IMG/VR virus record: IMGVR_UViG_3300031974_002957
Span: 1 to 56,709 of that record
DNA: 56,709 nt
Reading direction: 5' to 3' (one strand)
Origin: a virus
A model generated the notes under the pieces. That model was not told the origin of the DNA. It saw nothing but the letters and a program-made list of their open reading frames with translations, and ran no database searches. Within the stretch, counting starts at the first letter, position 1. Each line of letters opens with the position of its first letter. The translations under genes and the position numbers were made by a program. Positions 1-56,709 of the stretch are shown here, piece after piece.

Positions 1-1
1 C

Positions 2-826
2 CCTTGGTACATTGATGGTGCCAATACACTTAAATGGGATCGTTTAACTGAACTCGAACAAAATCAAGTTAAGACAAAATATCATGATGTAAAAACTCTT
101 CCTTGGATGGAAGATGGAATGACATTAGATTTTCATTTACACGAAAGACGAAGATCGTTTTCTCATCAACTTGCCGACATGCTCGGAGATCATGTAGGTA
201 TTAATTTTGGCATGCGTGGCAATGGTAATAGAGCAAGCATTAGCCAGTTATTTTTACACCCTGATTTGTTGTTACATCGTTTAGAAGAAATTGTTGCAGT
301 GTACACAATAGCAGGAGTAGAACGTTTTGATTTTTTTCAAAAGGGAATTTACGATCATCATACACATATTACAATGTGGCCAAATGAGAACGTTTTTCCA
401 GATGATCCTTGGAGAAGTAATTTGTGGGGAGCATACAAACATTACTTAATATCGGATATAGCTGTTTTACAAGAAAACATTTTGCAAATAAAAATTTTAG
501 AAACATGGTTAAAAGCTAGCGGTGCAAAATGGAAACTTATTATTATTCCTGCTTATGATTATGCTTGTTGGGAAGAACATTATCACGGGGAAGCTAGAGA
601 TTTTTACAAAAAGAATTGGCCGCATCACTACATGTGGAAACCAGACGGCCATAAAACTTTTATGAATTTAGTTGAAGAAGCAGAAGGATTGCCAAAAAAT
701 AAATATTATGAATTTATGGGTAAAGGCTCGCCAGGAAAATGGATTACACCTTGTGCGCATCCTGCTATTAAGGGACATAAGTTGTTAGCAGAAAAGTTAT
801 ATGAGAAATTAAAAAATGAAACGTAA
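2..826 (+). CDS. SGNH-hydrolase-like protein (5' partial)
   Basis: The frame is open from the first bases of the window, so the N-terminus lies outside it; the first internal ATG is at 107. The visible part resembles the middle and end of an SGNH/GDSL-type esterase: a Gly/Asn-rich stretch (NFGMRGNGNRAS) as in the family's oxyanion-hole blocks, and a C-terminal CAHPAIKGHKLLAEKL, like the block V region that supplies the catalytic His. The nucleophile block I would lie upstream. These enzymes remove or transfer acyl groups on glycans or lipids. The gene overlaps the next SGNH-like gene by 11 nt, so the two are probably co-translated and may act on the same substrate. Family assignment is moderate; the substrate is unknown. 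Confidence 0.6.
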   Translation, partial: PWYIDGANTLKWDRLTELEQNQVKTKYHDVKTLPWMEDGMTLDFHLHERRRSFSHQLADMLGDHVGINFGMRGNGNRASISQLFLHPDLLLHRLEEIVAVYTIAGVERFDFFQKGIYDHHTHITMWPNENVFPDDPWRSNLWGAYKHYLISDIAVLQENILQIKILETWLKASGAKWKLIIIPAYDYACWEEHYHGEARDFYKKNWPHHYMWKPDGHKTFMNLVEEAEGLPKNKYYEFMGKGSPGKWITPCAHPAIKGHKLLAEKLYEKLKNET

Positions 827-1760
827 ATACATTCCAAACGGGCTAAGTTATGAGCCTAATGCTTTGTTTGAGTATACTCAGCAGCATAGCACTGATCGAA
901 GAAAGAGAGTTCATGAGGATGAAAGTTTTTATCCTAATGGGGATGTATTTCCTGTTCCTATTTTCTTACAAGAACATTATCCGTTGCTTTATCAAGAACC
1001 TTGTAACACTCAGCAGAATGGACCTTACAAGTTTACAACAGGAGATGATGAAAACAAATTTCTCCACAATCTAAAAGTGCAACCTCAAGATTGGAAATAT
1101 CGAACACAAGAGGTTATGTATAATCTTAACAACAATGGTTATAGAACTCAAGAGTGGGAAAAAATAGATTGGGAAAATAGTGTTGTTTTACTTGGTTGTT
1201 CGTGTACTTTTGGAACTGGACTGTCTGAGTTTGAAACACTAGACGCAGCAATGTGTAACGCATACGGAGGACGCCCCTTTATTAACTTGGGTTATCCTGG
1301 AGGATCTAATGAACATATTTTATACAACCTGACTATGTTGTTTAAGTATTTTCCAATGCCTAAAGGAATTATTATCTCATATACGACAACAGATAGAGCT
1401 TTATATTGGGAAGATATGCGATCTTATGGTATTGGACCATGGGATATTGCCGAGTACCCAATAAAAGAAACAATTATACATGGCGAAAACAAATCCCAAC
1501 AATACTTAGCAAACTTTTTATCTAAGTTTAACGAGTTGGGAAAAGCTTATGCTACAGCGGCTACAATACAACAAATGTGCGACATGTCAGGTGTTCCGAG
1601 TTATCATTTTTCATGGTTTCAAGGCAGCGCACATGCAGCGAGAGTAGATTACATTCCTTTAATGGGACAAACTGCAGATAGAGCAAGAGACATGATGCAC
1701 CCAGGTGCGGATGTAATGAGAGGTACTGCTTCTTATATTAAAAAGAAGTTTTCGTTATAA
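816..1760 (+). CDS. SGNH/GDSL-type hydrolase-like protein
   Basis: A 314-residue protein with recognisable SGNH blocks. A hydrophobic strand leads into VVLLGCSCTFGTG (about residues 122-134), which fits the nucleophile GxSxTxG form of block I. NLGYPGGSNE (about 157-166) supplies the Gly and Asn oxyanion-hole residues. MHPGADVMRG (about 293-302) supplies a candidate catalytic His. The family deacetylates or acylates carbohydrates and other esters. The start overlaps the preceding SGNH-like gene by 11 nt, so this is a tandem pair heading an operon with a radical SAM enzyme and a carbamoyltransferase. Marine T4-like phages often carry such genes; the target (host surface glycan, virion glycan or a modified base) cannot be told from sequence. 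Confidence 0.7.
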   Translation: MKRKYIPNGLSYEPNALFEYTQQHSTDRRKRVHEDESFYPNGDVFPVPIFLQEHYPLLYQEPCNTQQNGPYKFTTGDDENKFLHNLKVQPQDWKYRTQEVMYNLNNNGYRTQEWEKIDWENSVVLLGCSCTFGTGLSEFETLDAAMCNAYGGRPFINLGYPGGSNEHILYNLTMLFKYFPMPKGIIISYTTTDRALYWEDMRSYGIGPWDIAEYPIKETIIHGENKSQQYLANFLSKFNELGKAYATAATIQQMCDMSGVPSYHFSWFQGSAHAARVDYIPLMGQTADRARDMMHPGADVMRGTASYIKKKFSL

Positions 1761-1763
1761 ATA
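1756..1763 (+). promoter_or_regulatory. T4-late-type promoter box TATAAATA
   Basis: An exact TATAAATA lies over the stop codon of the preceding gene, 6 nt before the ATG at 1770. T4 late promoters are defined by this -10 octamer alone, and transcription starts about 6-7 nt after it. The transcript would therefore start at or next to the AUG. The motif is observed; function is inferred. Confidence 0.5.
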
Positions 1764-1769
1764 AAACGT

Positions 1770-2021
1770 ATGAAGGAAAAACTTAGAAACTTTTTTAAAA
1801 AACTATTTCTAGAAAGATGGGAGTTAACAATATACTTTCCCGCAGAAACGAAAGTTTTGCCTGACGGAACCAGGCTGGAAACAGTGTCTCCCAAGACGTA
1901 TATCGTCAAACGAATAAAAAAGTTATCACACCTTCATATGATTTTTATTGAAGAAAACGGAATGAGACATGAAATAAAAGTTGTCAATCCCGTTGGCTAT
2001 GACTTAAGGAAAATATTTTAA
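1770..2021 (+). CDS. Conserved hypothetical phage protein, 83 aa
   Basis: A small basic protein. It begins with an amphipathic Lys/Phe-rich helix (KLRNFFKKLFLERWELTIYF), continues into a beta-rich centre and ends in VNPVGYDLRKIF. I recognise the general shape as a small conserved protein of marine T4-like phages, but no function is known to me. The stop overlaps the next ATG by 1 nt (TAATG), so the two small genes are probably translationally coupled. A late-type TATAAATA box lies directly upstream. Confidence 0.7.
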   Translation: MKEKLRNFFKKLFLERWELTIYFPAETKVLPDGTRLETVSPKTYIVKRIKKLSHLHMIFIEENGMRHEIKVVNPVGYDLRKIF

Positions 2022-2134
2022 TGAAAAAATTGTGGAACAAAATTAAAACGTGGTGGGAAGATAGAAAACACCGCAAGGCGTTAGAAAAAAGAATCAAGGA
2101 ACTTAAAGACCGCGATCCCTTTATTTACGACTAA
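2021..2134 (+). CDS. Small conserved phage protein, 37 aa
   Basis: A 37-codon ORF starting at the TAATG overlap with the previous gene. It encodes a highly charged helical peptide beginning MKKLWNKIKTWWED and ending DPFIYD. Similar short Lys/Trp-rich proteins ending in a DPFIY-like motif occur beside the same small partner in marine T4-like phages, as I recall. The tight coupling and the codon pattern support real coding despite the length. Function is unknown; the amphipathic basic helix could bind membrane or nucleic acid. Confidence 0.6.
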   Translation: MKKLWNKIKTWWEDRKHRKALEKRIKELKDRDPFIYD

Positions 2135-2149
2135 AGAAAAGATTATATT

Positions 2150-3661
2150 ATGAGTGATTATGGCAGTGCTGCTGATCAAGCAGAAAAGCAGCTTCGAAAT
2201 ATTTCTAAAACCATGTGTTACGCAAAGTGGGCGCAGGTATCCATGCACCTTACTAACGGACAAACACATAGCTGCTATCACCCCCCTACACATAAAATAG
2301 ATGTCTTAGAAATACAAGACAATCCTTCAGCTCTACACAATACAAGACAGAAAAAAGAAGAACGTAAAATGATGCTGGAAGGTAAAAGGCCAGCTGGTTG
2401 TTCTTATTGTTGGAAAATTGAGGATGTTGGTGGAAGAAGTGATCGTATTTACCGTAGTGGAGAATACTGGGCTCAAAATGCCAGAAAAGATATAATTGAA
2501 ACACTAGACGTTGGTAATATCAATCCACGCTATGTTGAAGTTAACTTTAACCAAGCATGCAACTTTAAATGTTCTTATTGTTCCCCTCATCTGTCTAATA
2601 CATGGGAAAGAGAAATTAAAAAGGATGGTCCTTACAACATAATTGGACAAGACGGGCATCCTACTAAACACAATGATATTGCTCATTTAGAAAAAATAGA
2701 TTTAATGCCAATTAAAGTTGCACAGGACGAAAATCCTTATGTAACTGCTTTTTGGAAATGGTGGCCAGAGTTATACAAGACACTAGAAGTTTTTCGTATG
2801 ACGGGAGGCGAGCCATTAATGGATAGTAACACTTACAAGGTATTGGATTACATATATGAAAATCCAAATGCTTGGTTGGAAGTTAGTGTTACTAGTAATA
2901 TGTGTCCTGATAAACCTAAGTTAATGGACATGTTTGTTGAGAAACTTCAAAAACTAGAAGAGATACAAATTTGGCAAAGCGAGAGATTCAATCCTGGATC
3001 TGGCAATCACTGGTATGTAAATATGGCAGTGAAAAACTTTGCAGTGTTTGTAAGTTTAGATGGAGCAGGAAAACAAGCAGAATACATTAGAAATGGTTTA
3101 AATTATGACACATTACAAACAAATGTTGAACGTATTTTAGGGGATACATGTAATACAACAATTACATTTATTAATACATTTAATAGTTTAAGTTTAACAA
3201 GTTTTAAAGAATTCTTGGAGTATATTTTAGAATTACGACACGAATATTCAAGACAAAACCAGGGTGTTAAAAAGATACCCATCTACGATCCTTATAACAC
3301 CCACCCGGACTTTGAAGTGCACCCAAGACAACGTATTTGGTTTGATGTTCCTCTTTTAAGGAATCCAGAATGGCAATGTATTAATACTTTGCCGGAAGAG
3401 TTTGAAAAATACTTAGAAGAAGCAATTGAATTTATGGAACACAATTCTAATGTAGATGATTTTGTAGGTTTTTATGACTTTGAGATTGCTAAAGTTAAAC
3501 GCAACCTAGAATGGATGCGAGAGAGAAATATGCCTAGAGAAAAACTTGACATCGCTAGAAAAAACTTTGTTAAGTTTTTTAAACAACACGATGCAAGAAG
3601 GGGGACTGACTTTTTGGATACGTTCCCCGAGTTTACAAGTTTTTGGAGGAAATGGGAGTGA
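2150..3661 (+). CDS. Radical SAM enzyme with accessory Cys motifs (twitch/SPASM type)
   Basis: A 503-residue protein with the canonical radical SAM cluster motif CNFKCSYC (Cys137, Cys141, Cys144). TGGEPLM follows, the GGE motif that binds the SAM amino group. Additional cysteines lie before the core (SCYHPP; GCSYCW) and could bind an auxiliary iron-sulfur cluster, as in twitch or SPASM-type proteins. Radical SAM enzymes cleave SAM to a 5'-deoxyadenosyl radical and modify peptides, nucleotides, sugars or lipids. The gene overlaps the downstream carbamoyltransferase by 4 nt (GTGA), so the two products probably act in one pathway. The class assignment is firm; the substrate is unknown. Confidence 0.88.
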   Translation: MSDYGSAADQAEKQLRNISKTMCYAKWAQVSMHLTNGQTHSCYHPPTHKIDVLEIQDNPSALHNTRQKKEERKMMLEGKRPAGCSYCWKIEDVGGRSDRIYRSGEYWAQNARKDIIETLDVGNINPRYVEVNFNQACNFKCSYCSPHLSNTWEREIKKDGPYNIIGQDGHPTKHNDIAHLEKIDLMPIKVAQDENPYVTAFWKWWPELYKTLEVFRMTGGEPLMDSNTYKVLDYIYENPNAWLEVSVTSNMCPDKPKLMDMFVEKLQKLEEIQIWQSERFNPGSGNHWYVNMAVKNFAVFVSLDGAGKQAEYIRNGLNYDTLQTNVERILGDTCNTTITFINTFNSLSLTSFKEFLEYILELRHEYSRQNQGVKKIPIYDPYNTHPDFEVHPRQRIWFDVPLLRNPEWQCINTLPEEFEKYLEEAIEFMEHNSNVDDFVGFYDFEIAKVKRNLEWMRERNMPREKLDIARKNFVKFFKQHDARRGTDFLDTFPEFTSFWRKWE

Positions 3662-5097
3662 GTGATAAAATAGTTTGGGGTGTGGCTGCAGGTACACACG
3701 ACGGATCCTTAACAGTTATGAAAGGCAATGACATTATTTTTGCCTCTCACTCTGAAAGGTATTCTAGAAAGAAAAACGATAAAGACTTGAGTCATAAGTT
3801 AATCGAGGAGGCAATACAATATGGATATCCCGAAAAAATTTATTGGTACGAAAATCCGCTTGTTAAAGCAACACGAAAACTTTACGCTGGACAACCAGAC
3901 ATTTGGTTGTCGCCTAAAAAATACATGGCACAATATGGTATCGTGGATACTATTGAATGGGGAGATCATCACGCAAGTCATGCTGCTGCTGGTTATTACA
4001 CTTCTCATTATACCAACGCTTGTGTACTAGTTGTTGATGCTATTGGAGAGTGGACTACAACATCAATATGGAAAGGAACAAATTCAAATTTAAAATGTGT
4101 TGAGCGTTGGAACTATCCTAAGTCTTTGGGTTTGTTTTACAGTGCCTTTACAGATAGAGTTGGACTCAAAGCAAACGAAGACGAATACATTTTAATGGGT
4201 ATGGCTGCTTACGGCGATCCCGATCGTTTTTACGAGGAGATTAAACTTTTAGCAGCAACACATGACAATTTTCATAGGGGTATTAGATGGTGGATGCCAG
4301 AACTAACTGAAGATGATTATTTTGATGTTGCTGCCGCTACACAAAGAGTATATGAAGATTATTTAAAAAGAATTTTAACCAAAGCAAAAGAATTAACTGG
4401 CGAAGAAGATTTAGTCTTTATGGGTGGTTGCGCACTCAACTGTCTTGCAAATAGAATTATTCCAGAATATTTCAAGAGTAGTTGGATTATGCCAAACCCT
4501 GGAGATGCAGGATCTTCGTTAGGTGCTATTTTAGCAAAAACAAAACAAAGAGCCAATTGGCTAACACCATATCTCGGACATAATATTGAAGGGGAGTATC
4601 CTGTAGATAAAGTTTTTGAGGAATTAGTTACAAACGGAATTTGTGGTGTGGCAAATGGCAAAGCAGAGTTTGGGCCAAGAGCATTAGGAAATCGTAGTTT
4701 GTTGGCTGATCCCCGCGGACAAGAAATGAAGGATAAGGTTAACAAAATAAAAAATAGACAAGAGTACAGACCTTTTGCTCCTGTAATTAGACAAGAAGAC
4801 GTTAGAGATCATTTTAAAGTTGGAACGTTCTTTACTTCACCATATATGCAATATATTGTAGAAGCAAAGGAACCTGAAAAGTACCCTGCCATTGTACACC
4901 AAGATGGAACTAGCAGAGTTCAAACTGTAACAAGATTACAACACCCTGGGCTTTACAATTTACTTACAAAGTGGAAAGAAGAAACTGGGTGTCCTATGTT
5001 ACTCAATACTAGTTTAAACATTAAAGGTCAGCCTATTGTTAACACCCTTCAAGATGCAAAAGATTTTGAGAAACACTATGGTGTCAAAGTTTTTTAA
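3658..5097 (+). CDS. Carbamoyltransferase, NodU/CmcH/TobZ family
   Basis: This 479-residue protein has the family's N-terminal kinase-like domain: GVAAGTHDGSLTV, SHSERYSRKK, then HHASHAAAGYYTS with the metal-binding His pair and GGCALNCLANRI. The C-terminal domain has GPRALGNRSLLADPR and EYRPFAPVI. The family transfers carbamoyl from carbamoyl phosphate through a carbamoyl-adenylate to a hydroxyl group. I chose GTG at 3658 because GGAGG lies 8 nt upstream and it overlaps the radical SAM stop by 4 nt; an in-frame ATG at 3652 is only 2 nt from that site. It is shorter than the usual roughly 570 residues. Possible acceptors are a sugar or nodulation-factor-like glycan, or 5-hydroxymethylcytosine in phage DNA. 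The context does not decide. Confidence 0.88.
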   Translation: MSDKIVWGVAAGTHDGSLTVMKGNDIIFASHSERYSRKKNDKDLSHKLIEEAIQYGYPEKIYWYENPLVKATRKLYAGQPDIWLSPKKYMAQYGIVDTIEWGDHHASHAAAGYYTSHYTNACVLVVDAIGEWTTTSIWKGTNSNLKCVERWNYPKSLGLFYSAFTDRVGLKANEDEYILMGMAAYGDPDRFYEEIKLLAATHDNFHRGIRWWMPELTEDDYFDVAAATQRVYEDYLKRILTKAKELTGEEDLVFMGGCALNCLANRIIPEYFKSSWIMPNPGDAGSSLGAILAKTKQRANWLTPYLGHNIEGEYPVDKVFEELVTNGICGVANGKAEFGPRALGNRSLLADPRGQEMKDKVNKIKNRQEYRPFAPVIRQEDVRDHFKVGTFFTSPYMQYIVEAKEPEKYPAIVHQDGTSRVQTVTRLQHPGLYNLLTKWKEETGCPMLLNTSLNIKGQPIVNTLQDAKDFEKHYGVKVF

Positions 5098-5100
5098 CGT

Positions 5101-5107
5101 CTAAATA
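5101..5107 (+). promoter_or_regulatory. Possible late promoter box CTAAATA
   Basis: CTAAATA, a variant of the T4 late octamer, lies 5 nt before the ATG at 5113, directly after the carbamoyltransferase stop. The spacing matches the TATAAATA boxes at 1756, 18490 and 25872. No Shine-Dalgarno sequence precedes the ATG. Confidence 0.35.
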
Positions 5108-5112
5108 TGTGA

Positions 5113-5406
5113 ATGGGAAACGTTGTTGACATAAAGAAGTATAAAGCCAAACCCAAAAAGGTACTTGGGTATAGGATGTCTTTCTATTCTGAAGAAGAAA
5201 TAGATATGGCTTTGTTAGCACTTAATATGTACGGGTTTCATGAAATTAGGTATACACGACAACATATGAAACGTATAGATCCTGTGTTTATAAAAAGATG
5301 TTTATTAGCCTTATATAACACAGATTTTTTATCATTGAAAGGAAGAAGACTCATAAATAATATCGTAGACAATATTGAAGAAATATATGATGAGAAGGTA
5401 GGATAA
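5113..5406 (+). CDS. Hypothetical protein, 97 aa
   Basis: A 97-residue soluble, mostly helical protein. It starts MGNVVDIKKYKAKPKK, and its centre (SFYSEEEIDMALLALNMYG) resembles the helical style of small DNA-associated phage proteins. I recognise no named domain. There is no clear ribosome binding site, and a CTAAATA late-type box sits 5 nt upstream. The stop abuts the next ATG, so the pair is one unit. Confidence 0.65.
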   Translation: MGNVVDIKKYKAKPKKVLGYRMSFYSEEEIDMALLALNMYGFHEIRYTRQHMKRIDPVFIKRCLLALYNTDFLSLKGRRLINNIVDNIEEIYDEKVG

Positions 5407-5727
5407 ATGCCAATATACAGTTTTGAAAACATCGAAACCGGAGAAGTGCAAGACTTAATTATGTCCTGGGACGAAAGGGTCAAACACTTGGAAGAAAATC
5501 CCCATTTAAGAACAATTATTACAGGGGCTCCAGGGTTAGTAAAAGGAACTGGTGATCGAACTAAACCACCAGATGGCTTTAAGGATGTTTTATCTCGGGT
5601 TGCCCAAAGCAATCCCACTAGTGCGCTTGCCGATACATGGGGCAAGAAAGACGCCAAATCAGTTAAGGTTCGAGACACCGTTAATAAAGTAAAAAAGAAA
5701 ATAGGAAATATTAGCACTGACAGCTAA
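5407..5727 (+). CDS. Conserved T4-like phage protein, FmdB-like N-terminus
   Basis: A 106-residue protein. The N-terminus MPIYSFENIETGE has the layout of FmdB-type zinc-ribbon proteins (MPxYxFxCxxCG) but lacks the cysteines, so it would not bind zinc in that way. The middle is helical, with VKHLEENPHLRTIITGAPGLV; the tail is Lys-rich. Proteins of this layout occur in marine T4-like phages near structural genes, as I recall. The role is unknown. It is followed by a strong hairpin at 5752-5788. Confidence 0.65.
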   Translation: MPIYSFENIETGEVQDLIMSWDERVKHLEENPHLRTIITGAPGLVKGTGDRTKPPDGFKDVLSRVAQSNPTSALADTWGKKDAKSVKVRDTVNKVKKKIGNISTDS

Positions 5728-5751
5728 CAATCCAGCAGTACTCAAACCACG

Positions 5752-5790
5752 AAAAGGGCAGAATGTCAAATAGGCACTCTGCCCTTTTCT
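5752..5790 (+). terminator. Strong intrinsic terminator hairpin
   Basis: The arms 5752-5765 (AAAAGGGCAGAATG) and 5775-5788 (CACTCTGCCCTTTT) form a 14-nt stem with one A-C mismatch and a 9-nt loop. The right arm ends in TTTT, so the hairpin could also terminate transcription in the opposite direction. It separates the radical SAM/carbamoyltransferase operon from phoH. Confidence 0.8.
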
Positions 5791-5816
5791 CATCTAAAAA
5801 ACGGAGAAAGACCATT

Positions 5817-6569
5817 ATGGCAAAACGTAAAGCACTAGACTTAGTTCAAACTCAAGGTGCAGCACCAGGGGCAAGCAATTCTCTCAGAATGAGAATCGAG
5901 GACATGGTGACAATTGATGCAATAACTGAAATGCAAGGCCAGTTTTTTGCTCAATACAAATCGACGAACGCTTTAGCTTTTTTATTACATGGATGTGCAG
6001 GTACAGGTAAAACATACATTGCATTGTATCGAGCATTAGAGGAAGTTCTTATGAAAGGAACACCCTTTAGAAAAGTCGTTTTAGTTCGTTCAGCAGTGCC
6101 ATCAAGAGAGATTGGACACTTGCCAGGTGATGATAAAGATAAAATTGAAATCTATTCATTGCCATATCAAGCAATGTGTCAGGAGCTATTTCCAGGAAAA
6201 GAAAAGCCATACCAACGTTTAATTGAACAAAAATATATGGACTTTATGTGTACATCTTTTGTTAGGGGTATTACACTAGACAATTCTATTGTTATTGTAG
6301 ATGAATGTCAGAATATGACAGATATGGAGTTGAACTCTATAATGACACGAATTGGAGAGAATACTAAAGTTATATTCTGTGGAGATTTTAGACAGACTGA
6401 CTTATACAAAAGACATGATATGTCCGGATTACAAAAATTCATGGTTATCGCCGAAAATATGAAGTCATTTAAAATTGTTGAGTTTACAACAGACGATATC
6501 GTACGTTCTCAGCTTGTTAAAGAATACATTGAAGCAAGGCTAAAATATGAGGATGAATATGGCGCCTAA
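5817..6569 (+). CDS. phoH: PhoH-like P-loop ATPase
   Basis: A 250-residue PhoH-family ATPase. Walker A is CAGTGKTY (about residues 58-65) and Walker B is IVIVDECQ (about 157-164). The RSAVPSREIGHLPGD stretch between them is typical of PhoH proteins. PhoH is widespread in marine phages and often called a phosphate-stress gene, but its biochemical role in infection is unsettled; nucleic-acid-linked ATPase activity is plausible. I chose ATG 5817, which has GGAGA 9 nt upstream, because an earlier in-frame ATG at 5763 lies inside the terminator hairpin. It is the first gene after that terminator and no clear promoter precedes it. Confidence 0.9.
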   Translation: MAKRKALDLVQTQGAAPGASNSLRMRIEDMVTIDAITEMQGQFFAQYKSTNALAFLLHGCAGTGKTYIALYRALEEVLMKGTPFRKVVLVRSAVPSREIGHLPGDDKDKIEIYSLPYQAMCQELFPGKEKPYQRLIEQKYMDFMCTSFVRGITLDNSIVIVDECQNMTDMELNSIMTRIGENTKVIFCGDFRQTDLYKRHDMSGLQKFMVIAENMKSFKIVEFTTDDIVRSQLVKEYIEARLKYEDEYGA

Positions 6570-6623
6570 CGTAAGTTATTGATATTCATACAAAAGAAAT
6601 TCACTATTTTTTGTAAAAAATGC

Positions 6624-6652
6624 TTGACTTTTGTTGAAATAGGTGCTATAAT
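6624..6652 (+). promoter_or_regulatory. Sigma-70 promoter
   Basis: TTGACT (6624-6629), a 17-nt spacer and TATAAT (6647-6652) lie 32 nt before the start codon at 6684. This is nearly the consensus for host vegetative RNA polymerase and matches the other promoters at 8709, 9943, 11763 and 41808. Confidence 0.85.
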
Positions 6653-6683
6653 GTACGCATAAACAATGAGAAGTGAGGAAAAT

Positions 6684-7043
6684 ATGAAACAAGAACTTAA
6701 ACAAGCAGTAGAGAAACTTTGTGATGACATCGTAAGTGTACATAACGAAAGTTACCCTAGTTTGACAGGCTTTAATTGTACTTACAAGGCTGGCAGAAAG
6801 TTTATTAAGATCATCAGAGAGGACCGAGGCGGTTCCAGATCTGTTTGGGGCTTTATTAACTTGGCGCATGAGAAGTTCAAAGAAGGCGATGTGCTTTTAG
6901 CTCAAGGTTGGGCAGGTCCTGCACTTAACGTGGCTCGTGGCAATCTTTTAGAAGGCTACGAAATTGGTTACAGAGAACAATATGGACCAGGCTACTGTTC
7001 AGGTGCCATAGCAGGAACTCCAAGAAATGGGACGTTTGTTTAA
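6684..7043 (+). CDS. Hypothetical protein, 119 aa
   Basis: This is the first gene behind the sigma-70 promoter at 6624, so it is probably expressed early. I chose ATG 6684 (MKQELKQAVEKLCDD) because a GAGGA site precedes it; an in-frame ATG at 6666 has none. The protein is soluble: an N-terminal helix, then a beta-rich Gly-containing C-terminal half (GYREQYGPGYCSGAIAGTP). I recognise no family. It is followed 2 nt later by the nuclease gene. Confidence 0.7.
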   Translation: MKQELKQAVEKLCDDIVSVHNESYPSLTGFNCTYKAGRKFIKIIREDRGGSRSVWGFINLAHEKFKEGDVLLAQGWAGPALNVARGNLLEGYEIGYREQYGPGYCSGAIAGTPRNGTFV

Positions 7044-7045
7044 TA

Positions 7046-7714
7046 GTGTTTATTCATAATCAGGTAGAAGTACCTAAACTCAAACAAGTAAATACAGAAA
7101 ACGGACGGAGGTATGTTACTCCGTCCGGTGATCATTTACCTTCTGTAACTACAATTTTATCGCATAAATCTAAACCATTTATTCAGGCTTGGCGCAAACG
7201 TATTGGCGAGGCTGAGGCAGATAAAATTTCTAAACAAGCCACGACACGTGGTACTCGTATTCATAAACTTTGCGAAGACATTCTCAATAATGAGTTGACA
7301 GAAGATACTGAACTTAATTATATTGACAAAGAAATGTTTCGTAAGTTTCGCCCTTTGTTAGACGATATAAATAATATTAGAGCATTGGAGACAAAGCTCT
7401 ATAGTGAACATTTAAGACTTGCAGGACAAGTTGATTGTATCGCAGAATATAATGGCAAGTTATCTGTTATTGATTTTAAAACATCAAAGAAAAGAAAGAC
7501 GCCCTCACAATGCGAGAACTACTTTATACAATGTAGCGCTTACGCAATTATGTTTGAGGAACTTACTGGTATACCCGTATCTCAAACTGTTATTTTAATG
7601 GCAGTTGAAGGAGAAGAGCCTATAGTGTTTTTACAAAAGAGAGATAACTTTGTAGAAAAACTTTTTGAAGCACGGGACTCATATGAAAACGAAATCCTTA
7701 AACGGGGCAACTGA
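7046..7714 (+). CDS. PD-(D/E)XK family nuclease (RecB/Cas4-like)
   Basis: This 222-residue protein has the RecB-type nuclease core. TRGTRIHKLCE is the motif with the metal-binding His. GQVDCIAEYNGKLSVIDFKTSKK has the metal-binding Asp residues and the catalytic Lys of (D/E)xK, and CENYFIQCSAYA supplies the following Gln and Tyr. Such nucleases process DNA ends in recombination or recycling of host DNA, and are common in marine T4-like phages. The best start is GTG at 7046, right after the previous stop; no good ATG lies near. The 3' end overlaps the dioxygenase gene by 32 nt. Confidence 0.82.
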   Translation: MFIHNQVEVPKLKQVNTENGRRYVTPSGDHLPSVTTILSHKSKPFIQAWRKRIGEAEADKISKQATTRGTRIHKLCEDILNNELTEDTELNYIDKEMFRKFRPLLDDINNIRALETKLYSEHLRLAGQVDCIAEYNGKLSVIDFKTSKKRKTPSQCENYFIQCSAYAIMFEELTGIPVSQTVILMAVEGEEPIVFLQKRDNFVEKLFEARDSYENEILKRGN

Positions 7715-8705
7715 AGCATACGACTTTGACATTTACTCTGATGAACACATCGAGGATTTGGGCAGACTAGTAGCAAACAAAGCAGTCGTCTTAGTTAAAC
7801 AAAAATTAAATCAAAAAAGAACCTGGGAAGTCCAAAATAGCTGGGGCGAAGGTGCACAGTCTATTGTTAACCGAGCAGTATCTCTTAGCAACATGGGTAA
7901 ACATTGGGCTAGTTTACGACTAGATATCTTCAATGTTTCAAGCGAGATTGAACCCGAGTATCGGGATACCATGAATGTTGTTACATATCAGTTAGGTAAA
8001 AAAGGACGACCAAAAGGTTTGTTTGCCAATGGTGCATTAGGATGGCATAGTGATCAGGTTGCAGTTGATGACGGGGCTAGAGTTATTGGTTTAGTCTCTG
8101 TTGAACATTCTGAAAATTCACAAACCTGTTTCTTGTGTACTGCTGAGGCTTACGATAAACTGAGCCAAGAAGATAGGACTATGGTAGATGAACTGCAAAG
8201 TGTTTACAAGTGGAATAAGATTAACTTCACTGAAGATTTGATTGACACTCAGAAAGCACTGGTACGTTATAATCAGGTTCCTATTGATGGTATGTCTTGT
8301 AAGTTACAACAAGAAACATCGGGTGGTGTTAAGGGTATACACTTTCCAGGCTCGTTGTTCTCTCACTTCGAGGGTATGACAGAGTATGACAGTTTGAAGT
8401 TTAAAGAGCATCTTTGGGAACAAATAAACAAACCAGAATACATATACGAACATAATTGGCAAGACGGCCAGGTTGTGTATATGGATCAAAATATCACATT
8501 ACACGCACGCCCAACAAATATACAACATGGAAACATGAGAAAGATGTGGCGCAGTGTATCTTACATGAATAAATTGTATCCTAATCATGGGTATTGGGAT
8601 AAGTTTACAGTTAACGGAGTAGAAATGGATGGAAATACTTTTTTACGCCTAGTAGACGAACAACGAAAAGCAGACTTTGAGCAAGGCAAAAAAATTGCCA
8701 TTTAA
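7683..8705 (+). CDS. TauD/TfdA-like Fe(II)/2-oxoglutarate dioxygenase
   Basis: A 340-residue protein with a complete 2-oxoglutarate dioxygenase triad. The HxD motif is in WHSDQ (His122, Asp124), the distal His in LHARPT (His274), and an Arg in KMWRSVSY (Arg290) fits the 2-oxoglutarate carboxylate. The fold and WHSDQ context resemble TauD/TfdA enzymes, which hydroxylate small molecules such as taurine. In a phage it could act on a metabolite, a nucleotide or a glycan precursor. I chose ATG 7683; an in-frame ATG at 7665 lies deeper in the upstream gene. It is followed by the tmRNA promoter. Confidence 0.82.
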   Translation: MKTKSLNGATEAYDFDIYSDEHIEDLGRLVANKAVVLVKQKLNQKRTWEVQNSWGEGAQSIVNRAVSLSNMGKHWASLRLDIFNVSSEIEPEYRDTMNVVTYQLGKKGRPKGLFANGALGWHSDQVAVDDGARVIGLVSVEHSENSQTCFLCTAEAYDKLSQEDRTMVDELQSVYKWNKINFTEDLIDTQKALVRYNQVPIDGMSCKLQQETSGGVKGIHFPGSLFSHFEGMTEYDSLKFKEHLWEQINKPEYIYEHNWQDGQVVYMDQNITLHARPTNIQHGNMRKMWRSVSYMNKLYPNHGYWDKFTVNGVEMDGNTFLRLVDEQRKADFEQGKKIAI

Positions 8706-8708
8706 TGC

Positions 8709-8742
8709 TTGACAAAATTAACAAAAGGTGTTATTATAAATA
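8709..8742 (+). promoter_or_regulatory. Composite promoter of the tmRNA gene
   Basis: TTGACA (8709-8714), a 17-nt spacer and TATTAT (8732-8737) form a sigma-70 promoter. An exact late-type TATAAATA overlaps it at 8735-8742. The tmRNA could therefore be made early by host polymerase and late by the gp33-assisted phage system. Both motifs are seen directly; dual use is inferred. Confidence 0.75.
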
Positions 8743-8810
8743 CCTTGTTCGATGATAGGAACTGAAAGGTTACTTGGACGCGGGTGCGATTCCCGCCACC
8801 TCCACCAGAT

Positions 8811-8996
8811 ATGTATTTGTGTATTTGCAACAACGTAAAAGAAGGCGATACTGATAGGTATCATTTAATTGGTACCAATTGTGGTAAGTGCATATCTGAT
8901 GGGGGTGAACAGGTTCGACAGGTGATTAGTAGGGGACAGGAGAACCAGTGCGGAAGCTACTGTGAATGCAACAAAAACTATAAATGCCAACGATGA
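8811..8996 (+). CDS. Candidate Bfd-like [2Fe-2S] protein nested in the tmRNA gene
   Basis: An ORF of 61 codons starts inside the tmRNA intervening segment and runs into the coding piece. It begins MYLCICNNV and continues to IGTNCGKCI, giving Cys4-x-Cys6 and Cys24-x2-Cys27. Bacterioferritin-associated ferredoxin (Bfd) begins MYVCLCN and has a GNQCGKC motif that binds the same cluster, though with a longer middle. After residue 30 the frame enters conserved tmRNA sequence and the similarity fades. No Shine-Dalgarno site precedes the ATG. Cleavage after the tmRNA CCA would leave the AUG only 3 nt from a new 5' end. It could be a real overlapping gene, a remnant captured in the spacer, or chance. 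Confidence 0.4.
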   Translation: MYLCICNNVKEGDTDRYHLIGTNCGKCISDGGEQVRQVISRGQENQCGSYCECNKNYKCQR

Positions 8997-9027
8997 GGTA
9001 TTTGCTCTAGCAGCTTAAGCTAGACGG

Positions 9028-9060
9028 GGTATGGGTTCCACCTTGTAATCAAACGGACCC
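9028..9060 (+). repeat. Structured 33-nt repeat, copy 1
   Basis: This begins GGTATGGGTTCCACCTTG and is 30/33 identical to 9335-9367. GGGTTC (9033-9038) pairs with GGACCC (9055-9060), and an inner TTG/CAA stem is possible. It lies just after the tmRNA tag hairpin and may be the 3' end of the coding piece. No T-run follows; an AC-rich stretch does. Confidence 0.7.
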
Positions 9061-9092
9061 AACACACACAACACACACAAAAGGAGATAAAT

Positions 9093-9323
9093 ATGTCTAA
9101 TCCATATGAACTAAGATTTTCCATGCTCATGGAAGCCAAACAGATGCTCATAGAAGAGTATCATGCAAAGAGGGAAGAACTTACAGATAGATACCATGCA
9201 TTGAAAGATGCAGGAGAATCTGTTGAGTTTCCTGACTTACCTAAGTATCCTTGCTTTGAGGATATTCAGGCATTGTGCAATAAAATGAATTCCTTTGTCA
9301 GTAATACCGGAGGTAAGTACTAA
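9093..9323 (+). CDS. Hypothetical protein, 76 aa
   Basis: It has a strong ribosome binding site (AAGGAG at 9081-9086) 6 nt before the ATG. The protein is helical and Met/Glu-rich (MLMEAKQMLIEEYHAKREEL), with a Pro/Tyr-rich hinge (FPDLPKYPCF) and a final helix. Its general form matches small conserved proteins of marine T4-like phages, but I know no function. It lies between two copies of a 33-nt structured repeat, so its transcript may be bounded by them. Confidence 0.75.
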   Translation: MSNPYELRFSMLMEAKQMLIEEYHAKREELTDRYHALKDAGESVEFPDLPKYPCFEDIQALCNKMNSFVSNTGGKY

Positions 9324-9334
9324 GTAATTCTAAA

Positions 9335-9372
9335 GGTATGGGTTCCACCTTGTTACCAAACGGGCCCTTTTC
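9335..9372 (+). terminator. Repeat copy 2, likely intrinsic terminator
   Basis: The second copy of the 33-nt repeat (9335-9367). GGGTTC (9340-9345) pairs with GGGCCC (9362-9367), with an inner TTG/CAA stem, and TTTTCT follows. The T-run makes it a plausible terminator for the tmRNA and 76-aa unit. Confidence 0.6.
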
Positions 9373-9388
9373 TAATAGGAGTAAAACT

Positions 9389-9946
9389 ATGCGTAATGTA
9401 ATTACATCGTTATGCGGAATAATAATCCTGGTTGGTTGTAACGCTACAGAGCCTGAACCACCACCCGTTGAAAACATCGATCCAGCCCCCGAGATCGATG
9501 CATCAGAATTTCAAGACCCACACCAAGTAGCATGTATTGCTAAAAACATTTATTTTGAAGCTAAAGGCGAGCCTGTAGAAGGACAAATTGCTGTAGCTCA
9601 TGTTGTTATAAATCGCGCAAACTCATCTATCTATCCAGATACACCATGTGAGGTTGTGTACCAAGCACGTTTAAGTAAGTGGGGCTTACAACGCGGCAAA
9701 ATCATTCCTTTACGAAACCAATGTCAATTTTCTTGGTATTGTGATGGTAAATCTGACGTTATTGGAGATTGGAAACGATACAGAGAGTTTGTTCGTATTG
9801 CTCATGACGCAATGAGTGGGGAAATACCAGACAATACAAATGGAGCGCTATGGTATCATGCTAACTATGTTAATCCATACTGGAATCGTAATATGCAGTT
9901 AGTAGCATATCACGGAGCTCATAAATTTTATGTGAAAGACTATTGA
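9389..9946 (+). CDS. SleB-like cell wall hydrolase lipoprotein
   Basis: A 185-residue protein with a lipoprotein signal: a short hydrophobic helix ending in the lipobox LVGC (Cys17). It is followed by a Glu/Pro-rich linker and a SleB/CwlJ-type hydrolase domain: ACIAKNIYFEAKGEP with the likely catalytic Glu, AVAHVVINR, CQFSWYC and ALWYHANYV. SleB enzymes cut the glycan strand of peptidoglycan. Anchored in a membrane, it could act in lysis or modify the wall of the infected cell. I chose ATG 9389, which follows AGGAG; an earlier ATG at 9338 lies inside the terminator repeat. Its stop overlaps the next promoter. Confidence 0.85.
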   Translation: MRNVITSLCGIIILVGCNATEPEPPPVENIDPAPEIDASEFQDPHQVACIAKNIYFEAKGEPVEGQIAVAHVVINRANSSIYPDTPCEVVYQARLSKWGLQRGKIIPLRNQCQFSWYCDGKSDVIGDWKRYREFVRIAHDAMSGEIPDNTNGALWYHANYVNPYWNRNMQLVAYHGAHKFYVKDY

Positions 9947-9971
9947 CAAACGTTAATTTATAATGTATAAT
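9943..9971 (+). promoter_or_regulatory. Sigma-70 promoter
   Basis: TTGACA (9943-9948) overlaps the stop of the SleB-like gene; after a 17-nt spacer comes TATAAT (9966-9971). Initiation about 7 nt downstream would fall at the ATG at 9979, predicting a leaderless mRNA for the epimerase gene. Confidence 0.85.
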
Positions 9972-9978
9972 GTGGCAT

Positions 9979-10842
9979 ATGATTAATACAATACCTAATA
10001 TTATTGTGACAGGAGGTTGTGGCTTTATAGGCTCTCATCTTGTTGAGCGTTTGTTGCACGAAGGCTTCTTTGTTACAGTAATTGATGACAAGAGAGCTGG
10101 AGACTTTATTATACAGCATCCTCATGTTAGGTATTTTATTCATGATGTATCTAGGTTCTCGCCCTTTACACATCACATACCGCCCCCAAATGCTATTTTT
10201 CATTTAGCAAACAGCCCCAGGGTAAGACGTTCAATTGACTATCCTGGGGATACAATCTCTAATAACATTTCTACAACCGCGGCGGTATGTGATTGGGCGA
10301 GAATTTTTAATTGTAGGCTTTACTTTGCGACATCTTCAAGTACAAAATATAAGGAGTCAACAAATCCTTATACTTGGAGTAAAAAAGCATGTGAAGATTT
10401 GGTAGATATGTTTGAACAACAATATGGTATATTTTGTACCAAATTGTTTTTCTATAACGTGTACGGTCCACGTGAAGCTAATTATGGTGAATACAGCACT
10501 GTAATTAGAAAATTTAAAACCGATTATTTGGAAGGTCGTCCTCTAACAGTATACGGCTCTGGGAAAAAGGAACGTGACTTTACTCACGTTTACGATGTCA
10601 TTCAGGGCTTACTACAGTTATTGGTTGATGAAAGAAAACATTCAGAAGTACATTTGGGTAAAGGATTGCCTCAAAGCATTATGTCAATAGCAGAAGGTTT
10701 TAATACAGATGTTATACATGCCTTTGATAAACCAGGAGAAGCACAGGTTACAATGTGCGAAAAACCATATATCAATTGCCCTTCAGATGTTCACGAATAC
10801 ATTGCCGATTGGCTAAAAAGGAATCATAATGGAATTAGTTAA
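9979..10842 (+). CDS. NAD-dependent epimerase/dehydratase (extended SDR)
   Basis: A 287-residue protein with the N-terminal Rossmann motif TGGCGFIGSHL (Gly12, Gly15, Gly18) and the catalytic YxxxK in YTWSKK (Tyr131, Lys135), preceded by a Ser-rich strand (FATSSSTK). NVYGPRE and the later ERDFTHVYDV are hallmarks of sugar-nucleotide epimerases and dehydratases such as GalE or RfbB. It probably converts an NDP-sugar, which could feed the glycosyltransferases at 42.5-47.7 kb. ATG 9979 is chosen because the in-frame ATG at 9970 overlaps the -10 box. No ribosome binding site is present, in line with a leaderless start. Confidence 0.88.
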   Translation: MINTIPNIIVTGGCGFIGSHLVERLLHEGFFVTVIDDKRAGDFIIQHPHVRYFIHDVSRFSPFTHHIPPPNAIFHLANSPRVRRSIDYPGDTISNNISTTAAVCDWARIFNCRLYFATSSSTKYKESTNPYTWSKKACEDLVDMFEQQYGIFCTKLFFYNVYGPREANYGEYSTVIRKFKTDYLEGRPLTVYGSGKKERDFTHVYDVIQGLLQLLVDERKHSEVHLGKGLPQSIMSIAEGFNTDVIHAFDKPGEAQVTMCEKPYINCPSDVHEYIADWLKRNHNGIS

Positions 10843-11104
10843 AGACGAGAAAGTATCTGATATTTTTCTCATTACAAAGAAGTTTAATACATCAACTGAA
10901 TTTTCACAGCACATTGAAAAGCAAGTTTTACGAACAGGATTGAGTCATATGGACGTCTTAGTAGACTATTGTGAAAGAAACGAAATTGAGATTGAGAGTG
11001 TTAACAAGTTATTGAGTACTTCTCTAAAAGAAAAAATTAAAAACGAAGCATTGAATTTAAATATGCTCAAGGAGAAAAAGAGCAACGAACTCCCATTGGA
11101 TTAA
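10829..11104 (+). CDS. 33: Late-transcription coactivator gp33
   Basis: A 91-residue protein matching the T4 gp33 family: IFLITKKFNTSTEFSQHIE, then MDVLVDYCERNEIEIESV and a conserved SLKEKIKNEALNLNML. In T4, gp33 bridges RNA polymerase and the sliding clamp gp45, so that gp55-directed transcription from TATAAATA promoters is activated by replication. It fits the many TATAAATA boxes in this window. It overlaps the epimerase end by 14 nt and lies just before gp59. gp55 itself is not in the window. Confidence 0.82.
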   Translation: MELVKDEKVSDIFLITKKFNTSTEFSQHIEKQVLRTGLSHMDVLVDYCERNEIEIESVNKLLSTSLKEKIKNEALNLNMLKEKKSNELPLD

Positions 11105-11106
11105 TT

Positions 11107-11724
11107 ATGGATCCTTTTGACGTTTACAGATTGTATTTGTCGTTGCGTTTACACTTTACAACACCTGATTATGACATTACCAAGTACAAGGGTGCAGTAA
11201 AAGGTAAGCGAGAAACATTCTTAAAAAGAAAAGATCTTATTACCATGCGTAAATTGGCTCGAGACTATACTAAGAATGAAATTATTGACTTTCTGGTAGC
11301 TAACTTTGTAAGTGGTAATCAATGGGGTGGAATATTTGATACTGAAGCTACAGAAACATACAATTTCTGGTTGACAAAACGACAAAGGTTGTTGTATACT
11401 TTACAAACTGATTTAGACACTATAATGCTCCAAATGGAGATACGAAAACTAGAGTCTGCTATTTACGACAAATATCACCCTTTAGTTTTTAAACTTTTAA
11501 TGTCTAAAGAGATACAAATAGAGACACTTGTAATATTAGAAAAATTGTTACCTTTTGTTGATGAGTATAAAGACGATTTTGTATTACAAGACTATTGTTT
11601 ATTAATTAAAAAATATAAACCGTTTGTTAAATTTGATAAGGACAAAGTTTTTAACAAGCATAAGAGTGTACTGAAGAAGGTGTACGGAAATGTCCAAAAC
11701 GAATCGCAACTTGGATCGCGATAA
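11107..11724 (+). CDS. 59: DNA helicase loader gp59
   Basis: A 205-residue homologue of T4 gp59, which loads replicative helicase gp41 onto gp32-coated fork DNA. Family features: an N-terminal MDPFDVYRLYLSLRLHF, followed by YDITKYKG; the mid-protein FLVANFVSGNQWGGIFD with the conserved W; and YHPLVFKLLMSKEIQIETL. The length is close to T4 gp59 (217). Location next to gp33 and gp32 is as in T4-like phages. Its 3' end overlaps the 62-aa ORF by 35 nt. Confidence 0.9.
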   Translation: MDPFDVYRLYLSLRLHFTTPDYDITKYKGAVKGKRETFLKRKDLITMRKLARDYTKNEIIDFLVANFVSGNQWGGIFDTEATETYNFWLTKRQRLLYTLQTDLDTIMLQMEIRKLESAIYDKYHPLVFKLLMSKEIQIETLVILEKLLPFVDEYKDDFVLQDYCLLIKKYKPFVKFDKDKVFNKHKSVLKKVYGNVQNESQLGSR

Positions 11725-11878
11725 AAGAATTAAAAGAGTTGGTAAAAAAAGTAAAAAAAGGCTTGACAAATTCACAACTCTTATATATAATTATGACTCA
11801 TCACAAAGTGGTGATCATGATGACGATCTAGATGAAATGCTAGATCAACTTTACTATGAAGAACGTAATAAAACGTAA
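11690..11878 (+). CDS. Hypothetical protein, 62 aa, overlapping gp59
   Basis: A small protein with a very basic N-terminal half (RDKRIKRVGKKSKKRLDKF) and an acidic C-terminal half (DDDLDEMLDQLYYEE). It begins 35 nt inside the end of gp59. The gp32 promoter (11763-11791) and the gp32 leader lie inside this ORF, so the same DNA has coding and regulatory duties. A gene at this position is known from other T4-like phages, as I recall, but I know no function. Confidence 0.6.
   Translation: MSKTNRNLDRDKRIKRVGKKSKKRLDKFTTLIYNYDSSQSGDHDDDLDEMLDQLYYEERNKT
11763..11791 (+). promoter_or_regulatory. Sigma-70 promoter for gp32
   Basis: TTGACA (11763-11768), a 17-nt spacer and TATAAT (11786-11791) lie within the 62-aa ORF. 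The predicted start near 11798 gives a leader of about 107 nt before gp32. Confidence 0.85.
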
Positions 11879-11904
11879 TACAACGCTATATAAGGAGAAA
11901 TAAT
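11798..11904 (+). promoter_or_regulatory. Structured gp32 5' leader
   Basis: Two hairpins are visible: ATCAC (11800-11804) with GTGAT (11811-11815), and a perfect 7-bp GATCTAG (11825-11831) with CTAGATC (11840-11846). An AAGGAG ribosome binding site lies before the ATG. T4 gp32 represses its own translation by binding its leader; this leader could do the same, though it also encodes the end of the 62-aa ORF. Confidence 0.4.
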
Positions 11905-12822
11905 ATGTCGTTTAATTCACTATCTGATCTTCGTAAATCTCGCGGCGGCTTTGATAAGCTAATGAAAGAGGTTGAGAAGATTTCTAACCCCGTCCAGCAA
12001 TCGCAGGGCGATGATCGAGAATGGAAACCCACAGTAGACAAAGCCGGTAATGGTTTTGCCGTAGTTCGTTTCTTACCCCCAACTAAAGGAGAAGAATTTC
12101 CTTGGGTGCGTAGGTGGGATCACGGATTCCAAGGTCCTACTGGAAAGTGGTACATCGAAAACTCTCTCACTACACTAAACCAAAGTGATCCTGTATCCGA
12201 GCTTAATAGTGAGCTTTGGAACAGTGGTGTTGAGGCTAACAAGGAGATCGCTCGTAAACAAAAGCGTCGACTTGCTTACTTCTCAAACATCTTGGTTGTG
12301 AGTGATCCAGGTAACCCTGCTAATGAAGGAAAAGTATTCCTTTACAAGTATGGTAAGAAAATCTTTGACAAGCTCAATGATATGATGAACCCTACATTTG
12401 AAGATGAGAATCCAATCAACCCATTTGATTTTTGGGAAGGTGCAAACTTTAAGATTAAGATTCGTCAAGTGGAAGGCTATCGTAACTATGATAAGTCAGA
12501 GTTTGAAGCACCCTCACCTGTTGCTGATACCGACGAAGCTATTGAGGCTATTTGGAATCAACAGCACTCATTACAAGAACTAATTGATCCTAAGAACTTT
12601 AAGTCTTATGACGAACTAAAGTCTAAACTCAATATGGTACTTGGTGCTAGCAGTTCTAATGTAGGTACAGCAGAAGCAGTATCCGCTAAAGACGCTGCAG
12701 AGGACGAAGCTTTTCTAAAGTCTGTTACTACTGCCCCTAAGGCACCTGTAACACCTGTTGTTGAGAGTGATGATGAAGAGGACACATTGTCCTACTTTGC
12801 CAAACTTGCATCCGACGACTAA
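11905..12822 (+). CDS. 32: Single-stranded DNA-binding protein gp32
   Basis: A 305-residue homologue of T4 gp32, which coats ssDNA in replication, recombination and repair. The N-terminal LRKSRGGFDKL corresponds to the cooperativity segment. The OB-fold core carries FAVVRFLPP, WYIENSLTTL, GKVFLYKYGKKIFDKL and FWEGANFKIKIRQVEGYRNYDKS. The C-terminal tail is acidic (VVESDDEEDTLSYFAKLASDD is 21 residues, so only its DDEED core is quoted as the acidic patch) and serves protein contacts. The protein has no cysteine at all, so the Zn site of T4 gp32 (one His, three Cys) cannot exist in the same form. It has its own promoter and is followed by a terminator. Confidence 0.96.
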   Translation: MSFNSLSDLRKSRGGFDKLMKEVEKISNPVQQSQGDDREWKPTVDKAGNGFAVVRFLPPTKGEEFPWVRRWDHGFQGPTGKWYIENSLTTLNQSDPVSELNSELWNSGVEANKEIARKQKRRLAYFSNILVVSDPGNPANEGKVFLYKYGKKIFDKLNDMMNPTFEDENPINPFDFWEGANFKIKIRQVEGYRNYDKSEFEAPSPVADTDEAIEAIWNQQHSLQELIDPKNFKSYDELKSKLNMVLGASSSNVGTAEAVSAKDAAEDEAFLKSVTTAPKAPVTPVVESDDEEDTLSYFAKLASDD

Positions 12823-12828
12823 GGCTTG

Positions 12829-12854
12829 GGGGGAGTAACCCTCCCCCTTTTTTT
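12829..12854 (+). terminator. Intrinsic terminator after gp32
   Basis: GGGGGAG (12829-12835) and CTCCCCC (12841-12847) form a 7-bp GC-rich stem with a 5-nt loop, followed by seven T residues. Confidence 0.93.
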
Positions 12855-12860
12855 CTGAAG

Positions 12861-12937
12861 GCGCTCGTAGCTCAACTGGATAGAGCATCGGCCTTCTAAG
12901 CCGAGGGTTGCAGGTTCGAGTCCTGCCGGGCGCGCCA
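12861..12937 (+). tRNA. tRNA-Arg (anticodon TCT)
   Basis: A full cloverleaf is visible. Acceptor GCGCTCG pairs with CGGGCGC (one wobble). The D-arm is GCTC/GAGC. The anticodon stem TCGGC/GCCGA encloses loop CTTCTAA, giving anticodon TCT at 12895-12897. The T-arm is GCAGG/CCTGC with loop TTCGAGT. CCA is encoded. It reads AGA, a common Arg codon in this AT-rich genome. Confidence 0.96.
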
Positions 12938-12994
12938 GAAAAAATATCTAAAATTCAATCAGAGAGATTAAGAAACTAAACAAAATTCAATAAC

Positions 12995-13080
12995 GCCCGT
13001 GTGGTGGAATAGGTAGACACAAGAGACTTAAAATCTCTCGATCATTGATCGTGCCAGTTCGAGTCTGGCCACGGGCACCA
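12995..13080 (+). tRNA. tRNA-Leu (anticodon TAA)
   Basis: A class II tRNA. Acceptor GCCCGTG pairs with CACGGGC. The anticodon stem AGAGA/TCTCT encloses loop CTTAAAA with anticodon TAA. A long variable arm (CGATCATTGATCG) is present, as are a normal T-arm and an encoded CCA. It reads TTA, a favoured Leu codon here. Confidence 0.96.
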
Positions 13081-13082
13081 AT

Positions 13083-13176
13083 TTTTAGAATGGCCACTGA
13101 GTACATTTCGGTAATAAGATCAATGTCAGTAAGTCCTAAAGAGTCGCAATCTTGGGCAACAGTGGCCATTCTAAAA
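13083..13176 (+). repeat. Perfect 17-bp inverted repeat enclosing 60 nt
   Basis: TTTTAGAATGGCCACTG (13083-13099) is the exact reverse complement of 13160-13176. The 60 nt between can form a smaller stem (CCTAAAGA with TCTTGGG, around 13134-13156). It lies right after tRNA-Leu and 14 nt before the deaminase start. It could be a structured RNA made with the tRNAs, a processing or attenuation signal, or a recombination scar. Confidence 0.7.
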
Positions 13177-13190
13177 CATAATGAGTGAAA

Positions 13191-13601
13191 ATGAATAACC
13201 CAATAGTTAATCAACTTTTAGATCTTGCTAATACAGTAGAGCCTGTACGAGGATCACGTATGGCAGCAGCTATTGTTGATAAAAAGGGACGAATAATAAC
13301 TATTGGTACGAATAAGAAAAAGTCTCATCCTTTTCAGTTTAAATACAGCAGCAATGACGATGCTATCTTTTTACACGCAGAAACAGAGTGTATTTTAAAC
13401 TATATCAAGGGTAAAAATAGTCTCAAGGATCTTAAAAAACATACAATGTACATTGTAAGAGCACGCCGCACAACTAACGGAAAAGAGGTTATACCAGGTA
13501 TAGCCAAGCCTTGTAAAGGCTGTCAGAGAGCCTTAGCGACGTTTGGAATTAAGAATGTCGTGTATACTACTAACAGTCTAGCCGTAGAATCTTCTATCTA
13601 A
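13191..13601 (+). CDS. Cytidine/deoxycytidylate deaminase-like protein
   Basis: A 136-residue protein with the zinc-dependent deaminase signature HAE (His62, Glu64, in FLHAETECIL) and PCKGC (Cys108, Cys111). These residues bind Zn and shuttle protons in cytidine or dCMP deamination. T4-like phages use dCMP deaminase to make dUMP for thymidylate synthesis. The short form and the C-terminal FGIKNVVYTT fit a general CDA-fold deaminase, so dCMP, cytidine or a tRNA/nucleobase substrate are all possible. An alternative GTG start is at 13185. The gene ends 24 nt inside the converging tape-measure gene. Confidence 0.82.
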   Translation: MNNPIVNQLLDLANTVEPVRGSRMAAAIVDKKGRIITIGTNKKKSHPFQFKYSSNDDAIFLHAETECILNYIKGKNSLKDLKKHTMYIVRARRTTNGKEVIPGIAKPCKGCQRALATFGIKNVVYTTNSLAVESSI

Positions 13602-16508
13602 GTAACGTTCTAAAGTACTCTTGCTTTGTAACCTAGGAGAAACACCTGTAGGAGGTGGTCCTTGTACCCCTCCCTGACTATTGTTTGAAACATTAGTTAC
13701 ATTATTAACAACAGGAGCCGGTGCTGTATCGTTAGCTGCTAATTGTGTCATGTTTTCTACTGCTGGTCCTGTAGGACTCTCAGCAACCATTGTAGGTTGA
13801 ATACTTCCTTGTGTAGGGGGAGTAGCAGCTGCTAAAGAAGCAGAAGATGTTCCGGAACTACCAGAGCTTGCAGATCGAGCAGCGCTTCTTGAAGGAGGAG
13901 GAGAACTTGCTCCACCACCGCCACCGCCAAAAGAGCTCATCATTCCCATAGACGCCATAGCCGCTGCTCCTGATGGTAAAGGACCTCCAGATGCTGCAAT
14001 AAAGTGTCCGCCGTGAGAGCCTCTGTAATCATGTGCTCTCCATCCGTATTTACTACCGTTTTGTCTGATCCATGTGTTAGATGTTCCATGTATGTCCATA
14101 GCAGCACCTGTCATGTGCTTGGATCTTGTTGCACCGCCTACTAAAGCATTCTTTTCCGGTGATCTTTGGCTACTTGCAATATCAGATCCTTTTACCGCGC
14201 CGTCTGAGTCTGCCATCATTGCAGAAAATGCTTCTGCGTTTTCTTTTGTAAACACTGCGGGTCTGCCTTTAGCGTCTACAACTGGATTACCGTCAGGATC
14301 TAAAGGCTGATAGCCATCTCCAGTTTCCCAGTTTGGTGATGCTTTAACTGCTTTTCCTTTACTTTCTCCATCTTTTCCTGCTTCATCTTCGCCATCTCCT
14401 GACTCGGGTTCTGCAGGAGGACCATTTGTAGCTGCAACAGCAGTATCTTCAGCACTTGTACCTAATAAACCGAATGTTAAACCACTCAATACGCTACTAC
14501 CAGCGTTTTTAAGTTTGTCTCCGAAACTAGCATTTTCGTCTGCGTTAAAGCCTTTGTAAGCATCATATGCAGCCAATCCAGCTGTAACAGGAAGTGCAAC
14601 TTTACCTAAAACTCGTCCAGCAGTTTTAAGTCCTGACATCATTCTACCACCAACGCTTGTCGCTTTAGCAGCAGTTTGTCCTCCTCCTCTTGCCATGGTG
14701 GCAGTTAGAGCCGCGTCTCCTGATCCCATTCCAGCTATTGTTGCTCCTGCTGCGCCTGTTGCAGCAACTGCACCTGAAGATGGTAACTCTAAACCGGCTC
14801 CTTCTTCGCCTGGTTGGGGAGTTTGTGGTTGTGCTTCTGCGCCTGGTTGTGCTTCTGCTTGGCTAGCTGCAACTGGTTGTAAACCTTGTGCTTGCGGGAA
14901 AGGATCTGGATTGCCCATCTGCACGCTAGCTTGTCTCGCCATATTGATTTTGTTCAGTTCTTCTTGTGTAAAATCTGTTCTTGGTTCTCCGTTTCTTTCA
15001 ACAACTACACCATTAACTTTTCTTCCTTCTTCTGAGGAAGACATGGTTTGAGTTTCTAGGGCGTCTCCTTGTTCATCATCTCCGCCACCAAATATTTTTG
15101 ATGCGCCGTATCCTAGTAGTGCAGCACCTCCTGCTATTAATGCACCTCTGCCTCTTAATAGTTTTCCTGCCCCGCTTAGTAACTTGCCACCAACTGCTCT
15201 TGCACCCTTTGCTATATTTCCGACTTTACTCTTTGCTGCAGCAAAGATGCCTCCTCCAGCAGCTGCTCCACCAGCAGTAGCTAACATACTGCCACCGCCA
15301 CCGCCACCACCGGGCAGTCCGCCAGCCTTTGCCATATATTCAAGAAGATCTTTAATTTCTTCTAATAGAGTAACTTGTTGTTCGGCGTAGTTTTCTGTAA
15401 CAACACCTCCGTCAAAACCTTCTTTTGCTAATTTTTCCTTTTTAGCTTGTCTTGCTTCTTTTTCTTCTTTTTTGTCTTCGTCTTTTGCTTCTTTTTTTGT
15501 AACCTCTAGCAATTCGCCTGCAGTGTTGAGTCCTCTATTTTGGTTTTTCTCTTCAAAGGCAACAGCGGCTTCTTTTCTAGCAATAGCTTCTTTCTGGCCT
15601 GCTGTATAAAAATTAGACAATCCGCCAGTATTGGCATCACCAAATAATCTTGTTGGTGAGAACGCTTGTTTTATTGCTGTACCAAAACCAGCGTTTTGAT
15701 CTATATTCAAGGCTTCTTTAATACGGCTACCTTTGTTTAGATCCTTTTGTAAATCATCCATACCTAACTTGGTGATAAGTTCGTCACCTTTATCACCGGC
15801 AGTTAGTCTTAATGTCTCTCTTTGTTGTAGAATTTTTTGTTTTGCTTCTTGTCCTTCTTTGCCTCTTAACTTTTGAGAGTCTTGCATCATCTGGACAAGT
15901 TTTTTCATTTCATCTTGTGTACCAGGAGCCGAATTGTCCATCAATTGTTGAATAGCGCCTGCGTGGTCGCCTAAACTTCTGGACATTTTAGCAGATGCTG
16001 AAGATATACCAAATTGTGTTGCTTTGGTTGTTGTTGCTAGTGTAGGGCCCATGGTTGCGCCCTTCTTAATAGAGTCTGCAAGCATTGATACACGACTCTC
16101 ACTATCTTTATAGGCTTCTTCGTTTGCGTAGGAACCTGTTTTTTCGTCTCTGTATTTTGTTCTGCCTTGTTTGTCTACTTCTTGTCTTACAGTGGACTTC
16201 CCACCAATACGCAACTTGTCCATTGCGTTAACGTTTTCACCGCGAACATCCTTCTGGGATTGGTCTTTAATCTCTCTTTCAGCAGCAATCCGTTCTTCAG
16301 ATTTTTGATCAATAGCAGAAGATTCACCAAGAGGCTCTCCTAAGGCATCAGCTGCCTTTTGTTTTTCCATTTGCCTCAGCTCTTTTCTTTTTCTAGAAAC
16401 CTTTAGTTTATGATCGGCTGCTTTTTTGCCGGTTAAACCAATGCCTTCTTCAAGCAATTGCTCTAGTTCTGCTTGAGCTTCTTCTATCTTTGAACGGTCT
16501 AGTGCCAT
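13578..16508 (-). CDS. 29: Tail tape-measure/baseplate hub protein with M15-like peptidase domain
   Basis: A 976-residue protein. It begins with a charged coiled-coil region (about 1-130), then long helices, a hydrophobic Gly/Ala segment (about 440-475), a second one near 640-660, and low-complexity Gly/Ser/Pro linkers. Residues about 775-840 resemble D-Ala-D-Ala carboxypeptidase/M15 metallopeptidases: SQRSPEKNALVGGATRSKHM, TGAAMDI with the His and Asp ligands, and GGHFI with a second His. Length, hydrophobic segments and position behind gp26 support the tape-measure role of T4 gp29. The peptidase would cut peptidoglycan cross-links as DNA is injected. The exact equivalence to gp29 is inferred from position. 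Confidence 0.75.
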   Translation of the reverse strand: MALDRSKIEEAQAELEQLLEEGIGLTGKKAADHKLKVSRKRKELRQMEKQKAADALGEPLGESSAIDQKSEERIAAEREIKDQSQKDVRGENVNAMDKLRIGGKSTVRQEVDKQGRTKYRDEKTGSYANEEAYKDSESRVSMLADSIKKGATMGPTLATTTKATQFGISSASAKMSRSLGDHAGAIQQLMDNSAPGTQDEMKKLVQMMQDSQKLRGKEGQEAKQKILQQRETLRLTAGDKGDELITKLGMDDLQKDLNKGSRIKEALNIDQNAGFGTAIKQAFSPTRLFGDANTGGLSNFYTAGQKEAIARKEAAVAFEEKNQNRGLNTAGELLEVTKKEAKDEDKKEEKEARQAKKEKLAKEGFDGGVVTENYAEQQVTLLEEIKDLLEYMAKAGGLPGGGGGGGSMLATAGGAAAGGGIFAAAKSKVGNIAKGARAVGGKLLSGAGKLLRGRGALIAGGAALLGYGASKIFGGGDDEQGDALETQTMSSSEEGRKVNGVVVERNGEPRTDFTQEELNKINMARQASVQMGNPDPFPQAQGLQPVAASQAEAQPGAEAQPQTPQPGEEGAGLELPSSGAVAATGAAGATIAGMGSGDAALTATMARGGGQTAAKATSVGGRMMSGLKTAGRVLGKVALPVTAGLAAYDAYKGFNADENASFGDKLKNAGSSVLSGLTFGLLGTSAEDTAVAATNGPPAEPESGDGEDEAGKDGESKGKAVKASPNWETGDGYQPLDPDGNPVVDAKGRPAVFTKENAEAFSAMMADSDGAVKGSDIASSQRSPEKNALVGGATRSKHMTGAAMDIHGTSNTWIRQNGSKYGWRAHDYRGSHGGHFIAASGGPLPSGAAAMASMGMMSSFGGGGGGASSPPPSRSAARSASSGSSGTSSASLAAATPPTQGSIQPTMVAESPTGPAVENMTQLAANDTAPAPVVNNVTNVSNNSQGGVQGPPPTGVSPRLQSKSTLERYLDRRFYG

Positions 16509-16511
16509 CTC

Positions 16512-16637
16512 TTATCCCTTTTGTTGATTCTTTTCTGCCTTTTTAGCTAAATGCTGTATCAACATAGTAACATAAACTTCTCTTTCCCAGGGCATCATAT
16601 CTTCTAACTCAGTTAAACTATAATGATGTTCTTGCAT
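16512..16637 (-). CDS. Small ORF between gp26 and tape measure (putative tail-assembly chaperone part)
   Basis: The ATG form has 41 residues, starting MQEHHYSLTELEDMMPWE and continuing as helix into a Lys/Gln tail. The frame is open for 16 more plausible codons upstream (LSQDSLENYYKTNFLL), without any ATG and back to a stop inside gp26. No ribosome binding site precedes the internal ATG. A -1 shift on the slippery site at 16700-16694 would join this full frame to the gp26 C-terminus. The gene ends 3 nt before the tape-measure start. Position and overlap are those of the tail-assembly chaperone frameshift seen in many long-tailed phages. Coding is likely; the mode of expression is a hypothesis. 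Confidence 0.65.
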   Translation of the reverse strand: MQEHHYSLTELEDMMPWEREVYVTMLIQHLAKKAEKNQQKG

Positions 16638-16687
16638 CAATAAGAAATTCGTTTTGTAATAATTCTCTAACGAATCCTGAGAAAGAG

Positions 16688-17377
16688 TTAGCCGAAAAAA
16701 TGTTCATAACCATTAATGTAAACTTGATTGTCCTCTTTACATTTAGGACAAGTAAAATCAATAGTCTTTTCCAAATACGGCATTGTTTCAAAATATTCTC
16801 TAATATCTCTCAATGCTGGAATTGGTAAACTTTCAATGAACTCGACTGCCTCTTCATCCTTTATTTCTGCGAAGTCAATAACTTCATCTGCAGTATAAAC
16901 TTTCTCGATGCACGCTCTAATAATATCCAAATCGTCTGTTTCTTCAATTTTAGAAACTAATGTACTTGTCGGATATCTTAAAATTAATCCTGCCTCTTCA
17001 TTTACAGCAATTTTTTTCTCATATTCAACATCATCTCTGTTGAGAACAAACTCGTTAAAGTTTACCTCCCATGGCGAAGTTGCATCACAGTTTCCACAAA
17101 TTAATGTAAATGGGTGAGTCTCCCCTACCGATTTTGCTTTAATTTGTAAAAACAACCACTGTAAATCAAACATAGTTAGTGATTCAACATCTAACTCGTC
17201 TAACAAACAGTTTTGGCAAACTTGCTGACAACAAGAAATCATTTCTTGATAATTGTCAGACGCAGAAGCCATTGTTAATAGTTTTTCTTCCTTTACAAGG
17301 AAGGGCCGACACTTATACTCCTTTTTACTAGACTTTAAAGTAACTTTAAAGGTAGGTGTCTCAAATTTTGGTAACAT
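16688..17377 (-). CDS. 26: Baseplate hub protein gp26
   Basis: A 229-residue protein of the T4 gp26 baseplate family. It starts MLPKFETPTFKVTLKSSKKE followed by FLVKEEKLL, a typical family opening. It has a mid-protein CGNC (about 94-97) and a C-terminal CPKC (about 209-212) that together could bind one Zn. FDLQWLFLQIKAKSVGE is also characteristic. gp26 is needed for hub assembly in T4. GGAGA precedes the ATG. The C-terminus contains a slippery T TTT TTC site, suggesting a longer frameshifted product. It is encoded just before the tape measure, as tail-assembly chaperones are. Confidence 0.85.
   Translation of the reverse strand: MLPKFETPTFKVTLKSSKKEYKCRPFLVKEEKLLTMASASDNYQEMISCCQQVCQNCLLDELDVESLTMFDLQWLFLQIKAKSVGETHPFTLICGNCDATSPWEVNFNEFVLNRDDVEYEKKIAVNEEAGLILRYPTSTLVSKIEETDDLDIIRACIEKVYTADEVIDFAEIKDEEAVEFIESLPIPALRDIREYFETMPYLEKTIDFTCPKCKEDNQVYINGYEHFFG
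16694..16700 (-). promoter_or_regulatory. Putative -1 ribosomal frameshift site T TTT TTC
   Basis: On the minus strand the gp26 frame ends CAT TTT TTC GGC TAA. The heptamer T TTT TTC fits the X XXY YYZ rule for simultaneous -1 slippage. In the -1 frame, reading passes the gp26 stop (16690-16688) and continues CGG CTA ACT CTT into the small ORF, to its stop at 16514-16512. A CTAAC/GTTAG stem begins about 2 nt after the heptamer and could stimulate slippage. Confidence 0.55.
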
Positions 17378-17396
17378 AATTTTTCTCCATTATTTT

Positions 17397-17927
17397 TTAC
17401 TCTCGCTCCCACCAAGTTGATGCGAAAGTACATGACAATCTAATAACTCCTGGGTTACTTGAACTTACAGGAACCACGTTTAGCAATTTTGGAAATGCGT
17501 CATATAACATCCAACTTGCGGTAATTTCATCTTTAGTATTAAGTGTTGCAATTTTAACTTGACCCATATAGTCTGAAGGATACGCTAGTTCTTTTGAGGT
17601 TGGATTTGAGATATAATTCATCCAATCTTCCATCATTCCTCTTATTCCCCAACCTTCATCACAGACAAAGGTGAACACAAATTCGTCTCCTAAAAATTCT
17701 AAATTTTTAACTCTTTGTTCGGTCCATGCACCAACCCTAAGAGGTTGTACTGTTGCAGATAGTCCAGGAACCTGTGCTTCTTCACAAAGGATAGAAGCAA
17801 GTCTTGTAGTGTTGCCTCCAATACCTGAAGGAGGAAAAAAACTAATTTCAAATCTATCAGACCTTTGTGTCTGACTACTACGAACTACTCCTAAAAAGTC
17901 GCTAATTTTAAAACTTGAGTTTGCCAT
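17397..17927 (-). CDS. Baseplate tail-tube initiator-like protein (gp54/gp19 fold)
   Basis: A 176-residue protein with the layout of T4 tail-tube family proteins. It has an N-terminal RSDRFEISFFPPSG strand, a loop with AQVPGLS, a FVFTFVCDEGWGIRGMMEDW helix with the surrounding strands, and a C-terminal RLSCTFASTWWE. gp19, gp48 and gp54 share this fold. As gp48 is at 18995, I prefer gp54, which caps the hub and starts the tube; a gp19-like tube protein is the alternative. Its ATG overlaps the upstream stop (TAATG), so it is coupled to that gene. Confidence 0.6.
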   Translation of the reverse strand: MANSSFKISDFLGVVRSSQTQRSDRFEISFFPPSGIGGNTTRLASILCEEAQVPGLSATVQPLRVGAWTEQRVKNLEFLGDEFVFTFVCDEGWGIRGMMEDWMNYISNPTSKELAYPSDYMGQVKIATLNTKDEITASWMLYDAFPKLLNVVPVSSSNPGVIRLSCTFASTWWERE

Positions 17928-18484
17928 TATAGGTAATTCCTGCTATCGGACCATACTTCTTGGTTAGTTGCTCCTTTGAAATCTGCCAAAGGTAATAATA
18001 TTGCAGCCTTCCAATGTTCTGGATCTACTTTTAAAAATCTTGATTTTACATGGCTTATTAGGTATCTCTTTACACATGGTTTTACTCCTTTAAATCTAGA
18101 AGTATTTTTTAGTAATGTCCATGATGCGTCCATTTTACCTTCTTTTGTGTAGTCTAAAAGTTTGCCTAAAAGTTGCATTCTAAGCATAGGGGGTAAGTAA
18201 TGTAAGTTTAATCCGTACCACCCACCTTTAGTATTCTCATAAGGTATACAAAGTGGAAATCTGTCCCAATAAGGTAAGTTTTCTTTTGTCTTTGCATCAT
18301 ACAAAAACATATACATGTGACCTACCTCTAAAGAGCCTTTTAACTCACCAATATCAGATTTAAAAACTGAGGCTTGGTTTTGTATATTGCCTGCTAATTT
18401 ATTAATCGCAGACATATACCACTGATAGGATCTATCTTTGGTACCTGCTTCTGTTCTAATATCTGTAAACGGTGTTGTCGCCAT
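17927..18484 (-). CDS. Conserved structural protein of unknown function
   Basis: A 185-residue protein starting MATTPFTDIRTEAGTKDRSY. It has aromatic, strand-rich centre motifs (GHMYMFLYDAKTKENLPYWD, WYGLNLHYLPPMLRMQLL) and a C-terminal VKRYLISHVKSRFLKVDPEH. I do not recognise a named T4 counterpart; genes of this kind lie between gp4 and baseplate genes in marine T4-like phages, so a virion or assembly role is likely. I chose ATG 18484, which follows a TATAAATA box by 5 nt; an upstream extension would overlap gp4 by about 90 nt. Confidence 0.65.
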   Translation of the reverse strand: MATTPFTDIRTEAGTKDRSYQWYMSAINKLAGNIQNQASVFKSDIGELKGSLEVGHMYMFLYDAKTKENLPYWDRFPLCIPYENTKGGWYGLNLHYLPPMLRMQLLGKLLDYTKEGKMDASWTLLKNTSRFKGVKPCVKRYLISHVKSRFLKVDPEHWKAAILLPLADFKGATNQEVWSDSRNYL

Positions 18485-18489
18485 ACCAC

Positions 18490-18497
18490 TATTTATA
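18490..18497 (-). promoter_or_regulatory. Late promoter box TATAAATA (minus)
   Basis: TATAAATA on the minus strand overlaps the gp4 stop and ends 5 nt before the ATG at 18484. A transcript from it would start at the AUG. Confidence 0.5.
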
Positions 18498-18936
18498 ATG
18501 GTAAGCCAAGCTCCTTCTCTGTAATAACTAAAAACTCCCAGCCTCGATCTAAACAAAATTCTTTTGCAGTTTCCCATTTAGCAAGGTTTACACCGTATTG
18601 CATAACTTCATTAATAAAGCGTTTAGTTTTACGTTTTGGAATTATAGGTTCTTTTGTAAATTTGTAAGGTTTAACTTCTATTAGGTACTTTTTATTGTTT
18701 ACCTTAATATAAAAGTCAGGAAAGTATCTGTGAACTTTTTTGTCTAAAGGAGATCTGTAAGGTATACAAACCTCTTCTGATCCCCATTGTTTTACATCAT
18801 TGTTTTTATCACACCAATTCATAAATTTTAGTTCATAAGAACTTCTATAAATAATATTAGTCACATCTCCTTTATACTTAGAAGGGTTTGCAGGAACAAA
18901 TCTTCCTTGATAAACATCTTTAGAATACATTGACAT
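18493..18936 (-). CDS. 4: Head completion protein gp4
   Basis: A 147-residue homologue of T4 gp4. Conserved blocks: GRFVPANPSKYKGD, IIYRSSYELKFMNWCDKN, QWGSEEVCIPY, and a nuclease-like core RYFPDFYIKVNNKKYLIEVK with the D...ExK pattern, then FINEVMQYGVNLAKWETAKE. Gp4 is added to filled heads before tail attachment and has a TnsA/PD-(D/E)XK-like fold; its active-site residues are retained here. It heads the minus-strand block and has a late promoter box at 18973-18980. An alternative ATG is 6 nt downstream. Confidence 0.9.
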   Translation of the reverse strand: MSMYSKDVYQGRFVPANPSKYKGDVTNIIYRSSYELKFMNWCDKNNDVKQWGSEEVCIPYRSPLDKKVHRYFPDFYIKVNNKKYLIEVKPYKFTKEPIIPKRKTKRFINEVMQYGVNLAKWETAKEFCLDRGWEFLVITEKELGLPL

Positions 18937-18960
18937 ACGATCACGAAACCTTTATAAATA
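18930..18960 (+). promoter_or_regulatory. Composite sigma-70/late promoter for gp48 operon
   Basis: TTGACA (18930-18935), a 17-nt spacer and TATAAATA (18953-18960). The octamer serves both as a near-consensus -10 and as an exact late box, 34 nt before gp48. The -35 lies over the gp4 start codon. Confidence 0.7.
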
Positions 18961-18972
18961 CTATAACATGTT

Positions 18973-18980
18973 TATTTATA
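18973..18980 (-). promoter_or_regulatory. Late promoter box TATAAATA (minus) for gp4 block
   Basis: An exact TATAAATA on the minus strand, 36 nt before the gp4 ATG. With the plus-strand box at 18953 it forms crossed divergent late promoters in the 58-nt gap between gp4 and gp48. Confidence 0.7.
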
Positions 18981-18994
18981 CGGGGACATCATAA

Positions 18995-20143
18995 ATGGAA
19001 TGGATAGACAATATCGTCAATGCTTTCACAGGCGATAGAAATGATACTGTTGTAGAAGAACGCAAACTTGAACAGCAAGTTTCAGCATATCATGAGTCTG
19101 TAGAAAACAGAACATATGACTTTACGCCTAAGGTAATGTCTTATCCTTCAGAGGCAGGGGGAGTTGAAATGCCCCACACTGTTGTATTTCATATTAATGT
19201 AAGATCAAACAGTTCAATGGGACGTCAGTTATTTGATGAAAAACAAAATGACGCAGATTGGGCGGCTTCACAACAGGCATATCAAGACGAATATCTCTCT
19301 AGAGAGTCTAGAGCAAAAGGAGAAAACGAAGATACTATTATGGGCGCCGGAGCGGCTTTAGCTGGTGGTGCAGTTGCATTGGGTACTAATATGGGAAACA
19401 ATCCAAGTGCTTTAGCAAAACCCTTGTTGGCTTTGGGTACTGGTATAGCTGCAGGAACTATTGTTGGGGGAATAACAGATACTGAGACAACATACAGATT
19501 GGACTCCTCAATTAGTTTACATATTAATAATCCTCCCACTGTTACATATAAAGCAAACTGGGAAACAGCGGAATTAGGAGCAGTCCTTGGAAATTTGGCT
19601 AGTGGTAAATCAAGCATCGCTGGCTCAATGAACGCGGAAATGGCTGAGTTAGTGGGCAGGGGTACTATTGCAGCCGCTGCATCTATTCCTAAAGGTTTAG
19701 GAGTAGACATGGACTTAGGAGCCGCTATTGAAGCAACATCTAAGAAAGTACCCAACCCTTATAAAGAACAATTATTTAAGTCAATGGACTTTAGACAGTT
19801 TTCATTTACTTATCAGTTTGTTCCTAGAAATGCGCAAGAATATCAAAATGTTCAAAGTATCATTTATCAGTTTAAACGACATATGCACCCTGAGGTTAGC
19901 ACAAGCGGTTTGTTCTTAATTTATCCCTCAGAGTTTAATATTGAATACTACTATAGAGGTTCTAAAAACGTACACATTAATAAAATTGCATCTTGTGTTT
20001 TAACAAATATGAAAATTACATATGGTGGTGATCAATTCAATACAGTTAAAGGAACAAACGGTGCTCCTGCAGAAATAAATCTTGCCATGGAGTTTACTGA
20101 GCTAGATGTACTAAATGCACAAAGAATTGAGGAAGGAATGTAA
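18995..20143 (+). CDS. 48: Baseplate tail-tube cap gp48
   Basis: A 382-residue homologue of T4 gp48 (364 aa), which sits on the baseplate hub and starts the tail tube. The N-terminal half holds a Gly/Ala-rich hydrophobic stretch (AGAALAGGAVALGTNMG and a second like it). The C-terminal half has the family block MDFRQFSFTYQFVPRNAQEY with QFKRHMHPE, and a closing strand MEFTELDVL. Gly/Ala helices in gp48 family members are known. It is the first gene of the plus-strand baseplate operon; its stop overlaps the gp53 start by 1 nt. Confidence 0.85.
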   Translation: MEWIDNIVNAFTGDRNDTVVEERKLEQQVSAYHESVENRTYDFTPKVMSYPSEAGGVEMPHTVVFHINVRSNSSMGRQLFDEKQNDADWAASQQAYQDEYLSRESRAKGENEDTIMGAGAALAGGAVALGTNMGNNPSALAKPLLALGTGIAAGTIVGGITDTETTYRLDSSISLHINNPPTVTYKANWETAELGAVLGNLASGKSSIAGSMNAEMAELVGRGTIAAAASIPKGLGVDMDLGAAIEATSKKVPNPYKEQLFKSMDFRQFSFTYQFVPRNAQEYQNVQSIIYQFKRHMHPEVSTSGLFLIYPSEFNIEYYYRGSKNVHINKIASCVLTNMKITYGGDQFNTVKGTNGAPAEINLAMEFTELDVLNAQRIEEGM

Positions 20144-20676
20144 TGTATTTTAAAGACTTTCCAAATATCATCTATCCGTTTAAAGATAAAAATGTAAGAT
20201 TTAAAGACATTGTTAGACGAGTTGGTGTTGAAAATAATATAGCAAAACTAGCTTTATATCAAAGACTTTCTATAGTTGACTATTTTATTACTGATGGAGA
20301 AAAGCCAGAACATGTTTCAATGGCTTTATATGGAACAGTCGATTACTACTGGACAATCTTAGTTCTTAACGATATTATAAATCTAAATACAGATTGGCCG
20401 AAACATCAAAACACAATGTTTGAATATTGTGAAGATAAATACGGTAAAAACAACGCTACAGATACCCATCATTATATTATAGCAGACACAGAAAATGACG
20501 ATGATCCCATTGTTGTTGATTACGATCCTGCCAAGTGGGCAAATAGCGAAATACTTGATGTAACAAACTATGAATATGAATCTCAATTAAACGATAAAAA
20601 GAGAATGATTAAAGTTTTGAGAAAAGAAAGTGTTGCATCGTTTGTTGATAGATATCAAGAGCTAATTACAGGATAA
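20143..20676 (+). CDS. 53: Baseplate wedge protein gp53
   Basis: A 177-residue homologue of T4 gp53 (196 aa). It starts MYFKDFPNIIYPF, with the family block YFITDGEKPEHVSMALYG and YYWTILVLNDI, then a C-terminal helix ending FVDRYQELITG. gp53 joins wedges to each other around the hub. The order gp48-gp53 with TAATG coupling supports the call. Confidence 0.88.
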   Translation: MYFKDFPNIIYPFKDKNVRFKDIVRRVGVENNIAKLALYQRLSIVDYFITDGEKPEHVSMALYGTVDYYWTILVLNDIINLNTDWPKHQNTMFEYCEDKYGKNNATDTHHYIIADTENDDDPIVVDYDPAKWANSEILDVTNYEYESQLNDKKRMIKVLRKESVASFVDRYQELITG

Positions 20677-20679
20677 AAA

Positions 20680-21999
20680 ATGGCATTAGAAGATGAGCTA
20701 AGTACCGAACCAGGTGACGTTAAGTTAGAGACAGCAACTCTAACTAATCAATTTGGCGATACAATCGATATAGAAAATTTTATAGCTGAGGTCAACATTT
20801 ACGAGGACCTTTGGTCGCCTGTTATGCACGGAGAGCTTGTTATTTCTGATTCTGCAAACATTGTTACAGATTTTCCTATATTAGGAAATGAAATTCTTGA
20901 AATTGCTTATAGAACAAAAGTATTTGAAAAAGCAGCTGCAGGAATGATTAAGCATAAATTTCAGTGTTACGCATTAGAATCAAGAACTTTTTCTAATGAT
21001 AGAGAACAAGGCTTTAAATTATGCTTTATGTCGATAGAAGGTTATAAGGATCAGATTATAACTTTGTCAGAAACTTTTAGAGGCTATACACACGACTTGG
21101 CAGAAAAGTTATTTGGCAAAATTCAAGAGGAAGGTAGTTTAATTGTAACAGACAAACCACATCAGTTTGAAGTTACTTTTACACCTTGTTTTTGGACACC
21201 TTTAAGATCCTTAAACTACTTATGTAAACTTTCTAGAGGAGCAAACAACGCAGGTACTGACTTCATATTTTTTGAGTCTAACAAAAGTTTTTATTTTACA
21301 ACCATCGAAACTATAATTAAGGAACAGGTGCAAGGAAGTTTATTTGAGCACTATGTAGTAGAACAACCTGGTACTAAAATACAAAGAAGAGCAAATGGAT
21401 ATGGATATCGCGGTGCGAAACTTCCTGATGGTTTTACCGTTGTAGAGGACATACAGATACCTTCTACAATGGATATTATTGCAACACAAGACTCAGGATT
21501 TTATTCTAGTGCAGGACGAGCCTTTAACTTTACAACAGGCGAACATTTTGAATCTTTTTGGGATGCTAAAAAATATTTCAAAGATTATGTAAAAACAAAT
21601 GACGGTGTACCGATACCTAAAAAAGTAAACAGCAATCCGTATGCCAACCAAACTTTTATACCTTTAAACTCTTATCTTTTTGATGATTTTGAATACAATG
21701 AGGAGTTTATTGGACAAACAATGTGGAGAAAGTCATACTTTGCTTCTCTTCAACAATATAAGTTTAGAATTGAAATACCAGGAAGAACAGATATACAGGT
21801 TGGAGATTGTATTTACTTAGACTTTCCTACCATTGGTGAAAAATATCAAGATAATAGTAAACCTGTTTTTGATAAATTGTTATCAGGAGTTTATGTCCTT
21901 TCAGCATTACATCATAAGTTTGATGCTAGTAGACACACTATCTTTGCAGAAGTTATTAGAAACGGTTTAGAGTACAGCTTGGGCGGACAAGAGGATTAA
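20680..21999 (+). CDS. 27: Baseplate hub protein gp27-like
   Basis: A 439-residue protein immediately before gp5, the position of gp27. The N-terminal region (VNIYEDLWSPVMHGELVISD) and the later FKLCFMSIEGYKDQI and YKFRIEIPGRTDIQVGDCIY are typical of gp27/gpD-type hub proteins, whose barrel domains form the collar joining gp5 and the tail tube. T4 gp27 has 391 residues. The gene is 2 nt from gp5. Assignment rests on position and general fold features. Confidence 0.75.
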   Translation: MALEDELSTEPGDVKLETATLTNQFGDTIDIENFIAEVNIYEDLWSPVMHGELVISDSANIVTDFPILGNEILEIAYRTKVFEKAAAGMIKHKFQCYALESRTFSNDREQGFKLCFMSIEGYKDQIITLSETFRGYTHDLAEKLFGKIQEEGSLIVTDKPHQFEVTFTPCFWTPLRSLNYLCKLSRGANNAGTDFIFFESNKSFYFTTIETIIKEQVQGSLFEHYVVEQPGTKIQRRANGYGYRGAKLPDGFTVVEDIQIPSTMDIIATQDSGFYSSAGRAFNFTTGEHFESFWDAKKYFKDYVKTNDGVPIPKKVNSNPYANQTFIPLNSYLFDDFEYNEEFIGQTMWRKSYFASLQQYKFRIEIPGRTDIQVGDCIYLDFPTIGEKYQDNSKPVFDKLLSGVYVLSALHHKFDASRHTIFAEVIRNGLEYSLGGQED

Positions 22000-22001
22000 T
22001 T

Positions 22002-23783
22002 ATGATTACTAGAATGAACTTTTTTTGGTGGATTGGTATTGTAGAGGACAGAGCAGACCCAGAATTCCTTGGAAGATATCGTGTTCGTATTATTGGTTAC
22101 AACACCGGCAATAAAGAAGCTTTGCCTATAAAAGACTTGCCTTGGGCCGTTTCCATGCTTCCCACTACAACACCCGGTATTTCCGGTGTTGGGCATAACC
22201 CAGCTTTAGTAGAAGGGGCTAGAGTAATTGGATTTTTTGCTGACGGAGACGATATGCAAATGCCAGTTATTATGGGCTGCTTCTCAGCAAATCCACAAAA
22301 AGGTCCTAACTTAGAAGACAAAAGCGCTTCTCCTCCCGATCCTTTGATGGGCTTTACAGATGTTTTAGGTGTTTTTCCAAAAGCTGAAACTGGCACAGGT
22401 TATAACTCTATAGAAGAGCCTGATTCTAGCAGACTAGCTAGAGGAGAAGATGCCGAGTTACATGCCTCTCTTATTAACAAAAGAGCAACAAGACTTACCG
22501 ATATTCCTGTTGCTATGGCACCAGATGTTAGTTCTGTTGCTGGACAAAAAGACGGCAAAATTTATGAAAGAACACACTATGACGAGCCAAATCCTCGTTT
22601 TAGTAAAATGGAAGTTGACGGAAATAAAATAAAAGATGTTGGAGAAGCATCTTATGTACCATTAGGAACAAAGCCAACCGCAGACATTATCAAGCCCGGC
22701 CAAACGTCAATGTATCCTTACAACAATGTTTTGGAAACTGAGTCAGGACATGCTTTTGAAATTGACGATTCCCCAGGCAATGGCAGAATTCATACTTACC
22801 ACAACTCAGGTACTTTTGAAGAAATACAATGGGACGGACAAAAGATTACTAAGGTTGTTGGTAACGACTTTAGCATTTTATTAAAAGATAAAAACGTTTA
22901 TGTAGAGGGACGCCTTACAGTTAATGTTAAAGGCGATGCTCACATGTATGTTAACGGAGATGTTTACGAAGAAATTGACGGGGATAAGTTTGTAACAATT
23001 AGAGGAGATAGGCATACTAAGATTGGTGGTAATGACATCATGGAAGTATTGTCTAATCAAAACACACAAATTAACGGCGACAAAGGATTGCGTGTTAGTG
23101 GAGACGACTCAGAAACTATTGTAGGCAATCAATATCACTCAGTTGGTAAAGATAAACAGACTACAGTTTATGGAGATGTAAAATATAAACATCTTAAGAA
23201 CATGAAAGTTTCAGTTGCAGACAATTATACTACTCTTGTTAAGGGTAAATATAACTTAGGTGTAGCAGGTTTATTTAGTCTTGCTACATTGGAAACAGGC
23301 TATCTTGTTTCTAAAAAGAAAATGACAATAGAATCTAGAGAAGACGAAATGGACGTTCTTTCAGAGAAGAAGATGTTTATTAGAACTAATGCAGAACAAG
23401 AAATTACAGTCGCAGATAGTCAGACAATGAATGTTGGCGTGGATCAATCCTTTATAATTGGAACTCCGTATCAGCCACCAGAAATAGATCCAGAAACAGG
23501 CGAAGAGACAGCGCCAGCACAACAACCTACCGGAGGCAATCATACCACTACAATACACAATGGTTACTACCTACATCAAACAACAGAGGGTACTGGCTTC
23601 TTAAGTAATGTTTCAATTCAGAGTATTGGTACTCAAACAGGTACGTTGAATGTTGAAGACACTATTCACGCAGGCGGAGATATTTCAACTGACGAAGGTA
23701 ATGCTCCAACATTAGCCACACATAAACACAAAGAGATACCAGGTAGCGGTTCTCCAACAGATACATCAGAGCCTGATGCGTAA
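22002..23783 (+). CDS. 5: Central spike protein gp5 (no lysozyme domain seen)
   Basis: A 593-residue protein. Residues about 1-105 form the OB-fold: WWIGIVEDRADPEFLGRYRV, DLPWAVSMLPTTTPG and MQMPVIMGCF. A long series of VxG-type repeats follows (VNGDVYEEIDGDKFVTIRGD, TQINGDKGLRVSGDD), the triple-stranded beta-helix needle that pierces the outer membrane. The T4 lysozyme domain between OB-fold and helix is not recognisable; wall-cutting activity may instead come from the M15-like domain of the tape measure. The C-terminus is Thr/His/Pro-rich with HKHKEIPG, which could bind metal at the tip. Confidence 0.9.
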   Translation: MITRMNFFWWIGIVEDRADPEFLGRYRVRIIGYNTGNKEALPIKDLPWAVSMLPTTTPGISGVGHNPALVEGARVIGFFADGDDMQMPVIMGCFSANPQKGPNLEDKSASPPDPLMGFTDVLGVFPKAETGTGYNSIEEPDSSRLARGEDAELHASLINKRATRLTDIPVAMAPDVSSVAGQKDGKIYERTHYDEPNPRFSKMEVDGNKIKDVGEASYVPLGTKPTADIIKPGQTSMYPYNNVLETESGHAFEIDDSPGNGRIHTYHNSGTFEEIQWDGQKITKVVGNDFSILLKDKNVYVEGRLTVNVKGDAHMYVNGDVYEEIDGDKFVTIRGDRHTKIGGNDIMEVLSNQNTQINGDKGLRVSGDDSETIVGNQYHSVGKDKQTTVYGDVKYKHLKNMKVSVADNYTTLVKGKYNLGVAGLFSLATLETGYLVSKKKMTIESREDEMDVLSEKKMFIRTNAEQEITVADSQTMNVGVDQSFIIGTPYQPPEIDPETGEETAPAQQPTGGNHTTTIHNGYYLHQTTEGTGFLSNVSIQSIGTQTGTLNVEDTIHAGGDISTDEGNAPTLATHKHKEIPGSGSPTDTSEPDA

Positions 23784-23794
23784 GGGAGACTAAT

Positions 23795-25867
23795 ATGGCA
23801 TCATTTGAAAAATATTTAGAACAGGAAAAGATATTTTCATTAGGATGGGATACTCCTCTAAATCCTGAAACAAATCCTGTTTTAGACTTAAATGAACCAG
23901 GCAGTATGTCTGATTTCAGAGTTGGTAGCAACGGTGTATCTTTTTATCCGTGGTCAAGAGGACCTTATATTGAGGGTAGTGCAGTACTACCTGACGGAAA
24001 TCCTAATAATCATGACTGGGGTGAACGAACAATTTTCATCCACATTCCAGTACAAGCATTTAAAGAGATAACAGGGTATTCAGATAGAACATTTGCAAAT
24101 CTAACAGTAACTCTTAGTCAAAATGCAGGCTCTAATCCTATTACTGTAGATGGTAGATTACAAAAAGTAAACGCATTTTTCCATGGCGAAACTACCATAG
24201 AAGGTATTAAGTATTGGCGATACTCCTTTTTTATTATTCACGGAACTGTTACACCTTCAGTCAATTCATTAGAAATACCATATGATGGTTACAATGGTTA
24301 TCTTGGAATTCATTTAACATCAGAGCCCGGAAACTTAGAGAGTGTTCTTAAGTCAGTAAACGCTCAATCAATTCCAATGAAGATTTACTCTGTTTTAAAT
24401 AAATCCTCAAAAGCAGGATTTTATGGAGGACAAATTGTTGAGGCAAAAACCGGACCAATTGAATTAGTTCGTATTGTTGAGACTGGAGAAAGACTGACAC
24501 CCGGTAATGTTCGTGCTAAAAGAGCTCCAGGTAATCTTGGAAACAATGCTACTTTTGAATTTACCGTTTCTACTGTTAATTTAGGAACCTTAACGAATGT
24601 TAGTGTTGTAGATCGTGGAGATGGTTATAAAGTAGGGGATCGTTTTAACGTTGATGAAATAGAAACCACTTATGGGTATCCTGTTCCTGGTGTTATTGAA
24701 GTTACAAAATTATACGAGGCTAATAAAGTACTGCCCCCTGCAGAAGAAGATTCTGAGGCACCCGAGCAGCCTGCTCTTAATGGCATTATTGGTGGAGGAG
24801 AATACTCAAAACAAGCAGAGCCTGATTGTGGTGGTGGCCATATTAATGATACCGAATACGCAAGAGCATATTATTTCAGATTTGGTATTGATGTAAACGA
24901 CACTAGAACATATCCCCCTAACCAAGTACCTGTAGATAAAAGAGCAGCAAGAGGGTTCCCTGTTCCAGGAGGGGATCTCGCTGGACTGTTAGACGAAAAT
25001 GGGAAGCCAATAGCAACACCCATGTCCCTAACTCCCGGCATGCAAAGCGGTAAAGCATGCGGAGGAGGTGGTGGCGGTGGTGCTACTAGTAGCCCTAATC
25101 CCCCAGCAGGACAACCTCCAACTTCTAAGCCTCCTAAACCTAAAACTCCTAAAACAAACTATCCTGGCATAACTGGTGGTATTGGTTTTGGAGATCCAAC
25201 AGATTGTGGTCCTGCAAAAGGGTTGCGAGAATTAGCAGAAAAAATTAAAGAGTTTGATGATGCTTTTGACGATTTATTAGATTCAGTTTTGTTTGGAGTC
25301 TCAGATCTTTTTGATGCTCTTGAAGGGTTGGTTGAGAACGAAATCAATTCTCTCAAAGATAAATTACTTTCTATGATTCCTGATGCAGTAAAAGAAAAAG
25401 CTGAGAACTTAGAAGGCGGACTTAAAGAGGCACTCGACTTAGTTGATAAAATTGCTGCTGGCGGAAACGAAGCACTTGCAGCCGCTGCAAAAATGCAACA
25501 ATTAGGCAAAAAGTGGGGAGGCATCATTGACAGTCTTGGAGGATTTGAACTTTCAGGCAATCCAATAAGAGACTTTGATCAACTATTAGGCTTAGCTTCT
25601 AGTCTTTTAGGACAGGGAGCAACAGATATAGCGGCTCTTTGTAAGTTATTGCCAAATGTAAATGAGGATCCTTCAGGCGAACTTATAATAAAATCTACTG
25701 GAATTACATTCCCTGAAGTTGACGCTAAGGCTATATTAAAGGGATATAAACTACCTCCACTTCCAGAGCCTGTATTTACAATAGATATTGGTGCTAGAAT
25801 AGGAGAAGCAGAACAAAGATTTGAAAACTTTGAGCCTCCTAAAATATATAAAGGCCCACGTGGCTAA
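23795..25867 (+). CDS. Baseplate-associated structural protein, unknown
   Basis: A 690-residue protein between gp5 and gp25. The N-terminal half is beta-rich (FIHIPVQAFKEITGYSDRTF; YWRYSFFIIHGT) and contains one copy of the Gly-Tyr module (NVSVVDRGDGYKVGDRF) related to those in neighbouring proteins. A Gly run near residue 425 and a Pro/Lys/Thr linker follow, then a helical C-terminal part rich in Leu/Asp. I know no T4 equivalent. A gene of this size at this place is usual in marine T4-like phages, so a baseplate or tail-tip role is likely. Confidence 0.7.
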   Translation: MASFEKYLEQEKIFSLGWDTPLNPETNPVLDLNEPGSMSDFRVGSNGVSFYPWSRGPYIEGSAVLPDGNPNNHDWGERTIFIHIPVQAFKEITGYSDRTFANLTVTLSQNAGSNPITVDGRLQKVNAFFHGETTIEGIKYWRYSFFIIHGTVTPSVNSLEIPYDGYNGYLGIHLTSEPGNLESVLKSVNAQSIPMKIYSVLNKSSKAGFYGGQIVEAKTGPIELVRIVETGERLTPGNVRAKRAPGNLGNNATFEFTVSTVNLGTLTNVSVVDRGDGYKVGDRFNVDEIETTYGYPVPGVIEVTKLYEANKVLPPAEEDSEAPEQPALNGIIGGGEYSKQAEPDCGGGHINDTEYARAYYFRFGIDVNDTRTYPPNQVPVDKRAARGFPVPGGDLAGLLDENGKPIATPMSLTPGMQSGKACGGGGGGGATSSPNPPAGQPPTSKPPKPKTPKTNYPGITGGIGFGDPTDCGPAKGLRELAEKIKEFDDAFDDLLDSVLFGVSDLFDALEGLVENEINSLKDKLLSMIPDAVKEKAENLEGGLKEALDLVDKIAAGGNEALAAAAKMQQLGKKWGGIIDSLGGFELSGNPIRDFDQLLGLASSLLGQGATDIAALCKLLPNVNEDPSGELIIKSTGITFPEVDAKAILKGYKLPPLPEPVFTIDIGARIGEAEQRFENFEPPKIYKGPRG

Positions 25868-25871
25868 TTGT

Positions 25872-25879
25872 TATAAATA
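25872..25879 (+). promoter_or_regulatory. Late promoter box TATAAATA before gp25
   Basis: An exact TATAAATA ends 5 nt before the gp25 ATG at 25885 in the 17-nt gap after the previous gene. The predicted start coincides with the AUG; no ribosome binding site is visible. Confidence 0.6.
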
Positions 25880-25884
25880 CATTT

Positions 25885-26289
25885 ATGCCGATACTAACAG
25901 CCAGACAAAGCAGACTATACAAAGACCTGGATATGAATTTTACAGCAAATCCAGCTACTGGAGATGTCTCTAAGGTTGTTGATGTAAACGCAGTCAAACA
26001 ATCATTAATTAATTTAGTGTCTACGAACTTCAATGAGAGGTTGTTTAGACCTAGATTAGGAACCGGCATCAGAGGATTATTATTTGAAAATGTTAGTCCT
26101 CAGGTAGCTGTAGCATTGCAAAAAATTGTAGAACAAGTCATTGCTAATTATGAGCCAAGGGTTGGACTTGACAAGGTTGAGGTACAGCCTGAGGTTGATC
26201 AAAACTCATATAGTGTGGCAATCTATTATACCGTGAGAGGCGTTGATTCGCCTCAAACACTTTCATTAAATTTAAGGAGAATAAGATAA
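25885..26289 (+). CDS. 25: Baseplate wedge protein gp25
   Basis: A 134-residue homologue of T4 gp25 (132 aa), part of the wedge core and sheath-initiation ring. Family marks: LYKDLDMNFTANPATGDVSK, AVKQSLINLVSTNFNERLF and RPRLGTGIRGLLFE, the EPR-like core, then IANYEPRVGLDKV. A late promoter box lies directly upstream. It is followed 1 nt later by the next gene. Confidence 0.93.
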   Translation: MPILTARQSRLYKDLDMNFTANPATGDVSKVVDVNAVKQSLINLVSTNFNERLFRPRLGTGIRGLLFENVSPQVAVALQKIVEQVIANYEPRVGLDKVEVQPEVDQNSYSVAIYYTVRGVDSPQTLSLNLRRIR

Positions 26290-26290
26290 A

Positions 26291-26677
26291 ATGGCTAATA
26301 AAATTACTATTATCCGAGAAGAAAAGCCGGAAACTGCTGAATGGTTTGACGATCATTTAGAGTCAATCACAGACTATTCTGATAGTCCTAGATTTGAAGG
26401 CTTACACCCCCATGTAATCGAGGCATCATATGCTATCGATCCAGCATTTCCAGCAACAGAAGCATTGAACGCTGACAAGAGTCTGCTAATTCAAACAGTT
26501 TCCGAAAACTGGGGTGACTACAGGGAAACAAGAATTAGATGCACTGACGAAGATCCAGTGTTGTGGTTAGATCCAAAACCACAAGAAGCATTAGACAGAG
26601 ATGCTTGGAATGCCGATAAAGGTATTACCATGACTATTACTACTGTTGACGCTGACGAAGATTGGGTTATTGTTTAA
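26291..26677 (+). CDS. Hypothetical protein, 128 aa
   Basis: An acidic 128-residue protein between gp25 and gp6. It has strands with many Asp and Trp (FDDHLESITDYSDSPRFEG; WLDPKPQEALDRDAW). No named family recognised. Its place within the wedge genes suggests a baseplate or assembly role. Confidence 0.65.
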   Translation: MANKITIIREEKPETAEWFDDHLESITDYSDSPRFEGLHPHVIEASYAIDPAFPATEALNADKSLLIQTVSENWGDYRETRIRCTDEDPVLWLDPKPQEALDRDAWNADKGITMTITTVDADEDWVIV

Positions 26678-26702
26678 TAACAAAAAATAAGTCGAGGGTA
26701 AC

Positions 26703-28610
26703 ATGGCACAACTAGACGTCTCTGAACTAGACTTTGCTTCTATTAAGCAAAGTTTACAAACTTATCTGCAATCTCAAGAAGAGTTTTCAGATTATAACTT
26801 TGAGGGCTCTGGCCTTTCAGTTCTTTTAGACGTCTTAGCTTATAATACACATTATAATGCTATGTTGTCCCACATGATTGTAAACGAAAGTTTTCTTGAT
26901 AGTGCAGTAAAACGTTCCTCGGTGGTATCTTTGGCAAAAGCTATTGGATACACACCAAGGTCAAGACGTTCTGCCGAAGCAACTGTAAATTTGGTTGTAT
27001 ATCCCCCAGCCGGTTATACTGACACAATTTTAACTATTACAAGAGACACTCGTTTCCAAACAACCGTTGATGGGCAATTTTATACATTTTTTCCTCAAAC
27101 TGGACAATTTTCTATTTTAAGAAGTAATCAGGGAAGAGATTTGTTTTACTTCCCCAACTTAAAAATTAAGGAAGGCCGTCGAGTTTCAAATAACTTTATT
27201 GTAAATAGTTCTAACTTAACTGGACCTTTTACTATTCCTAATGTTGGAGTAGACACATCAACATTAAGAGTTCGTGTTCAAAAATCAGCAACAGATTTTG
27301 GACTTACTACTTTTACACACCGAGACAAATTTATAGATGTTAAATCTACAACTGCTGCATATTTTATTGAAGAAGGTGCAGATAGTTTGTATCAAATTAG
27401 ATTTGGAGACGGTGTTGTAGGAAAAGCTCTTGAAGCAGGAAATATTGTTATAATTGATTATCTTGCCACAGTAGGGGCTCCTGCTAATAATGCAAGACAG
27501 TTTTCAGTTGGTAGCACATTGACATTAAGTGGTGAGCAGGTTGTAGTACAAACTGTTCAATCATCTGTTGGTGGTATATCTAGAGAATCTGTTGATAGTA
27601 TTAAGCAAAATGCTCCTAGATACAACTCAACAAAAGAACGTGCAGTTACTGCCAGAGATTACCAATCATTAATTTTAGCAGCAAACCCAAATGTAGAATC
27701 AGTATCAGTTTGGGGCGGAGAGGATAACGATCCTCCAATGTACGGCAAAGTATTTTTGTCGTTAAATCCAGTTTTAGGCTCCATTATCACACAGTCTGAT
27801 AAAGATAAAATTCAAGCAGAAATTATAGGACCTAAAACACCGATTGCTATCATTCCAGAGTTTGTTGATCCAGAGTTTACTTATGTGGGAATACAATTAA
27901 ATGTTTCTTACAACTCAAAAGCAACAGGATTGACTTCTGGGCAAATTATTAATTTGGCAAAGACTGCAATTCAAAATTATTTTTCTACACAATTAAACAG
28001 TTTAAATAAACATCTTTATTACAACGATATACATCGAGAACTTTTAAACATTAGTGATGCCGTTGTCTCTTTGGCTCTTAATTATAGATTACAAAAAAGA
28101 GCTACAGTAACTGATATTAATGCTTTAGGAACATATAGAGATACATTTAATGTAAAATTACAGCCAAGAACTTTTTATAGTACATGGTTTAATTACGAAT
28201 TATCAAACAATACCTATAAAGTAAAAATTGTTGATGTTCCTGAAACTGGCGTTGTTGCGCCTAGTTATAATGGAACCGGTACGCTTGCGTTAGAAACTCA
28301 AGATGGTAAGCAAATAAAAACTGTTGGTACTATTGATTACGACACAGGAAAGATTGAGTTTCCAGACTTAATTGTTAAATCCACGTATTCAACAGAAAGT
28401 ATTGTTAGATTTAATGTTATACCTCACGAAACAGTGAAGGATATTAAAACAGATGTGCTTACAAGAAAAACAATTCTAAGCGACAATCCTGTTGTGCCGT
28501 TACCTTCTAGAAACACAATATTAAAATTAGATGACACAGTGTTTAATACGGATACCGGCGCACAAAACGGAATGGTTATAACAACAACTGCAAGAGTACG
28601 AGAGGACTAA
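26703..28610 (+). CDS. 6: Baseplate wedge protein gp6
   Basis: A 635-residue homologue of T4 gp6 (660 aa), the main component of the wedge inner ring. The N-terminus SELDFASIKQSLQTYLQSQ, DYNFEGSGLSVLLDVLAYNT and MIVNESFLDSA are strongly characteristic. TARDYQSLILAANPNVESVS is the conserved central motif. The stop overlaps the next start by 1 nt. The call is firm. Confidence 0.94.
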   Translation: MAQLDVSELDFASIKQSLQTYLQSQEEFSDYNFEGSGLSVLLDVLAYNTHYNAMLSHMIVNESFLDSAVKRSSVVSLAKAIGYTPRSRRSAEATVNLVVYPPAGYTDTILTITRDTRFQTTVDGQFYTFFPQTGQFSILRSNQGRDLFYFPNLKIKEGRRVSNNFIVNSSNLTGPFTIPNVGVDTSTLRVRVQKSATDFGLTTFTHRDKFIDVKSTTAAYFIEEGADSLYQIRFGDGVVGKALEAGNIVIIDYLATVGAPANNARQFSVGSTLTLSGEQVVVQTVQSSVGGISRESVDSIKQNAPRYNSTKERAVTARDYQSLILAANPNVESVSVWGGEDNDPPMYGKVFLSLNPVLGSIITQSDKDKIQAEIIGPKTPIAIIPEFVDPEFTYVGIQLNVSYNSKATGLTSGQIINLAKTAIQNYFSTQLNSLNKHLYYNDIHRELLNISDAVVSLALNYRLQKRATVTDINALGTYRDTFNVKLQPRTFYSTWFNYELSNNTYKVKIVDVPETGVVAPSYNGTGTLALETQDGKQIKTVGTIDYDTGKIEFPDLIVKSTYSTESIVRFNVIPHETVKDIKTDVLTRKTILSDNPVVPLPSRNTILKLDDTVFNTDTGAQNGMVITTTARVRED

Positions 28611-31351
28611 TGTCTCATTACATTCCTAGTTATTACAGGTATGTATCTCAACTAACTATCGATAATGCAGGTAGTGGGTATTCTTCTGAGCCAACTCTCA
28701 CCTTCTCAGGAGGAGGGGGAACTGGAGCAACAGGTACTGCTGAAGTTTACAGCGGAGAAATTGTAGGAGTAAAAGTTACTAATCCAGGAACTGGTTATAC
28801 TTCTTCACCCACTGTTACTATTTCTGGCGGAGGAGGTACTGGAGCAAGTATTACAGCAAAACTTTCTTTTGCTACTGACTCAAGTACTGAATATAATGAG
28901 AAGCATTCTTTATTGCTAGATGAGCAGTTTCCAGAATATATTACATCTCGATATCCAAAGTTTATCTTATTTCTTAAAAAATATTATGAATGGATGGAAA
29001 CTGAGGGTCCGGCAAAATTTCTTCTAAACGAACACATTAACAATATAGACAGTGCTAGTGAGGCTTTTTTAAACAAGTGGCAAAAGTATTTAGGTATTGA
29101 CGTACCTAAACTTTTAGCTGTAGAAAAAAGTGCTTTACTAAAAAGACTAAAAGACGTTTATGAAACAAAAGGATCTAAAAGATCCATTGAAATGTTTTTT
29201 AGAATAGTTTATAACGAAGAAGTAGAAGTTTATTATCCTCAACATTACTTATTGCGCCCATCTGATGGGCAATGGGTTGTAGAAAAGTCAATAAAAATTA
29301 CTGCCATCACAGGAGGACCTGATCCTCTTACGTTACCAGGAAAGGTTGTGGGCGTACATTATTACGCTACAACTGGTACAATTACTACAGTAAAAGAAAT
29401 TTCTGCAACCGTAGAAAGAGTAGAAAAGATTGCTTACACTTCACCACAAGCATATGAAGTTTATTTAAATTTAGCTGACACTGTTACAAAAATAGAAGGC
29501 CCTGGTACTGGAGCAACTTTCAATATTACACTTACAGCAGGTGTAGTAACTGACGTAGAGGTTACAAACGGTGGAAGTGAATACATTGCAGCTCCTTCCT
29601 TAACCGTTGGTGATCCAACAGGAACTGGAGCAACAGTAAGAGCCAATGTATCAGGAGGAGCAATTACCTCGGTAACAATTACAGATGGGGGAAGTGGTTA
29701 CACTGATCCTACAATGATTGTTGATACCGATGGTATTCAATCTCACATAGCTATCGGCTCTCACGCTTCAATGGTAAGATATGGGAACTTACAAAGAACC
29801 CTTTTATCAGTTACCACAAATTCAGTTACATATACCTCTGATTCTGGTTTTAGAGTTGGAGATACGTTTGAAGTTAACGAAACTGGAGATGACGGAAGAG
29901 GTTATTCTCTTACTTACTTCGAACAAGATTATGTTCTTATTGGGGGTAGAAATGGTGCTTATGTTAAAATTCTAGAAGTTGATCCCAACAATTATAACGC
30001 ACCCCTTGTATGGGAGGTTATATCTGGTGGTACTGGATTCTTAAATACGACAACAACTCTTAACTTAACATCTAAAAATGGTACCGTAGTACCAGTAACA
30101 ATTACCTCTGGTTATTTACTAACGTATGCCGGTAAATATATCGACGACAAAGGTAAGTTATCCAATGTTAACGTATTACAAGATAACAAAAAATGGCAGA
30201 AATATTCATACGTTGTTAAGACAGGAACATCACAAACTGTTTGGGAAGGGCCTTTTAAAGATTTTGTCCACCCAGCTGGATTAGAAGTATTTTCAGATTT
30301 AATTATTAAACATAATCTTGATTTTGCTTCAAACATTAGTGTTGCAATTACCGGAACAGTATTTAGGAAGTTTATTACAACGACTGCGTTGGCAGACACA
30401 CATCTTGTAGAACTTGATTACAGAAAAAATCTTACTGAACTACTAACTGTAACAGACGTAGACTTCTTTAGTTACGCTATGAACAAACAAGAGGTTGCGG
30501 TTGTAACTGAAGAACATGCTAAGAATTTAACATTAGTTAAAGCAGATACTGCAAGTATATCTCAAGTATTTGACAGAGTTTTAACTTATATAAGAGAACC
30601 TTCTGACACTGTATTTAATTCAGACGATCAAGTATTGAGCGTTACTTTAAACAAAGAAGAAGATTTAAATGCGTCAGAAACAAATATTAAAGAATTCAAT
30701 AAACCTATTGATTCATCAGCGTCTCTTACAGATGCTGATGCTAAATTATTAAATAAACCGTTATCAGAAACTCTAACTGTTCTACAGTCTTTTGAAAGTT
30801 TAATTACTTTTATAAGAGAGTTTACTGAAACGTTAACTGCATCAGATACCGATATTATAGCTTACAATAAAAATGTTATCGATAGTTCAGTATTAACAGA
30901 TGCCATTGATAGTTTTGATGTAAACAAAGCTATCTCAGATACACCTTTAGCAACAGAGTCTGATGCTAAAGTAATTTCAAAACCTGTGGCTGACACAGGT
31001 ACAGTGAGCGATGCTCCAGTTAAAAACGTTACTCAATCGATTGAAGGTTTTGGACCTGACGGATTGGGTGATGATGTTAGTATTGACGAAGAATTGAACT
31101 TCGCAATTCAAGGTTATGTTGACGGCAATTACTTCCTAGAAGATTATGTTGGAACATATTTCACTGTTATAAATAAACAGAAGAGTGTAGCAAATGATGT
31201 GTTTGCTACAGACAACACAAATTTACAAACAACAAATATACAGGAGGAGTCCGTATCAATAACAGATTCTGGTATAGTAGTTAAAGAAAACTACTCTAGT
31301 GAAGGCTACTTTGGTGGCGATTACGTTGGTACAGGCACCCCTATTACTTAA
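28610..31351 (+). CDS. Large baseplate protein in the gp7 position
   Basis: A 913-residue protein between gp6 and gp8, where T4 has gp7 (1032 aa). Two copies of a Gly-Tyr beta module sit at the N-terminus (NAGSGYSSEPTLTFSGGGG and NPGTGYTSSPTVTISGGGG), and more near residues 300-370. The central block YPKFILFLKKYYEWMETEG with SKRSIEMFFRIVYNEEVEVY is a baseplate signature of marine T4-like phages. The C-terminal 300 residues hold imperfect repeats of the type NKPxSxxxxxxDADxK, likely a repetitive fibre-like domain. Equivalence to gp7 is positional. Confidence 0.75.
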   Translation: MSHYIPSYYRYVSQLTIDNAGSGYSSEPTLTFSGGGGTGATGTAEVYSGEIVGVKVTNPGTGYTSSPTVTISGGGGTGASITAKLSFATDSSTEYNEKHSLLLDEQFPEYITSRYPKFILFLKKYYEWMETEGPAKFLLNEHINNIDSASEAFLNKWQKYLGIDVPKLLAVEKSALLKRLKDVYETKGSKRSIEMFFRIVYNEEVEVYYPQHYLLRPSDGQWVVEKSIKITAITGGPDPLTLPGKVVGVHYYATTGTITTVKEISATVERVEKIAYTSPQAYEVYLNLADTVTKIEGPGTGATFNITLTAGVVTDVEVTNGGSEYIAAPSLTVGDPTGTGATVRANVSGGAITSVTITDGGSGYTDPTMIVDTDGIQSHIAIGSHASMVRYGNLQRTLLSVTTNSVTYTSDSGFRVGDTFEVNETGDDGRGYSLTYFEQDYVLIGGRNGAYVKILEVDPNNYNAPLVWEVISGGTGFLNTTTTLNLTSKNGTVVPVTITSGYLLTYAGKYIDDKGKLSNVNVLQDNKKWQKYSYVVKTGTSQTVWEGPFKDFVHPAGLEVFSDLIIKHNLDFASNISVAITGTVFRKFITTTALADTHLVELDYRKNLTELLTVTDVDFFSYAMNKQEVAVVTEEHAKNLTLVKADTASISQVFDRVLTYIREPSDTVFNSDDQVLSVTLNKEEDLNASETNIKEFNKPIDSSASLTDADAKLLNKPLSETLTVLQSFESLITFIREFTETLTASDTDIIAYNKNVIDSSVLTDAIDSFDVNKAISDTPLATESDAKVISKPVADTGTVSDAPVKNVTQSIEGFGPDGLGDDVSIDEELNFAIQGYVDGNYFLEDYVGTYFTVINKQKSVANDVFATDNTNLQTTNIQEESVSITDSGIVVKENYSSEGYFGGDYVGTGTPIT

Positions 31352-31364
31352 AATGGAGAACGAA

Positions 31365-31808
31365 ATGTTAAACAAAGAAACTCAAAAAGCTACAGGTAAG
31401 GTAAACGTTGTAGTTAGAGACGAATTCGGTTCTGTAAAACAAGATTTTACTGTTAACAACCTTGTTGTTGACTCTGGATTGGATTTTATTGCATCAAGAA
31501 TGAACGGCACCTCAGAAGCTGTCATGTCGCATATGGCTGTTGGTACAGACAACACAGCTGCAGCATCTGGAGATACTGCACTAGGAACAGAACTTACAAG
31601 AGTAGCTCTTGATTCTGCTACTGTTACTAACAATGCTATCGAGTATGTGGCAACTTTTGCTGCTGGTACAGGAACAGGTGCACTAACTGAAGCTGGTGTT
31701 TTAAACAACGGCGCAGGCGGTACATTACTATGTAGAACTGTATTCTCAGTAGTCAATAAAGGAGCATCAGACTCTATGACTATTACTTGGACTGTAACAA
31801 TCAGCTAA
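31365..31808 (+). CDS. Small virion structural protein, 147 aa
   Basis: A 147-residue beta-rich protein. It starts MLNKETQKATGKVNVVVRDE, has MSHMAVGTDNTAAASGDTAL in the centre and ends in a strand SMTITWTVTIS. This form is common in tail-associated proteins of many phages. I chose ATG 31365, with GGAG 6 nt upstream. It lies between the gp7-position gene and gp8, so a baseplate-peripheral or fibre-attachment role is likely. Confidence 0.7.
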   Translation: MLNKETQKATGKVNVVVRDEFGSVKQDFTVNNLVVDSGLDFIASRMNGTSEAVMSHMAVGTDNTAAASGDTALGTELTRVALDSATVTNNAIEYVATFAAGTGTGALTEAGVLNNGAGGTLLCRTVFSVVNKGASDSMTITWTVTIS

Positions 31809-31819
31809 GGTAAGAGTTA

Positions 31820-33421
31820 GTGGCCCTATTATTAAGAAAACTTGGTAGAGTTGAATTAGCTAGATCTTTTTTTAGAGATATAGTTAACGAAAACGACTAT
31901 TACTATTTTGTAGTTGGTAAAACTACAGCGTGGGAGGACGAGGAGGCTCCTCCTTCTCCCACTGACTCTGATTACTATATCAACGAGTTTAGACGCGAAG
32001 CCATGTTTTTACAAAGGGTCAACGATGGCGATGTTTGCCTATTGGCAAGAAGAATAGATTGGACTAGCGGGACAGTGTATGATTCATATGATCATCACTA
32101 TTCCGCTACTTCAACTGCTTACTCAGGAGCTCAAACTCTTGATCAAGCAAATTTTTATGTAATGACAGATGAGTACAAAGTTTATAAGTGTTTAGACAAT
32201 AATTATAATTCTCAAAGCACATTTAAACCCACAAGTACTAGTACATCTGCATTTGAATTATCAGACGGATATATTTGGAAGTTCATGTTTGAAATTTCTG
32301 CCGCTGATAGAACTAAGTTTTTAGATCCAACACATATTCCAGTTAGAAAAATTTCTGGCAATCCAACCTTTGATGTAAATGGTGAGATTGATACTATTAC
32401 AGTAACAAACGGCGGAAGTGGTTATACCTCAGAGCCCACAGTGATTATATCCGGAGACGGCACTGGTGCTGTTGCTACAGCTACCTTTTCTGCAGGTGCC
32501 GTCACCGGTGTTACTATTGACAGCCCAGGAGAAGGATACTCCTTTGCCTTTGTTTCCTTTGCAGGAGGCGGTGGTTCTGGAGCAGTAGCAGAAGTTACTT
32601 TAGGAGACGACGATCCTTCACCAGTACTTCAAGCATCTGTAGAAGCAGCCGCAGTTATGGGCACCATTGATAAAATTAAAATTTTAAATACTGGTGTTGA
32701 CTATAGCACAGGAGATGCTTATGTAAGCATTGAAGGAGATGGTTCAGGCGCTGAGGCGACTTTAACTATTTCAGAACAAACAGGTGCCATAGTAGGCATT
32801 ACTGTTACAAATGCTGGTAGTGGATACAGTTATGCTACTGTAACTGTTGAAAACGGCCCTGTTGGTATTGGTGTTGGTGCTTCTGCTGAGGCAGTAATAT
32901 CTCCTCAAGGAGGACATGGATCTAACGCAATAAGAGAATTATTTGCAACCACTGTTGGTGTAAATATATCATTCTCTGATAATTCAAATGCAGATTTAAT
33001 ATTAGGTAATGATTTTAGACAGGTTGGTGTAGTTAAAAACATCTACAATTATGCTGGATCAGCTTATTACACTAATCTTACAGCAACATCTTGTTTTGTT
33101 GCTAACGTAAGCGATAAAATTCCTTACAACATAGATGATGTAATTACTAACGCTGATGGTGGTAAGTTTAGAGTATCACAGATTGTAGACAACTCAGACG
33201 GTACTACTTTTGATATATATCTGGTAGCGGATATACCTATTATAACTTCTAGTAGCGTATTAGAAAATACTACTACAGGAGTTAGCTCTTTAAGTATAAA
33301 TAGTGTAACAAATCCGGAAGTTAAAATGTCTACAGGGGAGGTAACGTATATTGAAAACAGATCTCCTATTACAAGATCTTCCGACCAAGTAGAAAACATT
33401 AGTTTAGTTATAGATTTTTAG
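31820..33421 (+). CDS. 8: Baseplate wedge protein gp8
   Basis: A 533-residue protein related to T4 gp8 (334 aa) in its N-terminal half: VELARSFFRDIVNENDYYYF, YYINEFRREAMFLQRV, NFYVMTDEYKVYKCLDNNYN and DGYIWKFMFEISAADRTKF. An insertion of Gly-Tyr beta modules (TNGGSGYTSEPTVIISGDG and two more) makes it longer than gp8. gp8 joins gp7 and gp10 in the wedge. The start is GTG at 31820, preceded by AAGAG; no ATG is suitable. Confidence 0.88.
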   Translation: MALLLRKLGRVELARSFFRDIVNENDYYYFVVGKTTAWEDEEAPPSPTDSDYYINEFRREAMFLQRVNDGDVCLLARRIDWTSGTVYDSYDHHYSATSTAYSGAQTLDQANFYVMTDEYKVYKCLDNNYNSQSTFKPTSTSTSAFELSDGYIWKFMFEISAADRTKFLDPTHIPVRKISGNPTFDVNGEIDTITVTNGGSGYTSEPTVIISGDGTGAVATATFSAGAVTGVTIDSPGEGYSFAFVSFAGGGGSGAVAEVTLGDDDPSPVLQASVEAAAVMGTIDKIKILNTGVDYSTGDAYVSIEGDGSGAEATLTISEQTGAIVGITVTNAGSGYSYATVTVENGPVGIGVGASAEAVISPQGGHGSNAIRELFATTVGVNISFSDNSNADLILGNDFRQVGVVKNIYNYAGSAYYTNLTATSCFVANVSDKIPYNIDDVITNADGGKFRVSQIVDNSDGTTFDIYLVADIPIITSSSVLENTTTGVSSLSINSVTNPEVKMSTGEVTYIENRSPITRSSDQVENISLVIDF

Positions 33422-33431
33422 GACATAATAA

Positions 33432-36400
33432 ATGGCAATTAATTTAAACGCAGCACCATATTTTGATGATTTTGATCCCTCTAAAGGCTTTCAAAGAATT
33501 TTGTTTAAGCCAGGCGTTGCTGTACAAGCAAGAGAACTAACACAGCTTCAAACACTATTACAAGACAATATTAAATCTCTTGGTAACTGGGCAATTACTG
33601 AAGGTACTGTAATTACTGGTTGTGCTGAATCTATTACTGATATTTCTTATATTAAAGTAAATGACACAGATTTTAATGGGGCTGCTATTGAAAATAACAC
33701 TCTTATAAACGTTGTAGGATCCAAAATTTACGGAGAAACGTCTCAAGTTTCTGCTGTTATTCGTTATGTTGCCGAAGGAAGTGAAACAAATGCACCAGAT
33801 CTAAAACTTCTTTATATTGAATATACTGGCGGACAAGGCACGGCAAAAGAGTTTTTGCCTAACGAAAAATTAACAGTATTCGAAGGCAACGGAGCCGGTA
33901 GAACATTTGTAACTAACAATACTACTAGTGGAACTGCAAGAGAAAAATGGTACGGCAAAACTAAGAGACTTTCAATTACAGAAGGTATTGTTTACTTAGC
34001 TGGAAAGTTTGTGTTAGTAGACCCACAAACAATTTTTATTGATACCTTAGATACTTACTCTGGCTATTACAGTGTTGGTTGGTTGTTATCTGAAACCATT
34101 ATTAAATCTGGTACTGATCAAACACTATTAGATCCAGCCGAGGGTTCTTATAACCATAACGCACCCGGTGCAGATAGATTAAAATATAATGTAAAATTAA
34201 CATCACTTAAACTACAAGAATATGGTGTTGAATTAGGTACAGAAATTCCAGACGATTTTTATCATTGGATTGATTTTAAATACGGAACAATTTTAAAAGT
34301 AGACACAAAAACAGATCCATTTGCTGCTTTAGGTAAAGAAATTGCTAAAAGATTTTATGACAACTCCGGAGATTACACCGTTAGAGGACATAAAATTGAT
34401 GTTATTGAACATTTAAAAGACGGAAATGGAAACGGGGGGTGGTTATCTCTTGCCGATGGTGGAAGTAGCTCAAAGTTAGCAGTTACTGTTGCACCTGGTA
34501 AATCAGTAGTAAACGGGTTCCCTAGAGAAACATATGAAACAGTAAGACTTGAAATTGATAAGTCAACCGACTTTGTTACTAAAGAAGGCATTCCAATTGG
34601 TACTGCTTATGGTAACTATGTAAACATTGACGAGGTAGTTGGTGTATTTGATGTAGACGGCGGTGGTGTAGTAGATCTTTATGACACAGCACAAAACAAA
34701 GTAACTGCTGGATCTGGTTCTGGAACAGGAACACCCACTGGAACAAAAGTGGGAACAGCAAGAGTTAGACATCTTACACATTCAAGCGGAACTGCTGGAA
34801 CAGCTGGCGGTACATACAGACTTTACCTCTATGACGTAAAAATGGTGTCTGGAGAATTTAGTGCTGTAAGATCTATTTACTACAATTACTCTGGTACAGA
34901 AGCATTTGGAGATATTGTCTTAGAAACTTCTGGGCTTGCAGAAATAAAAGAAACATCATTTAATAAGTTCTTATGGAGACTACCTAAGAAAAATATTAAA
35001 ACTCTTCGAGCCGACGCCGGAGGAACAGCATACGATTATAATTTCCAATACACTAAAGAGTTTGACATCTCAGTAGGACTATCTGGGCAATTTACACTTA
35101 CATTGGCAGGGGACGAAACTTTCCCATATACAAGTTTTACACAAACAATTATTGAAAATAACTTCTCAATGATTTTAAAAGGAGGTGTAACACTAGCTCC
35201 TTCAGGCCTTAAAAATAACGGCGATTGGATTGATTTGACAGGGGCAACATTTACTCTTAACGGCCCACAATCTTTAACTATCAATTTAAATGACACATTT
35301 AGTTTAGCAACAAATGCAAGAATTTATGTTAACGTACAAAGAGCAGATACTGCAACTACTTCAAAGTCTATTGTTGAAGACAGATACGTTAAAATTGACA
35401 CCTCAACACACGTTAACGGAACTAGCGGAACATACTTACTTGGTGTGTCTGATGGTTTCCGTGTAAAACAGATTACAGCAACATCAAATGCAGACTACGA
35501 AACAGGTGCAATTGATGTAACAAACCAATTTATTTTTGATAATGGACAAAGCGACAACTATTACGGACATTGTAAAATTACTAGAAAGCAGGGAGCAACA
35601 GTAAATCTGTCTACTCTGCAATACATCCTTGTTAAGTTTGATTACTTTACACATACTAATAACGGTGCTTCTTTCTTCTGCGTAGATTCATATCCTGTAG
35701 ACGACACAGGTGTTTCAGGTATTAAGACAGAAGAAATTCCTTTGTATCGTTCACAGAAGTATGGAGACTTTAATTTAAGAGATTGTGTTGACTTTAGACC
35801 TAGAATGGCAGACACAACATCTCCATCTGCAACAGTAGCAGGCGCACCTGAAAATCCATCACAAGTACAACTAGTTGACAGGCCTGCAGATGGATTAACT
35901 AACCCTGTACCTGTAGAACAGTTTTCAACAGACTTACAGTATTACAGAGGACGCGGTGCCAGAGTAATTTTAGATAGTGAAGGTAAATTTAGAGTACTTG
36001 AGTCAGATTACAAAGACGTTCCTAATCTTCCTCCAATGGTAGAAGACGCAATGGAGCTAGCTGCGTTTATTATTCCTCCATACCCAAGTTTATCAGCAGC
36101 CGCTGCAAAAAATATTAATAGACAAGACTATCGAATTAATATTAAACATAACGACAACAGACGTTATACAATGCGCGATATTGGTCAACTTGATCAAAGA
36201 ATTACTAGAATGGAATACTACACAGCGTTAAGTTTATTAGAAAAGAACGCTGCGGAATTGACAATTCGAGATGCTAATAATAACGACAGATTTAAAAACG
36301 GTATTCTTGTAGATAATTTTACAGGACACAATATTTCAGCAGTTAGTGATGACGATTTCCACGCTGCGATTGATCCTAAAAGACAAGAAATGAGACCGTT

Positions 36401-39400
36401 CTTCAACCAAGAACAAATTCCTTTGTTTGCAAGTGTAACAGGAACAACTGCACAGATTAGAAGAGACGATAGGTTCCCTCAATACAAAGACGGTCTTGCA
36501 ATGTTGCCTTATCAGTCAGCACCGTTAACAGGACAAAAACAAGCAAGTAATTATATTAACCTAGTAACAGAACTTTTATTTAATTACAATGGAGACATGA
36601 CTCTAGATCCTGAGTTTGATACTTTTGTAGATACAACAACTCTTCCAGCTGTTACTGCAAACTTTAATGGTTTGTATGACAACATGGTACAAATGGCAGA
36701 TGCATTTGGTACACAATGGGGTGGCTGGGAAGATTTTGGAGCAGCGTCTGTTTCTTCTAGCAGTGTTACAACTGACAGAGCAGTTGCACCTGGTACTGGC
36801 GACGGTACTGGTGATACCTATACAACCACTACAACTTCTCAAACACAAAGACAGGTCGGAACTTCATTAACTGTTGGAGATGGTGGTTTAGAGACACAAA
36901 ATTTAGGGGACAGAGTAATCAATACAAGTGTTGTTCCTTTTATGAGATCAACAGTTATAAATTTCAGAGCAACTCGTTTAAAACCAAACACACGGGTTTA
37001 TCCATTTTTTGACGGCATTGCTGTATCAGATAATTGCCGCCCAAGCTGGGCAGGGGAGTCAGGCTATGGCGATCCTTTACTTACAGACGCATCTGGTAAT
37101 ATTAATGGTACTTTTTTAGTACCAGCAGGAATATTTAGAACCGGTAATAGAAATTTTGTATTGGTAGACGATGCACAGAATAGAGAATTGTTTATTACAA
37201 CGAGTACAAGTGCTCAATTTTACTCATCTGGACTTGCACAACAAAAACAAGGAACTATTGTATCGTTAAGAACAGCAACAGTTAACGCTGTTCAAACAAC
37301 TCGGGATCGTACAGTAACAGATACCACTTTAAGTTTTGTTCCTGGAGGCGGAACACCATTACCTCCTCCTACAGAAACAATTATTCCTAATCCTATTCCT
37401 GTACCAGGGCCTGTTGTTATTGTTCCTGGTCCTACAGTTTTAGTACCAGATCCAACGATTATTTTGGTGACACCTCCTCCAACAGCGGAGCCTACACCAG
37501 TACCAGTTACACCTCCTCCGGAAATTACGCCTGAGCCAGTTACGCCTGAGCCAGTTACACCTACTCCGGAAGTACCAACGCCGTTTCCGCCAACTCCAAC
37601 GCCGATAACGCCTACGCCTACGGATACACCTCAGCCACCACCAACAGTTATACCGCCTCCTCCTGCAACGACAGATTGGCAATCTCTTATTGACGAGGCG
37701 CTCGCGACTATAGACTTTGAAATGGGCGGCTTCTTGGGCATGGGTATGGATCCATTGGCTCAAACATTTATGGTTCGGGGACACCCTGGAGGGTGTTTTG
37801 TAGATTCAGTTGATCTCTTCTTTGCTACTAGATCAACAAATTTAGGTGTTAAGGTTCAACTTAGAGAAGTAATTAATGGTCTTCCAGGACCAAGAGTGTT
37901 ACCTTTTGGAGAATCTCATTTAGAGGGTCAACAGATTCATATTACTGGACAAAATCCATCAACAGGTGCAGCAGAATTTGTTGGAACAAGATTCCAATTC
38001 CCAGCTCCTGTTTACCTACAAAACGATACAGAGTATTGTTTTGTTCCAATTCCAGATAATGATAACGATCAATTCCACGTTTGGACTGCAACTCTTGGAG
38101 AGAACCATTACGGTACTAGTGAAAGAATTGACAAGCAGCCACATGGAGGTATGCTGTTCTCATCCGCAAATAACAGAACTTGGACTCCAAGACAGGGTGA
38201 GGATATGATGTTCCAAATCAATAAATGTATTTTCCAAACAGGAAGCAAAACATTACGAATGGTTAATAAGCCATATGATTGGATGTCATTTGAAGATTGG
38301 TCCTTTGATGCAGAGCAGTTTAACGCAGGAACAATAGTGCATGCTTTTGATGTTACTATTGATGATCCGGGTGCTGGTTATACATCTGCACCAACAGTTA
38401 CAATCACAGGTGGTAATGGCACCGATGCTACTGCTACAGCAACAGTAAACACTGGTACCGGAGAGCTAACAGGTATTACAATTACAAATCCTGGATCTGG
38501 GTTTACAACTGCCCCTACAGTTTCTATTACTGGAGGAGGGGCAACTACAGATGCTACAGTATCATTAGATCTAAAAACAGGCTCGGTAAGAGAGTGGAAT
38601 AGTTTGTATAATTATGCAACAGTAGAACAACGATTTGGTAATTTCCAGTTTAATATTGGAGATAAGATTGGTTCTACAGCTGGTTACGCAACATTATCCG
38701 CCTTAACAGATAAAGTAGTAGATGCTTTTGTAATTACAAACGGCGTACTGCAAACAAATAACACGACTGTTAGATCATCAATTGCTTGGACACAAACGGG
38801 CGCAACAGCTGCAGGAAGCGATTTTGAAGCTTCGGATATCGGTATTACAACTGAGCTAGATAATCAGAAAACAATTTACAGTAGAAGTACTGAGATTGGA
38901 ACTTATAGTTCAAACAAAACATTTACTATGGACGTTATTTTAAGTTCAAGCTCTTCCAACTTATCTCCAATGATTGATATTGCAGCAGTAACAGCATTGT
39001 GTTTTAAAAATGACATAAACAATACAACAACTGGAGAAGACGGAAGACGAGGCGGAAGCGCAGGATCTAGATATATTTCAAGACGCGTAACATTAGATGA
39101 AGGACAGGATGCAGAAGATATGCAAGTGTTCTTAGCAAACAAAACACCAGAAGGTGCTAATGTTTATGCGTACTTTAAAGGATTAAATGCAAACGATCCT
39201 GGTGTATTGACTGAGGATGCTTATTGGATTCCAATGCAACTCGAAGCAAAACCAGAAGACACAACCGATGGATTTATTGAATATGTGTACAGCCTTCCTG
39301 AAAAAGGAACTAACGACGCTGGTGTTGATCCTACTACTGGTGTATTTGAATACGATGTTCATGTAATTAGTGATATTACAGTTACAAACGGCGGAAGTGG

Positions 39401-39716
39401 TTATACTTCACAGCCTACAGTAACAATTACTCACTCAGGAGACGGATACGGTGCAACAGCAACTGCTGATGTTAACACTGGTACAGGACAAATTACAGCA
39501 ATTAATATTGAAGATCCAGGTAGAGATTATAAAGGTGGTACTGTTACAGTAACCATTACTGGAGGCGGTGGCTCAAGTGCTACTGCAACTGCAACACAAA
39601 GCATAACCAATTATAAAACATACAAGCAATTTGCTATTAAGGTTGTGCCAACAGCGACTAATACGGCGCAAGTGCCTAAGATTAAAGACTTACGAGCCAT
39701 AGCGTTGCAGGTATAA
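33432..39716 (+). CDS. Giant DUF4815-type tail/baseplate protein
   Basis: A 2094-residue protein. The N-terminal NAAPYFDDFDPSKGFQRILF and QARELTQLQTLLQDNIKSLG are the DUF4815 family opening seen in large structural proteins of marine T4-like phages. A long beta-rich body follows. A proline-rich linker (nucleotides about 37360-37675) contains PEPVTPEPVTPTPE-type repeats. Near the C-terminus lie several Gly-Tyr modules (GAGYTSAPTVTITGGN, GSGYTSQPTVTITHSGD). It sits where T4 has gp9/gp10, so it probably forms the outer baseplate or a fibre connector. No catalytic motif is visible. Confidence 0.8.
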   Translation: MAINLNAAPYFDDFDPSKGFQRILFKPGVAVQARELTQLQTLLQDNIKSLGNWAITEGTVITGCAESITDISYIKVNDTDFNGAAIENNTLINVVGSKIYGETSQVSAVIRYVAEGSETNAPDLKLLYIEYTGGQGTAKEFLPNEKLTVFEGNGAGRTFVTNNTTSGTAREKWYGKTKRLSITEGIVYLAGKFVLVDPQTIFIDTLDTYSGYYSVGWLLSETIIKSGTDQTLLDPAEGSYNHNAPGADRLKYNVKLTSLKLQEYGVELGTEIPDDFYHWIDFKYGTILKVDTKTDPFAALGKEIAKRFYDNSGDYTVRGHKIDVIEHLKDGNGNGGWLSLADGGSSSKLAVTVAPGKSVVNGFPRETYETVRLEIDKSTDFVTKEGIPIGTAYGNYVNIDEVVGVFDVDGGGVVDLYDTAQNKVTAGSGSGTGTPTGTKVGTARVRHLTHSSGTAGTAGGTYRLYLYDVKMVSGEFSAVRSIYYNYSGTEAFGDIVLETSGLAEIKETSFNKFLWRLPKKNIKTLRADAGGTAYDYNFQYTKEFDISVGLSGQFTLTLAGDETFPYTSFTQTIIENNFSMILKGGVTLAPSGLKNNGDWIDLTGATFTLNGPQSLTINLNDTFSLATNARIYVNVQRADTATTSKSIVEDRYVKIDTSTHVNGTSGTYLLGVSDGFRVKQITATSNADYETGAIDVTNQFIFDNGQSDNYYGHCKITRKQGATVNLSTLQYILVKFDYFTHTNNGASFFCVDSYPVDDTGVSGIKTEEIPLYRSQKYGDFNLRDCVDFRPRMADTTSPSATVAGAPENPSQVQLVDRPADGLTNPVPVEQFSTDLQYYRGRGARVILDSEGKFRVLESDYKDVPNLPPMVEDAMELAAFIIPPYPSLSAAAAKNINRQDYRINIKHNDNRRYTMRDIGQLDQRITRMEYYTALSLLEKNAAELTIRDANNNDRFKNGILVDNFTGHNISAVSDDDFHAAIDPKRQEMRPFFNQEQIPLFASVTGTTAQIRRDDRFPQYKDGLAMLPYQSAPLTGQKQASNYINLVTELLFNYNGDMTLDPEFDTFVDTTTLPAVTANFNGLYDNMVQMADAFGTQWGGWEDFGAASVSSSSVTTDRAVAPGTGDGTGDTYTTTTTSQTQRQVGTSLTVGDGGLETQNLGDRVINTSVVPFMRSTVINFRATRLKPNTRVYPFFDGIAVSDNCRPSWAGESGYGDPLLTDASGNINGTFLVPAGIFRTGNRNFVLVDDAQNRELFITTSTSAQFYSSGLAQQKQGTIVSLRTATVNAVQTTRDRTVTDTTLSFVPGGGTPLPPPTETIIPNPIPVPGPVVIVPGPTVLVPDPTIILVTPPPTAEPTPVPVTPPPEITPEPVTPEPVTPTPEVPTPFPPTPTPITPTPTDTPQPPPTVIPPPPATTDWQSLIDEALATIDFEMGGFLGMGMDPLAQTFMVRGHPGGCFVDSVDLFFATRSTNLGVKVQLREVINGLPGPRVLPFGESHLEGQQIHITGQNPSTGAAEFVGTRFQFPAPVYLQNDTEYCFVPIPDNDNDQFHVWTATLGENHYGTSERIDKQPHGGMLFSSANNRTWTPRQGEDMMFQINKCIFQTGSKTLRMVNKPYDWMSFEDWSFDAEQFNAGTIVHAFDVTIDDPGAGYTSAPTVTITGGNGTDATATATVNTGTGELTGITITNPGSGFTTAPTVSITGGGATTDATVSLDLKTGSVREWNSLYNYATVEQRFGNFQFNIGDKIGSTAGYATLSALTDKVVDAFVITNGVLQTNNTTVRSSIAWTQTGATAAGSDFEASDIGITTELDNQKTIYSRSTEIGTYSSNKTFTMDVILSSSSSNLSPMIDIAAVTALCFKNDINNTTTGEDGRRGGSAGSRYISRRVTLDEGQDAEDMQVFLANKTPEGANVYAYFKGLNANDPGVLTEDAYWIPMQLEAKPEDTTDGFIEYVYSLPEKGTNDAGVDPTTGVFEYDVHVISDITVTNGGSGYTSQPTVTITHSGDGYGATATADVNTGTGQITAINIEDPGRDYKGGTVTVTITGGGGSSATATATQSITNYKTYKQFAIKVVPTATNTAQVPKIKDLRAIALQV

Positions 39717-39720
39717 GATT

Positions 39721-39957
39721 ATGAAAGATATAAATACAATAGCATTAGAGGGAAGAACAGACTATGTCAGGGACATCTCTTCTAAAGCACTTTTGTCTTG
39801 TGATAAAAGAGGTTTGCAAGACTATAAATTGAGAAAGAAAAACAGTGAAAATCAACGTGCTAAGTTAGAACAGTGCGTAGATGATATAAATAGTCTCAGA
39901 CTTGAGATGAATGAAATCAAGAGTATGTTAAAAACAATAACTTCTAAATTTAACTAA
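39721..39957 (+). CDS. Small coiled-coil protein, 78 aa
   Basis: It starts 4 nt after the giant gene. The N-terminal part is polar (GRTDYVRDISSKALLSCDKR) and the C-terminal part is a predicted coiled coil (LEQCVDDINSLRLEMNEIK). It may be a fibre-assembly factor or trimerisation partner; the function is unknown. Two TATAAATA boxes lie inside this gene (39729 and 39885). Confidence 0.65.
   Translation: MKDINTIALEGRTDYVRDISSKALLSCDKRGLQDYKLRKKNSENQRAKLEQCVDDINSLRLEMNEIKSMLKTITSKFN
39885..39892 (+). promoter_or_regulatory. Possible internal late promoter TATAAATA
   Basis: An exact TATAAATA inside the coiled-coil gene, 77 nt before the ATG of the next gene. It may start a fibre-operon transcript. 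Another exact copy at 39729-39736 is less well placed. Confidence 0.4.
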
Positions 39958-39969
39958 AAAGGTAAAGAA

Positions 39970-40470
39970 ATGGCAACACTTACATTAAGAACAGTTAAAG
40001 GTAGCCCTTTAACGAATACTGAAGTGGATAACAACTTTACCAACCTAAATACTGATAAGTACGAGAGCGGTGATAATATGGCTCCAACTGACTTAGATGT
40101 CGGTGGAGATTTAACAGTAACAGGTTCCTCAGCGTTTAGCGTTGGTGGATCTATTACAGCAGCAGGAACAGTACAGGGAGATGCAACTGCAATTACATCT
40201 ACCTATAACGTTGTAACTACTGCATCCGCGAACCAAGGTGTCGTACTTCCCACAGCAACAACCGGGTTGGTAGTCAAGATTGTTAACGACACATCGGTTA
40301 CTATCAAAGTATATCCCGGAACTTCGGATCAAATTGATTCTGGAGGAGCAAACGCAGCAAGAGCTTTAGGCCCAGGTATGACTATGGAACTCATTGCAGT
40401 TTCAGGTTCTAAATGGAATACAATGGCTGATGTTCTTGTATTTGATTCAACTGGCACACGCATTAACTAA
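39970..40470 (+). CDS. Tail-fibre-like protein, 166 aa
   Basis: The N-terminus MATLTLRTVKGSPLTNTEVD with NNFTNLNTDKY is a common opening of phage fibre proteins. It is followed by DLTVTGSSAFSVGGSITAAG repeats (shaft-like) and a small compact domain with VVLPTATTGLVVKIVND. The length is short for a full fibre. It may be a fibre-tip, connector or capping protein. AAAGG lies before the ATG. Confidence 0.75.
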   Translation: MATLTLRTVKGSPLTNTEVDNNFTNLNTDKYESGDNMAPTDLDVGGDLTVTGSSAFSVGGSITAAGTVQGDATAITSTYNVVTTASANQGVVLPTATTGLVVKIVNDTSVTIKVYPGTSDQIDSGGANAARALGPGMTMELIAVSGSKWNTMADVLVFDSTGTRIN

Positions 40471-40482
40471 GGAAGAGGATAA

Positions 40483-41802
40483 ATGAGACCACTAAGAGTA
40501 AAGGCATCGGGGACACCCATAACATCCTCAAACTTCCAAGGTTTGCAGGAAATGACAGACGGGGAGATTCAACAATATCTCTCTTATGTAATCACAAAAA
40601 AGTTTGCTTCTGATACAGACGGAACAGGTACAGCAGAGTTAAACGTAGATACCGCTAACGCTCTCAGCGGCACATCTATTGGTACTTTTACTGATACCAT
40701 CAGACAAGACAGCATTGGTGATCACCCAACTGCTGGTTCAACAAACAGCACGACATATTACTTTAAGCAAGTAACTTCAGCAGCTACAGAAAGCATTACC
40801 AACAGACCCGTAGGCTACGACGGCGGTATTAAAGAGTTTGATGACACTGCTTTAGATACAGATATTTTAGATAAAGTTATTGGTGACATGGTAGGTGAGA
40901 CTACCTATACTGCAGGACAATATGTACTAGCTGGCTCGGCTCCAGCTGGAGGCACTTGGACTTCTCGATACACGATTACTGATACTGCACAGGGCGGTAA
41001 CAGCACTACATACTTATGGCAAAAAACAACACCAACAAGCACAGGCGACTCTGATTTAGCATCAATGAAAGTTAGTTCTTCAAGCGCTACTATGATGACT
41101 GAAGCAGAAATTGAGCAACTTGTACCTAATTTTAGAAATAGAATTATTAATAACGGTGTTGGAACTTACGCAATACAAGCAGCTGCTCCTACTTCCGGTG
41201 GAACATGGACACAGATGGGTAATGACTTTACTGACACAAGACAGCAAGTCGCATCAGAAAACTATGTAGGCAACTATACTGGTTCTTATACTGGTCCTTA
41301 TGCTGGAACATATAGCGGATCTTATACAGGCAACTATGTTGGTGGGTATGTTGGTGATAAGACATATAGCGGCTCTTACAGTGGAACATATTCCGGTAAT
41401 TATACTGGTAACTATGTAGGTACATCTGCTTATTCAGGTGGATATGCAGGTACTTACTCAGCAGCTTATACTGGTAACTATGTTCTTTACTATGCTGGTT
41501 ATGCACATGCTACATACACAGGGTACTATACCGGCTACTATACTGGAACTTACACAGGTTATTATACAGGTGCCAAAACATATTCAGGTACATATACTGG
41601 AGATTACGCAGGAACTTATATTGGTAACTATGTAGGTACATCAGCTTATAGTGGAACATACACTGGTTATTATACTGGTTCTTATGTGGGTTATTACTCT
41701 GGTACATACGCAGGTACATACGCAGGTACATACGCAGGCGATACAATTCAAGCTACAAAGGATACCGTTTCTACTATTAGGCTTTGGCTAAGAACTGCAT
41801 AA
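40483..41802 (+). CDS. Fibre-like protein with 40 Tyr-x-Gly tetrads
   Basis: A 439-residue protein. The N-terminal 250 residues begin MRPLRVKASGTPITSSNFQ and contain LQEMTDGEIQQYLSY, a form seen in structural proteins of marine T4-like phages. Residues 260-419 (nucleotides 41260-41739) are almost only xYxG tetrads such as NYTG, SYTG and TYAG: 35 strict Tyr-x-Gly units in about 40 tetrads. A short DTVSTIRLWLRTA tail ends it. The repeat probably forms an elongated aromatic beta structure for adhesion. The glycosyltransferase island begins just downstream, so the Tyr/Thr/Ser repeat is a possible glycosylation target. Confidence 0.8.
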   Translation: MRPLRVKASGTPITSSNFQGLQEMTDGEIQQYLSYVITKKFASDTDGTGTAELNVDTANALSGTSIGTFTDTIRQDSIGDHPTAGSTNSTTYYFKQVTSAATESITNRPVGYDGGIKEFDDTALDTDILDKVIGDMVGETTYTAGQYVLAGSAPAGGTWTSRYTITDTAQGGNSTTYLWQKTTPTSTGDSDLASMKVSSSSATMMTEAEIEQLVPNFRNRIINNGVGTYAIQAAAPTSGGTWTQMGNDFTDTRQQVASENYVGNYTGSYTGPYAGTYSGSYTGNYVGGYVGDKTYSGSYSGTYSGNYTGNYVGTSAYSGGYAGTYSAAYTGNYVLYYAGYAHATYTGYYTGYYTGTYTGYYTGAKTYSGTYTGDYAGTYIGNYVGTSAYSGTYTGYYTGSYVGYYSGTYAGTYAGTYAGDTIQATKDTVSTIRLWLRTA

Positions 41803-41807
41803 TATAC

Positions 41808-41836
41808 TTGACAAACCATTATACATAATGTATAAT
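41808..41836 (+). promoter_or_regulatory. Sigma-70 promoter
   Basis: TTGACA (41808-41813), a 17-nt spacer and TATAAT (41831-41836). It drives the gene at 41872 and probably the glycosyltransferase and oxygenase behind it, independently of the late genes. Confidence 0.88.
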
Positions 41837-41871
41837 GTAAAATATTTTCTACATAATGGAGTGAATAAAGA

Positions 41872-42528
41872 ATGGCAGAAACACAGAATGAATTTGATTT
41901 ACAAGACATTAAAGTAGATCTTGTAGATCCTGCTAAAGCAAAAAAAGAAGACCTGACGTACGAGTTTCCTTATTGGTCTAATAAGGAACATCGGCATCTT
42001 ATCGTTACCGCGATTACACCAACAGGACAAAAACGTATTATGTCTATCATGGATAGAGATGGTACTAATCCTGACATGAAACTTATTCTTACACATTTTA
42101 CTGAAGATGATATTGATAAGAATACAGAGGACAGTTTAAAAAGGCGTAACGAAAATATCAAACGTCAAATGGAAAGACGTGAAGCACAGGCTGCAAGAGC
42201 AAAACAAGAGCAGTTATTTGGTGCAAAATTAGAAGCGTTTGAGATTGAAGAAATTAAAAACTCTAAAAACTCAGAGTTTAAAAGACTAATAAGAAAATCA
42301 AAATCTCCTATGGAAGTTGCAGCTTATAGCACGCTTCTACTTAACGAAGAACGAGCATTGGATCCTTTGGTGAGAACTAAAACTGAAGCTCTAGAGATGT
42401 TAGACATTAAACAGTCTAGAAATCCTCTAAAGAAAAAGATTCACTCAGCAGAAACTGTTACTGAAGTTATGCTGTACGCTACATTAATTCTTCAAAAGGA
42501 GCTTGATAATGCCAAAAAGAAAAAGTAA
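41872..42528 (+). CDS. Hypothetical protein with helical C-terminus, 218 aa
   Basis: The N-terminal 70 residues contain YEFPYWSNKEHRHLIVTAIT and an acidic segment. The rest is highly charged and helical (NENIKRQMERREAQAARAKQ). The C-terminal half contains two similar helical units, one around FEIEEIKNSKNSEFKRLIRK and one around LEMLDIKQSRNPLKKKI, so it is an internal duplication. No family recognised. It is the first gene after a sigma-70 promoter and overlaps the glycosyltransferase by 20 nt. Confidence 0.7.
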   Translation: MAETQNEFDLQDIKVDLVDPAKAKKEDLTYEFPYWSNKEHRHLIVTAITPTGQKRIMSIMDRDGTNPDMKLILTHFTEDDIDKNTEDSLKRRNENIKRQMERREAQAARAKQEQLFGAKLEAFEIEEIKNSKNSEFKRLIRKSKSPMEVAAYSTLLLNEERALDPLVRTKTEALEMLDIKQSRNPLKKKIHSAETVTEVMLYATLILQKELDNAKKKK

Positions 42529-43261
42529 AGAAGTAGTAAGAGAAGGAAAGGGCTTTTTAATAGTAGCAACAAAAAGAGTAGGTTACTATAAAGCCGCAGT
42601 TAAACTTGCAGAGTCTATTCTAGACTTTTGGCCTGATGCAAGAATCACATTGTTTACAGAAGAACGTTGGATTGATCAAAAGAGTGATGAATGCGCACTC
42701 GGTACTGGCGACTATCAGCTATTTGAAAACGTTATTACATGGGAAGTGCCTGCACACATTCGTGCTAAACTTTGGGCATTACAACATACACCATATGAAA
42801 CAACTTGTTATTTAGATTGTGATATGTATTGTGAGCATGAAGACATTGAAAATATCTTTGATTTGCTAGAAGATAAAGATTTAGTATTTACAAAAATTCG
42901 TCCTTATAACGCTAAGCTAACTAAACTGTCTAATACTGAAGAAATGACAGCACACTGTGGTTGGTTCATTTATAACAGCAAACCAGAAACAATTAAACTA
43001 ATGAGCTCATGGTGGGGAGAGTATTGTCATCAACAAGAGCCAGATTACGAACTAGAACATTATCCTAAGGATGCTATAAAGTGGGACACATTTACAATGT
43101 GGAGACTTTTAGAGTATAGTGATCATGGTGTAAATTGGGGCTTTGTAAAAGATCCTGACGCAAGGTGGAACTTTGTAAATGGATATAAAGAAGAAGAATT
43201 ACAGGGAGCAGAAAGAGTTCTATATCATTACACTATACCAGAATGGAAACTTGACGAATGA
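42509..43261 (+). CDS. Glycosyltransferase (GT-A fold, DxD type)
   Basis: A 250-residue protein. The N-terminal strand-turn GFLIVATKRVGYYKAAVKLA and the metal- and nucleotide-binding DxD in CYLDCDMYCEHED are GT-A features, as in GT8 or GT2-like families. The later AHCGWFIYNSKPE resembles the acceptor-site region of GT8-like enzymes. I chose ATG 42509 with AAGGAG 7 nt upstream. It overlaps the following oxygenase by 4 nt. A nucleotide sugar donor is expected; the acceptor is unknown. Confidence 0.8.
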   Translation: MPKRKSKEVVREGKGFLIVATKRVGYYKAAVKLAESILDFWPDARITLFTEERWIDQKSDECALGTGDYQLFENVITWEVPAHIRAKLWALQHTPYETTCYLDCDMYCEHEDIENIFDLLEDKDLVFTKIRPYNAKLTKLSNTEEMTAHCGWFIYNSKPETIKLMSSWWGEYCHQQEPDYELEHYPKDAIKWDTFTMWRLLEYSDHGVNWGFVKDPDARWNFVNGYKEEELQGAERVLYHYTIPEWKLDE

Positions 43262-43908
43262 GATGGATTAACGTTAGCGACGAGCTACAAGACATCTTGC
43301 GTCCATATACTGAATGGTTTTTTAACCAAGATTTGTCTGATCTTAGAGAAGCTATTGACACAAAAAGAGCAGGCGAGTATAATGTTATTACTGGTTGTGA
43401 TGAAAAATATTTAAATATGATTGTAGAAAAAGATGGAGAACATATTGGTTTTCCTGAACATACAAAGTCTATTGATATTTTAATGGACGGAAGAGCGCCA
43501 GAACATCATAGAAAAGAATGTCAAAAACTTAATCAAGAACTTTGTTCATATCTAGGTGCACGAAATCAAGCAGTACAAGTATACTATCCTGAAGGCGGAT
43601 TTATGAGCTGGCATAATAACTGGAATGCTTCTGGTTATAATATTTTAATGTCGTACACAAAACGCGGCAACGGCTTTTTTAAATACAGAGATCCCCTTAC
43701 ACACGAAATAGTAGAAATGAAAGATAAGCCCGGTTGGTCTTGTAAAGTAGGATACTACGGAAAAGGAAGAGAGCCAGACAAAGTTTATTATCATTGTGCT
43801 GGCTCTTACGAGGATCGTTTAACTTTAGGTTTTGTTATTCCTCATTTGGAAATCTGGAGAAACATGATTGAAGATATCTCTGGAGAAGATGCTACTTCGT
43901 TCCAATAA
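43258..43908 (+). CDS. 2OG-Fe(II) oxygenase-like protein (HxN variant)
   Basis: A 216-residue protein with the double-stranded beta-helix core of prolyl-4-hydroxylase-type enzymes: QVYYPEGGFMSWHNNWN with His119 and Asn121 in the HxD position, GYNILMSYTKRGNGFFKYRD, WSCKVGYYG, the distal His179 in YYHCAGS and Arg187 in DRLTLGFVI. HxN in place of HxD is unusual but known to occur in some phage members, as I recall. It is coupled by a 4-nt overlap (ATGA) to the glycosyltransferase, which suggests hydroxylation of a protein or glycan before glycosylation. Confidence 0.75.
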   Translation: MRWINVSDELQDILRPYTEWFFNQDLSDLREAIDTKRAGEYNVITGCDEKYLNMIVEKDGEHIGFPEHTKSIDILMDGRAPEHHRKECQKLNQELCSYLGARNQAVQVYYPEGGFMSWHNNWNASGYNILMSYTKRGNGFFKYRDPLTHEIVEMKDKPGWSCKVGYYGKGREPDKVYYHCAGSYEDRLTLGFVIPHLEIWRNMIEDISGEDATSFQ

Positions 43909-44545
43909 CCATAAAACGTTCAAATTCATTTAGTCCATCAAACGTCCAGTATTTTTGTTTAATGCTTCCACTGTAAAGAGGATACTTAACACCAGTATTT
44001 TCTAAATGTGCTGGCATGCTGTCTACACAATTAATACCATACATTTCTTTTATAACATTAGAGTTTTGTATAGCAAAAATACAGTCTGGATTAGCGGTTG
44101 TTAATTCTTTTAAAGGATACATTGTCTCTGCACACATAGAAATTAAAATGTCTGATTGTAGTGCATTAATATCATGAAAAGCAAAAGGTATGTCCCAATT
44201 AATGTGATTAATTTCTACACCGTTTTCACTGTAATGTCTATTAAATACTTTAGACAATTCTAAAGCATCTTTGTCTACATCAATAAGATTTAGTTTCTTT
44301 ACAAACAAGTTTTCACAAAGTAAAGGAACTAAAGGAAAGCCTAACCATGAATTGAGAACTGTAATAGTAAGTTTTCTTTTATCTAAAAACTCGTCTAGTT
44401 TTTCTACTAACCAAATAGCGGCTTCCATAGAATTTGGATTTAAAGACTTACGAAAGTCTTCGTCTTTGTAGGGCATTTCGTAATGAATTTTATCTAACGC
44501 ATCACCCCAGTTTTTATAATTATTTAAGAAATTATAACTTAACAT
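43892..44545 (-). CDS. SAM-dependent methyltransferase-like protein
   Basis: A 217-residue protein, starting at ATG 44545 (MLSYNFLNNYKNWG) with a 14-nt overlap of the upstream glycosyltransferase. TITVLNSWLGFPLVPLLCEN followed by NLIDVDKDALELSKVFN looks like methyltransferase motifs I and II (strand, Gly-loop, acidic residue at the end of strand 2), and DILISMCAETMYPL like motif IV. It lies last in the minus-strand glycosyltransferase run. An O- or N-methylation of the same glycan is plausible. Motif I is degenerate (one Gly), so certainty is limited. Confidence 0.6.
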   Translation of the reverse strand: MLSYNFLNNYKNWGDALDKIHYEMPYKDEDFRKSLNPNSMEAAIWLVEKLDEFLDKRKLTITVLNSWLGFPLVPLLCENLFVKKLNLIDVDKDALELSKVFNRHYSENGVEINHINWDIPFAFHDINALQSDILISMCAETMYPLKELTTANPDCIFAIQNSNVIKEMYGINCVDSMPAHLENTGVKYPLYSGSIKQKYWTFDGLNEFERFMVIGTK

Positions 44546-45215
44546 CTTCTGGTCTCTCCATTGAATCATATAGACAAATTAAAGGCTCTTTTCTTTCTAC
44601 AAACTGTCTTACATCTGTAGGCCACATATAACCATTATTATAACTATACACCCAACCATCTGGGAAATAGTCTAACTTTAATAATCGTTCCCGTTGATGC
44701 CCAAACAAATTGTCTAAGCCTCTGTAATAATAAAACATCTGAGACGGATAGTCTCTAACAAACTTTGTAATCTTTTTTGTGTCTAATGTATCGTTCCATC
44801 TCAATACACTAGAGTTTAGTTCAGTGTATGCCCAAGGAATATCTTTTACGTCTGTTTTCATCTTTTTAAGATTATGCCAATGTGTTCTTACAAACACTAG
44901 TCTGTCATCACATTCATGATTAACGATACAATCAACATTTTTTTGTATATTAATATCTAAGTCAAAGAAAAGTTTTTCTCCTCTTTGTCTTACAATTTTA
45001 TTGTCAAACAAATATAATTTATTCCACCATTTTTCGTAATAGTTTCCTTCAGGTAAAGGAATAACATTAATGTCTACGTTTAGGTTGTGCGGGAATTCTG
45101 TGAGACAGAAGAACTCAAATTCTTCTGTAATATGCTCTTTGCATAAATTATGTATTCGGTTAACATATTCGGGTCCATATCTTTCACCCCATTTCACCGT
45201 GTAAATATTTATCAT
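44532..45215 (-). CDS. Glycosyltransferase paralogue A
   Basis: A 227-residue protein. It begins MINIYTVKWGERYGPEYVNR, the opening shared with three neighbours, and has the DxD in KLFFDLDINIQKN and the late block DGWVYSYNNGYMWP. Start at the ATGA overlap (45215) with the upstream gene. It belongs to a small GT-A family of phage glycosyltransferases whose N-terminus contains K(W/Y)GxxY and VN. Donor and acceptor are unknown. Confidence 0.75.
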   Translation of the reverse strand: MINIYTVKWGERYGPEYVNRIHNLCKEHITEEFEFFCLTEFPHNLNVDINVIPLPEGNYYEKWWNKLYLFDNKIVRQRGEKLFFDLDINIQKNVDCIVNHECDDRLVFVRTHWHNLKKMKTDVKDIPWAYTELNSSVLRWNDTLDTKKITKFVRDYPSQMFYYYRGLDNLFGHQRERLLKLDYFPDGWVYSYNNGYMWPTDVRQFVERKEPLICLYDSMERPEDVKL

Positions 45216-46039
45216 TTCCAATGCTCCAATAGATCAGGATCTGCTAACTGATCTTGTTTTGTTTGCCCTCTTGAACTATCTTCAAAAGGCAACAAATCAA
45301 TATTAAAAACACAAAGTATAGGTTCTGGTCTATACTTGTCTACTTCTAAATCTCCCGCGTCCCAATCCCTTCCTCTGTTATAAGAGTAGGCATACTCGCT
45401 AGGAAAATGTCCCCAAAGAGGATCTTTGCTAAACTCACCCCATCTCCAGCTATGATAGTTATCAGTGCCGTCTGTAAATGTGAACCAAATTCTTTCTTGG
45501 TGCTCTAATACATCTTTCCAAATAACTTCTGCTTGATCGTCGCTCCAAACTTGACATGAACCATTAGTATAAGCACCATGTGCCAACTTAAACTGTCTAG
45601 ACGTCATGGGACGAGGATCTTGCCACCAACTTCTTAATTTTGTAGGACGTTCTAAGTCGTACATAATTATAGGCTCTAGATCGTTTTGTACAATTACATC
45701 AAGATCAAGGAATACGAAACGGCCACTAGGCTTATCATCAGCGAAGTTATGAGTATTAAACACAAACGTTTTCGGCCTATCCCAGCATCTTGCCATTCCA
45801 TATTTAAAATTGTCGCTACCAAACCAGTATTTAGGATGGATATTGGGTATATCAGGAAAGGGAATAATTTTAATATCATCATACAAACCATCAGGATGCT
45901 CAGTGTAACAGTAGAAATGATGCTCAAATTTTTCATCATTTGTATGCCTCTTTGTCATATTATATAGTTTGTTTACAAAATGAGGTCCGTATTTGGTGCC
46001 CCATTTAGAAACAATATAGTTTACTCTTATCCTCTCCAT
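45212..46039 (-). CDS. Glycosyltransferase paralogue B
   Basis: A 275-residue member of the same family: NYIVSKWGTKYGPHFVNKLY, DxD in FVFLDLDVIVQNDLEP, HSWRWGEF and EYAYSYNRGRDWD. It is a little longer than its neighbours at the C-terminus (SSRGQTKQDQLADPDLLEHW). It overlaps both neighbours by a few bases in the run. Confidence 0.8.
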   Translation of the reverse strand: MERIRVNYIVSKWGTKYGPHFVNKLYNMTKRHTNDEKFEHHFYCYTEHPDGLYDDIKIIPFPDIPNIHPKYWFGSDNFKYGMARCWDRPKTFVFNTHNFADDKPSGRFVFLDLDVIVQNDLEPIIMYDLERPTKLRSWWQDPRPMTSRQFKLAHGAYTNGSCQVWSDDQAEVIWKDVLEHQERIWFTFTDGTDNYHSWRWGEFSKDPLWGHFPSEYAYSYNRGRDWDAGDLEVDKYRPEPILCVFNIDLLPFEDSSRGQTKQDQLADPDLLEHWK

Positions 46040-46782
46040 AATTTTAGTAAACTCTCATCTTTTAAATCTTCAAACTTTACTTGTTTTTTTGCTTTAGGAT
46101 CTGGTGTATTGTCTGTATTAAATAAACAGAATTTTGCATCGGGACGAAACTTATATTGTTCAATATCATCTGGGAACGACATTCCCCTATTGTAACTGTA
46201 TACCCATTCATGTGGAATGTTTTTCCAAAAGTCTCTATATCTCCAATAATGATAATTGTCTGAGCCTTTATAGAATGTAGTAAACACCATACGATCATTA
46301 ATGAGAACATCATGATAAATGTGTTTACATTGTTCACCATTCCAACACATTACACTAGAGTTAAAAAACGTGCCTCTCATATCAATAAAAAGCCTGTCGT
46401 GTTTTTGTTTTGGATCCTGCCAATTTGTATGAACAATTCTAGGTTTATTAGCTAGTACATCTAAATCATTTATCTTGTTCTGTATAACAACATCTAAATC
46501 CAAATAACACCATTTACCAGGATAGTGAAGCCACTCGTATGAATTAAATACGAGAAACTTTGCCCTATCCCAGCAATAGTTTTCTTTATTGAACCAATAT
46601 TTTGGATGGAGTATGCCGTCATCTGGAATATACGCACTATCGCATATTAATCCATCGGGCTCTTCTGTATAGCATGTAAAGGTAAAATCTCTAGTATAGT
46701 TCTTTTTAACCATTTTGTAGAGATTGTTTACATGCTCTGCAGAGTACTTTGTACCCCATTTTATACAGACAAAATTCATCAT
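46027..46782 (-). CDS. Glycosyltransferase paralogue C
   Basis: A 251-residue protein with MNFVCIKWGTKYSAEHVNNL, DxD in CYLDLDVVIQNKIND, HYWRYRDFWKNIPHEW and YSYNRGMSFPDD. It is most similar to paralogue B, including an aligned HPKYWF motif, so the two probably arose by tandem duplication. Overlap with B is 13 nt. The second Met at 46779 is an equally good start. Confidence 0.8.
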   Translation of the reverse strand: MMNFVCIKWGTKYSAEHVNNLYKMVKKNYTRDFTFTCYTEEPDGLICDSAYIPDDGILHPKYWFNKENYCWDRAKFLVFNSYEWLHYPGKWCYLDLDVVIQNKINDLDVLANKPRIVHTNWQDPKQKHDRLFIDMRGTFFNSSVMCWNGEQCKHIYHDVLINDRMVFTTFYKGSDNYHYWRYRDFWKNIPHEWVYSYNRGMSFPDDIEQYKFRPDAKFCLFNTDNTPDPKAKKQVKFEDLKDESLLKLWRG

Positions 46783-46791
46783 AAAAAGATT

Positions 46792-47028
46792 TTACTCATT
46801 TACTACATTTTGAATAACGTAGTCTCTCCCATACATTAATCCATAGTTAACTAATTCAGAACAAATGTTAGCAGCTTTGTCATCAAATTCTTCTCTGGGT
46901 CCTTGTACGACAATCGAAACAAATTCGCCATCTCTAAGTTTGTCTAAAATTTGATCTGTATCGCCCTTGTCCCATTCGTCAAAGCTACTAAAAAACGCGG
47001 TTGCTGTTCTTACTGTTCTTGCTTCCAT
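46792..47028 (-). CDS. Small protein within the glycosyltransferase run, 78 aa
   Basis: A 78-residue acidic protein, starting MEARTVRTATAFFSSFDEWD and ending YGLMYGRDYVIQNVVNE. It overlaps the upstream glycosyltransferase by 19 nt. No family recognised. Because it sits in the middle of the run, it may be a partner or regulator of these enzymes. Confidence 0.6.
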   Translation of the reverse strand: MEARTVRTATAFFSSFDEWDKGDTDQILDKLRDGEFVSIVVQGPREEFDDKAANICSELVNYGLMYGRDYVIQNVVNE

Positions 47029-47660
47029 AACATACTCCTATTGTACTCATCTATAAGGTTAGGAAAGTCTTCTTGTCCATTTAATAATGCGATTGAATAA
47101 TCTTGTTTGTATTCACCGCCTGAAAATTTAAACGAATATATTTCTCCATCTGGAAATAAATCAAAACTAAAGTTTTCGTGAAAGAGAAATCTATCGTCAC
47201 CTGCATACTTTACCATGTAATAGTCTGCATTCTCCCTCCAGTAATTATATATGTGAGATGCGTCTTTCCAAAGCATAACACTAGAATTATAATTACTAAG
47301 AAAATTATAGGACCATTCCTTAGATTTTATAAAAGGAAAGTCGCTATGTTTCCAATAAGTATAACAAATAACTGGCCGTTTGTCAAGATAATTCCACATG
47401 TGATCTATGTTTTTCTGTAGAATTGTGTCCAAGTCTAAATATAGGACAGAGCCTAGGTTGTTGTAGCGCATTAGTTTAATCTTTTCCCAATGCCCCTCAG
47501 GTTCCCAATCCATATCAATAACATTGATATTTTTATTTAGATCAGTGGGGTTGTCAGTAACGCAAACATAATTATACTTACCTTCTGTTTTTTCATAAAT
47601 AGAGTTAACAGTGTTTGCTGAGTACTTATCACCGTATTTTAATGTTAAAATTGTTTTCAT
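47010..47660 (-). CDS. Glycosyltransferase paralogue D
   Basis: A 216-residue protein starting MKTILTLKYGDKYSANTVNS; DxD is in VLYLDLDTILQKNID, and the late block is DGEIYSFKFSGGEY. It is the shortest and most divergent member of the run but keeps the shared opening and DxD. It heads the minus-strand run; no obvious promoter box is seen before it, although the plus-strand late box at 47677 is adjacent. Confidence 0.78.
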   Translation of the reverse strand: MKTILTLKYGDKYSANTVNSIYEKTEGKYNYVCVTDNPTDLNKNINVIDMDWEPEGHWEKIKLMRYNNLGSVLYLDLDTILQKNIDHMWNYLDKRPVICYTYWKHSDFPFIKSKEWSYNFLSNYNSSVMLWKDASHIYNYWRENADYYMVKYAGDDRFLFHENFSFDLFPDGEIYSFKFSGGEYKQDYSIALLNGQEDFPNLIDEYNRSMLWKQEQ

Positions 47661-47676
47661 TAGAGCCAATAATTTT

Positions 47677-47684
47677 TATAAATA
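47677..47684 (+). promoter_or_regulatory. Late promoter box TATAAATA
   Basis: An exact TATAAATA, 23 nt before the ATG at 47708, between the minus-strand glycosyltransferases and the plus-strand fibre genes. AAGAGG in the short leader can serve as ribosome binding site. Confidence 0.75.
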
Positions 47685-47707
47685 ACAAAGTAAGAGGATA
47701 ATACTAA

Positions 47708-48034
47708 ATGGCAACTGTAGCAAACATTGTTATTGATCAAGGAACCACGTTTTCCACATCAATTAACCTGTCTAATGATGACGGATCTGCAAAGGATCTG
47801 TCAGATTATACAGCGCGAGCTCAGTTGCGCAAAAGTTATTACACCAATACTTATACAAGTTTTACAACCTCGAAAGTAAACTTGACTGGAGAATTAACTA
47901 TTTCTTTGACAGCAGCACAAACAACTGCCTTAAAAGCTGGCAGGTATGTTTACGATGTTGAAATAGAATCTTCAGCAGAAACCCTTCGAGTGTTGGAAGG
48001 CATTATAACAGTAACTCCAGAGGTAACACGATAA
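47708..48034 (+). CDS. Tail-fibre-associated protein, 108 aa
   Basis: A beta-rich protein: IVIDQGTTFSTSINLSNDDG, then YTARAQLRKSYYTNTYTSF and a C-terminal GRYVYDVEIESSAETLRVLE. The form (DQGTTF... DLSDYTARAQLRK) is common in phage tail proteins before fibre genes. It is first in the second fibre group, behind a late box, with stop/start overlap of 1 nt to the next gene. Confidence 0.75.
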   Translation: MATVANIVIDQGTTFSTSINLSNDDGSAKDLSDYTARAQLRKSYYTNTYTSFTTSKVNLTGELTISLTAAQTTALKAGRYVYDVEIESSAETLRVLEGIITVTPEVTR

Positions 48035-48273
48035 TGGCAATCAAAGTAACGGTTCCTACAAGAAGAGGCGGAGTAGTTACTACAACCACTTCTACTTCCA
48101 AAGTACAAACGGCGACAAAATTAGAAGGTCTATCAAACGTTGACTTATCGGACGCACAAGATGGATATACATTTACATATAATGCCGATACTGGAAAATG
48201 GGAGGCAACTCCTGTTTCTGGTTTAGCTATTTCGTCTGATAACATTCAATCGTTAGATGGCGGAACATATTAA
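48034..48273 (+). CDS. Small fibre-like protein ending LDGGTY, 79 aa
   Basis: A 79-residue Thr-rich protein: MAIKVTVPTRRGGVVTTTTS, then DLSDAQDGYTFTYNADTGKW and a C-terminal QSLDGGTY. The same C-terminal LDGG(T/S)Y occurs in the proteins ending at 49845 and 50935. It may be a fibre-attachment or capping unit. After it, 48274-48354 holds an AT-rich spacer with a CTAAATATAT late-like box. Confidence 0.7.
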   Translation: MAIKVTVPTRRGGVVTTTTSTSKVQTATKLEGLSNVDLSDAQDGYTFTYNADTGKWEATPVSGLAISSDNIQSLDGGTY

Positions 48274-48354
48274 AGTTTTTTACACAAATAAAAATTGATG
48301 AACTTGGTTATTATAAACTATAAAAAAATCTAAATATATTTAGGAGAAAATTAG

Positions 48355-49845
48355 ATGGCAACAGTAATTCAGATTAAAAGGTCTAGCGGTTCAGCTGCTC
48401 CTACTACGACGGATTTAGCCGAAGCCGAATTAGCGTATAGCCAAGACGCATCCAACGATGGTGCAAGTGCTATTATGTACATTGAGTCTAAGGACTCAAA
48501 CGGCTCAGCAGTTATCCAGAAAGTAGGCGGTAAGTACTATACTGACCTAGTCGATGGAGCTACAAGCTCTAATACTGCTTCTGCCTTAGTTAAAAGAGAT
48601 GCTTCTGGCAACTTTACGGCAGGCACAATTACAGCTGACTTAACCGGTGATGTTACTGGTACAGTTAGCTCATTAAGCAACCATGACACTGACAATGTAA
48701 CTGAAGGTTCTAGCAACCTTTACTTTACAGATGCAAGAGCAAGAAGCTCAATTAGTGTAAGTGGTGATTTAAGTTACGACTCCTCAACAGGTGTTATTAG
48801 CTTCACAAACGACGCTGGTGACATTGAGAGTGTTGTAGCAGGTACAGGTTTAACAGGTGGTGGCACATCAGGAGACGTTACACTTAACGTTGATATGTCA
48901 GCATTTGACTCCGACGATTTAACAGAAGGTTCAAGCAACCTTTACTTTACAGATGCAAGAGCGCAAGGTGCTATCACTGTTAACTCCACTCTTTCTAAGT
49001 CTGGTGGTCTAATCAGTATACCAGAATCTGGTGTTACAGCAGCATCTTATGGTTCTACAACAGCCGTTCCTGTTATTACAGTTGACGCACAAGGTAGAAT
49101 TACAGCAGCTACTACAGCAGCTATTGCTACATCTTTTGATATCAGCGATGGTAGCACAACAGATACAGTAGCAGGTGGCGAGACTCTTACATTTAACGGC
49201 ACAACTAACGAAACAGAAGTTACTGTTAGTGCAAACGCTGTTACAGTAGGACTTGTAACTAACCCAACAATCGGCGGTAACTTAACAGTTTCTGGTAACC
49301 TAACAGTAGCTGGTACTACTACACAGGTTGACACCACAAACTTAACAGTAAGCGATCCTTTGTTCCAATTAGCTTCTGGAAACGATTCTACAGACGCAGT
49401 TGACATTGGTTTCTTTGGTCTATATGACACAAGCGGCTCACAAGACCTATATGCTGGTCTATTCCGTGATGCCAACGATGGTAAATGGAAGCTCTTTAAG
49501 GACTCCCAGAGTGCTCCTACTACAACTGTAGACACATCAGCAACAGGTTACTCTGTAGCTACTATGGTAGCAAACGTAGAAGGTAATGTTACTGGTAACA
49601 TAACTGGTGATATAACCGGTGATGTAACTGGTTCACTAACAGGCGGTACAGTTTCCGGTCTAACTGCTGCAATTGCAGTAGCAGACGGTGGTACAGGTGC
49701 TGGTAGCTTTACCGCTAACGGTATTGTGTACGGTAACGGAACAGGTGCTTTACAAGTAACAGCAGCTGGTGCCGACGGTACTTTCCTTGTTTCTAACAAC
49801 GGAACACCTGAGTGGGCATCTACTTTAGACGGTGGCTCTTACTAA
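48355..49845 (+). CDS. Tail fibre protein, 496 aa
   Basis: The N-terminus MATVIQIKRSSGSAAPTTTD with LAEAELAYS resembles an Mtd_N-type fibre opening. The shaft has repeats such as LTGDVTGTVSSLSNHDTDNV and two copies of EGSSNLYFTDARA. A second shaft region follows (GNVTGNITGDITGDVTGS), then NGIVYGNGTGALQVTAAG and a C-terminal STLDGGSY. It is a likely receptor-contact or shaft fibre. AGGAG precedes the ATG. A GC-rich hairpin follows. Confidence 0.85.
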   Translation: MATVIQIKRSSGSAAPTTTDLAEAELAYSQDASNDGASAIMYIESKDSNGSAVIQKVGGKYYTDLVDGATSSNTASALVKRDASGNFTAGTITADLTGDVTGTVSSLSNHDTDNVTEGSSNLYFTDARARSSISVSGDLSYDSSTGVISFTNDAGDIESVVAGTGLTGGGTSGDVTLNVDMSAFDSDDLTEGSSNLYFTDARAQGAITVNSTLSKSGGLISIPESGVTAASYGSTTAVPVITVDAQGRITAATTAAIATSFDISDGSTTDTVAGGETLTFNGTTNETEVTVSANAVTVGLVTNPTIGGNLTVSGNLTVAGTTTQVDTTNLTVSDPLFQLASGNDSTDAVDIGFFGLYDTSGSQDLYAGLFRDANDGKWKLFKDSQSAPTTTVDTSATGYSVATMVANVEGNVTGNITGDITGDVTGSLTGGTVSGLTAAIAVADGGTGAGSFTANGIVYGNGTGALQVTAAGADGTFLVSNNGTPEWASTLDGGSY

Positions 49846-49857
49846 GATTATTAAACG

Positions 49858-49877
49858 GGGGGGAGATAACTCCCCCC
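49858..49877 (+). other. GC-rich hairpin without T-run
   Basis: GGGGGGAG (49858-49865) and CTCCCCCC (49870-49877) form a perfect 8-bp stem with an ATAA loop, right after the fibre gene. It resembles the gp32 terminator stem, but AAACTG follows instead of T residues. It may be a weak attenuator or an mRNA-end stabiliser. Confidence 0.7.
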
Positions 49878-49893
49878 AAACTGAGGTGGAATG

Positions 49894-50340
49894 ATGGATA
49901 CAAATACACAACAAAATGATGCTTTAATTAATGAATACATTCAAAGTTTATCGAAGAAGTTAACTGATAAAACAATGGATGGAGTTTTGTTAGAAGCTAA
50001 ACTTAAACTTGCTAATAAACAAGTTAAGGAATTGGAAGAATACGTTGTTACTTTAAAACAAAGTTTTGAAGAGCAACAAGAGGAAAAGGAAACAAGCTCT
50101 GAAGATGAGGTTTCGACTTTAGTTGAAACAAACGCATTTTTAGAAAAAGAAAACGATATGTTAAAACAAGAATTACAAAAGGCTAAACAGGCAGTAAAAG
50201 ATTTAAAAAATGCCGAGCCTAAAGAAGTCTTGTTAGACGAAAAACTTAAAACCTCTAATGAAATTTTAGTGAAAGAACTTTCACAAGCCGATAAGAAAAT
50301 TGACTCCTTGAAAAGACAGTTAGCAGAGTACACTAATTAA
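49894..50340 (+). CDS. Coiled-coil protein, 148 aa
   Basis: A nearly uninterrupted heptad-rich helical protein (LEAKLKLANKQVKELEEYVV; NAFLEKENDMLKQELQKAKQ). ATG 49894 is preceded at good distance by GAGGTGG; ATG 49891 is an alternative. It lies between fibre genes, which suggests a fibre-folding chaperone or trimeric connector, but no family match is recognised. Confidence 0.7.
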   Translation: MDTNTQQNDALINEYIQSLSKKLTDKTMDGVLLEAKLKLANKQVKELEEYVVTLKQSFEEQQEEKETSSEDEVSTLVETNAFLEKENDMLKQELQKAKQAVKDLKNAEPKEVLLDEKLKTSNEILVKELSQADKKIDSLKRQLAEYTN

Positions 50341-50354
50341 ATAGGAGAAGCTAA

Positions 50355-50711
50355 ATGGCAGTAACAATTAAGCCAAAGAGATCGGAAACAGCCAGCGCTA
50401 TACCAACTACTAGTGATCTAGCTGTTGGTGAGATTGCTGTTAATACAGCGGATAAGAAGCTGTATGTAAGAGACTCTAGCGACAATATTAAAGCTATCGG
50501 TGGCGGACTTGCCGTTAATGACGGCTCCTCTTCAGCAGACGTAGCAACAATTTCTTTTCTAGATACTACATTTGGAAATTTTACAGTTGATACTACATCA
50601 TCACCAGGCACAGCGATTGTTCGTTGTACACAAACTGCTGATTTGGATTACGGTCTAATTACTGATAGTGTGTTAGCTTATAACACTGTAGATTACGGAG
50701 GTTTAAGCTAA
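50355..50711 (+). CDS. Mtd_N-like small fibre protein, 118 aa
   Basis: It begins MAVTIKPKRSETASAIPTTS with DLAVGEIAVNTADKKLYVRD, the pattern of the N-terminal domain of major tropism determinant-type fibres. Only a short C-terminal extension follows, ending YNTVDYGGLS. It is paralogous to the protein at 52510, which shares DLAVGEIA and ends in DLGDLS. TAATG coupling links it to the next gene. Confidence 0.78.
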   Translation: MAVTIKPKRSETASAIPTTSDLAVGEIAVNTADKKLYVRDSSDNIKAIGGGLAVNDGSSSADVATISFLDTTFGNFTVDTTSSPGTAIVRCTQTADLDYGLITDSVLAYNTVDYGGLS

Positions 50712-50935
50712 TGGCAGCTAGAATTAAATTTAGACGCGGCACAACTGCACAACATACCACCTTTACAGGTGCGGAAGCAGAGGTGACGGTTAACACAACA
50801 AAAAATACCCTTGTGGTTCATGATGGATCACAACAAGGGGGTTATGAAATTTTAAGAGCAGACTTAGATAATTTACCGGTAAGCGCGGTAGTGCCAGGTT
50901 CCCAAGTTGACGCTCTTGACGGTGGGACATACTAG
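50711..50935 (+). CDS. Mtd_N-like small fibre protein, 74 aa
   Basis: It begins MAARIKFRRGTTAQHTTFTG with VTVNTTKNTLVVHDGSQQGG, nearly the same N-terminal domain as the 515-residue fibre that follows (RRGTTTEHASFTGA). It stops after 74 residues with DALDGGTY. It is thus a stand-alone copy of a fibre attachment domain. Confidence 0.78.
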   Translation: MAARIKFRRGTTAQHTTFTGAEAEVTVNTTKNTLVVHDGSQQGGYEILRADLDNLPVSAVVPGSQVDALDGGTY

Positions 50936-50945
50936 GAGATAAAAT

Positions 50946-52493
50946 ATGCCAACAATATTACAACTTAGAAGGGGAACAACTACAGAACATGCTTCATTTA
51001 CAGGTGCTGTAGGTGAAATTACTGTAAACACTACTAAAGATACCCTTGTTGTTCACGATGGTTCAACACAAGGCGGTTTTGAGATTGCCCTAGCAGATTT
51101 ATCTAATACCAGCGCTATTACACTTAGCAATTTAAGTGCAGGCACAGGTATTACATATAATAGTGGTACTGGTGAAATTGGAGCAGACACCACTACTATG
51201 GCAACAAAAACTTATGTTGATACCCAAGTACAAAGCAAAGATGCCTTAAGTGAATTATCTGGTACTACAGATGATGTAACTGAAGGTTCAACTAATGTTT
51301 ATTATACAGACGCTAGAGTAAAATCTTTATTAACGACCTTAGATGGAAGTATCGTGCCTAGTGCAGACGTTACTTATGATTTAGGTTCGTCTACAAAACA
51401 ATGGAAGGATATTTATGTAGGTCCTGGTTCATTATATGTTAATGGACAACAGGTTGTATCTGATAACTCAGGTACTATTACAATTTCTGCAGACTCCAAC
51501 CAAAACGTTGCTGTACAAACTAGCGGCTCAGGTGATATTGAACTTGATCCTACAGGTACAGGTACTGTTCAAATTAAAGGTACACTTCAAATTGAAGATG
51601 GCCAAAACATTACAAACAGTGCTGGTAACGATATTACGTTTGCTAACAACATTAAAGTTGATCAGATTACAACCAAATCTACTGATACTAACCTAGTATT
51701 AAGTGGTAATGGTACAGGTAATGTTACTGTTAATGACGACATCAACATTACAGGTAACTTAACAGTAGGCGGTACAACCACTACAGTTAACTCTGAGACT
51801 ATTAATTTAGCAGACAATACTATCGTTTTAAACAGTAACTTTACATCTGGTACACCTACAGAAGATGCTGGACTTAGCATCAGCAGAGGCGGACAGACTG
51901 CTAAAACTTTCTTATGGGACGAAACAAATGACAAGTGGACTATTGGTTCCGAGACATTTGTAGCTGGTACAGTAGAAGCAGCATTAACAGGTAACGTAAC
52001 TGGTAATGTTACAGGTAATGTAACAGGTACTGTTAGCTCTTTGAGCAATCATAATACTGATGACGTTGCAGAAGGTTCTACTAACCAATACTTCACAACT
52101 GCAAGAGCGCAAGCAGCAATTAGTGCTGGTGGCGACTTATCTTACAGTGGTGGTGTTGTAAGTTTCACAGAAAGAACTGACGCAGAGGTTAGAGGCCTTG
52201 TTAGTGCAGGTGGAGATTTAAGTTACAACAGCACAACAGGTGTTATGAGTTTTACGCAGAGAACAGATGCTCAAGTTAGAGGACTAGTTAGCGCAAGTGG
52301 GGATTTAAGTTATAACTCCTCAACTGGTGTTATGAGTTTCTCAGAAACATATAGTTCAGCAACAGAGCTTCTCAATGCAATTAAAACAGTTGATGGAGCT
52401 GGATCTGGTTTAGATTCAGATTTGTTAGACGGTCAAAGTAGTGCTTATTATCGTATAAATATTTACAATAGTGCAGGAACATTACTTAACTAA
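50946..52493 (+). CDS. Tail fibre protein, 515 aa
   Basis: The N-terminal domain (LQLRRGTTTEHASFTGAVGE, TKDTLVVHDGSTQGGFEI) is followed by a shaft with DVTEGSTNVYYTDARVK and a middle region with IVPSADVTYDLGSSTKQWKD, the form of a fibre-shaft adaptor. Later come GNVTGNVTGNVTGTVSSLSN, EGSTNQYFTTARAQAAIS and three copies of a GDLSYNSxTGVMSF unit. The C-terminus SSAYYRINIYNSAGTLLN may be a trimerising end. Repeat sharing with the fibre at 48355 suggests recombination between the two genes. Confidence 0.85.
   Translation: MPTILQLRRGTTTEHASFTGAVGEITVNTTKDTLVVHDGSTQGGFEIALADLSNTSAITLSNLSAGTGITYNSGTGEIGADTTTMATKTYVDTQVQSKDALSELSGTTDDVTEGSTNVYYTDARVKSLLTTLDGSIVPSADVTYDLGSSTKQWKDIYVGPGSLYVNGQQVVSDNSGTITISADSNQNVAVQTSGSGDIELDPTGTGTVQIKGTLQIEDGQNITNSAGNDITFANNIKVDQITTKSTDTNLVLSGNGTGNVTVNDDINITGNLTVGGTTTTVNSETINLADNTIVLNSNFTSGTPTEDAGLSISRGGQTAKTFLWDETNDKWTIGSETFVAGTVEAALTGNVTGNVTGNVTGTVSSLSNHNTDDVAEGSTNQYFTTARAQAAISAGGDLSYSGGVVSFTERTDAEVRGLVSAGGDLSYNSTTGVMSFTQRTDAQVRGLVSASGDLSYNSSTGVMSFSETYSSATELLNAIKTVDGAGSGLDSDLLDGQSSAYYRINIYNSAGTLLN
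52454..52461 (+). promoter_or_regulatory. Late promoter box TATAAATA
   Basis: An exact TATAAATA near the 3' end of the fibre gene, 48 nt before the ATG at 52510. It could supply the neck and terminase genes downstream. Confidence 0.5.
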
Positions 52494-52509
52494 AACGGAT
52501 TAAAATTTA

Positions 52510-52818
52510 ATGGCTATAACTATTAAAGTTAAAAGAAGTGAGACGAGTTCGGCCTTGCCAACAGCTAGTGATCTAGCTGTTGGTGAGATCGCTATGAACA
52601 CGGCTGACAGAATTCTTTATACAAAAGATAGCGCGGGTAACATTATTAAGTTATCAAATTACGCTGTATCAGATCCCAGCCTTGTGTTTCCTACAGGAGA
52701 CTTAGGAGGATTGTCTGGTAGCAACGATGCTTTTGGACAATCTTTGGTTGCGAATTTTGATAATTTAGATACACCCAACGGGCAATTAACAACCGAGGAT
52801 TTAGGAGATCTTAGCTAG
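52510..52818 (+). CDS. Mtd_N-like small protein, 102 aa
   Basis: It begins MAITIKVKRSETSSALPTAS with DLAVGEIAMNTADRILYTKD, paralogous to the 118-residue protein at 50355. It ends NGQLTTEDLGDLS. The stop overlaps the GTG start of gp13 by 1 nt, so translation is coupled to the neck gene. Confidence 0.75.
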   Translation: MAITIKVKRSETSSALPTASDLAVGEIAMNTADRILYTKDSAGNIIKLSNYAVSDPSLVFPTGDLGGLSGSNDAFGQSLVANFDNLDTPNGQLTTEDLGDLS

Positions 52819-53786
52819 TGGCTTTATCTACAAGACAAGAACTAATCGACTATTGTCTTAGAAGGCTAGGCTTTCCAGTCATTGAGATAAATGTCGATGA
52901 AGATCAAATCAACGACAGAATTGATGACGCATTACAATTTTTTCAAGAGTACCACTTTGATGGTGTAGAGAGAACTTATGTTCGACACAAAATTGAAGGC
53001 TCAAAGATTAAATTTACATCTTCAGTCGCAGAAAATTTTCAAATAGGAGAAACAATTACTGGTGCAACATCTGGTGCTACCACAAAAGTATCTTCTGTTT
53101 CAGGACAATATGTTACTGTTGAAAAGATTGTAGGAACATTTCAAGCAAGTGAAACAGTTAGCGGCGCCGAGTCAGGTATTGTTGCAACTGTTTCTGCTAC
53201 AGATTTTTATACCGAAGGCGATATAGAGAAAGGTTATATTCCTATCTCAAACGGCATTACAGGTATTATAAGGTTGTTTAACTTTGGTGGCGCGGCAACT
53301 GCAAACACTAGAGATGGCAACCTATTTGATATTATGTATCAATTTAGACAGAACGATTTGTATAATCTGCTTGGTGCAGACATGACATACTATACTATCG
53401 TTCAGTCGCACTTAACAACATTAGAACAATTATTAGTTTCATCTCGTCAAATTCGCTGGAATAGGAAGACAAACAGACTTTATATTGACACAGATTGGGA
53501 TAAAACTTTTAACCCCGGAGATTACGTTGTCGCCGAAGCTTATGCTATTTTAGATCCCGCTGATTACACAGAGGTATATGACGACATGTTTTTGAAAAAA
53601 TATGCAACTTCTCTTATAAAGCGTCAATGGGGTGAGAATATGAAAAAGTTCGGAGGCATACAATTACCTGGGGGTGTAACACTAAACGGGGATACGATCT
53701 TCCAAGAAGCAATTCAAGAAATTTCAACTATTGAAGACGAAATGCAGAGAAGATACGAATTACCTCCGACATTTATGATAGGGTAA
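52818..53786 (+). CDS. 13: Neck protein gp13
   Basis: A 322-residue homologue of T4 gp13 (309 aa): RQELIDYCLRRLGFPVIEIN, DDALQFFQEYHFDGVERTYV, FRQNDLYNLLGADMTYYTIV and YDDMFLKKYATSLIKRQWGE. With gp14 it forms the neck that joins head and tail. It carries an additional beta insert (EITGATSGAT-type repeats near residues 70-130). GTG start, coupled to the preceding stop. Confidence 0.93.
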   Translation: MALSTRQELIDYCLRRLGFPVIEINVDEDQINDRIDDALQFFQEYHFDGVERTYVRHKIEGSKIKFTSSVAENFQIGETITGATSGATTKVSSVSGQYVTVEKIVGTFQASETVSGAESGIVATVSATDFYTEGDIEKGYIPISNGITGIIRLFNFGGAATANTRDGNLFDIMYQFRQNDLYNLLGADMTYYTIVQSHLTTLEQLLVSSRQIRWNRKTNRLYIDTDWDKTFNPGDYVVAEAYAILDPADYTEVYDDMFLKKYATSLIKRQWGENMKKFGGIQLPGGVTLNGDTIFQEAIQEISTIEDEMQRRYELPPTFMIG

Positions 53787-53790
53787 ACTG

Positions 53791-54540
53791 ATGCCCACTA
53801 ATTTCTATTTCCAACAAGGCGACTCGATAGGAACTACTAACGAACAGCGCCTCATAGAAGACTTAATCATCGAATCCATAAAAATTTATGGCAATGATGT
53901 CTACTATCTTCCCAGAACGGTTGTTAACGAAGATTTACTTTTTGATGAGGACACTCTGTCTGAGTTTACTCAAGCATATCCTATTGAGATGTATCTTGAA
54001 AACGTAAATGGTTTTGAAGGAGAAGGAGACTTATTTACAAAGTTTGGTATAGAGGTTAGAGATTCAGCAACATTTGTTCTTCCTAGAAGGAGATGGGAAG
54101 AGTTGGTAGCTACAAGTAATGGAGTATATCAGTTAGATAGTAGACCAGCAGAAGGAGATTTGATTTATTTTCCTAAAACAAACTCTATATTTGAAATTAA
54201 ACTTGTAGACTTTGCCAATCCTTTTTATCAAGCAGGAAAACTATACATTTATAGACTAGAGTGTGAATTGTTCGAATACAGCTCAGAAGAATTTGAAACT
54301 GGTATTGCTACAGTGGATAAATTCCAAACAGACAATACATTAGATCAAATAGAGTATGGTATACTAACAGAAGCTGGAGAGTATCTGGTAGCAGAAAATG
54401 CCGAGCCATTTATATTAGAGAGTTTCTCGGTTGTTAAAACAAATACTACGACAGATAACTTTAATTTCGATTCACTAAATAGTATTGAAGACATTTTAGA
54501 CTTCACAGAAATAAATCCATTTGGTGAGATAGGTAATTAG
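53791..54540 (+). CDS. 14: Neck protein gp14
   Basis: A 249-residue homologue of T4 gp14 (256 aa): TNEQRLIEDLIIESIKIYGN, VYYLPRTVVNEDLLFDED, EMYLENVNGFEGEGDLFTKF and a conserved LPRRRWEELV. It follows gp13 after 4 nt and lies 2 nt before gp15, the T4 order. Confidence 0.93.
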   Translation: MPTNFYFQQGDSIGTTNEQRLIEDLIIESIKIYGNDVYYLPRTVVNEDLLFDEDTLSEFTQAYPIEMYLENVNGFEGEGDLFTKFGIEVRDSATFVLPRRRWEELVATSNGVYQLDSRPAEGDLIYFPKTNSIFEIKLVDFANPFYQAGKLYIYRLECELFEYSSEEFETGIATVDKFQTDNTLDQIEYGILTEAGEYLVAENAEPFILESFSVVKTNTTTDNFNFDSLNSIEDILDFTEINPFGEIGN

Positions 54541-54542
54541 TA

Positions 54543-55352
54543 ATGTTTAAAAATCAAACGTTTTATCATCAACATGTTAAAAAGGCAATTATTGCCTTTG
54601 GTATGATTTTCAATAACATTAATGTTGAAAGAAGAGACAAAGACGGAAACTTATCACAGTCTATCCGAGTGCCTTTATCTTATTCTACAAAACAAAAGTT
54701 TTTAGCTAGAATTGCTGCTATTCCAGATGAGCTAGCAAGAGGCGAGGTTGCAATTACCTTACCTAGAATGGGTTTTGAAATTGATCAATTTGTATTTGAC
54801 CCTTCAAGAAAGGTTTCACCAATACAAAGAAACAGAGCTGTTGGTGAGGGGGACAATGTTAATACTGTAAGAAGCACCTTTGTATCTACACCATATAACA
54901 TGGGTGTTTCTTTATATGTGTTTGCTAAAAACCAAGAGGATGCTTTACAAATTGTAGAGCAGATTTTCCCATACTTTAATCCAGACTTTAACGTTACAGT
55001 AAATGAGCTACCAGAGTTAGGTATTAAAAGAGACATCAAAATTACATTAGATGGAATTAGTTATGAAGATCAGTATGAGGGAGACATGTCTGCAAGACAA
55101 AGTATTGTTTGGTCTTTAAACTTTACAATGAGATTAAACTTCTATGGGTATGTTTCTAACGCAGGCGTTATTAAGAAAGCTATTGCAAACCTTTATGGTG
55201 CGGAACAGTTAACTAACAACACACTACAAACAACACAGGCTATTGCAGATCCTGTAACTGGTTTACAGGACTTAACGCTAACACCTGCAGACAATTTTGA
55301 TTATGTAAAACAAATCCTAGAAGATTTTGAGGGAGATATACTTAATTCATGA
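54543..55352 (+). CDS. 15: Tail sheath stabiliser gp15
   Basis: A 269-residue homologue of T4 gp15 (272 aa), the terminator ring on top of the tail: FGMIFNNINVERRDKDGNLS, VPLSYSTKQKFLARI, ITLPRMGFEIDQFVFDPSRK and VYANGYVS-like late strands (LNFYGYVSNAGVI). Its stop overlaps gp16 by 4 nt (ATGA). Confidence 0.94.
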   Translation: MFKNQTFYHQHVKKAIIAFGMIFNNINVERRDKDGNLSQSIRVPLSYSTKQKFLARIAAIPDELARGEVAITLPRMGFEIDQFVFDPSRKVSPIQRNRAVGEGDNVNTVRSTFVSTPYNMGVSLYVFAKNQEDALQIVEQIFPYFNPDFNVTVNELPELGIKRDIKITLDGISYEDQYEGDMSARQSIVWSLNFTMRLNFYGYVSNAGVIKKAIANLYGAEQLTNNTLQTTQAIADPVTGLQDLTLTPADNFDYVKQILEDFEGDILNS

Positions 55353-55798
55353 GCAATCCATTTGAAGAATTAGACAAAAAGTTTAAAACTAGCCCAACAG
55401 CGGCGCTAGATAAATCTCTTGTTGAACACAGACAAGAGAAGAAACTGCCTACTACACAGGCAACCGAAGAACAACAACTTGAACAGGACTTTCAAGAAGC
55501 GAGAGACATGCTTAAAAGAGCAGGCGCTTATAATGAGGAAGCAATTCAAGGCATTTTACACATAGCAAAAAACAGCGATCATCCTAGAGCGTATGAGGTA
55601 GCTGGACAACTTATTAAGACTATGCAAGAAAATGCAAAGGACATGATGGATATTCAAGGACAAAAGAAAAAGGTACAAAAAGAAGATACTAAGGCACAAC
55701 AAAAGGGTGTAACAAATAACAATCTTTTTGTGGGCAGTACAAAAGACTTATTAAGAGCATTGGGTAAGGAAGAGCCTAACGTAATTGAAGGAAATTGA
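55349..55798 (+). CDS. 16: Terminase small subunit gp16
   Basis: A 149-residue homologue of T4 gp16 (164 aa). It begins MSNPFEELDKKF, has a central helical hairpin (QDFQEARDMLKRAGAYNEEA to AYEVAGQLIKTMQENAKDM) and a C-terminal FVGSTKDLLRAL motif typical of the family. gp16 forms rings that regulate the gp17 packaging motor. Confidence 0.9.
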   Translation: MSNPFEELDKKFKTSPTAALDKSLVEHRQEKKLPTTQATEEQQLEQDFQEARDMLKRAGAYNEEAIQGILHIAKNSDHPRAYEVAGQLIKTMQENAKDMMDIQGQKKKVQKEDTKAQQKGVTNNNLFVGSTKDLLRALGKEEPNVIEGN

Positions 55799-55800
55799 TT

Positions 55801-56370
55801 ATGCGCACGTGGAAGGAAATCGAGAGTTATCCTGATTATTGGATAAGTACGACATTTGACGAAGCAGATTATTATATTTTTTATAATTTGTTCCGAGAGT
55901 TAAATAAGAGTGATGTAACTGTTTTAGAGGTAGGAAGTTATCTTGGGAGAAGCGCACTAGCCTTTAAGGACATTTTTGAAAAATTAAATATGAAATGGTC
56001 TATACATTGTATGGATTCTTGGATTAATATTTTTGATCGTTCTGTTCCTGTTGACAGAGACTATACAGACTTTCTTCAAAACATAGAGGGCTCTGGTATA
56101 ACACATGAAAAACTTCCATTTAAATATCCAATGAACTGGAATGACTTTAAAAATGATAAAAATTATAACGTAATTTATATTGATGCATGTCATAGAAAAA
56201 AATCTACTATTAGAAATATGGAATACTGGTTTCCATGGTGTACAGACTTAATGGTTGTTGACGATTTGCAGATGAAAGAAGTTCGAGAAGCAGTAGAAGA
56301 CTTCACAAAAATATATAATATAGAGTTTACCGAACACAAAAATAAAGCAGTTTTTAAATTAAATGAGTAA
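55801..56370 (+). CDS. Class I SAM-dependent methyltransferase-like protein
   Basis: A 189-residue protein. VTVLEVGSYLGRSALAFKDI is methyltransferase motif I (E/DxGxxxGxS) as in Methyltransf_24-type proteins, SIHCMDSW the acidic end of strand 2, and VIYIDACHRKKSTIRNMEYW motif IV with a metal/active-site His. Such proteins often methylate sugars or small molecules. AAGGAA precedes ATG 55801. It sits between gp16 and gp17, which are normally adjacent, so it is probably an insertion (moron). It overlaps gp17 by 8 nt. Confidence 0.78.
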   Translation: MRTWKEIESYPDYWISTTFDEADYYIFYNLFRELNKSDVTVLEVGSYLGRSALAFKDIFEKLNMKWSIHCMDSWINIFDRSVPVDRDYTDFLQNIEGSGITHEKLPFKYPMNWNDFKNDKNYNVIYIDACHRKKSTIRNMEYWFPWCTDLMVVDDLQMKEVREAVEDFTKIYNIEFTEHKNKAVFKLNE

Positions 56371-56709
56371 CGAAGAAACATCTTATCACGGTAATCCTAA
56401 TCTAAAGTCGATTGGGTATGCTCATGAGTTTACAAAAGAACAGATTCAAGAATATCTAAAGTGTAAAGACGATCCTATTTACTTTATTGAAAATTATTGT
56501 CATATTATTACACTAGATAGAGGCTTGCAACTGTTTAAACTTTACGAGTGTCAAAAGACAAAAGTAGATCTTATTCTTAATAATCGTAAAGTTATTTTGA
56601 TGGAAGGCAGACAGCAGGGTAAGACTGTTACTGCCGCTGCTTGTATTCTACATTATACTATTTTTAATAGCGACAAAACTGTTGCTATCATGGGTAACAA
56701 AACAGCATC
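56363..56709 (+). CDS. 17: Terminase large subunit gp17 (3' partial)
   Basis: The first 115 codons of the packaging ATPase/nuclease. DPIYFIENYCHIITLDRGLQ and LFKLYECQK are the N-terminal gp17 signature; the Walker A variant GRQQGKT (residues 82-88) resembles SRQLGKT of T4. The Walker B, motor and nuclease domains lie beyond the window. The start at 56363 overlaps the methyltransferase stop by 8 nt. Confidence 0.93.
   Translation, partial: MSNEETSYHGNPNLKSIGYAHEFTKEQIQEYLKCKDDPIYFIENYCHIITLDRGLQLFKLYECQKTKVDLILNNRKVILMEGRQQGKTVTAAACILHYTIFNSDKTVAIMGNKTA

Follow-up and report, generated by a model that had tools for sequence, protein, structure and literature searches.

Does a phage-encoded permuted tmRNA gene yield a tmRNA alone, or do the segment cut out of it and the DNA at its 3' end hold protein genes as well? 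We asked this of an IMG/VR record of 56,709 bases, the whole of which is called the window here. The phage was considered T4-like because the window contains gp32, gp33, gp59, PhoH, exonuclease, and baseplate genes. Among the best 30 of 2,418 gp32 matches, the best-covering named relatives were Pelagibacter phage HTVC008M, cyanophages, and methylophage Melnitz, with ~55–58% protein identity. The analysis suggested that the locus is probably a working permuted tmRNA gene that doubles as a compact gene compartment. The promoter-like site, the two tmRNA pieces, the frame under selection, the tag, the hairpin-flanked cassette, and the endolysin gene are present in the sequence itself (Table 1).

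The initial annotation had described a circularly permuted tmRNA, with the acceptor piece upstream of the coding piece, and had proposed covariance models as a check. With cmscan, RF04321 (tmRNA_permuted) matched 8747–9018 at 120.4 bits (gathering score 47, E 5e-23) and was covered from position 1 to 213 of its 213 positions. RF01850 (beta_tmRNA) matched 8695–9068 at 97.4 bits (gathering score 84). ARAGORN agreed, reporting a permuted tmRNA at 8715–9109 with the tag ANDEVFALAA, the same tag as annotated. Its end at 9109 is an overshoot into the next gene; the 3' end of the tmRNA likely lies just past the terminal hairpin. Judged by these matches, 8747–9062 is a circularly permuted tmRNA gene. 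The subtype had to be corrected: alpha_tmRNA (RF01849) had been expected, and Rfam kept beta for the window and alpha as the best for relative L207. The cut sites predicted near 8807/8808 and 8900/8901 agreed with the encoded CCA (8805–8807), which closes the 3' acceptor strand, and with the GGGGGTG that opens the coding piece.

Table 1. Features of the tmRNA locus in the window.
Feature	Coordinates	Strand	Basis
Composite promoter: TTGACA / TATTAT overlapping T4-late-type box TATAAATA	8709–8742	+	Sequence; 16/133 tmRNAs
tmRNA acceptor piece (3' half of tRNA-like domain, T-arm, encoded CCA), first in precursor	8747–8807	+	RF04321 alignment start 8747
Intervening segment, 93 nt	8808–8900	+	Between CCA and GGGGGTG start; fold
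Nested Bfd-like ORF, 30 codons (MYLCICNNV...GTNCGKCISD)	8811–8900	+	Frame-specific pN/pS; homologs elsewhere
tmRNA coding piece (5' acceptor strand, D-loop region, tag, terminal hairpin)	8901–9062	+	RF04321/RF01850; hairpin conservation; 3' end inferred
Tag frame ANDEVFALAA + stop	8986–9018	+	ARAGORN; tag 8986–9015, stop 9016–9018
Terminal hairpin of tmRNA, direct-repeat copy 1	9028–9060	+	Repeat finder; covariation
CA-rich leader and Shine-Dalgarno (AAGGAG) of small gene	9061–9086	+	Sequence
tmRNA-linked small protein gene, 76 aa (MSNPYELRF...)	9093–9323	+	Homolog linkage; AlphaFold2 two-helix hairpin
Terminal hairpin copy 2	9335–9367	+	91% identical to copy 1; repeat finder
Endolysin (Cell Wall Hydrolase PF07486), co-directional neighbour	9389–9946	+	Pfam E 4e-26

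Direct reading of the acceptor stem (GGGGGTG/CACCTCC) gave seven pairs, including the G3-U70 pair already annotated. Together with discriminator A (A73) and the CCA, the alanine identity elements are present, and charging with alanine is predicted. The tag frame starts with an alanine resume codon and ends with a degradation-type tail and a stop; ALAA ends have a role in degradation. In the predicted fold, a GATATGTA/TGCATATC helix closes the intervening segment and prolongs the acceptor stem. For the terminal hairpin, 26 hand-picked sequences of 53 distinct first-copy hairpins were aligned. One pair covaried in this alignment, with both sides changed in 9 cells (0 of 500 shuffles), and another was unpaired in 6 of the 26. 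The co-folding energy of the two pieces was slightly better than that of shuffles (z −1.3; 21 of 200 shuffles were as good), and several pairs outside the acceptor and T stems were flagged as non-standard in the model alignment. The tmRNA case therefore rests on covariance models and conservation, not on free energy. The second hairpin was also considered as a riboswitch like that of Melnitz; this was set aside, as Rfam gave no riboswitch match in the window at gathering scores.

A motif search over 314 loci yielded 137 distinct permuted tmRNAs. Their T-loops varied: position 55 was G in 119 of the 137 and T in 18, whereas the RF04321 consensus has GGGUUCGAUUCCC, and GGCAGTA, far from the usual T-loop, was found in 29. 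The T-loop of the window lies at 8785–8791. It is possible, as speculation, that such variants escape T-loop modification or recognition.

The composite early/late promoter claimed in the annotation was also found. TTGACA (8709–8714) and TATTAT (8732–8737) are separated by a 17-nt spacer, and TATAAATA lies at 8735–8742. The survey covered 133 distinct tmRNAs for which 260 nt upstream could be read. The composite of a sigma70 promoter and TATAAATA was present before 16 of these, that of the window being one (shuffled 0.0), and the TATAAATA box before 82 (shuffled 3.6).

The intervening segment looks protein-coding from its pattern of substitutions. Translated from the ATG at 8811 to the predicted RNase P site at 8900/8901, it gives MYLCICNNVKEGDTDRYHLIGTNCGKCISD. 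No stop precedes this site, and the frame stays open to a TGA within the tag (61 codons). With five distinct intervening sequences pooled, pN/pS was 0.091 in this frame versus 2.48 and 1.08 in the other frames. The window and L283 differed at 10 places in the nested ORF, 7 synonymous and 3 nonsynonymous; this synonymous excess had a P of 0.00045 against random placement, stops being counted as failures. Compared with L193, 6 of 10 differences were synonymous. The ORFs of the window and L342 were 82% identical, versus 66% and 63% for the flanking tmRNA pieces. We looked for a Shine-Dalgarno sequence for the nested ORF of the window and found none. Its ATG lies 3 nt past the CCA and is paired in the closing helix of the predicted precursor fold, so that it could be translated only from the excised segment or once the helix has opened.

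Relatives of the nested peptide were found in several gene settings. A scan of viral contigs with the peptide gave 19 loci. It lay inside a tmRNA intervening segment in 11 of them (L332–L342, six of which are the same contigs as L280–L285). In five others (L343–L347), the peptide (85% over 27 aa) formed the N-terminal end of a long open frame. Each of these frames ran off the end of the sequence stretch, after at least 527 codons in L343–L346 and 153 in L347. The first 75 residues of one such frame matched UvsW_N at E 3e-05 and 24.9 bits, with a cut-off of 25.3. In L348, the peptide was encoded ~0.5 kb upstream of a tmRNA, and in L349 and L350 a free-standing version lay directly upstream of one, with a Shine-Dalgarno sequence by eye. 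Inspection of L318–L329 and L331 by eye showed a separate Bfd-like ORF with UvsW-like sequence close behind.

Cysteines C4, C6, C24, and C27 (CxC + CxxC) were present in all five distinct nested sequences, a pattern that suggests a Bfd-type iron-sulphur peptide. The peptide resembles bacterioferritin-associated ferredoxin (Bfd; Fer2_BFD, PF04324) in having CxC near the start and CGKC later, and differs in its shorter spacing, its 30 codons, and its place inside a tmRNA gene. Pfam gave no Fer2_BFD match for the window peptide at the cut-off of 26 bits. Three of four homologs matched at 19.2, 18.7, and 11.7 bits, below the cut-off, and the fourth gave none; two homologs reached E 0.002, still under the cut-off. 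As these matches stay below it, the peptide is named only Bfd-like. Its four best sequence matches in PDB were all Bfd, and were weak (E 0.23–0.33). The intervening segment of L296 (RF04321 match, 105.2 bits) contained a second, divergent Bfd-like ORF, for which no Bfd match was found in PDB or Pfam. When this ORF served as query, 14 viral loci with a relative turned up, none of which gave an Rfam tmRNA match in the 1.7–3.1 kb examined.

Intervening segments of the 137 permuted tmRNAs were shorter than 60 nt in 39, 60–89 nt in 34, and at least 90 nt in 64. An ORF was counted when it started with ATG and filled at least 80% of the remaining segment, for which segments under 60 nt were too short. 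The loci are mutually related and were gathered with few queries, so the counts speak for existence and breadth, not for natural frequency: ORFs were found in 47 of the 64 longest segments (shuffled 5.9), 31 of the 64 had an ORF with a Shine-Dalgarno sequence (shuffled 0.7), 17 of the 64 had no such ORF, and neither did 26 of the 34 segments of 60–89 nt. After removal of 11 segments gathered by ORF query, 37 of 53 had an ORF, 21 with a Shine-Dalgarno sequence. The ORFs were of various kinds, namely transmembrane-type, basic (52–57 aa), Melnitz-type, and Bfd-like. A 30-aa transmembrane-type family showed a pN/pS of 0.33 in frame versus 1.05 and 1.66 (12 distinct sequences). The ORF of the cultured phage Melnitz (MFKWLSKTR...; L278:16097–16219, equal to 46096–46218 of the Melnitz record) lies inside ssrA with a Shine-Dalgarno sequence. 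It is unrelated to that of the window, is unannotated, and is unmentioned in the accessible part of PMC9004378. Relatives of it were found in 18 viral contigs, with the likeness limited to about the first 35 codons in 5 of them.

Segments of the window class measure exactly 31 codons; their AUG follows the CCA by 3 nt, and the RNase P site is reached before any stop. Processing would therefore set free a mini-message that has no stop and finishes with a whole codon. Such a message might be a deliberate client of the tmRNA from which it is cut. If so, trans-translation would be required to free the ribosomes on it, the phage tag would be added to the peptide, and the message would sense from within the gene how much tmRNA is available. 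E. coli arfA, likewise read from a message without a stop (PMC10107115, in the part available), would be a parallel. We regard this as improbable. A stop inside the segment was present in 29 of the 47 nested ORFs, which argues against the client reading and led us to reject a stop-less message as a general rule. Thirteen of the 18 stop-less ORFs ended on a codon boundary, nine of these 13 being Melnitz and its relatives. Because TGAT precedes the coding piece in 97 of the 137 tmRNAs, an in-frame ending is easily reached by chance, which also weighs against it.

Behind the tmRNA lies a small gene flanked by two copies of the terminal hairpin, and the endolysin gene follows. The endolysin N terminus is lipoprotein-like, with a lipobox-like LVGC by eye, and similar CA-rich leaders were seen by eye upstream of the small-gene homologs inspected. 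AlphaFold2 predicted a two-helix hairpin for the small protein (mean pLDDT 87, pTM 0.65). It had no PDB fold match at E 0.001 or better and no Pfam match; in PHROG, the best E was 0.05 for the window protein and none was better than 0.02 among 34 members. A viral scan with the small gene kept 80 of 84 related loci, of which four were short of upstream sequence, leaving 76 testable. A permuted tmRNA lay directly upstream in 60 of the 76 (42 by ARAGORN and 18, preselected for tmRNA-like sequence, by cmscan), a count favoured by the use of the window gene as query and by many near-duplicates (50 distinct proteins, one added locus included). The remaining 16 gave no cmscan tmRNA match. The linkage held down to 31–36% protein identity. 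In three named phages with a homolog, no tmRNA was annotated within 2.5 kb.

Closely related contigs with and without the small gene were compared. Six contigs with a 91% identical dioxygenase had neither the small gene nor the second hairpin copy. All eight filled/empty comparisons (window/L193, L201/L011, L210/L011, L010/L006, L010/L003, L019/L026, L217/L026, and L035/L026) broke at the hairpin. The flanks of the window (filled) and L193 (empty) were 89% and 87% identical; L201 and L011 were 98–99% identical, with a further difference of ~0.45 kb upstream. The second hairpin copy beat all 200 shuffles in 15 of 40 distinct loci with tmRNA and small gene; the other 25 were not above the null for the repeat, some having a shortened copy by eye. 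By inspection, the repeat copies in L218, L208, L263, and L259 resembled the hairpin of their own lineage. In the distant loci L263 and L259, the small gene is followed by a repeat of a terminal hairpin that is their own and quite unlike that of the window; the duplication is thus not confined to the lineage of the window. Lineages that copy their own hairpin would speak for repeated events. L338 combined a window-type nested peptide, a small-gene variant (MSNPFELRF...), and a second hairpin. From these comparisons, the small gene is a recurrent cassette at the tmRNA 3' end, repeatedly gained or lost, probably by recombination at the terminal hairpin. L038 has a tmRNA of a different type (tag AANDDYYEGLRLAA) and a window-like hairpin; the short ORF between the two (3288–3359, 23 protein letters) may resemble PqqA, the precursor of the cofactor PQQ.

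A host was sought by the tag. The first tag pattern gave no match over the genome collection. Across the 84,980-species collection, a single contig (L296, DQKQ01000288.1) carried exactly ANDEVFALAA. This contig carries a Flavobacteriales MAG label, has many small phage-like ORFs, an S21-like protein by eye, and a permuted tmRNA with the tag of the window. It looks phage-derived and is probably mis-binned, so the tag is no obvious copy from a host, and L296 was discarded as a pointer to the host. A distant DNA search with the tmRNA matched 57 phage and 3 plasmid records and gave no match in E. coli genomes. The matches spanned no more than 15% of the query and, among those listed (40 of the 57 for phages), fell on the T-arm and acceptor region. 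SmpB (PF01668) was found in none of 10 phage records, which may be incomplete, and in 10 of 14 control genomes. As these phage records gave no SmpB, host SmpB would be used.

Could the locus be an ordinary phage tmRNA, with a non-coding spacer whose open frame is due to chance or structure, and a small gene that is merely the next gene? The 39 segments under 60 nt and the 26 of 34 segments of 60–89 nt without an ORF fit a spacer, as do the paired ATG of the window ORF and its missing Shine-Dalgarno sequence. Frame-specific purifying selection on that ORF, homologs of its peptide in other gene settings, and the ORF excess over shuffles argue against it, and so does the linkage of the small gene to the tmRNA in 60 of 76 loci. 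We hold this explanation to be unlikely. The small-gene cassette might instead be a mini-element, selfish or mobile, whose target is the 3' end of the tmRNA and which has no functional tie to that RNA. Mobility would fit the direct repeats on either side, the close kinship of filled and empty sites, and repeat copies that match the hairpin of their own lineage in L218, L208, L263, and L259 (by inspection). It would also fit homologs in contigs without a tmRNA match, as well as those in named phages whose annotation shows no tmRNA within 2.5 kb. Against it, the protein gave no sign of a recombinase or nuclease: Pfam returned nothing, and the predicted fold is a plain two-helix hairpin that found no PDB match at E 0.001 or better. 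Its linkage to the tmRNA also persists to 31–36% identity. A mobile cassette appeared to us a tentative possibility, which we lean against, and is compatible with the rest of our explanation.

The tmRNA could also compete with host trans-translation by titrating SmpB instead of rescuing ribosomes, as proposed for the tag-less DS6A molecule. An inhibitory phage molecule with a tRNA-like part alone has precedent (accessible parts of PMC4131195 and PMC11915505), and no phage SmpB was matched in the 10 records. A decoy would have no need of the tag frame, alanine resume codon, and terminal hairpin, all intact in the window, and tag frames are present in the relatives as well. We consider such a decoy improbable. 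The rescue of stalled ribosomes by a phage RNA, with biasing of the tag, as suggested in the initial annotation, is plausible.

Based on these sequence features, a working tmRNA gene would act as follows. One precursor would be transcribed early from the sigma70 promoter and late from the T4-type late promoter. Host RNase P would cut at 8900/8901, and 3' processing would leave the CCA at 8807. The two pieces would anneal, receive alanine from host AlaRS, and, with host SmpB, rescue ribosomes stranded on broken messages during infection. Tagged products would go to proteolysis, with the tag recognised by host proteases. The excised 93-nt segment, or the unprocessed precursor, could serve as a mini-message for the small Bfd-like, iron-sulphur-type peptide, and the downstream genes would be read from the rest of the transcript. 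Translation of nested ORFs, if it occurs, would make a gene niche of the part that permuted tmRNA genes discard. One transcript would then give a structured two-piece RNA and, from the excised part, a protein message, coupling RNA processing to translation in an unusual way. This could explain why such phages keep a permuted tmRNA over a one-piece form. The small protein linked to the tmRNA is a candidate for a phage-encoded factor of trans-translation.

The duplicated end of the gene is a feature of ssrA genomic islands. Genes for ssrA serve such islands as integration sites (available parts of PMC4131195 and PMC11915505). Like the islands, the cassette is extra DNA at a tmRNA gene; unlike them, it repeats the coding piece's terminal hairpin, is ~0.3 kb long, and has a single ORF without an integrase match. 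An early phage list was given, and the DS6A molecule was described, in PMC4131195, and RF04321 and 79 phage tmRNAs in PMC11915505, as far as the available parts of both extend; the latter counts 11,946 permuted sequences in the tmRNA database. The window tmRNA resembles RF04321 and RF01850 (RF01849/RF01850 subtypes) in its whole-length match and differs in its T-loop, TGCGATT versus the RF04321 consensus UUCGAUU. For the RF04321 tmRNAs, the available part of PMC11915505 describes intervening sequences with a tRNA-Ala gene and a repetitive element and mentions no protein gene, whereas the segment of the window appears to be coding. In our search of the open-access literature, we saw no account of a protein gene within an intervening segment, nor of a 3' cassette. 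The selected nested gene and the recurrent 3'-end cassette thus appear to be new beyond the known permuted phage tmRNAs.

The window tmRNA alone is not new, because permuted tmRNAs in marine T4-like phages have been published (PMC9004378, available part). Of the 53 phage tmRNAs for which a two-piece form was suggested there, 50 were marine or aquatic. Melnitz (MZ577097) is, like the phage of the window, a T4-like marine myophage with a permuted ssrA. Its gene order, PhoH, exonuclease (PD-(D/E)XK), ssrA, gp33, gp59, and gp32, with other genes between, matches the place of the tmRNA in the window. Its tag is ANDNYVPVDYALAA, versus ANDEVFALAA, and its 3' domain was predicted to contain a glutamine riboswitch (PMC9004378, available part). 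In the window, tRNA-Arg(TCT) (12861–12937) and tRNA-Leu(TAA) (12995–13080) adjoin gp32, and Melnitz also has tRNA-Arg and tRNA-Leu genes.
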